Source: Spirochaetota bacterium
Lineage (GTDB): Bacteria; Spirochaetota; UBA4802; UBA5550
Direction of reading: 5' to 3'
DNA length: 47,301 bases
Assembly (NCBI GenBank): GCA_009787025.1
Contig: WRGT01000065.1
Coordinates: 1 to 47,301 of the forward strand
The translations under genes and the position numbers were made by a program. This document shows, one piece after another, positions 1 through 47,301 of the stretch (the first letter of the stretch is position 1; each line of letters opens with the position of its first letter). The notes beneath the pieces are model-generated. The model saw nothing but the letters and a program-made list of their open reading frames with translations. It did no database searches and was not told where the DNA came from.

Positions 1-677
1 TATAAATCAAAATAGAAAGAACGCGCATAATGTTTGATTTTTTCCAGCAGCGATTTCTTGAATATAACAAAACATAGACCTGCCATACCTTCAATACATT
101 TATTGGATGAAGAAATTATGTACTCGGCTTGCCACTTCTGTAAATCAATTGGTACGCCTGCAAAAGAGCTCATGCAATCGACAATAATTTCTGCGCCGTT
201 TCGATGCGCCATGCCGCACAATTCATGAACAGGGTTTCTCATTCCGGTTGTTGTTTCATGGTCTACAACCGCTACTGTAGTCGGTTTTTCGGTTATGAGA
301 ATTTTTTCAATTTCACCAACATTCGGATAATCACCATATTGTATTTTATAAACGATATGGCTGATGTTATATCGCCGCGCAATTTCAGCCATTCGCGCGC
401 CGTATGCGCCGTTATCAATTACCAATAATTTTCCGTCTATAGGAACAGCCGATGTAATTACAGCCTCCACACCCCCTGTTCCTGATGCGGCAAACAATGT
501 TGATGTATAATCGTCTCCGGCATTAACTACTTTCGGTAAATCATGCTTAATGGATTCCATCAACAGACAAAATTCTTCTTCGCGGGGACAGATATCAGGC
601 ACGACCATTGCACGCTTTACTTCATCGGAAGTAGTACATGGACCGGGATTGAGCAAAATATTCCGTTTAACATTCAT
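1..677 (-). CDS. phnW: 2-aminoethylphosphonate--pyruvate transaminase, partial (runs off the left edge)
   Basis: Not in the ORF track because it is open to the window edge. Reverse-strand translation from ATG at 677: MNVKRNILLNPGPCTTSDEVKRAMVVPDICPREEEFCLLMESIKHDLPKVVNAGDDYTSTLFAASGTGGVEAVITSAVPIDGKLLVIDNGAYGARM... DHETTTGMRNPVHELC... SSNKCIEGMAGLCFVIFKKS; a class V aminotransferase/PhnW signature with the PLP lysine context SSNKC. Confidence 0.9.
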   Translation of the reverse strand, partial: MNVKRNILLNPGPCTTSDEVKRAMVVPDICPREEEFCLLMESIKHDLPKVVNAGDDYTSTLFAASGTGGVEAVITSAVPIDGKLLVIDNGAYGARMAEIARRYNISHIVYKIQYGDYPNVGEIEKILITEKPTTVAVVDHETTTGMRNPVHELCGMAHRNGAEIIVDCMSSFAGVPIDLQKWQAEYIISSSNKCIEGMAGLCFVIFKKSLLEKIKHYARSFYFDL

Positions 678-820
678 TTCTATTATCTGCTTTTTTATTT
701 TTTTTGTCTTTTACAATAAATTTTGTTTCATTTTTATAATAACGTTAAGTAATGCAAGCGCTTCTTCTTTCCGTGTGTCAAATACTTTTTTTAACATCCA
801 AATCAAAATAATAATGCCGT

Positions 821-1942
821 CTATTTCAAATGATTCATAAAATCTTCTTTATTTTCATGCGTTGTACGTGTTGGGCGTCCCAAATCATCCCGCGAAGCTA
901 TATTAACTTTTATCTCCAATAAAACCGGACCTTCTTCGTCACGGAAAGTTTTCAATACTTGTTTAAGTTCGGTAATATCGGAAACACTTTTGGCTTTTTT
1001 ATACCCGCAGCCCATTGCTATTTGCGGAATATCAATGAGAAAAGCGGCAGTAGGCTGTGCGCCGACAGATTCGTGCGCTCCGTTATTGAAAATAATATGC
1101 CTGATATTTTTTAATCCCGAAGCACCGATATTTGTCATAGATCCCATGTGCATGATGACTGCTCCGTCTCCGTCTAAGCAATATACTAACCTGCCGGGTT
1201 TGGAAAGAGCAACTCCCAGCGCAATCGATATACTATGCCCCATCGAACCGACAGTAAGAAAATCTTTTTCATGCCCTTCTCCTTTGGACTCGCGGTATTC
1301 AAACAGTTCACGCGACAGCTTTCCGGTAGTGGATATGACAACATCATCCTTTCCCAGCAAATCAACTACTGTTTGCAGAGCCTCCTCTCGGCTCATCACA
1401 AAGTTGTTTAACGGTTTATTTTTAAGTCTGTACGGCGAAAACAGATCTTTGCGGATGATTGCAGCCTGTGGAGAAGATGCCGACTTTGCCTGTGCAACTA
1501 ATTCAATGAACTGCTTTTCGGCGATTGTTTCATCTTTGTCAATGACCTTGTAAGGAATTTGCATAGCATCGAACAGACTCAAAGTTACTTCACCCTGTTT
1601 AATGTGCTGCGGCTCGTCTTTAACGCCGGGTTCGCCGCGCCATCCAACAACAAGAAGCATGGGAATCCTGTACACCTTTTCGTCTGCCAACGAAAGAAGA
1701 GGATTTACGGCATTACCTATTCCCGAATTCTGCATGTAAACTAAGGCAGGATTTCCCGTTGCCAGATAATGTCCTGCAGCAACAGCCACAGCAGCACCTT
1801 CATTGGCAACAATGATGTGTCTGCCTGCAGACGTATGATCGGTTATACAGGCGCACAGGTCCTTTAGCAAGGAGTCGGGAACGCCTGTAAATAAATCAAT
1901 TTCATCAGCCAAAAGATTATATATTTTCTCAGTATTAATCAT
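821..1942 (-). CDS. Phosphonopyruvate decarboxylase (ThDP-dependent)
   Basis: 373 aa; FTGVPDSLLKDLC, NEGAAVAVAAGHYLATG, YMQNSGIGNAVNPLLSL, WRGEPGVKDEPQH, ThDP-binding GDGAVIMHMGSMTNIG; adjacent to phnW. Confidence 0.9.
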   Translation of the reverse strand: MINTEKIYNLLADEIDLFTGVPDSLLKDLCACITDHTSAGRHIIVANEGAAVAVAAGHYLATGNPALVYMQNSGIGNAVNPLLSLADEKVYRIPMLLVVGWRGEPGVKDEPQHIKQGEVTLSLFDAMQIPYKVIDKDETIAEKQFIELVAQAKSASSPQAAIIRKDLFSPYRLKNKPLNNFVMSREEALQTVVDLLGKDDVVISTTGKLSRELFEYRESKGEGHEKDFLTVGSMGHSISIALGVALSKPGRLVYCLDGDGAVIMHMGSMTNIGASGLKNIRHIIFNNGAHESVGAQPTAAFLIDIPQIAMGCGYKKAKSVSDITELKQVLKTFRDEEGPVLLEIKVNIASRDDLGRPTRTTHENKEDFMNHLK

Positions 1943-2163
1943 AAATAATGACTTAAAATAAATGGTTGCAAAAATGCAATAAAAAAAACAATAAATAGCC
2001 TTTTTGCAAATTCTAAAAGTCGCTGCTATAGTCTATATTATAAAGAAATATCAAAATTAAAAAATGACTGTACTTTTACTCTCCATTAATAATTATGTCA
2101 CATTAAATAAATAAGAGATAATACTCTTTAAGTATTAAAATTTATAGAAATTGAATATTAATA

Positions 2164-5001
2164 GTGACACAAAGTTTTTTATCTATGAACACAAGGCTTG
2201 AAATCAATCAGTTAGACATATTCTCTTCAGACAGTTATCTTCAAAAAAAAGATGAAGATGTTATAATTGAGAATGAACAGAATATTAGAGAATCCTTTTT
2301 ATTAAACATAATCCCTTATAATAAAAATTTTATTCTAAAGTCTGAAGCTTTTGTATTAAAACTCGCTCACTCATATAATAAAATATTATCTTTATCAAAT
2401 TCAAGAACAAGAATTCTTGCGCACCAGGTTGAAAGCACACACCGTATAGTAAATTCATTTAAACAGAGATTTCTAATTGCAGATGAAGTTGGGCTTGGTA
2501 AAACTATAGAAGCCGGTTTAGTTATAAAGGAGATGATCTACAGGTATAACTATAAAAGGATACTTATTGTTTGCCCTGCCTCTCTTATGTTTCAATGGCA
2601 AAATGAGATGGAGAGTAAATTCAACGAAAAATTTATTATCATGGATAGAAAGATTTTAACGAAGTCTGCTAAAGGTCACGGCAAGATCAATAACCCATGG
2701 AAAGTTCATGATAAAATAATATGCTCATTAGATTTTATTAAGAATAAAGACTTTGAAAATGATCTGATAAAATCTTCATGGGACTATGTTATCTTTGATG
2801 AGGCTCATAGATTAAGACGTGATGAGAATAATTCAACGCTGTCATATAATATGGCTGATATAATATCTTCAAAGACAAAATCCCTGCTTCTACTCTCTGC
2901 AACGCCGTTTAGAGGAAAATTAGAAGAACTGTTTTTTCTGATTGCGCTTATAGATAAGAATATTTTGGGTCCTTTTCAGACATTCTATAATGAATACTGC
3001 ATAGGGACTTTAGATCTTTCAGAATTAAAAAGAAAGCTTGATAAAGTTATAATAAGAAGAACAAAGAAAGAGGTCGGAGGATTTACAAGGCGTTTTGCAA
3101 GGACAATACGTTTTGAATTTTACCCTGATGAACGCTATCTCTATGATGAAACTACGAAGTATGTAGCTGAAGAGTTTAACAGAGCTATTCAGTCCGAAAA
3201 TCGGGCAATAGGTTTTGTTATGACTGTTTTTCAAAAATTAATAGATTCTTCATCTTATGCTCTCCATACTGCTTTGGTAAAGAGAGTAAGGCGATTAAAA
3301 GAGTTACTTGAACGCGCAATGGCAGGTCAACAGACATTGGTAATATTTAACAACAATATTTTTGATGATATATCCGAATATGAAGATATAAAAGAAAAAG
3401 ATAATTTAACTATTCAACGAACAATTGATGATCTTAAAATAGAGATTGATACACTCAACAAGCTTATAGCTATAGCTTCAAAGATTAATTCAAATAAAAA
3501 AGGTGAAAAACTCATTAAGTTAATTAAGGATTTAAAAGCAAACGGGCATAAAAAGATTTTAATCTTTACGCAATTTAGAACAACCCAAGAGTATATCAAA
3601 GATACTCTTAAAGATTTTAATGTTTTAATCTTTAATGGAACAATGAACAGGAGTCAAAAGGAAGAAGCAATACTTCAATTTAGAGATAATGCAGATATAC
3701 TTATCGCTACCGAAGCCGGAGGTGAAGGCAGGAACATACAGTTTTGCGATGTTTTAATTAATTATGATCTCCCATGGTCCCCTTTAAAGATTGAACAGAG
3801 AATAGGTAGAATCCACAGATTCGGACAGCCAAATGATGTTCATATATACAACTTCTCAACAAGGGATACTGTCGCAGAGAGGGTTCTTGAAGTGCTTACC
3901 GATAAATTAAAAATTTTTGAAGAATCAATCGGTACTCCAGATATTATGCTTGGTCAGATTGAAGATGAAGCAAACCTTGATAAACTCTTTATGGAATTTG
4001 CAGCCGGAAGAAAAAGTAAAAAAGAACTGGAAGCTGAATTTCAATATAAAATTGAAGATGCGCGCCAGAGCTTTGAAAAATTAACAGAATTAACTTTAGC
4101 TGAGAGAATGAATTTCAACTATGATGAATATTATAGAGTTACATTAAAGGAGCGCCGTATAACAAATAAAAGAATCGAAAAATTTATTAATAATTTTATG
4201 GAAGAAAATGCCTATGCAGATAATATTATCTCTCCAATAAATTCTAAAACCGGTTTGTATAGTGTAACTCACAGCAGCGCAGATGGGCATATTACAAATC
4301 TTGCCACATTCGATAGTGACAGAGCTCTTGACAATGAAGGATTAGAATTTCTTGCCTTTGGAAATGAAGTAATAGATGATATAGTCCAATATTGTTGCAG
4401 CAACAAATTTGGCGGTGATACTGGAATACTTTTGCTTAATGGTGAAAGAAATTTTACAGGAATACTCTTTAACTTTATAGTTGAATATTCATCAGTTTCG
4501 GTTTTCCATAAATTCTATCCAATATTAATCTCTGATGATACTCTCTCAAATTTTGAATTAAAAAGCATTGAGGAAAATATAATTGATCTTAACTTAAATC
4601 ATAATGCTTCTTTATCAAAATATACAAATACTATATCTTCAATCTCTGCAAAGTATAGTGAATTTTTTTATAGAGGGAGAGAACGTTTGATAGAGAAGAT
4701 TAACGATTGCATATTTGATCTCAATGAAAATCTTGATATTCAGATTGAGCCGGAGTTAGAAAAGGTTAAAGAATCATATAGGAAAAAGTTGAAAGAGCTT
4801 GAAGAGAAACTCGATATTCAGGAGAGCCAAATGAAATGGTATGGAAAAGATATGAGAAGCGCTATTGCAAGAACAAAAAAGAGTATATTAAATGCCAAAG
4901 ATGAGATGGAATCTATTGTACAACAATATCAGAACTGCTATGGGATTAATTATAGAATAGAACTTGTCGGCGCAGCTGTGATAATTTCATCTAACGATTG
5001 A
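2164..5001 (+). CDS. SNF2/RapA-like DEAH-box helicase
   Basis: 945 aa; Walker A-like ADEVGLGKTIEAGLV, FDEAHRLRRDE, LLLLSATPFRG, helicase C-terminal motif IATEAGGEGRNIQFCDVLINYDLPWSPLKIEQRIGRIHRFGQ. Predicted GTG start; an ATG lies 21 nt downstream. Confidence 0.9.
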   Translation: MTQSFLSMNTRLEINQLDIFSSDSYLQKKDEDVIIENEQNIRESFLLNIIPYNKNFILKSEAFVLKLAHSYNKILSLSNSRTRILAHQVESTHRIVNSFKQRFLIADEVGLGKTIEAGLVIKEMIYRYNYKRILIVCPASLMFQWQNEMESKFNEKFIIMDRKILTKSAKGHGKINNPWKVHDKIICSLDFIKNKDFENDLIKSSWDYVIFDEAHRLRRDENNSTLSYNMADIISSKTKSLLLLSATPFRGKLEELFFLIALIDKNILGPFQTFYNEYCIGTLDLSELKRKLDKVIIRRTKKEVGGFTRRFARTIRFEFYPDERYLYDETTKYVAEEFNRAIQSENRAIGFVMTVFQKLIDSSSYALHTALVKRVRRLKELLERAMAGQQTLVIFNNNIFDDISEYEDIKEKDNLTIQRTIDDLKIEIDTLNKLIAIASKINSNKKGEKLIKLIKDLKANGHKKILIFTQFRTTQEYIKDTLKDFNVLIFNGTMNRSQKEEAILQFRDNADILIATEAGGEGRNIQFCDVLINYDLPWSPLKIEQRIGRIHRFGQPNDVHIYNFSTRDTVAERVLEVLTDKLKIFEESIGTPDIMLGQIEDEANLDKLFMEFAAGRKSKKELEAEFQYKIEDARQSFEKLTELTLAERMNFNYDEYYRVTLKERRITNKRIEKFINNFMEENAYADNIISPINSKTGLYSVTHSSADGHITNLATFDSDRALDNEGLEFLAFGNEVIDDIVQYCCSNKFGGDTGILLLNGERNFTGILFNFIVEYSSVSVFHKFYPILISDDTLSNFELKSIEENIIDLNLNHNASLSKYTNTISSISAKYSEFFYRGRERLIEKINDCIFDLNENLDIQIEPELEKVKESYRKKLKELEEKLDIQESQMKWYGKDMRSAIARTKKSILNAKDEMESIVQQYQNCYGINYRIELVGAAVIISSND

Positions 5002-5040
5002 TGTTATGAATACTAAAACAGTTATGTTGTCTTTTATATT

Positions 5041-5574
5041 TTAAGCATCGTCAAAATCAAAATCAGAATCTGTCAATATAATTATCGAGTTAAACCCTTC
5101 GCGCTTTTCGGGAAGATATTTTTTAACTGCAAGTTTAGTAATAATATTTTCAGGAATCGGATCCTCTAAAGTTCTGTTTCTTGCAAGACACCCTTGAATA
5201 TTCGCATCAATAAATATGACTCCTATTGTCTTATGCATCCTTTCTGCTATTGAAATATAGAGTTTCCGGGAATCTGAAGTCAGGCTTGAATTAACAATGA
5301 TTATTTTTTCTCCACCGGTCAAAAGCTGTTCTATCATTTTACGTTCTGTATGCTTTATAAAATGTTCATCTACTTCGGAGAAGAGTTGTTCCGACCATTT
5401 TTCTCCAAAATTTGTCATTTCATAAACAAATCGCCTGATCTCTTTTCTGCTGATCCTTTTTCGTCCTTTGTTCATAAACTCAGTTCGCGCAATATACGAT
5501 TTCCCGGAGCTTGGGAGACCGCACACAAGAACAATATCAAATTTATGCATACTGCTTAAGTCTGCTCTGATCAT
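5041..5574 (-). CDS. P-loop ATPase, polynucleotide kinase/zeta-toxin-like
   Basis: 177 aa; Walker A GLPSSGKS near the N-terminus, NRTLEDPIPE lid-like motif, acidic C-terminal tail. Confidence 0.6.
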   Translation of the reverse strand: MIRADLSSMHKFDIVLVCGLPSSGKSYIARTEFMNKGRKRISRKEIRRFVYEMTNFGEKWSEQLFSEVDEHFIKHTERKMIEQLLTGGEKIIIVNSSLTSDSRKLYISIAERMHKTIGVIFIDANIQGCLARNRTLEDPIPENIITKLAVKKYLPEKREGFNSIIILTDSDFDFDDA

Positions 5575-5918
5575 CTATATTTCCTATGGATAAATATTGT
5601 TGTTTAAAAGCTCATATATCATATTACACAGCAATCTATAAAAAATTATTTATAGAATCAATGGTTTAATTCAATATAGTTTCTCTTAATTGTCTTCTTA
5701 AAATTACATTGAACTATTATAAAGCATATCGACATTATTCTAATAAAAAAGTTTCATAAAATTCGTTTTAGTCTGTATTATTTACAGTTTGATATAACTT
5801 ATCCTCTTCATTCCTTTATGATAGATAAGAGTCAGGTTAAAATTTTTATGAATATAAACTTTATTAAAATTATCTTGATTGACGAAAAATATCATAATTT
5901 GATTTATTAAAAGAATTA

Positions 5919-6929
5919 ATGAGACATAATATTATGGATATTGTTAATTTAATTACAACAAATAATAATCTGTTAAAACAGCCGCTTCTTAATAGAGGTT
6001 TTACTGTTAATGAATTTGATTCTCTAATTATTAATAAACTTTATGAAAAAAAAGAAGATGAGGCTGATAATTTTTCTCTCATTGAAATTTCGGATTTTAA
6101 TGAATTTAAGAATGAAGAGTTTTTAGAGAAAATTAAATGGTTTTATAAAAACTCGAAGTTAATAATCCTTTCTGAAACTATGACCCTTGATCAGAAAAAA
6201 ATTCTTCTAAAATTTGGAATATCCGACTGCATAACGCATTTTGCGCCTGAGCGTATAGCATCGTATATCAAAAGCCTTAGTTTTAAACTTGAGGAAAAGT
6301 TTGGGAAATTTATAATTCTTGATGATAATACGGCTCATAAAAATATAATAAATTCTATAATAAAAAGATTTGGATATGGGACTAAATTTATATCTACAAC
6401 CGAAGAACTGTTTCAAGTTATTGGCGATAGCGACAATATAATGATTCTGGTTAATATTGGAACAACTGATTTAGATGTTAATGGCTTAGTAAGAAGGTCA
6501 TTCGCCAATACAGATATAAAAAAAAATCCGGTAGTAGCGTACAAGAACATGGACCAGGGAATATTTGTTCATGAAATCAGTAACGGGTTAAATAAATTAA
6601 CAAAGGTGATATTCTCTCCTGAAGAGCTCTACTCAATGCTGCTGGACTTACTTTTTAAAAAAGAGATTATTTCGCATACAACCTCATTCATGACCTCGCT
6701 AAGATATGACAAAAATAATTCATACTTTAGAAAGACTTTGCAGCAGTTGTACTATGAGAACAGCCTTAATATATTCGGCGAAGAATCATTTTTTGAAAGA
6801 GATAGAATAGACTCAATGGTAACTTTATTGGAGATGATGAATGAAACTTTCTTAAGAGCAGAAGGAATAATTTGGTTGAAACAGAGTGAAGCAGATCAAA
6901 AGAAAACTGTTTGCGGAGTGGGTGTCTAA
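5919..6929 (+). CDS. Hypothetical protein, possibly tandem divergent receiver-like domains
   Basis: 336 aa ORF; internal segments LIILSE...LLKFGISDCI and FIILDDN...ILVNIGTTDLD resemble receiver folds; no decisive motif. Confidence 0.6.
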   Translation: MRHNIMDIVNLITTNNNLLKQPLLNRGFTVNEFDSLIINKLYEKKEDEADNFSLIEISDFNEFKNEEFLEKIKWFYKNSKLIILSETMTLDQKKILLKFGISDCITHFAPERIASYIKSLSFKLEEKFGKFIILDDNTAHKNIINSIIKRFGYGTKFISTTEELFQVIGDSDNIMILVNIGTTDLDVNGLVRRSFANTDIKKNPVVAYKNMDQGIFVHEISNGLNKLTKVIFSPEELYSMLLDLLFKKEIISHTTSFMTSLRYDKNNSYFRKTLQQLYYENSLNIFGEESFFERDRIDSMVTLLEMMNETFLRAEGIIWLKQSEADQKKTVCGVGV

Positions 6930-7123
6930 GATTTACATCAACTTTACCTGTGATAATCAGTTATCTGTATTAGAAGTTGAAATTTATGGTAATTTTTTGT
7001 GTTTTGATAACATAATCTTTTTTTATTAATAATTTACTAACAGTAATTCAATGATCATTAATTTTATTATATATTATATTGAATATGTTTCTAACTAATA
7101 AAAAATATTAAGAAAAATTGCAG

Positions 7124-7151
7124 TTGACATAAATTTCGATAAATTTATACT
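7124..7151 (+). promoter_or_regulatory. Candidate sigma70-type promoter
   Basis: TTGACA followed by about 16 nt and TATACT, directly upstream of the duplicated RBS/start region of the 7198 ORF. Confidence 0.6.
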
Positions 7152-7162
7152 AAAAAAAATAT

Positions 7163-7206
7163 TTGGAGAAAGATTATGGCAAAGTTGGAGAAAGATTATG
7201 GCAAAG
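7163..7206 (+). repeat. Perfect 22-bp tandem duplication covering RBS and start codon
   Basis: TTGGAGAAAGATTATGGCAAAG occurs twice back to back (7163-7184 and 7185-7206). Confidence 0.9.
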
Positions 7207-7494
7207 AATGATAAAACTGAATATAAAATTGGCGAATTTTTAACAAAAAATAACATTATTAATCAGCACCAGTTAAATGACGCGCTTGAGCTTCAGACCT
7301 TTAATAAGGAGAGGCTTCTTGGTGAAATTTTAGTTACCATGGGATATATATCGAAAGAAAAACTTATTATGTCTCTTGAAATGTATATGATGACAACAAA
7401 CTCAGACAAAATTGGAATTAATGAGTGGCTTGATCAAGAAGAGATTGATCTAATCATTAAAAAGCTTGAGGCTTCTAAACTAAAAAGTTCTTGA
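7198..7494 (+). CDS. Stand-alone GspE/MshE N-terminal-like (T2SSE_N/MshEN) domain protein
   Basis: 98 aa; IGEFLTKNNIINQHQLNDALELQ...LLGEILVTMGYISKEKLIMSL matches the (L/I)GE.L...I....L..AL..Q......GE.L...GY......L pattern of GspE N-domains; RBS GGAG. Confidence 0.7.
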   Translation: MAKNDKTEYKIGEFLTKNNIINQHQLNDALELQTFNKERLLGEILVTMGYISKEKLIMSLEMYMMTTNSDKIGINEWLDQEEIDLIIKKLEASKLKSS

Positions 7495-7524
7495 CAAATT
7501 AACCCATATACAAAATATCAACAT

Positions 7525-7941
7525 ATGTTAGAGTATGAAGATAAAATATGCTTTGCGTGTGGTCAGGAGAATGAAGTAGGGCTTAAATTAAAGCTCCAAT
7601 TTGACGATGACACTAAAACAGCTTTTGGTAGATTTACAGCTCATGAACTTCTTGAAGGGATCCCTAATATAATCCATACAGGAGTACTTGCTACCATTCT
7701 TGATGAAACTATGATCACAGTAAACAAGTATTTAGAGATAATGGCAATTACCAGTGAGATTACAATTCGATATTTACAACCGGCATTTATTGGAGAGAGT
7801 CTATATATAAGAGGTTGGTTTGTAAAGAAGAGTAAACGAGTTATTGAAAATAGAGCAGAAGTTGAAAATGAGATGGGAAAGATTGTTGCAAGAGCAAAGG
7901 GGAAATACATAGAAGTTGATGAAATCCCTCAACCGGAATAA
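7525..7941 (+). CDS. PaaI-like hotdog-fold thioesterase
   Basis: 138 aa; CFACGQENEVGLKLKLQFDDD, HTGVLATILDETM, I.YLQPAFIGESLYIRG. Confidence 0.8.
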   Translation: MLEYEDKICFACGQENEVGLKLKLQFDDDTKTAFGRFTAHELLEGIPNIIHTGVLATILDETMITVNKYLEIMAITSEITIRYLQPAFIGESLYIRGWFVKKSKRVIENRAEVENEMGKIVARAKGKYIEVDEIPQPE

Positions 7942-7979
7942 CTTCAATAATCCTATATAATCAATTCTTTAATAAATAA

Positions 7980-8063
7980 GCCGAAGTGGTGAAACTGGTA
8001 GACGCACCGGACTCAAAATCCGGCGGAGGCAACTCCATAAGGGTTCGATTCCCTTCTTCGGCA
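7980..8063 (+). tRNA. tRNA-Leu (anticodon CAA)
   Basis: GCCGAAG...CTTCGGC acceptor stem, anticodon stem CCGGA-CTCAAAA-TCCGG, variable arm, GGGTTCGATTCCC T-arm, discriminator A; CCA not encoded. Confidence 0.95.
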
Positions 8064-8066
8064 AAT

Positions 8067-8109
8067 AAAAAAGAGAGTCCCCATAACTTTAGAGAATCTC
8101 TCTTTTTTT
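8067..8109 (+). terminator. Intrinsic terminator after tRNA-Leu
   Basis: Perfect 11-bp inverted repeat AAAAAAGAGAG...CTCTCTTTTTT ending in a T run. Confidence 0.8.
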
Positions 8110-8202
8110 ATGATTAAAAGCTGCAACGTAAATTTAGGTGGGATTTTTTATAAGGGTTTATGGCGTAATTGGAGCGCCGCAGCTTATAATTTGCTTAACT
8201 AT

Positions 8203-8409
8203 TTAAATCTCAAAAAAAGAATATAGAATCATTTTGTCATTGTTGATAATCTCCCCGTTAAATTCTCTGATAAGAGCGGATAATATTTTATAAGAGGCCG
8301 TTCCGTTTTTATTACATTTTCCTCTTCTAATGAGGCTATTATCTCTCTGTTCTTCTCCGGCAGCCTTAAATATACATATATTTTCTTTTTTTGTAGCATA
8401 ATAATTCAT
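8203..8409 (-). CDS. Small hypothetical protein (68 aa)
   Basis: ORF with an AGAGGG-like RBS just upstream; no recognised domain. Confidence 0.35.
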   Translation of the reverse strand: MNYYATKKENICIFKAAGEEQRDNSLIRRGKCNKNGTASYKILSALIREFNGEIINNDKMILYSFFEI

Positions 8410-8638
8410 TTTACCCTCTCTGTTTTTAAATTAACATACTTAAACTGCATATTTAATAAGTTATTGCAGTTTATTACTGTTGAATTTTAATTTGCTAACA
8501 ACTCATTAAACGAATGTATGCTATATTTTTGTTGAGTAAAAGTCAACTATTTTTTTATTAAAAAAAATAAAATATTTGCTCTAAGGGATAACTTTTATAA
8601 CTTTATCTAATCTAACATATATCGAGGATTATTATAAT

Positions 8639-10120
8639 ATGACAAATTCGTCACCTGATCATGAAAAAATTTTTGATGAAATATTAAAAATGAACCCTGA
8701 AGAGGCGCAAGTAAAACCGGGTATTCTGGGCGATAATAATGGTACAAAAATCCATGAATCTAATATAAATTTTAACCTGCTGCCGGAGGAACTTGAAGAA
8801 TACCTTAACAGATATGTCATTGGACAGGAATCGGCAATAGAAATGATAGCTACAAAAGTATGCACGCATTTCAACCGCATGAAGATAGAGATGACTATTC
8901 CTGAGGACCAACGGATCGTAGGAAACATAAAAAGCAATATGCTTCTCATAGGACCAACAGGCGTTGGTAAAACATATATCATTAAACTCATTGCTAATAA
9001 AATAGGCGTTCCGTTTGTTAAGGCAGATGCAACTAAATTCAGTGAGACAGGTTATGTCGGCGGAGATGTGGAGGATCTTGTAAGGGAATTGGTCTATGAA
9101 GCTGACGGTGATATATCTAAGGCAGAATATGGCATAATATATATTGATGAAATAGACAAAATTGCTTCCTCAGGAAATTTAACAGGACCTGATGTATCAC
9201 GCACAGGCGTTCAGAGAAATCTTCTAAAGCTTATGGAGGAATCCGAAGTAGATTTAAAAACACCGCACGATCTTGCATCACAGGTAGAAGCTGCAATGGA
9301 GGCTCAAAGAACCGGCAAAGTAACAAGAAAAAAGATTAATACCAAGAATATACTATTTATTGTATCCGGTGCATTTTCATCACTCCCTGAGATAATTAAC
9401 AAGCGATTAAACAGACAGAGTATAGGCTTTGACAAAGAGAGAACCGATTCCTCTCAAAAACATGAAATATTAAATCAGCTTAAAACAGAGGATCTGATTG
9501 AATTTGGTTTTGAATCCGAATTCATCGGCAGATTACCCGTATCTGTTATTCTCAATGAACTTGATGTTGACGGGCTCTACAAAATTCTTAAAAACAGTCA
9601 CAGTACGGTTGTCTTTGGTAAAAAAATGGATTTTAAAGCCTATGGAATTGAGCTTGATTTTAGCGATGACGCGCTCATGATACTTGCTCTGAGAGCGCAT
9701 AAAGAGAAAACAGGCGCAAGGGGGCTTCTTAGCGTTTTTGAAAAGTTGTTGATTAAATTTGAGAAGAGACTCCCTTCTACCGGAATAAAAAATTTATTTG
9801 TTGATATTACATTAGTTAATAATCCGGATAATATACTTGATAGCCAAATACTTGAAGATAGCATTAATAAATTTCAGAAAGAATTTCTTATTGAACATGG
9901 GATTTATCTTTTATTTGAAGATAATGCAAAAGAAAAACTAAGAGTCAAAGCTAAAGAATTAAATGTTAAGGTGAGAGACCTGTGTAATGATCTTTTTAAG
10001 GATTTTTTTCATGGGATAAGATTAATGGAACTTGAGAATTTCACTATTACAGAGGAGGCAGTTGACAGACCAAAAGAATATCTTGATTCTTACATAAAAG
10101 AGAATTACAAAAAATATTAG
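8639..10120 (+). CDS. ClpX-like AAA+ unfoldase lacking the N-terminal zinc-binding domain
   Basis: 493 aa; YVIGQ, GPTGVGKT, GYVGGDVEDL (pore loop), YIDEIDKIA, KINTKNILFIVSGAF, GARGL (sensor 2), IGF tripeptide; about 80-aa extra C-terminal extension. Confidence 0.85.
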   Translation: MTNSSPDHEKIFDEILKMNPEEAQVKPGILGDNNGTKIHESNINFNLLPEELEEYLNRYVIGQESAIEMIATKVCTHFNRMKIEMTIPEDQRIVGNIKSNMLLIGPTGVGKTYIIKLIANKIGVPFVKADATKFSETGYVGGDVEDLVRELVYEADGDISKAEYGIIYIDEIDKIASSGNLTGPDVSRTGVQRNLLKLMEESEVDLKTPHDLASQVEAAMEAQRTGKVTRKKINTKNILFIVSGAFSSLPEIINKRLNRQSIGFDKERTDSSQKHEILNQLKTEDLIEFGFESEFIGRLPVSVILNELDVDGLYKILKNSHSTVVFGKKMDFKAYGIELDFSDDALMILALRAHKEKTGARGLLSVFEKLLIKFEKRLPSTGIKNLFVDITLVNNPDNILDSQILEDSINKFQKEFLIEHGIYLLFEDNAKEKLRVKAKELNVKVRDLCNDLFKDFFHGIRLMELENFTITEEAVDRPKEYLDSYIKENYKKY

Positions 10121-10151
10121 TCGAATAAATTGTAGAATTATATTTATTCTT

Positions 10152-11960
10152 TTACATATATGAGCTGTCCTTATAATTTTTAAGTTCTTCCAATAAAGCA
10201 TCCCTTCTTTTGATTAATTGTTTGCCAACATATGTATCTTTTATTTTTTTTGGTTCTTCAAAGGTATCAATCATTTCAAATTGAAGTCTTGTGGGCTCTT
10301 TCTTTTTGCTTAAATCAATTATCTCATCGGATGCCGGCAGTATTATTGCATAAAGTGCGTATGGCGTTTGAATAAGCGCATGTCCTCTGCTGAGATAAGC
10401 TTCTGAAAATCCGCCGTCTATATTGATAGCTCTTCCATCTTCGCTTGTTATCTTCTGTCCCTTTGAAACATCCACAGGCGTATGACCAAATACTATCCTT
10501 TCAGCATGAAATTCATCTGTCAATTTATCAATAAATGCAGGATTATTTATATTCTTTCCCCAATAGAGGGTCTTTTCCTTATGAGTGTCCTTATCTTTAT
10601 AAAAATATCTCTCAAAGGTTTTCATGGCATCCTTCCCAAAAAGAGGCGATTTAGGACCGCACCACAGATAAAACATCAAAGCAAGCTGATATTCCTCCTG
10701 TTCTTTTCCTGCAAGATAGTTTTCTCCAATATCCTTAACTACAAATTCAATATGATCGAGAAGCTCCTTTCCTTTCTTTCCATAGAGTTCGTCAAACTCC
10801 CCGTCTGCAGTACTCGGCACAAGGGCATGTATATTCATTATATAGTTATTAATATGATAAAGTTTACCTTCAATGAACAGATATTCCATAAGCCTTCTAA
10901 TCTGTCTGCTCTGAGTAAATTGACGAACGAGATCGTCAATAACGTCGCTCTCCTCATCTGTTAATTTAAGCGGATCATCAAGTATCAGAGTTGGAAAATC
11001 AGTATCCGTAAGACTGGATGTTAATCCTTTTTTTAATAGATCTGCAAGTTTTTCAAGATTAAGACGATTCTCCATTCCAAGTTGAGAATATTTTTTTATG
11101 GTCTGTTCCTCAAGTTTAAATTGAATCATAGCAAGAGTCTTTTCCATCTTTTTTGATATATCAAGTTTAGCTTTGAAAGCTCCGCTTATATTCCCCGGAT
11201 AAAGTTTTTCGGCAAAGACCTGAAGTTTTGATATATCAATACCGAGTCTCTTTAAAAAATCGAGCGTATCATATCTTACGCTGATTCTTAATGCTTCGGC
11301 TATGAGGGATTTATTGCCTGCTGCGGCTCCCATCCAAAGTATATCATGATTCCCCCAGACAAATTTAACAAAAGGCTTTAAATCTTTTTGTGAAAGGATT
11401 CGTAATATTTTATCCGGTTCGTCGCCTCTGTCAAAAACATCTCCAAGGACAATAAGCTGGCCTAAGATTACCTGCTTTACAATTTTGGCAAGGGCAGATA
11501 TTATCTTGTTTGCAATTATGTCATCTTCATATACAATATTAGGTACGGGAAAATTGAGTATTAGATTTTCAAGGAGCGGTTTTAGGTCCTTATTAATTCC
11601 GCCGCGTATCTGATCAAAATCATAAACGCCTTGAACTTTATAGCGGATTATATGAACAAGTGCGGATATTACATCCTGTTTTTCCATTGTTAAATCATTT
11701 GACTCTATATATTTCTCTTTCTTTATTATTCTGTCAATATGCTCAAGTTTTTCATTTGAAAAAGTTTTTGGAAGCGCTTCATAAGCAGAACGCCATACAA
11801 GACCAAATCTGCCTTTAAGAATAGAAACAAAGCGCTCACCTGCTCCGTGCGGATCACTGATCCACAAGGTTGTATCAATATTCATTTCCAATCTGGATTC
11901 AATATCTGCCAATTCTTTTATTATTTCATGAAAAGAGGTTATATTATAATCTTCTGACAT
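10152..11960 (-). CDS. fbp: Fructose-1,6-bisphosphatase, class III
   Basis: 602 aa; ISDPHGAGERFVSIL, LGDVFDRGDEPDKIL, WGNHDILWMGAAAGN, FGHTPVDVSKGQKI, NIDGGFSEAY. Confidence 0.92.
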   Translation of the reverse strand: MSEDYNITSFHEIIKELADIESRLEMNIDTTLWISDPHGAGERFVSILKGRFGLVWRSAYEALPKTFSNEKLEHIDRIIKKEKYIESNDLTMEKQDVISALVHIIRYKVQGVYDFDQIRGGINKDLKPLLENLILNFPVPNIVYEDDIIANKIISALAKIVKQVILGQLIVLGDVFDRGDEPDKILRILSQKDLKPFVKFVWGNHDILWMGAAAGNKSLIAEALRISVRYDTLDFLKRLGIDISKLQVFAEKLYPGNISGAFKAKLDISKKMEKTLAMIQFKLEEQTIKKYSQLGMENRLNLEKLADLLKKGLTSSLTDTDFPTLILDDPLKLTDEESDVIDDLVRQFTQSRQIRRLMEYLFIEGKLYHINNYIMNIHALVPSTADGEFDELYGKKGKELLDHIEFVVKDIGENYLAGKEQEEYQLALMFYLWCGPKSPLFGKDAMKTFERYFYKDKDTHKEKTLYWGKNINNPAFIDKLTDEFHAERIVFGHTPVDVSKGQKITSEDGRAINIDGGFSEAYLSRGHALIQTPYALYAIILPASDEIIDLSKKKEPTRLQFEMIDTFEEPKKIKDTYVGKQLIKRRDALLEELKNYKDSSYM

Positions 11961-12148
11961 AATTCCTCCAAAAATTATATAGCAATTGTGTTAGTTAATA
12001 TAAATCTCTTTCAAATAATCTTTATTGTCAATATATTTTATTTAGATTCATTTAACAACTTCAATCTATTAAAAATTATTCTATTAAAAGACTTAACGCA
12101 TATACATTGCCTGTCGATAATTAATTATTAAAAAAATCGGAGGTCAAA

Positions 12149-12277
12149 ATGGATGTAAAAGAGATTGATAACCTTTTTAAGAAAGGTCTTGAATCTATGA
12201 AAAGTGGAAATTATATCGAAGCTGAGACTTTTTTTATTAAAGCTAAAAAATTAGCTCTTGAACTTAAAAAAAAATAA
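12149..12277 (+). CDS. 42-aa TPR-like micro-protein
   Basis: Below the ORF-track cut-off: MDVKEIDNLFKKGLESMKSGNYIEAETFFIKAKKLALELKKK*; strong RBS TCGGAGGTCAAAATG and a terminator immediately after the stop. Confidence 0.6.
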   Translation: MDVKEIDNLFKKGLESMKSGNYIEAETFFIKAKKLALELKKK

Positions 12278-12313
12278 AATTATGCCGGATAGCTTAAACC
12301 GGCAATTTTATTT
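12277..12313. terminator. Probable bidirectional terminator between the micro-ORF and leuB
   Basis: GCCGG-N10-CCGGC stem flanked by AAAATT/AATTTTATTTT. Confidence 0.65.
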
Positions 12314-12317
12314 TAAA

Positions 12318-13400
12318 CTATTTAATATTTGAAAGAATCAAATCCCCGATCTCCTTAGTGCCGACGCACTTTTTGCCGGCAGACATTATATCTCCGGTTC
12401 GAAAATCCTGTTCGAGAGTTTTTTCTATAGATTTAAAGATCATAGTGTATGCTTCATCTAATCCGAAACTGTATTTCAGCATCATTGCGGCAGAGAGAAT
12501 CTGAGCCATGGGATTAGCTATACCCTTGCCTGCTATGTCGGGAGCAGAGCCTCCTGCCGGTTCGTATAACCCGAATACGCCGTCTGAAAGAGATGCCGAA
12601 GGCAGCATACCGATAGACCCGGTAATCATAGAAGCCTCATCCGATAAAATATCGCCAAACATATTATCACAGAGAACAACATCAAATTGACGCGGATCTT
12701 TAACAAGCTGCATTGAAGCATTGTCAACATAGAGATGATTAAGTGCAACTTCAGGATAACTTGCAGCTATCTCCTCAACAACTTCTCTCCAAAGAAGAGA
12801 TGTCGATAAAACATTCGCCTTGTCAATTGATGTAACCTTTTTATTGCGCTTCATTGCAGTTTCAAAAGCGACCTTTGTTATTCTTACGATTTCAGGTCTG
12901 GTATAAACAAGCGTATCGAAACCCTTATTTGCATCTTTGCCTTTAGGCTGACCAAAATATATGCCTCCGGTCAACTCCCTGATTATCATTATATCAAATC
13001 CGTCGCCTATAATTTCGGATTTAAGAGGAGACGCTTCTTTCAGTTCCTTAAAGATTATAGCAGGTCTCAAATTTGCATATAAGTTAAAATGTTTTCTTAA
13101 CGGAAGAAGAGCGCCTCTCTCCGGCTGTTTATCGGGAGGAAGCTTTTCCCATTTAGGACCTCCCACCGAGCCAAAGAGTATTGCATCGGAGTCTTCGCAT
13201 GTTTTCACAGTATATTCGGGAAGCGGTTCGCCGTGATTATCCAATGCAGCGCCGCCGACATCGGCATAAGAATATGAAAATTTAATATCAAATATATCCG
13301 ATATTCTGTTTAATATTTTTACAGCCTCTGCAATTATTTCAGGACCTATTCCGTCTCCGGGCAGAACCGCTATCTTTTTCTCTGTCATATTCATCTCCAA
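12318..13400 (-). CDS. leuB: 3-isopropylmalate dehydrogenase
   Basis: 360 aa; [82 protein letters not shown]. Confidence 0.95.
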
Positions 13401-13578
13401 AATTTTTATAGAATCATTAAAAATAAAAAATTGACTATTCTGTCAAACTAAAATAACTTTTTATTTATAGTATATAAAGATATTTTATACTATAATTTTT
13501 AAAATTGTTTATTGCAAAAAAAACGGCTATATAATAAATTGAATCTTATCTTATATAATTTATATTAAGGAGACAGAG

Positions 13579-14811
13579 ATGAAAAACATTAAAATTTCTA
13601 AAAATAAAGCCTTTCTTAGTTTAATGTTAATATTTGTTTTTGCAGCAGCAAGTTCTGTTATTTTAGCACAAGGCTCTGTAAAAGATGATATTTTGAAACA
13701 ATTTAAAGAGAATAAAGCGCAAATAGATAAAACCGATGAAGAACTAAAAGCATCAATGCAGGACATGGTTGAAGATTTAAAAAAGAAAAACGCAAAGTTT
13801 AAAGTTGAACTCAATGAGATGATGAAATATAAAATTTCGGAAATCACAGGATTAAAACCGCCTTCTAATAAAGAATTAAAAAGGTTAGAGGAAGAAAGGA
13901 GAAAAAAAGAGGAACTGGAACGCAAAAGAGCCGAGAATGAACGTCAGAAAGAATTAAAACGTCTTGAAGATGAACGTAAAAAAAGAGAAGAAGAAATAAA
14001 CAGAGAGAATGACAGAAAAAAACAGGAAGAGATGAGAAAACAGGAAGAGGAACGGAGAAAGCAGGAAGATCAAAAAAGAAATGAGCAGGACAAGAAAGAA
14101 CAGATGCTGGATAGGAATGTTCCTCTGAATCTTGCGCCTTCCATAACACTTGCCGCTTTTGCATGGAACGGCAAAAATACATCAACCGTAGTTCAATATC
14201 AGGGCACTTGCGGAAGCTGCTGGGCATTTACATCAGCTGCTGCTTATGAAACTAATTATATAATAAAAAACGGAAAGACCCTGCATATTTCCGAACAGGC
14301 GATACTTAACTGCTCTGTTGACAGAACAGGAAAGAAAGCCGGTTCATGCGACGGAGGATGGTATGGCGGAGTTTTTGACTACTTAATGGTAAACGGCGCT
14401 AAAACTGCAGATCAATTCCCATATCAGGGAAAAGCCGCTTCATGTGCAGATAATTCAAAGACTAAATATATGGTTCTTAAATGGGGATATATCAGGTCCG
14501 ATGCAGGCATACCATCGGTAAAAGAGGTGAAAGAGGCAATAGCCAAGTATGGCGCCATTGCAGCAACGGTTAAGGTTACTCCGGCATTTCAGGCTTATAA
14601 GAGCGGAATCTTTGATGAACATACAAAAGTATCAGGACCTAACGATGTAAACCATGCAATTACAATTGTAGGCTGGGATGATAACAAGCAGGCGTACTTA
14701 GTAAAAAATTCATGGGGACCGCAATGGGGAGAGAACGGATACATCTGGGTTGAATATGGCAGCAACAATATAGGTTACGGCGCTGCATGGATTGTTGTAG
14801 CACAAGAATAA
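13579..14811 (+). CDS. Secreted papain-like (C1 family) cysteine protease with charged coiled-coil N-terminal region
   Basis: 410 aa; hydrophobic signal sequence, long E/K/R-rich heptad-like segment, then QGTCGSCWAFTSAAAYE, NHAITIVGWDD, YLVKNSWGPQWGENGY (Gln, Cys, His, Asn catalytic motifs). Confidence 0.93.
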   Translation: MKNIKISKNKAFLSLMLIFVFAAASSVILAQGSVKDDILKQFKENKAQIDKTDEELKASMQDMVEDLKKKNAKFKVELNEMMKYKISEITGLKPPSNKELKRLEEERRKKEELERKRAENERQKELKRLEDERKKREEEINRENDRKKQEEMRKQEEERRKQEDQKRNEQDKKEQMLDRNVPLNLAPSITLAAFAWNGKNTSTVVQYQGTCGSCWAFTSAAAYETNYIIKNGKTLHISEQAILNCSVDRTGKKAGSCDGGWYGGVFDYLMVNGAKTADQFPYQGKAASCADNSKTKYMVLKWGYIRSDAGIPSVKEVKEAIAKYGAIAATVKVTPAFQAYKSGIFDEHTKVSGPNDVNHAITIVGWDDNKQAYLVKNSWGPQWGENGYIWVEYGSNNIGYGAAWIVVAQE

Positions 14812-14827
14812 TTAGAGGTGAAAACAT

Positions 14828-15211
14828 ATGGCGTTTATAAAACATATTTTACCGGTTACGCTGCTTATGCTCTTTATATCCGGATGTGGAGAATCTATTG
14901 TTAAGGTAAAAGCCGGAGATGATAATCAGATAGTAAGAGCTAAGGTTAATAAAAAATTTTTGATTCAATTAGAATCTAAACTGAGTACGGGTTTTAGCTG
15001 GAAGCTTATGGAATATCCGCAAGGTCTTTCAGTAAATAAAGAAGATGTTAAGACCGAAGAGAGCAATAAAACCGGGGGCGTCGATATTCAGGAGTTTATC
15101 TTAAAATCTGCCGAAAAAGGCGAATTTACTATTACATTTCAATATGGAGAGCATTGGAAAAAAAATCCTCAATATGTAAAGACATTAAAGATTAAAGTAG
15201 TTATTGAGTAA
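14828..15211 (+). CDS. Chagasin-like (I42 family) cysteine protease inhibitor lipoprotein
   Basis: 127 aa; lipobox LFISGC; STGFSW (NPTTG-loop equivalent), NKTGGVDIQEF (GxGG-loop equivalent), GEHWKKNP (RPW-loop equivalent). Confidence 0.8.
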   Translation: MAFIKHILPVTLLMLFISGCGESIVKVKAGDDNQIVRAKVNKKFLIQLESKLSTGFSWKLMEYPQGLSVNKEDVKTEESNKTGGVDIQEFILKSAEKGEFTITFQYGEHWKKNPQYVKTLKIKVVIE

Positions 15212-15238
15212 CACATACAAAAAAGCCAAATACATTAC

Positions 15239-15277
15239 GCCTCGTTATGAACGTGTAAAACACTCTCATAACGAGGC
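15239..15277. terminator. Perfect 12-bp hairpin between convergent genes
   Basis: GCCTCGTTATGA-N15-TCATAACGAGGC with an additional inner GTGT/ACAC stem. Confidence 0.55.
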
Positions 15278-15330
15278 TGAAAAAAACTGATAAAACAATA
15301 ATACAATTAAAATAACCACATATCTATTAT

Positions 15331-16059
15331 CTAATTCAACAAATCGTCATAGAAATATTTAATCCATTCCTTATATGTATCCTGCGCCGACAAACAAGTG
15401 TCAATCAAATAACCTTTTATGTTTGCAAATTCTTTTAAGCCGCGATAGTAAAATTGTTTGCGATTGTCGTCAATAATGAACGGGGTTATGCAGTTTCTCA
15501 AACATTCGCGAAACATAATCAGACGGCCAACTCTGCCGTTGCCGTCCTGAAACGGGTGAATTTTCTCAAAACGATAATGATATTCTATTATGGTTTCAAA
15601 TAAAATTTCAGGCAGAGAATTATACCATTTATTAAGTTTATTCATGTGGGTTTCCACATTTTTTGGCAGAGTGGTTTCTGTTCCGCTTACTTCATTAGCC
15701 AGTGTTTTCCATCCGCCGACCTTAAACCATTCTTTCGCAGCATCGGACGTTCCTGTTTTTAAAATCCTGTGGAACTCTTTTATTATTTCGTTAGAAAGCG
15801 GTCTGTCAACAAGATCAAGTAAATAATCAAAAGCTACAAAGTGATTTGAAGTTTCGATAATGTCATCTACAGGCACAGCTTCCTGGTCTTTAAATCCAAT
15901 CGTACGAGTTTCAAAAATATAACGGGTTTGTTCTTCGGTCAACTTGCTGCCTTCTATTCTGTTTGAATTGTAAGCAAAATTTACCTGCGTTTTGTGATAT
16001 AAGCCGCCCTTTAGCCTTGTCTGTTTTTCTTCTTTGAGATATGTTAATAATTTATTCAT
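15331..16059 (-). CDS. Fic family protein (putative AMPylase)
   Basis: 242 aa; core motif HPFQDGNGRVGR; N-terminal SNRIEG matches the (S/T)xxxE(G/N) inhibitory motif. Confidence 0.93.
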   Translation of the reverse strand: MNKLLTYLKEEKQTRLKGGLYHKTQVNFAYNSNRIEGSKLTEEQTRYIFETRTIGFKDQEAVPVDDIIETSNHFVAFDYLLDLVDRPLSNEIIKEFHRILKTGTSDAAKEWFKVGGWKTLANEVSGTETTLPKNVETHMNKLNKWYNSLPEILFETIIEYHYRFEKIHPFQDGNGRVGRLIMFRECLRNCITPFIIDDNRKQFYYRGLKEFANIKGYLIDTCLSAQDTYKEWIKYFYDDLLN

Positions 16060-16162
16060 TTTTTTTTTTTTATGTTATTTGTTTTGATTGTCAATGCTTT
16101 TACATTTTATACTTGAAATTCTCTCATAATGGCTATATACATTAAATCCGCAGTTTAACCCA

Positions 16163-17110
16163 TTATTCTTTGATGACAATCTTTCTTAATCCTTTAAGCA
16201 TCAACTCTTCATCCGTATATATTGAATAACATGAAAAATATTCTTTTAAAATATCTCTTAATACTTCGGTCGGTTTAATACCGGAATCGGAGACATTAAG
16301 ATATTTATCAAATATTGCAATCTCACTCTTCTCCCCAAAATGAACATCCCCTCTGTATAAATAATGGAGATAGAAAAACAGCGGTTCAAATATATCTACA
16401 GCTCTTTCTAATTTGTAAGCAGTCGGATCAGGGATATTCATACATGAGGTAAAATATTCATAGAATAAGAACGGGTAGATCTTTGGTGAAATGGAATATA
16501 TATCCTCTCCGGCCTTTACATTAAGATCTAAAGTGATCTCTGACGGACTGAACTCATCAAAAATAGCTGAAGTAAATCTCTTCCCATCAGAATTTACTTC
16601 TAAATGAGACTTAAGCTTTATTGATTCTATTATATAAGGATTACTGTTTTTTTGAACCGGAACTAATCTTGATTTATATTTAATTCTGTCTGTGTTATAT
16701 TCGGGAAATGTCCGGCTGTCGCCTTTGCCTTTAATATTTCCGGAACTTCCGGTTAATTTAAAATCAAATCTTATAATATGGATAAAATCTATAATACGCC
16801 CGGGGACTGTTTTTATAAATTGAAGTGAGTATTGTTCGGATACGGGTTTTCTATTCACAAGGAGATTATGTTTAAATAAATATTCAGGGAGAATATCTAT
16901 AAGATATTTACTTATTATAAAACCTGTTCTATAATCAAGTTCGGTTACTGAAATTTTAGGTATATGTATTTCATGTTTCAATAAAAAAAATTCGGTTAAT
17001 GACTCATTAAGGAATATCCCATCAAACTTATTTTTATCATTTTCATTAATGAGATTTATTGAATCATTTATTTTCTCTGCGGGTGAATTTTTTTCCACAT
17101 TTATCTCCAT
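16163..17110 (-). CDS. Hypothetical protein (315 aa)
   Basis: Long ORF in a minus-strand run with smpB; no recognised domain. Confidence 0.65.
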   Translation of the reverse strand: MEINVEKNSPAEKINDSINLINENDKNKFDGIFLNESLTEFFLLKHEIHIPKISVTELDYRTGFIISKYLIDILPEYLFKHNLLVNRKPVSEQYSLQFIKTVPGRIIDFIHIIRFDFKLTGSSGNIKGKGDSRTFPEYNTDRIKYKSRLVPVQKNSNPYIIESIKLKSHLEVNSDGKRFTSAIFDEFSPSEITLDLNVKAGEDIYSISPKIYPFLFYEYFTSCMNIPDPTAYKLERAVDIFEPLFFYLHYLYRGDVHFGEKSEIAIFDKYLNVSDSGIKPTEVLRDILKEYFSCYSIYTDEELMLKGLRKIVIKE

Positions 17111-17145
17111 GTATATATTGAATTAAATTGCATAATATACGCTTA

Positions 17146-17604
17146 CTAACTATACATTTTCATCTCTCTTTGCATATCGCGCATCATATCCCTGTCTTGA
17201 ATGGTCTTGCGCTTATCGCGTATATTTTTACCTTTTGCTAATCCAAGCTCAAGCTTAACCTTGCCGTTTTTTATATACATCTTAAGCGGAACAAGCGTAT
17301 AGCCTTTTTCGTTTAATTTGCCTGTAAGCCTTTTTATTTCATAGCTGTGCAAGAGTAATTTTCTTTCACGAAGCGGGTCGTGGTTAAAGTAGTTGCCCAT
17401 AGTATAGAGCGATATATTCATCCCCACAATAAATGCCTCGCCGTTTTTTATCCTTGCATAAGATTCCTGAATACTCACTTTTTTTTGTCTGATAGATTTA
17501 ACCTCTGTACCCTTAAGCACAATGCCCGCTTCATAAGTGTCAACAATCTCATATTCAAATCTTGCTTTCTTATTCTTAATAATTTCTATAATATTATCAG
17601 ACAT
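17146..17604 (-). CDS. smpB: SsrA-binding protein
   Basis: 152 aa; KARFEYEIVDTYEAGIVLKGTEVKSIR, ESYARIKNGEAFIVGMNI, LTLVPLKMYIKNGKVKLELGLAKGKN-type signature, DKR..I..RD. Confidence 0.95.
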   Translation of the reverse strand: MSDNIIEIIKNKKARFEYEIVDTYEAGIVLKGTEVKSIRQKKVSIQESYARIKNGEAFIVGMNISLYTMGNYFNHDPLRERKLLLHSYEIKRLTGKLNEKGYTLVPLKMYIKNGKVKLELGLAKGKNIRDKRKTIQDRDMMRDMQREMKMYS

Positions 17605-17772
17605 AAAAATTTCCTTGTAAAGATATATTGCATATCTTTAACATATTACCGCTACAGTCAACAGTTTCTTTTTTCAGCAGAGGCACAAAATTGTGTGCGG
17701 GTTTTTAATTTTTTTGATTTTGTTTGCACGAAATTTATAGAATTACAAATTATTATTTGTATGGATAAATTT

Positions 17773-17800
17773 GTAGAGACAAGGCATGCCTTGTCTCTAC
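17773..17800. repeat. Perfect 28-bp palindrome (intergenic hairpin repeat)
   Basis: GTAGAGACAAGGCATGCCTTGTCTCTAC is its own reverse complement. Confidence 0.9.
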
Positions 17801-17803
17801 GGT

Positions 17804-18898
17804 CTACGTCATCTGCGTGCTGACATATTCTGAAATAATATGTTCATAATTATCTTTGTCTATTACAAGGGGGTCTATTCCATCCCTCATCATCTTTATT
17901 CTAAGATAATCAATATCTCTATTCAAATCATGGCAATTTTCATCTTTATAAAAGATCACGCAGTCTATCTGATAATTCTTAAGAAGTTTATATACTAATT
18001 CATATCTCTCGCTGACAGGTCTTAAACATGGAAACAGGGCTCTATAACTGTAGGCGTCTAACAGCTCATAAAAAATATATTCCGATTCTGCATTTAATGA
18101 TATGTCAAAAATCCTTCTTCCGGTACAGAGATCATCCTCTATGATAAATATGCCCATCTTCTCTATATTATCTGCAATATCAGCGGGGATACATTTTTTG
18201 CCATATAATAGCGATTTTATCTTTATATCATCATGTTTAGTATCAGATATTTTTATCTCCTCTAAAACAGGATTTATATATTGAATTGCAATTTCAGGCG
18301 GCAGAATAAGAGAGATCTCAAATATTAAAGACAGTTCATTATTGGTTAAGACTGTTCTATTTTCATAATGCAGGGCTGAAATATTTCTTATCAATCGCCT
18401 CAGTCTTTCATAAACTGCAGTCTCTCTCTGCAGAGCCTCTATATCTATTGATTGAATATCTATATTAAACAAAGTTTTCAGCATAAGAGATAACTCATTA
18501 TGAAGCGCAACTGCCGTATCTTCGCCAAAACCTTCGGGTGTTTTGAAAATATAATGTTCAACAGACTTCATATTTTTATTGCAGAAACACTCCCTGTCGG
18601 AGATAACAATCATATCAAATATTGAATTGACTCTGTTTAACATTGAACTTTGGTTCAATATAAATTCCGGAATTTTAAGAGTAACTATATTAAATGCTGC
18701 GCTAATTTCGGGAGGGATAAAGTAATAGGGTGAGATAATAATTTTTTTCCCATACTTCTCTTTATAATCCTTTATTATTTTTTCATAAGATTCTTCTGTT
18801 TCAAATATTTTTTTTATATTATTAATCGCCGAGCTGTCTTTCATATTAGGACCTCTTTTACTGTAGTTAAAAATTTCTCTATTTATTTTAATAATCAA
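17804..18898 (-). CDS. 2-hydroxyacyl-CoA dehydratase D/benzoyl-CoA reductase-like subunit (orphan)
   Basis: 364 aa; ISPYYFIPPEISAAFNI, CFCNKN, GIFIIEDDLCTGRRIFD, DCVIFYKDENCHDLNRD pattern of the HgdB-like family. Start may be internal (MKDSSAINN). Confidence 0.65.
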   Translation of the reverse strand: MIIKINREIFNYSKRGPNMKDSSAINNIKKIFETEESYEKIIKDYKEKYGKKIIISPYYFIPPEISAAFNIVTLKIPEFILNQSSMLNRVNSIFDMIVISDRECFCNKNMKSVEHYIFKTPEGFGEDTAVALHNELSLMLKTLFNIDIQSIDIEALQRETAVYERLRRLIRNISALHYENRTVLTNNELSLIFEISLILPPEIAIQYINPVLEEIKISDTKHDDIKIKSLLYGKKCIPADIADNIEKMGIFIIEDDLCTGRRIFDISLNAESEYIFYELLDAYSYRALFPCLRPVSERYELVYKLLKNYQIDCVIFYKDENCHDLNRDIDYLRIKMMRDGIDPLVIDKDNYEHIISEYVSTQMT

Positions 18899-19064
18899 TA
18901 AAAATATTTGAAAAATATTACAGCTTAAAATTTATTTACTATAAGTATAAAGAAACAATTTTTTTTGTTTTAATAATACCCTCAAAAAAAAATATATTTG
19001 AGCTTGTATTTATATACAATAGATTATTATATCTGTTATACCAAAATAATAATTGGAGATTATA

Positions 19065-20063
19065 ATGAGTCCTGAAAAAAAGAAAGCCGTAAAAAAAATA
19101 CAGCAAAATAAAAACCCATATCTCACAGTAATGCTCCCTGTGTATAATGAAGAGAAGAGTATTGAGCTGCAATATAAGGCAGTCCTCAATGCCGTAAAAA
19201 AATTAAACAGAACATACGAGATTATCTTTGTTGATGACGGCAGTACTGATAAATCTTCGGAACTTTTAAAATCAGTAGCGAAGAGAGATAAAAATGTTAA
19301 GGTTGTAATATTCAGAAAAAATTTCGGACAGACTGCTGCAATGGCTGCCGGAATAGATTTTTCAAAAGGTGAAGTGATTGTTTTTATGGATTCCGATCTC
19401 CAAAACGAACCTGAAGATATAGTTAAACTTCTTGAAAAAATTGATGAAGGATATGATGTTGTAAGCGGCTGGAGAAATAAAAGACAGGATAAATGGCTTT
19501 CAAGAAAACTCCCGTCAAAGATTGCCAATTTTATCATTTCAAAAGTAACAGGAGTTCATCTTCATGATCTCGGATGTTCTTTAAAAGCCTATAGGGGCAG
19601 CATTTTAAGACAGATAGATCTGTATGGCGAGATGCATAGATTTATCCCAATCCATGTATCCTGGGTAGGAGCAAAGATAACAGAAATACCTGTCGGACAT
19701 CATGCGCGGCAATTCGGCAAGTCGAAATATGGAATAATAAGAACATTTAAAGTGCTTCTTGATTTGATAACGGTTAAGTTCATGGGAACATACTCTACAA
19801 AGCCCATATATGTTTTTGGCGGTACTGGATTTATTTCATTTTTACTTTCTTTCGGATTTGGTGTTGCAGTCATTTTAATGAAAGTTTTTGAATATCAGAA
19901 TATAACAAGAAATCCTCTCTTTATGATTGCTATTATGTTTTTTATTATCGGCGTACTCTTTATTCAGATGGGGATACTTGCAGAGATTATGATAAGGATA
20001 TATCACGAAACAAAAAAAATGCCGCCGTATAAAGTTAAGGAGACAATTAATATAGAGAAATAA
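19065..20063 (+). CDS. Family 2 glycosyltransferase, DPM1/GtrB-like, with two C-terminal TM helices
   Basis: TVMLPVYNEEKSIE, FVDDGSTDKS, RKNFGQTAAMAAGI, FMDSDLQNEPEDI; start moved to ATG 19065 with GGAG RBS (the track start at 19053 is TTG). Confidence 0.9.
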   Translation: MSPEKKKAVKKIQQNKNPYLTVMLPVYNEEKSIELQYKAVLNAVKKLNRTYEIIFVDDGSTDKSSELLKSVAKRDKNVKVVIFRKNFGQTAAMAAGIDFSKGEVIVFMDSDLQNEPEDIVKLLEKIDEGYDVVSGWRNKRQDKWLSRKLPSKIANFIISKVTGVHLHDLGCSLKAYRGSILRQIDLYGEMHRFIPIHVSWVGAKITEIPVGHHARQFGKSKYGIIRTFKVLLDLITVKFMGTYSTKPIYVFGGTGFISFLLSFGFGVAVILMKVFEYQNITRNPLFMIAIMFFIIGVLFIQMGILAEIMIRIYHETKKMPPYKVKETINIEK

Positions 20064-20114
20064 CTTTTAACGGTTCTCCATATTCAGCAGCGACTTCAGG
20101 CGTTACCTAGTCCC

Positions 20115-20816
20115 CTACTTATCCTTGCTTCCGCTAAGTATAAATCCGGCTGGTCTTTTCTTTAATTCGGTAGAGATTTCACTGGCTGTTTTTGTTGTTT
20201 CCCTCAACGATTGAAGTATTGTAGGTATCTCTTTCTGTGAATCGGACAAGATGAGGCTTGTGCTTGCAGTACTGCTTTCAATATTTGCGATTAAGGCTTT
20301 GATATTCTGTTTGCTGTCAAGCGACATATCCTTTAAAACATTAACAGTTTCTGTTGCAGCAATGAGGAGATTGTGAACATCATTAAGAACAGCTTCAAGA
20401 TTAACATATTCTAATCCTTCTATTACATCGCCATCTCTTAATAGCATACCTTTTTTATCGGGATTTCTTATTTCAATTACAGTATCACCAATTATATTTT
20501 GGTTGAGGATTACAGCCGAGCAATTCTCATTAAGTTCTATATCTTTCATTATCCTCATTGTTGCAAGAAAATGAAGTTCCGGTTTATAAACAGGCTTTAA
20601 ATCTACAATTCTCCCGATTTCATAACCTTTAAGTCTAATAGAAGTTCCGTTTTTTATATTTGAGATATTGTCAACTTTAAGATACACATCAATAGTAGAA
20701 CCGATAAGGAAGTATCCTAATTTTAGAATAATAAATAATGCAATAATCACCAGCGGAACAAGAATAAATATTCCAACTTTAAATTCATTTGGGTTACTGT
20801 CATATTTTGTTTTCAT
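20115..20816 (-). CDS. MCE/MlaD-family substrate-binding protein
   Basis: 233 aa; one N-terminal TM, VYLKVDNISNIKNGTSIRLKGYEIGRIVDLKP MCE motif; overlaps the upstream ATPase gene. Confidence 0.85.
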   Translation of the reverse strand: MKTKYDSNPNEFKVGIFILVPLVIIALFIILKLGYFLIGSTIDVYLKVDNISNIKNGTSIRLKGYEIGRIVDLKPVYKPELHFLATMRIMKDIELNENCSAVILNQNIIGDTVIEIRNPDKKGMLLRDGDVIEGLEYVNLEAVLNDVHNLLIAATETVNVLKDMSLDSKQNIKALIANIESSTASTSLILSDSQKEIPTILQSLRETTKTASEISTELKKRPAGFILSGSKDK

Positions 20817-21571
20817 AGTATTGCCATTGGTCCTTTAATAGAATTATTTTTGTACTGTATTAAATATGGATTATCTGAGTTTATAAAATCTTCTCTTCCG
20901 CCGCTAAATACAATTTCGTCGTTAAAAAACATAATGAATGAATTTGATATATTAATAAAATTCTGGGGATAATAAGTAATAAGAATAAGTGATTTATCAG
21001 ATCGCTCGGATCTTTTAGATAGAAAATCGGTAATAGATTTAATATTCAATGGACAATGACTTTCAAACGCATGCTCAATGTATAAGAGATCAGGATCCAT
21101 TACAATTGCTCTGGCAAAGGCTGTTTTTAATATTTCGGACCCGGATAAATTTATCGGTCTAAGGTTTTTACAACGGTCGAGATTAAGAATATATATAATT
21201 GATTCCACATGCTCTCTAATTTCTGCTGCCGATAGATGGGAATGATATTCAAGCGGCAGCGATATATTCTGTTCTACCGTCATGTTACTTAACAGACCAT
21301 AATCCCCATGTACATAACCTATATCCCTCTTATGCATAAGCTGCTCAAAATAATCAAGTGTTTTAGTAGATTTACCCTTATAGAGAATATCCCCTTCATA
21401 TTCAGGATTTGCCAGAATTATCAGATCAAAAAGTTTAGTCATACCCGAAGCCTCAGGTCCAAAGATAACTAAACTGTCTCCCGCTTTCAGGCTGAGTGAA
21501 ATATTGTTAATATAGTTAATACTATTTATACTATATGTTACATTCTGTATGTCAAGTATGAAGTTATTCAA
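20813..21571 (-). CDS. MlaF-like ABC ATPase with degenerate catalytic motifs
   Basis: 252 aa; Walker A position GPEASGMT (Lys to Met), signature LSGSE, Walker B position LLYIEH (no DE), H-loop position ITYYP (no His). ABC fold context and operon position are clear. Confidence 0.8.
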   Translation of the reverse strand: MNNFILDIQNVTYSINSINYINNISLSLKAGDSLVIFGPEASGMTKLFDLIILANPEYEGDILYKGKSTKTLDYFEQLMHKRDIGYVHGDYGLLSNMTVEQNISLPLEYHSHLSAAEIREHVESIIYILNLDRCKNLRPINLSGSEILKTAFARAIVMDPDLLYIEHAFESHCPLNIKSITDFLSKRSERSDKSLILITYYPQNFINISNSFIMFFNDEIVFSGGREDFINSDNPYLIQYKNNSIKGPMAIL

Positions 21572-21584
21572 TGCTTATCCTCTT

Positions 21585-22373
21585 CTATAAATAAAATAGT
21601 ACGGAAACAATAATATTTACAATAATAGAAACAAAAAGCGTTCGTATAACAGCCTTAGAAACATAAATCGGTATTTCAAATTTTGACAAAGGCTTTAATC
21701 CATAGTAACAGCATATTGTTGGTATTATAATCCCAAAAATCAAACTTTTTATCAGAGCCGCAGTTATGTCCTTAAATGTAAATGCGTCTATTATTATTCG
21801 TCCGAAATCAGACATTGGTATATAAATAACAGTTTGGGATATAATATATCCCCCTGTAAATGCTACAATATCAAAGATAATAATCAGGGCTCCTATTGAG
21901 ATAATTGAGGCAATTATCCTTGGCAGAATAATAAAGAGTTTTGTATCTATTCCCACAAGTTCCATAGAGAGAATTTCACGCGACCATTTCTGTACTGATA
22001 TTTCAGTGGCAATTGCCGAACCTGATCTTGCAATTACAATAAGAGCAGTAGCAAGAGGACCAAGCTCCCTGACAATGATTATTACAAGAAGATTGCCGAG
22101 AAAATTTTCAACTCCAAACTTCGGCAGACTTGTCAGAGCCTGTATTATTATTGTCCCGCCAAGTAAAAGAGCAATTATCATCACTATAATCAGCGCGTCA
22201 ACACCTGTAAATTTTGTCTGATTTATTATAGTATTATACAGGGACCGGAAGCGCATATATTTTAAGGATTTTAATGACAGTATAATAGATATAATATAGT
22301 TAATAAAATCCATTATATCTCTATATGTTGAGATTGCCTTTGTCCCAATATATACGATTATTCTATTCAGCAT
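21585..22373 (-). CDS. MlaE-family permease
   Basis: 262 aa; TKFTGVDALIIVMIIALLLGGTII, VRELGPLATALIVIARSGSAIATEISVQK...MELVGID. Confidence 0.92.
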   Translation of the reverse strand: MLNRIIVYIGTKAISTYRDIMDFINYIISIILSLKSLKYMRFRSLYNTIINQTKFTGVDALIIVMIIALLLGGTIIIQALTSLPKFGVENFLGNLLVIIIVRELGPLATALIVIARSGSAIATEISVQKWSREILSMELVGIDTKLFIILPRIIASIISIGALIIIFDIVAFTGGYIISQTVIYIPMSDFGRIIIDAFTFKDITAALIKSLIFGIIIPTICCYYGLKPLSKFEIPIYVSKAVIRTLFVSIIVNIIVSVLFYL

Positions 22374-22638
22374 AATATAGTTGTTGCATAGTCCTTTTTA
22401 TGTAATATCATAGTAAAAAATTTAAAATATTAATAGTGTTATTATTCAATAATTTTTTTGTTTACTTTAACAATATTTCATTTTCAATGAGCAATACAGG
22501 TTATGAGTAGTTTAAGGCTTTTAATTCTTTTAGAAAAAATTTTGTTGTTAAACCTCTTAACTTTCATTGCAGTTTTATAATAATATTTTGTATAGATTTT
22601 AGATTAAGAGTTCTATTTATTAGAATATAAGGATTAAT

Positions 22639-24072
22639 ATGTCAAATAAATTGAAATATTTTTTCTATGCCGGAATATCCGTAATTGCGGCAATTTTTAT
22701 TATTTCGGCAAGCTATAAATATATTGTATATATTAATGATTACATAAAATCTTTTGTTATAAGAACATTTAACCTTTATGGTTCTTTTGATGAAAATGTT
22801 TCAATAATCAGCAGCAATTATAAAATATATAGAAAGACATTTAGCAATGTTCCCGATGAGATATTCCATTTTGCAAATATGCTTTTTTATAAAGGGAATA
22901 AAGATATAGGATTTAATGAACTTTCATCTTCATTAATAGAACTGACAGATTATTATAAGCTCAATTCATTTAAAAACAACTTGTCGTCTAAAAATAGAAG
23001 TAATAAAAATATTGTTAATTCGGGAGAATTAATCCTCATTGAAAAATCCCTCCCGCCATTTACTATTGATATTAAAAAAAGCAGGGCAAAAACTATAAGG
23101 TTTACAAAGGGGCTTTACTTTAGCGGAGACAGAGCAGGAAGCGATTCTTTTCTATCCAAATTACCCGAACTAAAGGCTGCCGGAATTAATGCAATCGTAT
23201 TTGACATAAAGGATGTAACAGGTATTGTTCATTTCAAGAGCAGAGTAAAGGAAGTAATAGATTACAATTTATCACAGAAAGGCAGTATTGATAATCTGCC
23301 AAAGCTCATCAGAGTGTGCAGAGAAAATGGAATGTACACTATTGCGCGAATGGCTGTGTTTCATGATCAAGCGCTATGGGCGTCAGATCCATCATTAAGA
23401 ATCAAATCAAAGAGTACAGGTAAAGAGTGGAATCCAAAATCCCATGAACTGTGGTGCGATCCAAGCAACAGAAAAGTTCAGGATTATAATATTGCTCTTG
23501 CAGTTGAAATTGCAGAGGCTGGAGTAGATGAAATACAGTTTGATTATATCAGATTCCCGACTTTGGGCGATAGACATGACGCAGATTTTGCTTACAGCGA
23601 CGGTAAAATGGAGAGGTTTGAAGTTATTACACATTTTTTGCAAAAGGCTCATGAAAGGATAGCAAAAGCAGGAGCTTTTCTTTCCATTGATATTTTTGGC
23701 GTTGTTGCCTGGGGTAAAGATGTTGATATAAATTCAACGGGACAACAGATTCAACTTTTAGCCGAGCATTGCGATGTAATATCTCCAATGCTTTATCCTT
23801 CGCACTTTAATGATAATTTTGACGGATTTAGAAATCCCGGAGATCATCCGTACTATTTTATACTTGAAGGATGTAAAAAGGTTAAATCTCTTGCAGGAGA
23901 TAAAGCTATAATAAGACCCTGGCTGCAGGCTTTTGCCTTGAGGACGTCTAATTTTAATTCTGCATATATAAACGAGCAGGTCAGAGCCTCAAATGATTCA
24001 GGCGCTTATGGTTATCTCTTTTGGAACGCATCCAACAGATATACTGTAGTTTTTAACAGCAGTATTAAATAG
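22639..24072 (+). CDS. DUF4015-type putative glycoside hydrolase
   Basis: 477 aa; N-terminal TM; KGLYFSGDRAG, INAIVFDIKDVTGIVHF, ELWCDPSNRKVQDYN, VDEIQFDYIRFPTLGD, LSIDIFGVVAWG, CDVISPMLYPSHF. Confidence 0.85.
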   Translation: MSNKLKYFFYAGISVIAAIFIISASYKYIVYINDYIKSFVIRTFNLYGSFDENVSIISSNYKIYRKTFSNVPDEIFHFANMLFYKGNKDIGFNELSSSLIELTDYYKLNSFKNNLSSKNRSNKNIVNSGELILIEKSLPPFTIDIKKSRAKTIRFTKGLYFSGDRAGSDSFLSKLPELKAAGINAIVFDIKDVTGIVHFKSRVKEVIDYNLSQKGSIDNLPKLIRVCRENGMYTIARMAVFHDQALWASDPSLRIKSKSTGKEWNPKSHELWCDPSNRKVQDYNIALAVEIAEAGVDEIQFDYIRFPTLGDRHDADFAYSDGKMERFEVITHFLQKAHERIAKAGAFLSIDIFGVVAWGKDVDINSTGQQIQLLAEHCDVISPMLYPSHFNDNFDGFRNPGDHPYYFILEGCKKVKSLAGDKAIIRPWLQAFALRTSNFNSAYINEQVRASNDSGAYGYLFWNASNRYTVVFNSSIK

Positions 24073-24110
24073 AGGCTATGGTGCATATATATCTGCGCCG
24101 CAAGGATTTC

Positions 24111-24317
24111 TTATTTCTTCCGTGTCAATTTTATGGAGGTACGATTCACATTTTTTTGCGCATCATCTCGATTTACTAATTTCTGCCACAAAGAGTTATT
24201 TTCCAAACTCTTATCTAAATAGGCACGCAATTCAGTAAAAGTCATATCTTTTGTTTTTTCATAAACTCTTGCCTGAATTTCTTCTTTCATTTTTAAACAA
24301 TCAAATTTTTTATTCAT
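24111..24317 (-). CDS. Small antitoxin-like conserved protein (68 aa)
   Basis: MNKKFDCLKMKEEIQARVYEKTKDMTFTELRAYL...; the start overlaps the stop of the preceding minus-strand ORF (ATGAATAA). Confidence 0.5.
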   Translation of the reverse strand: MNKKFDCLKMKEEIQARVYEKTKDMTFTELRAYLDKSLENNSLWQKLVNRDDAQKNVNRTSIKLTRKK

Positions 24318-24465
24318 AATTTATTAAATCTTTTGGGTTTCTAATTTCAAGTGTTTGATAGCCATTTTTTTTTGAATCTAAGGGCGAGCTTGCTGCAATA
24401 ATGGCAAATATAACTCCCAATATTAAGAGCGAAAGGGTTATGGTTTTATGATTCTTATTTTTCAT
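24310..24465 (-). CDS. Hybrid 51-aa ORF: propeller-lipoprotein leader joined to an unrelated C-terminal tail
   Basis: Not in the track (below cut-off): MKNKNHKTITLSLLILGVIFAIIAASSPLDSKKNGYQTLEIRNPKDLINYE*; RBS AAGGAG; overlaps the 24317 gene by 8 nt. Confidence 0.55.
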   Translation of the reverse strand: MKNKNHKTITLSLLILGVIFAIIAASSPLDSKKNGYQTLEIRNPKDLINYE

Positions 24466-24573
24466 AGAGAACTCCTTATATTATGCCTTAGAGTTGCTGC
24501 GAAGACATTGCCTATTATTTGGCGAATGCAATTTATTTTCCATATTTTCTCTTTTTTTCCAATACGGTGTTGT

Positions 24574-25551
24574 TTAATACCCGCCGTAGCAGATACCCGT
24601 CCAACTCGCTATACTCGGTACGGTTGTTTTTTCCCATTTGATTCCATCTGTTGAATATTCTATTTCGCCTGTACGACCGGTGATGACAACAAATTTGCCG
24701 TTCCCATAGCAAACACTACTCCAATTAACTTCATTCGGCAATTTTGTTTCTGTCCATTTGATTCCATTGGTGGAATGTACTGTTTTGTTACCCCAATAGG
24801 CTACCGCTACAAACTTCCCATTGCCATAGCAAACATCCGTCCAAGTCTTTGCATTCGGCAATTTTGTTTCTATCCATTTGATTCCATCATAGGAATATGC
24901 AACTTTATTGTTATCACAGGCTATCGCTACAAATTTATCATTACCATAACAAACGCCAGTCCACTTATCGTCGCTCGGCATTCTTGTCCCTGTCCATTTG
25001 ATCCCATCTTCGGAATATGCCGCTTTGTCGCTAAGATAGGCTATTGTAACAAACTTACCATTACCATAACAGAGACTTTCCCAACTTGCATTACTCGGCA
25101 TTGTTGTCTGGTTCCATTTGATCCCATCTTCGGAATATGCCGCTCTATAGCTGTAACCAGAATCACCACCTTGAGCTACAGCAACAAACATTCCATTCCC
25201 ATAGCAAACGCCAGACCAATTAGCAAACGGCAATGTTGTCTGGTTCCATTTGATCCCATCAGCAGAAAAAGCTGCTTTGATACTGTAACCGGATACAGCA
25301 ACAAACTTTTTATTACCATAGCAAACGCTTTTCCAATGCGATCTGCTCGGCATTGCTGTCAGTTCCCAATTAATACCATTTTCGGAATATGCAGCTATAT
25401 TGCTGCGACCTGATCCATTATGCCAAGATACCATTACAAACTTAAATTTTTTTCTCAGACCTGCAATATTATTACAATTTGTAAAAATAGCAAATATAAC
25501 TCCCAGAATCAAAATTAAAATAATTGTACTTTTATGATTTTTGTTCTTCAT
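24574..25551 (-). CDS. Exported lipoprotein with seven WxxVCYGNGKFVAVA/YSxDGIxW repeats (predicted beta-propeller)
   Basis: 325 aa; lipobox-like FTNC; seven CYGN/CYGG repeat units ending in CYGGY. Confidence 0.8.
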   Translation of the reverse strand: MKNKNHKSTIILILILGVIFAIFTNCNNIAGLRKKFKFVMVSWHNGSGRSNIAAYSENGINWELTAMPSRSHWKSVCYGNKKFVAVSGYSIKAAFSADGIKWNQTTLPFANWSGVCYGNGMFVAVAQGGDSGYSYRAAYSEDGIKWNQTTMPSNASWESLCYGNGKFVTIAYLSDKAAYSEDGIKWTGTRMPSDDKWTGVCYGNDKFVAIACDNNKVAYSYDGIKWIETKLPNAKTWTDVCYGNGKFVAVAYWGNKTVHSTNGIKWTETKLPNEVNWSSVCYGNGKFVVITGRTGEIEYSTDGIKWEKTTVPSIASWTGICYGGY

Positions 25552-25648
25552 ATAGATATCCTACAATATTATTATGCATCCCAATCACTTTTTTAATCAT
25601 CAATTCAATACTGTTCGCTTTATATGGGATGCGCCTCTGCAGCACTTT

Positions 25649-26710
25649 TTATTCTCCGCCATAGCAAACAGTCTTCCAATCTGCGAAACTCGGCATGGTT
25701 GTTTCCAACCACTTGACTCCGTCTTTAGAATATACAGCTTTGTCTCTGTTATAAGTTACTGCTACAAACAGTCCATTACCATAGCAAACGCTAGTCCAAT
25801 TTGCGTACGGTAATATTGCTGACGTCCAATTGATTCCGTCTTCGGAATATGCAGCTTTGTTACTGCTAGAGTTATAGAAATATGCGGATCTTTGGTATGC
25901 TTCAGAGTTAAAGAGTACAGCTACAAACTTTTTATTGCCATAGCAAACACTCTCCCAGCACATGCCGCCATAATTATCAGCCTCCTTGTAACTCAACAAT
26001 CTTGCCGTTTCCCAATTGATTCCATTAGTGGAATATGCGACCATGTTGTTACTCTCGCCTATCGCCACAAATTTTCCATTACCATAGCAAACATTCGACC
26101 AGCTCGATATTCCCCAATCATCGTCACCGGGTAATCTTGCCGTTTTCCAATTGATTCCATCAGTAGAATATGCAGCTATGTTTTTTTTATAGTCCAGTAC
26201 AACAAATTTTCTGTTCCCATAGCATATACTTTTACCATAAGTAATATTACTCGGTAATTTTGCTGTTTCCCAATTGACTCCATCGGTAGAATATGCAGCT
26301 ATGCCTCTGTTGGCTACAGTTACAAATTTTTTATTACCATAGCAAACACTAGTCCAATCGGTTCTACTTGGCAATTTTGTTGTTTTCCAATTAATGCCAT
26401 CTTCGGAATATGCAGCTTCATCATTACCCGCTACAGCTACAAATTTACCATTGCCGTAGCAAACGCTTGCCCAGCAGTTTATTTCCGGCATTTTTGTCGC
26501 ATTCCAATTGATTCCATCAGTAGAATATGCAGCTATATCGCTACCTTCTTCTATGCAACCGGCTATGGCTACAAACTTAGCTTGCTTTTTTGGAGAAAAC
26601 TCAGGTTGTGTAAGATTGTTGCTATTATTACTACATCCTGCAATAATGACAAATATAATTCCCAGAGCTAAGCCCAAAAGGGTTATGGTTTTATGATTTT
26701 TATTTCTCAT
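25649..26710 (-). CDS. Paralogous exported lipoprotein with seven propeller-type repeats
   Basis: MRNKNHKTITLLGLALGIIFVIIAGCSNN (lipobox IAGC); seven CYGN/CYGG units, C-terminal CYGGE. Track start is 26722; ATG at 26710 aligns with its paralogues. Confidence 0.8.
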   Translation of the reverse strand: MRNKNHKTITLLGLALGIIFVIIAGCSNNSNNLTQPEFSPKKQAKFVAIAGCIEEGSDIAAYSTDGINWNATKMPEINCWASVCYGNGKFVAVAGNDEAAYSEDGINWKTTKLPSRTDWTSVCYGNKKFVTVANRGIAAYSTDGVNWETAKLPSNITYGKSICYGNRKFVVLDYKKNIAAYSTDGINWKTARLPGDDDWGISSWSNVCYGNGKFVAIGESNNMVAYSTNGINWETARLLSYKEADNYGGMCWESVCYGNKKFVAVLFNSEAYQRSAYFYNSSSNKAAYSEDGINWTSAILPYANWTSVCYGNGLFVAVTYNRDKAVYSKDGVKWLETTMPSFADWKTVCYGGE

Positions 26711-26743
26711 ATACTTATCCACTCATAAACTTTTTATATTACT

Positions 26744-28078
26744 TCAAAATACAATATCCATTATTTCATGTATTGAAGCTACGCCGATTATATCGCCGTC
26801 AAAACCAACTTTTTTGCTTTTTTCCATATCGGCAGGGGATACATATATTCTTTTAAAACCGGAATAGCGGAATTCCTGAACCCTTTTTTCTATATTAGAT
26901 ACGGGTCTTATATCTCCTGATAACGAAACCTCTCCGATAAATCCTGCGCTCTCATCAACTCTCTTATCTTTTAAACTTGAAGCAATGGCAACGGCTACTG
27001 CAAGGTCTGCAGATGTTTCATTGATATTAAATCCTCCCGAAACATTTATGAATACGTCAAAATTGCTCAATTTTAAGCCGCCATGCTTTTCCAATACTGC
27101 GCATATAATTATAAGCCTGTTAATATCAAAACCGTCTGATAATCTTCTTGGATTTGAAAAACTTGAAAATGTAACAAGCGCCTGTACCTCAAACAGAATT
27201 GTTCTGCTACCTTCAACAGCAGCCGATACTGCATTCCCCGGAGCAGACGATAAAAACGGATTTAAGAATATCTTATTTTTATCTTCAACTTCCTCTAATC
27301 CTGACGGCGTCATTCTAAAGAGTCCGAGCTCATTTACCGAACCATATCTGTTTTTAAACGCCCTCAGCACGCGGTAGTTCTTTGAAAAATCGCCTTCAAA
27401 GTACAGGACAGTATCAACTATATGTTCTAAGAGTTTTGGACCTGCGATATTACCATCCTTTGTTATATGACCAATCAGTATTACAGGTATTCCGTGTTTT
27501 TTTGCAAGGTCAACCAATCGTGATGCCGATTCTCTTACCTGACTTACGGAACCTGTTATTCCGGGAATATCTGCCGAGTATATTGTCTGAATTGAATCTA
27601 TAATAAGACAGCCCGGCAGTATGCTCAACGCTAAGTCGATTATATCGTCGATTTCATTATTTACAGAAATGTGTATCTTGCTTAAATCAATAGAGAGCCG
27701 CTCGCCTCTTCCCCTTATCTGTGCAGGAGATTCTTCCCCTGAAATATAGAGGGCATTGAGTTTTTCAGATATTTGAAGCGCTAAGGTTGACTTCCCTACG
27801 CCGGGTTCTCCGCCGAGGAGTATAACGCAGCCCGGTATAATACCGCCGCCGCATACGAGGTCAAATTCTTTAATGCCGGAATTGCTGCGTGACGTCTTCT
27901 CTTTATCAACATCGCTGAGGAGAACAGCCTTTGGTATATCCCTCGACTTTCTGTCGGATTTGATTTCACTCTTTTCAACAATGGTATTCCATTCACCGCA
28001 TGAACCGCATCTGCCGTTCCATTTTGAGAAATCGGCGCCGCAGGCTGTGCAGAAATAGAAATCTCCCTTTTTTGACAT
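26744..28078 (-). CDS. radA: DNA repair protein RadA/Sms
   Basis: C4 zinc finger CTACG...CGSCGEW, GGEPGVGKSTLALQI, YISGEES, KNRYGSVNELGLF. Start moved to ATG 28078 (MSKKGDFYFCTACG). Confidence 0.95.
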   Translation of the reverse strand: MSKKGDFYFCTACGADFSKWNGRCGSCGEWNTIVEKSEIKSDRKSRDIPKAVLLSDVDKEKTSRSNSGIKEFDLVCGGGIIPGCVILLGGEPGVGKSTLALQISEKLNALYISGEESPAQIRGRGERLSIDLSKIHISVNNEIDDIIDLALSILPGCLIIDSIQTIYSADIPGITGSVSQVRESASRLVDLAKKHGIPVILIGHITKDGNIAGPKLLEHIVDTVLYFEGDFSKNYRVLRAFKNRYGSVNELGLFRMTPSGLEEVEDKNKIFLNPFLSSAPGNAVSAAVEGSRTILFEVQALVTFSSFSNPRRLSDGFDINRLIIICAVLEKHGGLKLSNFDVFINVSGGFNINETSADLAVAVAIASSLKDKRVDESAGFIGEVSLSGDIRPVSNIEKRVQEFRYSGFKRIYVSPADMEKSKKVGFDGDIIGVASIHEIMDIVF

Positions 28079-28079
28079 A

Positions 28080-28955
28080 TTACTGCTTCTGCTTAAAAAA
28101 TAGTTTTGAAGGATCCTGTTTAAGCTCGTTGAATAAATCCCTTGCAGATTGAGACGCATCTTTTATATTGTAATATATCTCTTCATCATACATTAGTTTT
28201 CCCATACTGCCTCTGCCCTGTTCAAGCCTTTGAATAATTTTGTTTAAATTACTTGTTATTTCAGACATATTTTTTATGGCTATAGTGACATCCTGCTTAT
28301 TCTTTTCCGATAAACTTGACATGTTCCCGGTAAACTTATTCAACTCATTCATAAAGAGATTCATCTGCTGTGAAAAGAGAAATATTGCCGCTTTCGTTGC
28401 AACGACAGATTCCCTTATATCGCCTTTATTATCCTTTGAGATAGCATTGAGATTCTCAACAAACTGCTTGGAGTTTGTAAATATTTCAGCAAGCATTTCT
28501 CCGCCGCTCTGGTCCTGCATAAATCCCTGAAATATTAACATCATCTGGTCAAAACTTGGCGGGTCAATTCCATGTAAGCGGTCGCCATCCTGAAAAAAAT
28601 CTTCAATGTTTGTTGAAGGCGGAATAAAAACATTTATATACTTACTCCCTATTATCCCCTTTGTAAAAATTGCAAATTTCGTAGTTTTAAGCAGTTTATA
28701 CTTATTATCTATCCAAACAGTAACCTCAGTCTGTTCTCCTGACTGCTTTATTCCCGTAACCTGACCTATTTTAATTCCGCCTGCAATATTTACGGGCGCT
28801 CCCACGCTCAGGTCATTTAAAAAACCAAAGTATATTCCTAACTCATATCCTGACCTTGACACATTTATCTTTGCAAGAAGAGCAATAATGAGAATAAATA
28901 TAGTGAAACTTAAAGTTACCGTAAAACCAACCTTTGCTTCGTTGGAAAACTTCAT
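28080..28955 (-). CDS. Second MCE/MlaD-family protein
   Basis: MKFSNEAKVGFTVTLSFTIFILIIALLAK...LSVGAPVNIAGGIKIGQVTGI; GGAGG RBS directly before ATG 28955, so the track's extra 22 residues are unlikely. Confidence 0.85.
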   Translation of the reverse strand: MKFSNEAKVGFTVTLSFTIFILIIALLAKINVSRSGYELGIYFGFLNDLSVGAPVNIAGGIKIGQVTGIKQSGEQTEVTVWIDNKYKLLKTTKFAIFTKGIIGSKYINVFIPPSTNIEDFFQDGDRLHGIDPPSFDQMMLIFQGFMQDQSGGEMLAEIFTNSKQFVENLNAISKDNKGDIRESVVATKAAIFLFSQQMNLFMNELNKFTGNMSSLSEKNKQDVTIAIKNMSEITSNLNKIIQRLEQGRGSMGKLMYDEEIYYNIKDASQSARDLFNELKQDPSKLFFKQKQ

Positions 28956-28982
28956 AATTACCTCCATAACTCTATGAAAGGT

Positions 28983-29012
28983 GTAGGGGCGGATAATTAT
29001 CTGCCCTTTTAC
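28983..29012. repeat. Imperfect intergenic hairpin repeat
   Basis: GTAGGGGCGGATAATTATCTGCCCTTTTAC; GGGCGGATAA/TTATCTGCCC pairs with one wobble. Confidence 0.6.
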
Positions 29013-29144
29013 AAGATGCAATTATATTATCATTTAATCAAATAAAAAATTACTTATTATAAAAGTTTATTCTTGCTAAAGATATGCAATTATAGATATA
29101 ATAAACCGGTAATTGAGACACTATAATCTTAAAAGAGGTAAAAT

Positions 29145-29465
29145 ATGTCCGAATGTATAATATATATAACTACAAGTTCAATGGAAGAGGCTAAAATTAT
29201 CGGTCAAAATATTGTATCTAAAAGGCTTGCAGCCTGCGTAAATATTATAGACAATATGAAATCCATATATCACTGGCAAGGCAAAATAGAGACGGGAGAC
29301 GAAGTTATAGTAATTGCAAAAACTAAAAATGAGCTGATAAACGAAATTATAGAAAATGTAAAAAGCCTCCACAGCTATGAATGTCCATGTATCGTTGCAT
29401 TCCCGATTATCGGAGGCAACGAAGATTTTTTAAAATGGATAAGAGACGAAACAAAGCAGAGATAA
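29145..29465 (+). CDS. cutA: Divalent-cation tolerance protein CutA
   Basis: 106 aa; AKIIGQNIVSKRLAACVNII, SIYHWQGKIETGDEVIVIAKT, LHSYECPCIVAFPI. Confidence 0.95.
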   Translation: MSECIIYITTSSMEEAKIIGQNIVSKRLAACVNIIDNMKSIYHWQGKIETGDEVIVIAKTKNELINEIIENVKSLHSYECPCIVAFPIIGGNEDFLKWIRDETKQR

Positions 29466-29467
29466 AT

Positions 29468-29944
29468 ATGTTAAAAATATATCCACTCCATGAAAAAAAA
29501 TCCCTGTATCCAATACTTGCATATTGGTCATACCTTAATTGGTTTATTAATAGAGATTTATCATTTAGACTTGTAATGTATGAATATAAAAAACGCGCAG
29601 AGTCAAATGAACTCCCATGTTCATTTGTCGCTCTCTGTAATGAGTTTCCTGTAGGGATGGTTTCTTTAAGAACAGTAGATCTGCAAAGCAGAGAGGATTT
29701 AACTCCATGGCTGTCTGCATTATATGTTTTGCCTGACTACAGAAACAGAGGCATAGGTTCGGAACTCATAAATGCGGTTTTAGATTTGTCCCGCGAAAAG
29801 GGTTTTAAAAAAATTTTTCTATTTTTAGACAACAGAGATATTATTAAACTTGAAAAGTATTATTCAACCAGAGGGTGGATATACTTAGATGACGGTACCG
29901 ATTCCGATGGGAATAACACAAAGATATTTTTTTATGAACTGTGA
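29468..29944 (+). CDS. GNAT-family N-acetyltransferase
   Basis: PWLSALYVLPDYRNRGIGSELINAVLDLSREKGFKKIFLF; ATG at 29468 just after the cutA stop. Confidence 0.85.
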   Translation: MLKIYPLHEKKSLYPILAYWSYLNWFINRDLSFRLVMYEYKKRAESNELPCSFVALCNEFPVGMVSLRTVDLQSREDLTPWLSALYVLPDYRNRGIGSELINAVLDLSREKGFKKIFLFLDNRDIIKLEKYYSTRGWIYLDDGTDSDGNNTKIFFYEL

Positions 29945-30067
29945 CGTTATCTGTGGTCGTGTCTATTTTATGGGGTACTGTATAATGTTATATGTTTTTT
30001 ATAATTATGAAATGTTTATTGAACGATGTAGGAGAAGCAATCTGCTTCCCGCAATTCCTCAATCGCT

Positions 30068-30400
30068 TTAATTATCCATTTCAACAAAACCGCTAATAAT
30101 ATCTATGACATCCCATAGAATGTCATCCGGAATTTTTTCAATAAATTCATAATTACGCGCATTTATATCTAACGTTCTTATCTGATCACACAAAATAACA
30201 CCTGTTGTTTTTATTCTCTTATCTAATTTTATATGGAACGGATGCTTCTTGTTTGTATTTGTTATTGGACAAACAATTGCCAAATTAGAAAAATTATTAA
30301 ATGTTTTATTGCTGACTACTAAAGCCGGTCGTCTCCCTCTCTGCTCATGTCCAATTTGCGGATCAAAATTCAACCAGATAATATCACCTTGTTCTACCAT
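30068..30400 (-). CDS. MazF/PemK-family endoribonuclease toxin
   Basis: GDIIWLNFDPQIGHEQRGRRPALVVSN, ICPITNT-type, GVILCDQIRTLDINAR. Confidence 0.93.
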   Translation of the reverse strand: MVEQGDIIWLNFDPQIGHEQRGRRPALVVSNKTFNNFSNLAIVCPITNTNKKHPFHIKLDKRIKTTGVILCDQIRTLDINARNYEFIEKIPDDILWDVIDIISGFVEMDN

Positions 30401-30663
30401 ATTTCTTTGCCTGCAGGTTTACCCCAGTCAAGCTCCTCTTGTTGAATATGTTTTTTGCCTGAATTCACTCCATAAAAATCTGCGAGACGTTCTTTAGTTG
30501 TTTTATGTTTCTTTGTATTGCTTTTTTCTATGATAATTTTATCATTCTCCAATTTTATTTCAACCATATCGTTCTCTGTAATTTGCAGATTACTCAGAAA
30601 TACCTTTGGAATTCTTATACCTTGGCTATTACCCCATTTAACTATAGTTGTTTGCATAGACAT
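30394..30663 (-). CDS. MazE/AbrB-family antitoxin
   Basis: TTIVKWGNSQGIRIPKVFLSNLQITENDMVEI; overlaps the toxin gene. Confidence 0.92.
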   Translation of the reverse strand: MSMQTTIVKWGNSQGIRIPKVFLSNLQITENDMVEIKLENDKIIIEKSNTKKHKTTKERLADFYGVNSGKKHIQQEELDWGKPAGKEIW

Positions 30664-30677
30664 CCTCCGATATATTA

Positions 30678-30696
30678 GGATATACTAAGTATATCC
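30678..30696. promoter_or_regulatory. Candidate MazE(F) operator
   Basis: Perfect inverted repeat GGATATAC-TAA-GTATATCC immediately upstream of the antitoxin gene. Confidence 0.6.
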
Positions 30697-30781
30697 GGCA
30701 TTAAAAATGTCAATAATTTTCCCAATTAATAAGATACTTTCTCATAAGTTAATCCTCTTTTAAATCATTTCAATCACAGTC

Positions 30782-31474
30782 CTAACAATGACAATGTCCT
30801 CCGTGGTCATGATGAAGTCCTTTTTTATGTTGAATCCCATGCTCTATATGTTTAATTAATTTATCTATGCCGGCGCCCTTAGTTGCAGATACCTCCATAA
30901 TATCCGCATCTCTATTCAGCTCGCGTACCTGTTTATAAAAAATATCCGTGTCGAAATTAGTTGAACCGATAATATCCATTTTATTTAATATAATTATATC
31001 AGCCTTACTAAACATTACAGGGTATTTATGCGGTTTATCATGACCCTCAGATACGGATACAACCATCATTACCTCGTCCTCTCCAAGGAAAAAGTCTGCC
31101 GGGCAGACTAAGTTGCCTACATTTTCAATAATCAGACAGTCTATTTTATGCAGGTCGAATTTTACTAAAGCCCTTTCAATCATTGAAGCTTCAAGGTGGC
31201 ATAAACTGTGAGTGTTTATTTGATGAACATTTATGTTAAATTTTGACAGCCTGTCTGCATCTGCTGTTCCCTGAATATCACCCTCAATAACTGCAATCCT
31301 GTATTTTTTTGAAAGCTCAGGTATAACCGCCTCTAACAAACTTGTCTTGCCTGCGCCCGGAGCGCTCATAATATTGAGAACATATATCTGATGGTCATTC
31401 ATATTATTTTTTATGTTTTCGGCAAGTTTATCGTTTTGATGAAGAAGGTCTTTTTCAAGTTCAATGTAATGCAT
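30782..31474 (-). CDS. hypB: Hydrogenase nickel incorporation GTPase HypB
   Basis: SAPGAGKTSLLEAVI, EGDIQGTADADRL, ENVGNLVCPADFFLGED, NKMDI; His-rich C-terminus. Confidence 0.95.
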   Translation of the reverse strand: MHYIELEKDLLHQNDKLAENIKNNMNDHQIYVLNIMSAPGAGKTSLLEAVIPELSKKYRIAVIEGDIQGTADADRLSKFNINVHQINTHSLCHLEASMIERALVKFDLHKIDCLIIENVGNLVCPADFFLGEDEVMMVVSVSEGHDKPHKYPVMFSKADIIILNKMDIIGSTNFDTDIFYKQVRELNRDADIMEVSATKGAGIDKLIKHIEHGIQHKKGLHHDHGGHCHC

Positions 31475-31486
31475 TTTTTTCTCCTG

Positions 31487-31828
31487 TTATTCTATATCTA
31501 TTGAATCAACATACATTCTGTCGCCGGCAATTATCCTTACGGCTCCGCTGCCGCATGAATTACACTTAAAAATAAAATCTTTCATAACTGTCTCTTTTCC
31601 GCATTCGCTGCACAAAAGAATAGTCTTGGTAGATTTTATATTGATTTTTGCATCATGGAATAATGAATCTTTTTTTACAACCTCCATTGCAAATTCCAGC
31701 GCTTCAATTGCAACAGAGCTAAATTCGCCTACAACTATATTAATCTCTTTAATTTTTGCAGCTCCATTATCTTTTGCAGCGCCTTCAACTATCTCTTTTA
31801 CATTCATTGCAAGTCCAAGCTCATGCAT
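31487..31828 (-). CDS. hypA: Hydrogenase maturation nickel metallochaperone HypA
   Basis: MHELGLAMNVKEIVEG... CSECGKETVMKDFIFKCNSCG; start moved to ATG 31828 (MHE), which overlaps the hypF stop. Confidence 0.94.
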   Translation of the reverse strand: MHELGLAMNVKEIVEGAAKDNGAAKIKEINIVVGEFSSVAIEALEFAMEVVKKDSLFHDAKINIKSTKTILLCSECGKETVMKDFIFKCNSCGSGAVRIIAGDRMYVDSIDIE

Positions 31829-34052
31829 TGTAAACTCCATAAATTGCCTGTCCGGCAGATACCCCGGCATCATTTGTTGGGATTCGTTTGTTAATAAAAA
31901 CTTTAAGTCCTATTGATTCAAGTCTTTTTTCAACTTCTGTAAGCATAATTCTGTTTTGAAAGACTCCTCCGCTTAAAAGGAGTTGATTTATACCGTTTTG
32001 AGAGCATATTTCAGCGGCAATATTCACTATTCCATCTGATAACGAATTGTGAAAAATTTTTGCCAAATCATACAGCTCTGACCCGTCTTTTTTTCTCTTA
32101 TATAATTCCTTAATAAGCATAGATGTATCTAACTCAGTCAATTGATTTTCTTTTTTTATTGTATATGGGATAACGTCTTTAGAGCCGCTTTTCATTGCAA
32201 GCATTTCAAGATAAATTGCAGCTTCAGCCTCATACGAGACGTTTTTCTTAAAGCCGAGCAGTGCGCCTGCCGCATCAAAGAGTCTCCCTGCGCTTGAAGT
32301 GAGGGGCGAGAACCTTTCGTTATAGACAATTCTTTGTATATTCTCCAAAGTACTCTGCTCAACCCATGTACACGTATCAAAAAATTGATCTTCACTGAGT
32401 AAACCTGCGAGTATTCTCCATGGTTCTATTATAGCCTTCTCGCCGCCGGGCAAGGGGAAGAGGGAAAGTCTTCCGTGTCTGGCAAATGAATGAATATCGC
32501 CAGTGAGTATCTCTCCGCCCCAAATTGTTCCGTCGGTTCCGTAACCTGTTCCGTCAAAAATTATACCTGCAACTGTACCTTTTAGTTCATTTTCAAAATA
32601 GCATGACAAAAAATGGGCAAAGTGATGCTGGATTTGATATAGCTTAATAGCGTTGTCATTGCAATAATTTTTTGCAAAACAGGTTGATTCATAATCGGGA
32701 TGTATATCTGCAATAACCGTATCAGGCTTAACACTATAAAAATCCGACATCTCGTTTACCGTCTCTATAAAGTGGTTAAATGTATCGGGAGTGCCAAGGT
32801 CGCCGATATGATTGCTTGTTACAAGATTATCGTCCGATACTATTGATATATTACTTTTTAGTTCTGCTCCGACCGAGAGTATTTTTTTTTCACTTACTCT
32901 ATGTAATTTTATAGGATAGGGCATTTTGCCTCTGCCCATCCTTATATTTATTTCATTTCCGTTATATATATATGAAATGCTGTCGTCTGCGCGTTTATAT
33001 ATCTCCCTGTTATGAGTTAAAAAAATGTCTGCTATGTCGGATAATTCCATAGCCGCTTTTGCATCGTCAATTATCAATGGATCGCCCGATATATTGGCGC
33101 TTGTCATTATAAGCGGTATATTAACTCTGTCTAATATTAATTGGTGCAGCGGCGTATATGGAATCATAATTCCCAAGTATCCGTTATCAGGAGCAACATT
33201 TATTGCAATATTGGTATTATCCCTCTTTTCTACTATTACTATGGGCGATTCTTTTGAGAGTAAAAGTCTCTCTTCGTTTGGGTAGAGGTTTACATAATCA
33301 TTTGCAGCTTCAACGGATTTGAACATAACGGCAAAGGGTTTTCCGGGACGCGCCTTTCTATCTCTCAATTTTTGGACAGCGTTGTAATCTATTGCAGAGC
33401 AGGCAATGTGGTATCCGCCTAAGCCCTTTATGGCAGCTATTCCGCCTTCAAGTAATACATCTATTGTTTCATCAAACTGTTTTATTACAGGACCGCATTC
33501 CGGACATGAAAAACCTTCAATGTGATAGCGTCTGTCTGACGGATCATTATATTCGTTTAAACATTTTTTACAAAATGGAAATTCTATCATAGAGGTATTG
33601 CTTCTATCGTACGGCATGTCCTTCATATATGTATATCTCGGACCGCAATCTCCGCAAGAGATAAACGGATAGAGATACCTCCTGCTTCCAGTATCATAGA
33701 ACTCATCTCTGCACGTTTTACAAACAGCCAGATCCGGAGGGATGCTGAATCTTGTAGGTCCGGAGTCCATACTTTCAACTATAATAAATTCTTTGTCATT
33801 AAGTTCAATGGGGATATTATTATATGAAAAAGATGATATTACTGCGTTTGCAGGTATTAAATCGTAAAAGCGGTCAATATACTGCCGAACAATCTGATCA
33901 TCCCCCTGTATTTCAATATGAACGGAATCACGCGCGTTAAATATTTTACCTGTTAATCCAATAGCGGCTGCATGTTTTGACATTGCAGGCCTGAAACCGA
34001 CTCCCTGAACAATACCTTTGACTTTTATTTCAACCCTTTTTATTTCATTCAT
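31821..34052 (-). CDS. hypF: Carbamoyltransferase HypF
   Basis: 743 aa; acylphosphatase domain GVGFRPAM, zinc fingers CKTCRDE/CGDCGPRYT, KGLGGYHIACSA, C-terminal LLSGGVFQNRIML. Confidence 0.95.
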   Translation of the reverse strand: MNEIKRVEIKVKGIVQGVGFRPAMSKHAAAIGLTGKIFNARDSVHIEIQGDDQIVRQYIDRFYDLIPANAVISSFSYNNIPIELNDKEFIIVESMDSGPTRFSIPPDLAVCKTCRDEFYDTGSRRYLYPFISCGDCGPRYTYMKDMPYDRSNTSMIEFPFCKKCLNEYNDPSDRRYHIEGFSCPECGPVIKQFDETIDVLLEGGIAAIKGLGGYHIACSAIDYNAVQKLRDRKARPGKPFAVMFKSVEAANDYVNLYPNEERLLLSKESPIVIVEKRDNTNIAINVAPDNGYLGIMIPYTPLHQLILDRVNIPLIMTSANISGDPLIIDDAKAAMELSDIADIFLTHNREIYKRADDSISYIYNGNEINIRMGRGKMPYPIKLHRVSEKKILSVGAELKSNISIVSDDNLVTSNHIGDLGTPDTFNHFIETVNEMSDFYSVKPDTVIADIHPDYESTCFAKNYCNDNAIKLYQIQHHFAHFLSCYFENELKGTVAGIIFDGTGYGTDGTIWGGEILTGDIHSFARHGRLSLFPLPGGEKAIIEPWRILAGLLSEDQFFDTCTWVEQSTLENIQRIVYNERFSPLTSSAGRLFDAAGALLGFKKNVSYEAEAAIYLEMLAMKSGSKDVIPYTIKKENQLTELDTSMLIKELYKRKKDGSELYDLAKIFHNSLSDGIVNIAAEICSQNGINQLLLSGGVFQNRIMLTEVEKRLESIGLKVFINKRIPTNDAGVSAGQAIYGVYNA

Positions 34053-34339
34053 AAGCTGCTATAACTCAATCCTTTGTTTTCATCTTATATATCTGCTATA
34101 TCTGCGTTGATCTTTAATAATCTGCGTCATCAGCGTGCTTCCGGTTTCTGCCGGATTATGTTATTCTTATTTACATTATGTTTTTTTGTAAATATTCTTT
34201 CGTAAAATTATTTAATTTTTAGAAAACACAGGTTACGCGAGTCTTTTTTATTAATTCTTTGTATTTTCAGAGTAAAATTAAGTTGATAAAAAACTGTAAT
34301 CACCTATTAATAACTAAAGATTAAAAATTGGAAAATAAT

Positions 34340-34783
34340 ATGAAATACGGCAAATCATTAGCCCGGTTTATGAAAGAGAAATCTCTTTGGATGAATGATT
34401 TTTGCAAGATACCAAATGAGTGGTATTTTGTTGACGGAGATGAAAAGGAGATTTTAACGTGGGATGAAAAAATCTCGCAGGTTATCTGGGAAAAAATAAA
34501 AATCTCTATAGAAAAAAATGAGGCATCGGGACTTAATTATAAGCTGTGCCCGTTTTGTTATAAAAATAATTACGACCATGCTTTAACAAAGCAGGGAAGG
34601 CACAACCCTGCATGTATTGACTGCGGATACGGAAAGAGACACGGTATATGCACTGACGATGCCGCTAAGAGTGAATTTAGAAAAATTCTTGAACAGTTTA
34701 ATAATAAAAGACTTAATATCTATAAATGCCTGTCCAACGACTATTATAAGCTGTCTATAAAAAAACTTGAGACTTTAGAATAA
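34340..34783 (+). CDS. Hypothetical protein with Cys-rich zinc-ribbon-like motif
   Basis: CPFCYKNN...CIDCGYGKRHGIC; start set to ATG 34340 (track start is TTG). Confidence 0.6.
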   Translation: MKYGKSLARFMKEKSLWMNDFCKIPNEWYFVDGDEKEILTWDEKISQVIWEKIKISIEKNEASGLNYKLCPFCYKNNYDHALTKQGRHNPACIDCGYGKRHGICTDDAAKSEFRKILEQFNNKRLNIYKCLSNDYYKLSIKKLETLE

Positions 34784-34814
34784 TAAGCAAAAATTTTTTT
34801 TGGGGAATTAACAT

Positions 34815-35630
34815 ATGAATAAATACTTTAAGGCTTTCTTGATAATATGCTTTTTTTTATGTATTGCAGCGTCAATGTATGGCAAGGATAAGAATTATGA
34901 TAAATACGGCATAATTAAAGGCAGCAAAGTACATTTTAGACATACGCCATATGGTATAACAATGAAAGACCTTAAAGACGGCGAACTTGTATATCTTATA
35001 AAAAAAGAGAAACAGATAACAAGAAAAGGCGAAGAAGATTTTTGGTGTCAAATAGTTACAAACGGTGAGAAGATTGGCTGGGTAAGGAACGATGATATTT
35101 ATTGTTTGGATGAAAGTTTAATACCGGAAAAATATTATATCCAGATTCTTGAGAAGCGTTTTGGGCGGAACCGTTTAAGATATGACCAAATGTATGGGGT
35201 TAAATTTGAGTATTTTAAAGATAATAATATTATAATATTTAGATATGCTGAAAGAGAATCATTTTTTCTTATTGAGGTTTCTGAAATATATGAAATCAAG
35301 GATGAAAAAATAATAGACAGGTCGCCTTTTTTTAGTTCATATGAGAGCAAATTTTTTGTTGATGAAAAATTTATTTTTAGTATAGACTTTTGGATGATTG
35401 AAATTTTTAATAGGAAGAAATATAATGATAAAAATGAATATGTTTTACAGGCTCGTGCTAAGATACCAAATGCGATAGACCCAGATAAGAGTATTATAGA
35501 TTATAATAAATCGGAAAATTGTTACTTTCTAAAAATAAATGTACATAGTTCTTATAGACTGGAGCCTTATGGAAAGAGCGCAGAAGAAATATATAAGTTT
35601 GACGAGAAGAAATTAGTTAGAGTTAAATAA
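34815..35630 (+). CDS. Exported SH3b-like domain protein
   Basis: 271 aa; signal sequence; VHFRHTPYGITMKDLKDGELVYLIKKEK...WCQIVTNGEKIGWVRNDDIYC. Confidence 0.6.
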   Translation: MNKYFKAFLIICFFLCIAASMYGKDKNYDKYGIIKGSKVHFRHTPYGITMKDLKDGELVYLIKKEKQITRKGEEDFWCQIVTNGEKIGWVRNDDIYCLDESLIPEKYYIQILEKRFGRNRLRYDQMYGVKFEYFKDNNIIIFRYAERESFFLIEVSEIYEIKDEKIIDRSPFFSSYESKFFVDEKFIFSIDFWMIEIFNRKKYNDKNEYVLQARAKIPNAIDPDKSIIDYNKSENCYFLKINVHSSYRLEPYGKSAEEIYKFDEKKLVRVK

Positions 35631-35785
35631 GAGTATGCATCTAAATAGAAAGATTGATGATTCAATTAAACATAAAGTTATGTTTCTAAAATGAACAATA
35701 TGCAAGATAAAGACTTTAATAGAATATTAACAATTACGGCAGCAATAATTTCTTCGCATAGAACGCAGGAACGGGTATATCTGTT

Positions 35786-36739
35786 ATGAAGAATAATAAT
35801 CGTAAAAATATAATCTTTTTAACATTGATGCTGGTACTTTCATTTGCTATTATTAGAAGCGGCAATGGGAACAACAACATAGATTCGAGAAAACAGCCCA
35901 AGTTTGTAAGTGTTGACTTTAGTCATGCCGCATATTCCGATGATGGAATCAATTGGGAAGATACAACATTACCTAATAAAAATCTATGGGATAGTGTTAC
36001 ATATGGTAATGGGAAGTTTGCAGCAATAGCCTCCTCTGGAAGCGATAAAGCCTTATATTCCAATGATGGCATTAAATGGAAAACGACAGTAATGCCGAAA
36101 AAAAGTTATTGGACTAACATATGCTATGGTAATGGGAAGTTTGTAGCTGTAGCAGCTCTCAGCGCAACAGCGGCATATTCCAAAGACGGAATCAACTGGA
36201 AAGCGGCAACAATGCCGAAAAAGGATTATTGGACTAGCATATGCTATGGTAATGGAAAATTTGTAGCTGTAGCAGTTTACAGCGACACAGCAGCATATTC
36301 CAACGATGGAATTAAATGGGTTGAAACGACAATGGCGAGTATCAATCGCTGGCAAAGCGTCTGCTATGGTAACGGCAAGTTTGTCGCTGTAAGTTTCACC
36401 AATGAATCGGCTTATTCCGAAGATGGAATTGAATGGAAAGCGGCAACATTACCATGTATTGCATATTGGCAAAGCGTCTGCTATGGCAACGGCATGTTTG
36501 TAGCTATTGCAAATGAGAGCAACAACGCAGCATATTCTAAGGACGGAATCAACTGGAAAGCGGCAACATTACCAGATGAAGCGGCTTGGAAAAGTCTTTG
36601 TTATGGCGACGGTAAGTTTTTAGCTGTGGCCACCGGCACTGGCACCGAAGCTGCATATTCCGGTGATGGAATTAAATGGACTAAGATAGAATGGCTGCTT
36701 GGTTGGGGTTGTAGGAGCGTTTGCTATGGCGGAGACTAA
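35786..36739 (+). CDS. Third seven-repeat propeller-type exported protein (no lipobox Cys)
   Basis: 317 aa; MKNNNRKNIIFLTLMLVLSFAIIRSGNGN leader; seven CYGN/CYGG units (first is TYGN), C-terminal CYGGD. Confidence 0.8.
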   Translation: MKNNNRKNIIFLTLMLVLSFAIIRSGNGNNNIDSRKQPKFVSVDFSHAAYSDDGINWEDTTLPNKNLWDSVTYGNGKFAAIASSGSDKALYSNDGIKWKTTVMPKKSYWTNICYGNGKFVAVAALSATAAYSKDGINWKAATMPKKDYWTSICYGNGKFVAVAVYSDTAAYSNDGIKWVETTMASINRWQSVCYGNGKFVAVSFTNESAYSEDGIEWKAATLPCIAYWQSVCYGNGMFVAIANESNNAAYSKDGINWKAATLPDEAAWKSLCYGDGKFLAVATGTGTEAAYSGDGIKWTKIEWLLGWGCRSVCYGGD

Positions 36740-36973
36740 ATGCTATACAAATTTGATGAGTTTTTAAGACAGTTTTCCCCGAATATCGGCTTAATTTGAA
36801 CTAAAGAGTCGGAGCAGGTTTGAGTTATTCACGTCTAAAAATTTTTAATATAAAAATTATATTATCTGCAATTCTATATCTGCCGTTATAAACTTACAAT
36901 AAGTTATTGACATTGGAAAACAGACAAATTTTATTGCAAATAAATTTATTGGTATATAAACTTCTCAGGGGGA

Positions 36974-39900
36974 ATGATGCACAGTTTGGGTATTAATATC
37001 GGTTCATCTAGTATTAAGGCTGTTTTGTTAGATGGAGAGAAAATATTATTTCATAGAGTTATTGAACACGAAGGGGACTTTTTATCCGTCCTGAAAAAAA
37101 TTATATATAGTGATGAAATACCGCAGGATAGTAAAATTCTTGTTACAGGAACCGAAGGGCGTTATCTTGTAAATACAAATAATGTTATTGAGAGTATATG
37201 TATTGAAGAGGCTATAAAAAAACTCAACATTAAGGCTGATGCCGTTGTATCGCTTGGAGGGGAAAATTTTATTGTTTATACACTTGATGAAAACGGCAAG
37301 ATTGTAACTAACTTTTCAGGGAATAAATGCGCATCTGGAACAGGTGAATTTTTTAAACAACAGCTTGGAAGAATGGACCTGAATCTCTCTGTTATAAATT
37401 CTATACCCGAATCTTCAAAGCCCTATCCTTTATCATCAAGATGTTCCGTATTTATGAAGAGCGACTGTACGCATAAACTGAATAAAGGCGAAGCTACAAA
37501 GTATGATATAGTATTGTCGCTTAGTGAAGTTATGGCTGTTAAGGTTACCGACTTTTTAAAAAGGGCTAAGATAAAAAAAGGCCGTGTAGTTCTGACCGGG
37601 GGAGTTACGGATAATCACTATATCATTAAATATATTAAAGAGAAACTTCCAAGCATTGAAATAATTGTGCCTGAGCAGGCAAAATTCTTTGAAGCATTCG
37701 GAGCAGCGCTGCTTGCGGAAAAATCGGGAAGTCAAATTCCGTCACAAGACAAAATATTTAAGAAGGGAGAAGTAGCATTCGGACGATATCCCTCTCTAAA
37801 AAAATCAATAGATAGAGTAAAATACATAGAACCGCTCAGAGGTAAAATTAAACCAAACGGCGAATATATCCTCGGAATAGACGGAGGATCAACAACCACA
37901 AAGGTTGCGCTTATTGATATAGAGACTGATGAAATTGTTGCAGACTACTATGGACGCACCCATGGTGAACCTGTAATAGCGTTGAAAAAATGCCTGTCTG
38001 AGATCAAAGGGGAGATTAAAAAACAGATAGGAGACTCCAGGATAAATATATCCATTGCTGCAACAACAGGCTCGTCGCGTGAGATACTCGGCGTATTTGT
38101 GGAAACAGCAGGAATCTACAATGAGATTATAGCGCATGCAACAGGTACAACCTACTTCAAGAAAGACATTGATACTATTTTTGAAATAGGCGGTCAAGAT
38201 GCAAAATATGTTTACCTCAAAAACAGCGTGCCTATAGATTATGCAATGAACGAAGCCTGTTCTGCAGGTACAGGGTCATTCCTTGAAGAATCCGCTGCAG
38301 GCGATCTGAATATTACCGATGTTAAACAGATTGGAGATATAGCGCTTAAAGCCGACTCGCCGTTAAAATTCGGAGAACACTGCTCGGCATTCATTAATTC
38401 CGACATAAGAAAGGCAATACAGTACGGAGCGTCTAAAGAGGATATTACTGCCGGTATTATTACATCTATTGTTTCAAACTATCTCAACAGAGTTGTCGGG
38501 AACAGATCAATCGGGCAGAATATAGTATTGCAAGGGGGAGTTGCAAAAAACAAGGCGGTACCTTTGGCATTTGCCATGCTCCTTGACAGAGATATAACTG
38601 TTCCGCCAAGTCCCGAACTTTTAGGCGCCTTTGGGGTCGGCATACTTGCAAAACAGAAATATAAAGACGGACTTTTGGAAAAGGCTTCGTTTGATATTGA
38701 TCAACTTTTAGAAACCGATATTATTAATGAAAAGGAATTTATATGCAGAGCCTGCGATAATTACTGTCCGATTAAAATGCTTAATGTAAACAGCCATAAA
38801 TATATGTTTGGCGGAAGATGCAACAAATATGCCAATTCCAGAAAAAAGAAGGTAATAGATGAAAGCTCTATCTTCAACTATATTGATGTAAGAGAAGAGC
38901 TGATGTTTAAAAAATTTGCGCCTGATACGGGTACACTCCAAAAAAATAAAGATTATGTTGTGGGAATCCCCAGAGCATTTTCTATTTATACGCTTTGGCC
39001 CTTCTACTCATGGTTTTTTCATACGCTTGGTATTGAAGTAAAACTGTCGGAGGAGATACTTCAAGACGGCGTAGCAAAGGTTGAGAGCGCTTACTGTTTT
39101 CCTGCTGAGATTGCACACGGAGCAATTCAATCTATAATTGAATCCGATGTTGATTTTATCTTTGTACCCCACTTTAGAGATATGCAAAGCTATGAAGACG
39201 ATGTACATGCAAACTTCTGCCCAATAACTCAGAGTCTTCCATATTATATTAAAAAGGCTTTTACCGAGATTGACGAGAATATGATACTCGCGCCTATAAT
39301 AAGTTTTAAATATGGAAAAAATAAAGCCCTTGAAGGGATGCTGGCATTATCAAAACAGCTTGATATTTCGGAAAATAATATAGAGAAAGCGTTTAATGTT
39401 GCATATAAAAAACAGGAGGAGTTTTTTGCAGAGTATAAAGCCTTAGGACTTGAAGCTGTAGAGCGGGCGCGAAAAGCAGAACACCCCGTAATAGCTCTAC
39501 TTGGAAGACCGTATAATGCCTTTACCAAAGATGCCAATATGGGGATACCGAAAAAATTTACAAGCAGGGGATATTCCGTAATTCCATTTGATATGCTGCC
39601 GTTTGAAGAGACTCACATATTTGATAACATGTATTGGTATTATGGGCAGCAGGATATGAGAGCCGCATCATTCCTGAAAGATGAAGATAACATATTTATT
39701 ACTTTTATCTCTAACTTTTCATGCGCGCCCGATTCATTTATGCTGCATTATATAAAATGGATGATGGGAACAAAACCCTTTCTTATTTTAGAATTGGATT
39801 CACATTCTGCCGATGCAGGGATTGATACAAGGGTTGAAGCCTTCCTTGATATTATTGAAGGATACAGGTTAAAGTATAGCGGCGGTGATGATAACAGATA

Positions 39901-41287
39901 TGATAACGGGCTGAGATTTATTAATAACGGAAAAGACCCTCTGCATATATATGACACAATCAATAATAAGCGCATCAATATATTTGGAAACAGAAAAGTT
40001 AAAATGCTCCTCTCTAATATGGGCAGGCTGTCCACCGAACTTCTGGCAGCTTCACTCCGCGGTATTGAAATAAATGCCGAAGCTATGCCCCTCCCGGATA
40101 TATATACGCTGCAGACTGCAAGAAGTTATATGTCGGGAAAAGAGTGTCTCCCTTCACAGTTAGTGCTTGGCAGCGCCCTTAAATACTTTCAGTCGGATAA
40201 ATACAGGAAAGATGAAATATATCTCCTGTTTGTACCTACTACAACAGGTCCGTGCAGGACAGGACAATATTTTATTTTTTACGAAAATCTTTTCCGTGAT
40301 ATGCGCTTTGAAAATGTAGTAGTAGTTACGCTTGATTCCGAAAATTCATATAACGAGTTAGGTCCTGATTTTTCACAAAATGCGTGGTGGGGAATTACTA
40401 TTGCAGATTATATGAAGGATATTGAAACGTCTTTAAGAACGTGCGCTGTTGATCCTGCCGCTGCTATTGCCAAATATGATGAACTGTGGCAAGGCTTGAT
40501 GGAGATTGTTGAGAAAGATATAAAACTAATTATACCTTCATTGAAGGAAATAGCCTCTGAAATAAGAAAAATACCATTGAAACAGAAAGTAGAAGATACT
40601 CCGAAGGTTCTTGTTGTAGGTGAAATCTATGTAAGACGGGATGATTTTGCCGTTGATGAATTGGTACGGCTTATGAGCAGAAAGGGTATAATTGCAAAGG
40701 TATCGGGAATTACGGAATGGATATACTACACTGATTTTGTAAGGAAATATGAGATATTAAAAAGGTATAAGCTGCTTCCATGGTACAAAAAACTATTCTC
40801 AAAAGAGCTGAGGGAACTTGTTCTATGGAAAATAGAAGAGATATGGAAACATAATGTTGAAAGAAAAATAAAATCTGCGCTGTCTGTGGCTGATTTAATT
40901 CCGACAACACCGCACAACATGAAAGAGATAATGGGAAATGCCCATAGCCATTTTGTTACAAACGAACTGGATTCCGAAATATCAATTTCGAGCGGAGCAG
41001 CTTCAACTGCAATGATGCATGATTATTCCGGGATAGTGAATATATCGCCGTTTGCCTGTTTGATAGGACGGGTTATTGAGGGACTCATTACGCCGTGGAG
41101 CAGGGACAGGGACTATCCTGTTATCTCAATCGAGATAGACGGCTCGGTCCTGCCGCCTAATATAGTAAGCAAGCTGGATATATTTATGCTGAACGTTTTG
41201 AGGTTTAGAAAAAATCCCAATATATCGGAATTGATTGAGCATAGCAGCTTTGTAGATTCGTCATTAAACAGAAAGATTATCAGATAA
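36974..41287 (+). CDS. 2-hydroxyacyl-CoA dehydratase activase, large fusion (two ASKHA ATPase domains + DUF2229-like + HgdB-like region)
   Basis: 1437 aa; GINIGSSSIKAVLLDG and GIDGGSTTTKVALID phosphate-binding motifs, NKCASGTGEF and NEACSAGTGSF cluster motifs, CRACDNYCPIKML, VGIPRAFSIYTLWPFYSWFF. Confidence 0.92.
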   Translation: MMHSLGINIGSSSIKAVLLDGEKILFHRVIEHEGDFLSVLKKIIYSDEIPQDSKILVTGTEGRYLVNTNNVIESICIEEAIKKLNIKADAVVSLGGENFIVYTLDENGKIVTNFSGNKCASGTGEFFKQQLGRMDLNLSVINSIPESSKPYPLSSRCSVFMKSDCTHKLNKGEATKYDIVLSLSEVMAVKVTDFLKRAKIKKGRVVLTGGVTDNHYIIKYIKEKLPSIEIIVPEQAKFFEAFGAALLAEKSGSQIPSQDKIFKKGEVAFGRYPSLKKSIDRVKYIEPLRGKIKPNGEYILGIDGGSTTTKVALIDIETDEIVADYYGRTHGEPVIALKKCLSEIKGEIKKQIGDSRINISIAATTGSSREILGVFVETAGIYNEIIAHATGTTYFKKDIDTIFEIGGQDAKYVYLKNSVPIDYAMNEACSAGTGSFLEESAAGDLNITDVKQIGDIALKADSPLKFGEHCSAFINSDIRKAIQYGASKEDITAGIITSIVSNYLNRVVGNRSIGQNIVLQGGVAKNKAVPLAFAMLLDRDITVPPSPELLGAFGVGILAKQKYKDGLLEKASFDIDQLLETDIINEKEFICRACDNYCPIKMLNVNSHKYMFGGRCNKYANSRKKKVIDESSIFNYIDVREELMFKKFAPDTGTLQKNKDYVVGIPRAFSIYTLWPFYSWFFHTLGIEVKLSEEILQDGVAKVESAYCFPAEIAHGAIQSIIESDVDFIFVPHFRDMQSYEDDVHANFCPITQSLPYYIKKAFTEIDENMILAPIISFKYGKNKALEGMLALSKQLDISENNIEKAFNVAYKKQEEFFAEYKALGLEAVERARKAEHPVIALLGRPYNAFTKDANMGIPKKFTSRGYSVIPFDMLPFEETHIFDNMYWYYGQQDMRAASFLKDEDNIFITFISNFSCAPDSFMLHYIKWMMGTKPFLILELDSHSADAGIDTRVEAFLDIIEGYRLKYSGGDDNRYDNGLRFINNGKDPLHIYDTINNKRINIFGNRKVKMLLSNMGRLSTELLAASLRGIEINAEAMPLPDIYTLQTARSYMSGKECLPSQLVLGSALKYFQSDKYRKDEIYLLFVPTTTGPCRTGQYFIFYENLFRDMRFENVVVVTLDSENSYNELGPDFSQNAWWGITIADYMKDIETSLRTCAVDPAAAIAKYDELWQGLMEIVEKDIKLIIPSLKEIASEIRKIPLKQKVEDTPKVLVVGEIYVRRDDFAVDELVRLMSRKGIIAKVSGITEWIYYTDFVRKYEILKRYKLLPWYKKLFSKELRELVLWKIEEIWKHNVERKIKSALSVADLIPTTPHNMKEIMGNAHSHFVTNELDSEISISSGAASTAMMHDYSGIVNISPFACLIGRVIEGLITPWSRDRDYPVISIEIDGSVLPPNIVSKLDIFMLNVLRFRKNPNISELIEHSSFVDSSLNRKIIR

Positions 41288-41309
41288 CAACGGATCGGTT
41301 TTAAAGCTA

Positions 41310-41597
41310 TTAACGTTGTCTGTTTTTAAAATCGTCAAGGTCTTTATATATCTTTGATTTATCCCCTTTAAATTTTTTCATTATTTCGTCATACGCTTTT
41401 TTATATTCTTCTTTTATATTCCGAATAGCCTCATAGTTTTTAAGCTGCTGTTCATGGACGGTATTGCACTTATCAGCTAAGTCTTTAAATTTGTTTTTTA
41501 TATCTGCATTTTTATCGGCATAGTCATTCATGAGATTTTCTATACTGCTTTTTGATGCATCGTTCATTAACATAGCATCTTCAATCTCAGACTCCAT
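41310..41597 (-). CDS. Small coiled-coil hypothetical protein (N-terminus probably longer)
   Basis: 95 aa, highly charged helical; the frame stays open about 100 nt upstream of the annotated ATG. Confidence 0.5.
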   Translation of the reverse strand: MESEIEDAMLMNDASKSSIENLMNDYADKNADIKNKFKDLADKCNTVHEQQLKNYEAIRNIKEEYKKAYDEIMKKFKGDKSKIYKDLDDFKNRQR

Positions 41598-41795
41598 CTT
41601 TACAATCTTTTCTCCTGAAGCTGCAAAATCTTTCTTAGATGATGCATTTATGGTTGCATCTCTTAAACTTTCTAAACTTATACTTATTTTTTTCTTGAAT
41701 AATTTTTCTTCATAAAAATCTATAAATTATAATATACTTAAAAAGTGTAAAATTGCAATATGGATTATTATTTGTTACGGAATCAGGAGAAATAG

Positions 41796-43010
41796 ATGAA
41801 CGGAAAAATCCAAATGAAAACGCCTCTTGTAGAAATGGACGGAGATGAAATGACCAGAGTTATCTGGCAGATGATAAAGGATATACTGTTAACCCCATAC
41901 ATTGATCTTAAAACAGAATACTATGACCTTGGACTTGTACATAGAGATAAAACCGATGATCAGGTGACAATTGACTCTGCAATAGCCGTTAAAAAATACG
42001 GCGTAGCCGTAAAATGCGCAACTATTACTGCAAATGCGGAAAGGGTAACGGAATACAATCTTAAACAGATGTGGAAAAGCCCAAACGGCACAATACGCGC
42101 CATACTTGACGGGACGGTGTTCAGAGCCCCAATAATAGTAAACAGAATTAAACCGTTTATCCCTGCATGGAAAAAACCGATTATAATAGCCCGTCATGCA
42201 TACGGTGATGTGTATAAGAATGTTGAGAGCCGCATAAAGGAGAGAGGGAAAGCAGAGCTGGTATTTACATCAGAGACAGGAGAGATAACAAGACAGACTA
42301 TTCATGACTTTGACGGACAAGGCGTAATTATGGGTATGCACAATACAGACAGCTCAATCTATAGTTTTGCCCGTTCATGTTTTAACTATGCAGTAGATCA
42401 AAAGCAGGACCTTTGGTTTGCCACAAAGGATACAATATCCAAACAATACGACCATAGATTTAAAGATATATTTCAGGAAGTTTATGATAATGAATATAAA
42501 GACAGATTTGAGAAACTAAAGATTGAATATTTTTATACTCTTATTGATGACGCAGTCGCGCGTGTTGTGCGCTCTGAGGGCGGATATATATGGGCATGCA
42601 AAAACTATGACGGAGATGTAATGTCGGATATGGTTGCTACGGTATTTGGAAGTTTAGCTATGATGACATCCGTCCTTGTTTCGCCCGATGGTTACTATGA
42701 ATATGAAGCTGCGCACGGGACAGTACAGAGACATTATTATAAACACCTCAAGGGAGAAGAAACCTCTACTAATTCAATGGCTACAATCTTTGCATGGACA
42801 GGCGCATTAAGGAAACGCGGAGAGCTTGACAATCTGCAAGAGCTTATCAACTTTGCAAATAAATTAGAACAAACCTCAATTCGGACCATTGAAGACGGCA
42901 TAATGACTAAAGACCTTACAATGCTCTGCAGCGACAGCGATATAAAATCCGTAAATACTGAAGAATTTCTAAAGGAGATTGATTATAGATTAAAAAAGAT
43001 ACTGTATTAA
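41796..43010 (+). CDS. icd: NADP-dependent isocitrate dehydrogenase, eukaryote-like type
   Basis: 404 aa; [102 protein letters not shown]. Confidence 0.95.
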
Positions 43011-43064
43011 TAATTTTTTATCTGCATCTCTTTGTTTTCTGACAAATTATATTTTTTCACGCTG

Positions 43065-45713
43065 TTACTCCTTGATATTTAAAAGACTCTCTTCAAGCTT
43101 TCCAAGAATTTCAATATACTCCTTCTCTTTTGTACTCTCCTTTTCTATAATCTCTTGAGGAGCATTCTTTCTAAAATTATCATTACTTAATTTTGAAGTT
43201 ACCTTATCAAGATCCGATTTGATCTTCGCAATTTCCTTTTCTATTCTCTGAATCTCTTTTGCAATATCAATAAGTCCTTTCAGAGGAACAAATATCTCTA
43301 AGTCGGGCATAACAGCCGAAGAATCTGTTTTATCCGGCGCATATTCGGGATCAATAGTAATACTGTCAACTTTGGCTAAAGCCTGTATATGAACAGTTTC
43401 GGTTTCAATAATCTGTTTTAATAATTCATTTGATGTTTTAAAAACAACTGGCGCTTTTTTATCAGGAGGGATATTCATTTCCCCTCTTATATTTCTTATC
43501 TTATAAATCATCTCTTTAAAGATATTAGTGTAATTTGACTCTTCGGAAAAAATTAAATTCTCAGTAAATACAGGCCACCCTGATATTATAATATCTTTCT
43601 CTTCTTTGGATTTAATTCTGCTCCATATCTCCTCAGTAATAAACGGCATAAATGGATGCATAAGAAGTAATCCCTTCTTTAGAACATGGCATAAAACCTG
43701 TTTTGCAATATTGGAAGATTCCGCCAAATTACTCTCTTTAGCATAGATTCTCTGCTTTACCAATTCAAGATACCAATCACAAAATTCATGCCACCAAAAA
43801 TCGTATATCATGCCCGCTGCCTCGTTGAATTTATACTGTTCTAAAGATTCGTTTATCTTTTTAATCGTATCATTTAGCGTATTGAGAATCCACTTGTCAA
43901 AGACTTCTAATTTTTCTAAATCAATCTCCTTTAATTCAAAGTCTCCACCCAAATTCATAAGTATAAATCTTGTTGCATTCCATATCTTATTACAAAAAGA
44001 ACTGTACCCTTCGATTCTCTTCTCCGACAGCATAATGTCTCTGCCTTGCGCGGCAAATGCAGCTAAGGTAAATCTAAAAGCGTCCGAACCGTATTTATCC
44101 ATCATAATCAGAGGGTCTATGACATTCCCCTTCGATTTACTCATTTTTTGACCATGTTCGTCTCTTACTAAAGCATGGATGTAAACATCTCTAAAAGGAA
44201 TTTCATTCATAAATTTTACGCCTGTCATTATCATTCTGGCTACCCAGAAAAAGATAATGTCAAAACCTGTAACAAGTACGCTCGTAGGATAATATTTCTT
44301 AAGCTCGGAAGTTTCATCGGGCCAACCCATTGTGGAAAAGGGCCATAGCGCCGATGAAAACCATGTATCAAGGACATCCTCGTCCTGCCTGATTTTATCC
44401 GAGGCGCATTTTTCGCAAACCTTAGGATCTTCCATTGATACTGTAATATGACCGCAATCATCACAATAAAATGCAGGTATCCTGTGACCCCACCAGAGCT
44501 GCCGCGAAATACACCAATCTCTGATGTTGTACATCCACTCAAAATATGTCTTCTCCCAGTTTTTGGGAACAAATCTTATCCTGCCGTCTTCAACTACTTT
44601 AATAGCTTCGTCGGCAATGGGTTTTATTTTAACAAACCACTGTTTTGATAAATACGGTTCAACAACGGAGCTGCATCTATAACAGTGACCAACAGAATGA
44701 ACATGTTTTTCGGTTTTAACCAAGAGCCCTGCGCTCTCCAGATCGGCAATAATCTTTTTTCGCGCCTCATATCTGTCTAATCCTCTGTACGCTCCGCCGT
44801 TCTCATTTATTACGGCATTTTCATCCATGACGATTATCTCTTCAAGACTGTGCCTTTTACCCATTTCAAAGTCATTCGGATCATGAGCAGGAGTTACCTT
44901 GACAAATCCTGTACCGAACTCCATATCAACATAACTGTCTCCGAATATCGGAATCTCTCTGTTCATTAATGGGAGTATTGCTGTTTTTCCAATAAGGTGT
45001 TTATGTCTTTCATCATCGGGATTAATTGCAACGCCTGTATCGCCAAGCATAGTCTCAGGTCTTGTAGTTGCTACAACAAGAAATTCATCGTTCCCCTTAA
45101 TGGAATATTTTATGTGCCAAAGATTGCCGTCAAGTTCTTTAAATTCGGTTTCAATATCAGAAAGAGCGGTTTCACATCTTGGACACCAGTTTATGATTCT
45201 ATAACCCTGGTATATAAGGTTTTCATTATAGAGGGATACAAAGACTCTCCTGACAGCTTTTGATAAACCTGCATCAAGGGTAAATCTTTCCCTTTCCCAA
45301 TCAAGCGAGCTTCCCAGCCTCTTTAGTTGATCGTAAATCTGATTTCCCGAATGTTCCTTCCATTCCCAGACTTTTTTTTCAAATTCAACTCTTCCCAGGT
45401 CATACTTTGTTTTACCCTCTTTGGCGAGGAGTCTTTCAACAACATTCTGCGTAGCAATTCCTGCGTGGTCTGTCCCGGGCATCCAAAGAACGGATTTACC
45501 TTTCATGCGCTGCCATCTCGACAATATATCCTGAAGTGTATTATTTAGAGCATGCCCCACATGGAGATTTCCAGTTACATTGGGCGGAGGTATTACAATA
45601 GAATAGGGTTCTTTGTCGTCATTTACATCAGCATGGAAATAACCCGTATCTTCCCAATATTTATACCATTTCTTTTCTATCTCTTCAGGTTTATATGATG
45701 AGGAAAGCTCCAT
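43065..45713 (-). CDS. valS: Valyl-tRNA synthetase
   Basis: 882 aa; PPPNVTGNLHVGHALNNT (HIGH), KMSKSKGNVIDPL (KMSKS), C-terminal coiled coil. Confidence 0.97.
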   Translation of the reverse strand: MELSSSYKPEEIEKKWYKYWEDTGYFHADVNDDKEPYSIVIPPPNVTGNLHVGHALNNTLQDILSRWQRMKGKSVLWMPGTDHAGIATQNVVERLLAKEGKTKYDLGRVEFEKKVWEWKEHSGNQIYDQLKRLGSSLDWERERFTLDAGLSKAVRRVFVSLYNENLIYQGYRIINWCPRCETALSDIETEFKELDGNLWHIKYSIKGNDEFLVVATTRPETMLGDTGVAINPDDERHKHLIGKTAILPLMNREIPIFGDSYVDMEFGTGFVKVTPAHDPNDFEMGKRHSLEEIIVMDENAVINENGGAYRGLDRYEARKKIIADLESAGLLVKTEKHVHSVGHCYRCSSVVEPYLSKQWFVKIKPIADEAIKVVEDGRIRFVPKNWEKTYFEWMYNIRDWCISRQLWWGHRIPAFYCDDCGHITVSMEDPKVCEKCASDKIRQDEDVLDTWFSSALWPFSTMGWPDETSELKKYYPTSVLVTGFDIIFFWVARMIMTGVKFMNEIPFRDVYIHALVRDEHGQKMSKSKGNVIDPLIMMDKYGSDAFRFTLAAFAAQGRDIMLSEKRIEGYSSFCNKIWNATRFILMNLGGDFELKEIDLEKLEVFDKWILNTLNDTIKKINESLEQYKFNEAAGMIYDFWWHEFCDWYLELVKQRIYAKESNLAESSNIAKQVLCHVLKKGLLLMHPFMPFITEEIWSRIKSKEEKDIIISGWPVFTENLIFSEESNYTNIFKEMIYKIRNIRGEMNIPPDKKAPVVFKTSNELLKQIIETETVHIQALAKVDSITIDPEYAPDKTDSSAVMPDLEIFVPLKGLIDIAKEIQRIEKEIAKIKSDLDKVTSKLSNDNFRKNAPQEIIEKESTKEKEYIEILGKLEESLLNIKE

Positions 45714-45989
45714 GATTACACTCCGGATTTCTTATTCTTTAATGTATTAAGAAATTTGCTCAGCATAGTGTCAATAAATTTTGGCTATAGGATTATATAA
45801 AAAACTTTATCGGTGTATATATTGAACATTTAGTTACATTTCTAAGTCATGGAGCTGTCTAATAAGTATATTTACGATACATTAATGTCCCATATTAAAA
45901 TCAAAAAAAATTTAAAATTTCGCAAAAAATTTTTATCTGACGCTACTCACAGTCGTTTATAGTATATATCAACTGTGCGGAAGGTGTTA

Positions 45990-46913
45990 ATGAAATCTAA
46001 CAGGAAAACGAACAAAAAAGCCAACAGAAAATACAAGGACAGTGTTTTTAGACATCTTTTTAACAATGAACCCGCTGTTCTTGAGCTGTTAAATGCTATA
46101 GAAGGAACTAACTATACGGACGTGTCGATGATTACAATGAATACCGTCAGGGACGTACTTTTTTCGGCAGTACAAAATGACGTATCATTTAACTTTAATA
46201 AAAAGATAGTGATACTCATAGAACACCAGTCAACAATTAATGAAAATATGCCTGTAAGATTTCTGGCATATATATTAGGTATTTATTTGAATATATTGGG
46301 TAACAGGATATATCAGGAACCATTAGTGAAATTACCAAGACCCGAATTTATAGTATTGTATAACGGAAAAGTTCCTTTTCCCAAAGAAAAATTCATTAGA
46401 TTATCAGATGCCTTTGAAGAATTTGATGAAGAAATAGAAAATAGCCAATTAATACTTCTTGACTTAATAGTAAGAGTATATAATATAAACAAAGGAGTAA
46501 ATCCCGAACTGGAGCGTAAGAGCAAGACTCTGAAAAGCTATGCGGCTTTTATTGCAAAGGTAAGAGAGTACGAGAAGAAGAAACCGCTTGAGGAAGCAAT
46601 AAAATCAGCAGTAGAATATTGCATTAAAAAAGATATATTGGCAGATTATTTTAAGAAAAACGCGCAGGAGGTTGTAAAAATGATAACACTTGAATACTCA
46701 TTAAAAGACGCTATTGCAGATGCCCGCGAAGAAGGTATGGAAAAAGGCAGAATAGAAGGTATCGAAGAGGGTATAGAAAAGGGTATGGAAAAAGGTAAAA
46801 GAGAAGGCTTAAGCTATGCACTTAAACTTATGGAGCAGGGTTTATCCTATGAAGAAATTAAAAAGAAAGTAGAGAAAGAGTCGAAGAAGAAACGCAGGCA
46901 GTCTCGAACATGA
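45990..46913 (+). CDS. Rpn-family recombination-promoting nuclease/putative transposase (PD-(D/E)XK)
   Basis: YKDSVFRHLFNNEPAVLELLNAIEGT, ILIEHQSTINENMPVRFLAYI, EFIVLYNGK; C-terminal EGxxxG repeats. ATG 45990 (track start 45975 is GTG). Confidence 0.9.
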   Translation: MKSNRKTNKKANRKYKDSVFRHLFNNEPAVLELLNAIEGTNYTDVSMITMNTVRDVLFSAVQNDVSFNFNKKIVILIEHQSTINENMPVRFLAYILGIYLNILGNRIYQEPLVKLPRPEFIVLYNGKVPFPKEKFIRLSDAFEEFDEEIENSQLILLDLIVRVYNINKGVNPELERKSKTLKSYAAFIAKVREYEKKKPLEEAIKSAVEYCIKKDILADYFKKNAQEVVKMITLEYSLKDAIADAREEGMEKGRIEGIEEGIEKGMEKGKREGLSYALKLMEQGLSYEEIKKKVEKESKKKRRQSRT

Positions 46914-46924
46914 TTCACAGGATT

Positions 46925-47051
46925 ACCGGGATTTATATGATTTATAATGATTTTTATGATTGTACACTCATGTAAATCATAGTTTTTAATTAAACTAAAA
47001 AATGCTATAATACAACTCACAAAAATCAGCAATAATCACAAAAATCCCGGT
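46925..47051. repeat. Long imperfect inverted repeat downstream of the Rpn gene
   Basis: ACCGGGATTTATATGATTTATAATGATTTTTA versus the reverse complement of AAAAATCAGCAATAATCACAAAAATCCCGGT; outer 10 bp perfect. Confidence 0.65.
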
Positions 47052-47157
47052 TTTTTCTTGACACTTTAATAGGAAGAGTTACGTTGTATCTGCTATCTTT
47101 AATCTGTTATATTTAATCAATAAAATTTAATACTAAAATCAGGAGAAAAATTTTTAT

Positions 47158-47274
47158 ATGAAAAATTTTTTGTTTGACACAGTAAACAAAGTAACGATAT
47201 GCTTAGAAAAAGCGTTCCGTTCCGTTCCGTTCCGTTCCGTTCCGTTCCGTTCCGTTCCGTTCCGTTTTAATTGA
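47158..47274 (+). CDS. Small ORF containing a pentanucleotide repeat (candidate phase-variable gene start)
   Basis: RBS AGGAGA, ATG 47158: MKNFLFDTVNKVTICLEKA(FRSVP)n FRFN*. Confidence 0.5.
   Translation: MKNFLFDTVNKVTICLEKAFRSVPFRSVPFRSVPFRFN
47214..47264 (+). repeat. Simple sequence repeat (GTTCC)10
   Basis: Ten perfect tandem GTTCC units plus one G. Confidence 0.97.
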
Positions 47275-47301
47275 TCTTGCTTATAACAAATTTTTTTCAA
47301 C

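What the first reader, a model, noticed from the sequence alone, without database searches (positions are those of the whole stretch)
13579..15211. Secreted papain-like protease followed directly by its probable chagasin-type inhibitor
A C1 protease with all catalytic motifs and a long charged coiled-coil N-terminal region (in the propeptide position) is followed 16 nt later by a lipoprotein with all three chagasin (I42) loop signatures. Enzyme and inhibitor in one operon suggests self-protection or a controlled exported proteolysis module. The coiled-coil 'pro-region' is atypical for classical C1 propeptides.
Basis: partly seen in the sequence, partly recalled or inferred. Interest (0 to 1): 0.7.

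Follow-up and report, generated by a model that had tools for sequence, protein, structure and literature searches.

The report
Papain-like protease with partner lipoprotein inhibitor
This uncultured spirochaete-phylum bacterium carries an exported papain-like protease gene followed directly by a membrane-anchored chagasin-type inhibitor gene, and the two have stayed together across a whole bacterial order, which points to the inhibitor's natural target: the cell's own enzyme.

Summary
At 13579-14811 (+) there is an exported C1A (papain) protease with an intact active site (Q208, C214, H359, N377). Sixteen nt downstream, at 14828-15211, is an I42 (chagasin) lipoprotein. They are the only C1 and the only I42 found in this incomplete Spirochaetota genome.

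The pair is conserved. Of 29 I42-bearing genomes in the order, 28 have the inhibitor gene directly 3' of the protease; the other is a fragment at a contig edge. Adding two relatives from another family gives 30 pairs (gap -4 to 113 nt, median 17.5), in several gene neighbourhoods. Outside the order, 26 of 31 I42-bearing Spirochaetota genomes tested have no C1 gene.

Two corrections. The charged coiled coil is a variable linker (26-130 aa, Pro-rich elsewhere); upstream lies a conserved ~60-residue module, essentially confined to C1 proteins and not detectably I29. The inhibitor's L2 loop is non-canonical: paired inhibitors have Q/K/R-x-[S/G]-TG, unpaired ones NPTTG-like.

Best reading: a self-protection or activity-control module, analogous to staphopain/staphostatin, SpeB/Spi and Bacteroides C10/Bti operons, but built from C1A plus I42. 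Inhibition itself is not shown; the co-fold was inconclusive.

The parts
13579..14811 (+). Exported C1A papain-family cysteine protease, 410 aa
   Evidence: Pfam PF00112 1.8e-46; PDB cathepsin H 2.7e-34; model matches papain folds, TM up to 0.74 by target length
13579..13671 (+). Signal peptide, probable signal peptidase I type (ends ...VILAQ); no lipobox
   Evidence: Read from sequence; 'AQ' junction recurs in close relatives. No dedicated signal-peptide predictor was run.
13672..13869 (+). Conserved N-terminal module (about 60 aa, ending NxKFxVxxNExMKYxIxxITGxxxP), candidate propeptide not detectably related to I29
   Evidence: E 1.3e-28 here; other hits lie N-terminal of C1 domains apart from three weak ones, E>1e-4; Pfam, PDB and hhalign found no I29 relation
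13870..14133 (+). Highly charged coiled-coil linker (69% K/R/E/D)
   Evidence: Linker 26-130 aa across homologues, Pro-rich in some; predicted helical
14158..14769 (+). C1 catalytic domain; Q208 (14200-14202), C214 (14218-14220), H359 (14653-14655), N377 (14707-14709)
   Evidence: active-site motifs intact in 29 of 29 paired homologues checked
14812..14827 (+). 16-nt intergenic gap with ribosome-binding site (AGAGGTG)
14828..15211 (+). I42 (chagasin-family) lipoprotein, 127 aa
   Evidence: Pfam PF09394 9.8e-15; PDB amoebiasin-2 9.6e-8
14828..14887 (+). Lipoprotein signal peptide and lipobox FISGC (lipidated Cys20)
   Evidence: Read from sequence; lipobox-like signal in 30 paired inhibitors, strict pattern in 23
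14978..15001 (+). Inhibitory loop L2, KLSTGFSW (paired-clade variant of NPTTGY)
15071..15079 (+). Inhibitory loop L4, TGG
15143..15157 (+). Inhibitory loop L6, YGEHW (RPW position; W110)

Best explanation
A two-gene operon makes an exported papain-type protease and its own inhibitor. The protease crosses the inner membrane through Sec, probably as a zymogen whose conserved N-terminal module acts as propeptide and folding aid (inferred). It matures in the envelope or outside the cell, where it degrades protein. The chagasin-type inhibitor is lipidated at Cys20 and stays attached to the cell envelope. Its L2, L4 and L6 loops plug the active-site cleft of prematurely active or back-diffusing enzyme, so the cell is protected while enzyme outside works freely. 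Shown here: gene identities, intact active site, export signals, order-wide tight co-linearity, a distinct L2 loop in the paired inhibitors. Inferred: co-transcription, direct inhibition, zymogen role of the module, and self-protection as the purpose.
For: Only one C1 and one I42 in the genome, adjacent. In the order, 28 of 29 I42-bearing genomes have I42 directly 3' of C1 on the same strand; the exception is a fragment at a contig edge. Thirty pairs, gap median 17.5 nt, range -4 to 113. The pair persists while flanking genes differ. All 30 inhibitors carry lipobox-like signals; active-site motifs intact in 29 of 29 proteases checked. By contrast, 26 of 31 other I42-bearing Spirochaetota genomes tested have no C1. 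L2 starts with Q/K/R in 30 of 30 paired inhibitors against N in 13 of 13 readable unpaired ones; G003 carries one of each. C1 and I42 distances stay correlated after removing ribosomal S2 distance (partial r=0.395, permutation p=2e-4, n=27). The architecture is a known theme for bacterial papain-fold proteases, with lipoprotein inhibitors in Bacteroides (PMC3462683).
Against: No inhibition, transcription or localisation data. The co-fold was inconclusive: pTM 0.41, no coordinates available, shallow alignment. L2 departs from the canonical motif at the Asn and first-Thr positions; in chagasin, changes at T31 weaken inhibition of cruzipain 10-100-fold (PMC2607524 abstract), so affinity may differ. 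G005 keeps the protease with no I42 in its genome, and families f22 and f41 include homologues with no adjacent I42, so the inhibitor is not indispensable. The mirror-tree test uses one marker and does not model tree structure.
Confidence: 0.72

Rival explanations
1. The inhibitor defends the cell against foreign papain-like proteases (grazers, competitors), as Pseudomonas Cip1 acts on host proteases; the neighbouring protease is just a co-regulated exoenzyme.
For: Most I42-bearing Spirochaetota genomes outside the order have no C1 target of their own, as in Pseudomonas (PMC5014320), so outward-facing chagasins probably exist.
Against: Order-wide tight adjacency to one specific protease, with flanking genes changing, and a paired-clade L2 loop unlike the unpaired chagasins, even within genome G003.
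Confidence: 0.1
2. Regulated periplasmic proteolysis: the protease acts in the envelope on specific substrates, and the lipoprotein sets a threshold or releases the enzyme on a signal, rather than protecting against leakage of a digestive exoenzyme.
For: Coiled-coil linker and helical N-terminal module could place the enzyme in an envelope assembly; some homologues lie next to sigma-factor, anti-sigma-like or FecR genes (G005, G140).
Against: Linker composition is not conserved; no regulatory gene is conserved with the pair; a sister architecture couples the same module and catalytic domain to ricin-type lectin repeats, which suits an extracellular enzyme.
Confidence: 0.14
3. Adjacency is inherited synteny without functional coupling.
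For: C1 distances follow the species marker (r=0.81 with ribosomal S2), so descent is largely vertical.
Against: The pair outlasts changes in all surrounding genes; pairs in other families (G089, G155, G221) and a reversed-order pair with a different C1 type (G054, G066) exist.
Confidence: 0.04

Closest known systems
Bacteroides C10 proteases with Bfi/Bti staphostatin-like inhibitors (PMC3462683)
   Same: Exported papain-fold protease gene next to, within a few nt of, an exported inhibitor gene; BtiA and BtiZ/BtiB exported and some predicted lipoproteins; co-transcription shown there
   Different: C10 protease and staphostatin-like inhibitor there; C1A protease and I42 here
Staphopain/staphostatin (C47/I57) and SpeB/Spi (C10) operons
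   Same: Protease gene contiguous with the gene of its specific inhibitor, thought to stop self-damage
   Different: Those inhibitors act in the cytoplasm and belong to unrelated folds; here the inhibitor is a predicted envelope lipoprotein of the chagasin family
Pseudomonas chagasin-like inhibitor Cip1 (PMC5014320)
   Same: Exported bacterial I42 inhibitor of C1A proteases
   Different: Target is a host protease; most Pseudomonas genomes lack C1A; canonical NPTTG motif
Trypanosoma chagasin/ICP with cruzipain
   Same: Same inhibitor family controlling an endogenous C1A protease
   Different: No signal peptide, not linked in an operon, canonical NPTTG/GxGG/RPW loops
Cathepsin L-like proenzymes with I29 propeptide
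   Same: Papain catalytic domain preceded by a helical N-terminal region
   Different: No detectable I29 similarity; long variable charged linker between module and enzyme

Membership tests
Peptidase family C1A (papain) | C1 catalytic domain by profile | tested here: met
   PF00112 159.4 bits against cut-off 20.7
Peptidase family C1A (papain) | Gln-Cys-His-Asn active site | tested here: met
   Q208, C214, H359, N377 invariant; 29 of 29 paired homologues intact
Peptidase family C1A (papain) | Papain fold | tested here: met
   Foldseek to papain-family structures, TM about 0.7 by target length; moderate model confidence
Cathepsin L-like proenzyme (I29 propeptide) | I29 / ERFNIN propeptide | tested here: not met
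   No I29 hit in Pfam, PDB profile search or own-genome search; hhalign probability 1.4%
I42 (chagasin) inhibitor | I42 domain over curated cut-off | tested here: met
   55.1 bits against 27.2
I42 (chagasin) inhibitor | Loop motifs NPTTG, GxGG, RPW | tested here: inconclusive
   KLSTGF, TGG, EHW: TG, G and W cores kept, flanking residues differ
I42 (chagasin) inhibitor | Inhibits C1A protease | not testable with these tools
   Co-fold inconclusive, pTM 0.41
Bacterial lipoprotein | Signal peptide with lipobox Cys | tested here: met
   FISGC; similar signals in all 30 paired inhibitors, strict pattern in 23
Protease-inhibitor self-protection operon (staphopain/staphostatin, SpeB/Spi, Btp/Bti) | Inhibitor gene contiguous with protease gene, conserved | tested here: met
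   30 pairs, median gap 17.5 nt
Protease-inhibitor self-protection operon (staphopain/staphostatin, SpeB/Spi, Btp/Bti) | Co-transcription and protection from the protease | not testable with these tools
   No expression data
Staphostatin (I57) or Spi (propeptide-like) inhibitor | Inhibitor of that fold, cytoplasmic | tested here: not met
   Inhibitor is I42 with a lipoprotein signal

The most novel reading that the evidence does not exclude
This C1A lineage uses two inhibitors. One is a new, uncatalogued propeptide family (the conserved module, unrelated to I29). The other is a dedicated chagasin lineage with a re-tooled L2 loop that evolved for the cognate protease, which would make this the first identified natural endogenous target of a bacterial chagasin, as far as the open-access papers I could search go.
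Probability: 0.4. Interest if true: 0.68.

Novelty: new variant of a known kind. Interest (0 to 1): 0.5.

Why it matters
Whether bacterial chagasins act on their own or on foreign proteases has been open: a 2009 analysis says verified inhibition existed only for a eukaryotic target (PMC2784779), and a 2016 paper says a role for bacterial chagasins had not been elucidated and that most Pseudomonas genomes lack a C1A target (PMC5014320). An order-wide C1A plus I42 operon gives a natural cognate pair, so the question can be tested at the bench. It also offers a new candidate propeptide family and shows that the co-operon inhibitor theme of C10 and C47 proteases extends to true C1A enzymes with a different inhibitor fold.

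Tried and rejected
Coiled coil as the pro-region: rejected, linker length and composition vary widely. Co-fold: catalytic domain plus inhibitor of L061, with the TAA stop read as Gly to make one chain, gave pTM 0.41 and no coordinates, so it is inconclusive. Full-length protease model: pTM 0.52, N-terminus helical at low confidence, no docking information. First mirror-tree run used wrong ORFs for ribosomal S2 in several genomes and was discarded, then redone. Promoter and terminator scans were at chance level. Plasmid tblastn found only distant C1 genes. NCBIfam TolA hit on the coiled coil is compositional and far below its cut-off.

Full report
WHAT IS THERE. The window lies in a Spirochaetota metagenome assembly (1.66 Mb held, 73.6% complete). 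The organism was named through close relatives such as HGW-Spirochaetae-5, UBA5763 and UBA5550. The ORF at 13579-14811 (+) encodes a 410-aa exported C1A protease, and the ORF at 14828-15211 (+), 16 nt later, encodes a 127-aa I42 lipoprotein. The catalytic residues are Q208, C214, H359 and N377. Solved relatives are cathepsins H, S and K for the enzyme, and amoebiasin-2 and a T. brucei ICP for the inhibitor. Each family has exactly one hit in the genome, and the two hits are neighbours. The leuB-like gene upstream is divergent and the Fic-family gene downstream is convergent, so the two genes form an isolated unit.

CONSERVATION OF THE PAIR. I searched 198 related genomes for each family, fetched the loci and located both domains. 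Within the same order, 29 genomes have I42. In 28 of them I42 lies immediately 3' of a C1 gene on the same strand. The remaining one (G038) is a half-domain hit at 5643-5753 of a 5767-base contig, so its neighbour is off the contig. Two genomes of another family (G089, G155) are arranged the same way, giving 30 pairs. The stop-to-start gap has median 17.5 nt and range -4 to 113, and 27 of 30 are at most 60 nt. G221 (another family) also has the two domains close together on one strand. The surrounding genes differ between sub-clades while the pair stays.

EXCEPTIONS. G005 has the protease but no I42 in its genome. G043's protease ends at a contig edge. Homologues in f41 (G140, G148) and part of f22 (G107, G176, G179) have no adjacent I42. 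G003 has a second, unpaired I42 and a second, unpaired C1. G054 and G066 carry a reversed-order pair in which I42 precedes a different, larger C1 protein.

CONTRAST. In a 393-genome phylum sample, 64 genomes have I42. Of 31 outside the order that I tested for C1, 26 have no C1 at all. In a 399-genome sample of the phylum of Clostridium oryzae, 22 have I42 and 11 of those have a C1. In two (G454, G583) the two lie about 1.3 kb apart on one strand. Close C1-I42 linkage is therefore unusual in general and nearly fixed in this order. Genomes of one order are not independent observations, but the persistence through changing neighbourhoods is hard to explain without coupling.

THE INHIBITOR. All 30 paired inhibitors begin with a signal peptide ending in a lipobox-like Cys (strict pattern in 23). 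The TG core of loop L2 is kept in all 30. Its first residue is Q (28), K (1, this window) or R (1), and the residue before TG is S or G. Unpaired Spirochaetota I42 proteins have N at the first position in 13 of 13 readable cases, and so do 16 Bacillota hits; the reversed-order pairs also keep N. G003 holds both kinds. This could be an ancestral mark of one clade or an adaptation to the partner enzyme; I cannot separate the two. The canonical motifs are NPTTG, GxGG and RPW (PMC5014320).

THE PROTEASE N-TERMINUS. Across 34 homologues the charged stretch is a linker of 26 to 130 residues, 26-74% K/R/E/D, and up to 46% Pro in some. Upstream lies a conserved segment with the pattern NxKFxVxxNExMKYxIxxITGxxxP. 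A profile of it finds 41 matches in 118 genomes. Those I could place lie N-terminal of C1 domains, apart from three weak matches (E above 1e-4) in ORFs of about 620 aa in family f15 that I did not examine. It also occurs in a second architecture, ricin-type lectin repeats + module + C1, where about 45 residues separate it from the enzyme. Position and co-occurrence make it a propeptide candidate. It is not I29 by any test I ran, and no structure supports docking on the active site.

STRUCTURE. AlphaFold2 on the full protease gave pTM 0.52; the catalytic part matches papain-family structures. A single-chain co-fold of the catalytic domain and inhibitor of the nearest relative, reading its TAA stop as Gly, gave pTM 0.41 and is uninformative.

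CO-EVOLUTION. For 27 genomes, C1 and I42 tree distances correlate (r=0.62). With ribosomal protein S2 distance removed the partial correlation is 0.395 (permutation p=2e-4). C1 itself follows S2 (r=0.81), so descent is mainly vertical. This is supportive only: one marker, and the permutation ignores tree structure.

KNOWN SYSTEMS. [quoted passage not shown] The present case works like these but combines a true C1A enzyme with an I42 inhibitor, and I found no paper describing such an operon (open-access library only). The natural target of bacterial chagasins was stated to be unresolved (PMC2784779; PMC5014320).

VERDICT. Real, well conserved, and most likely a cognate protease-inhibitor pair for self-protection or activity control. 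New variant of a known kind. The inhibition itself remains to be measured.

Noticed in passing
L111-L115, L117 (G014, G001, G016, G026, G002, G012): Second C1 architecture in the same clade: ricin-type beta-trefoil repeats, then a C1 domain, with the conserved module detected in between in most (a matching segment is visible by eye in G012). No I42 neighbour was found in the fetched loci.
   Followed up: partly
L099 (G054), L100 (G066): Reversed-order pair in other families: I42 lipoprotein gene immediately upstream of a 750-760 aa protein with a different C1 type, preceded by a conserved ~250 aa protein of unknown function.
   Followed up: partly
L104 (G005), L102/L103 (G140, G148): Unpaired homologues lie next to a sigma-factor-like gene and an anti-sigma/FecR-like gene (G005) or a FecR-domain gene and lipoprotein genes (G140, G148), suggesting separate regulation where the inhibitor is missing.
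   Followed up: partly
L102, L103, L107, L108: Several unpaired homologues have CGSCY or CGDCY instead of CGSCW at the catalytic cysteine.
   Followed up: no
window 15239-15277: Perfect 12-bp inverted repeat (GCCTCGTTATGA / TCATAACGAGGC) between the convergent I42 and Fic genes, without a T-run right after it on either strand; may still be a bidirectional terminator.
   Followed up: no
window 15331-16059: Fic/DOC-family protein (Pfam 2e-18) encoded convergently right after the inhibitor gene; not conserved with the pair in relatives.
   Followed up: partly
L065/L096 (G016): N-terminal part of the protease is split across frames next to an ambiguous base, probably an assembly error in that genome.
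   Followed up: no
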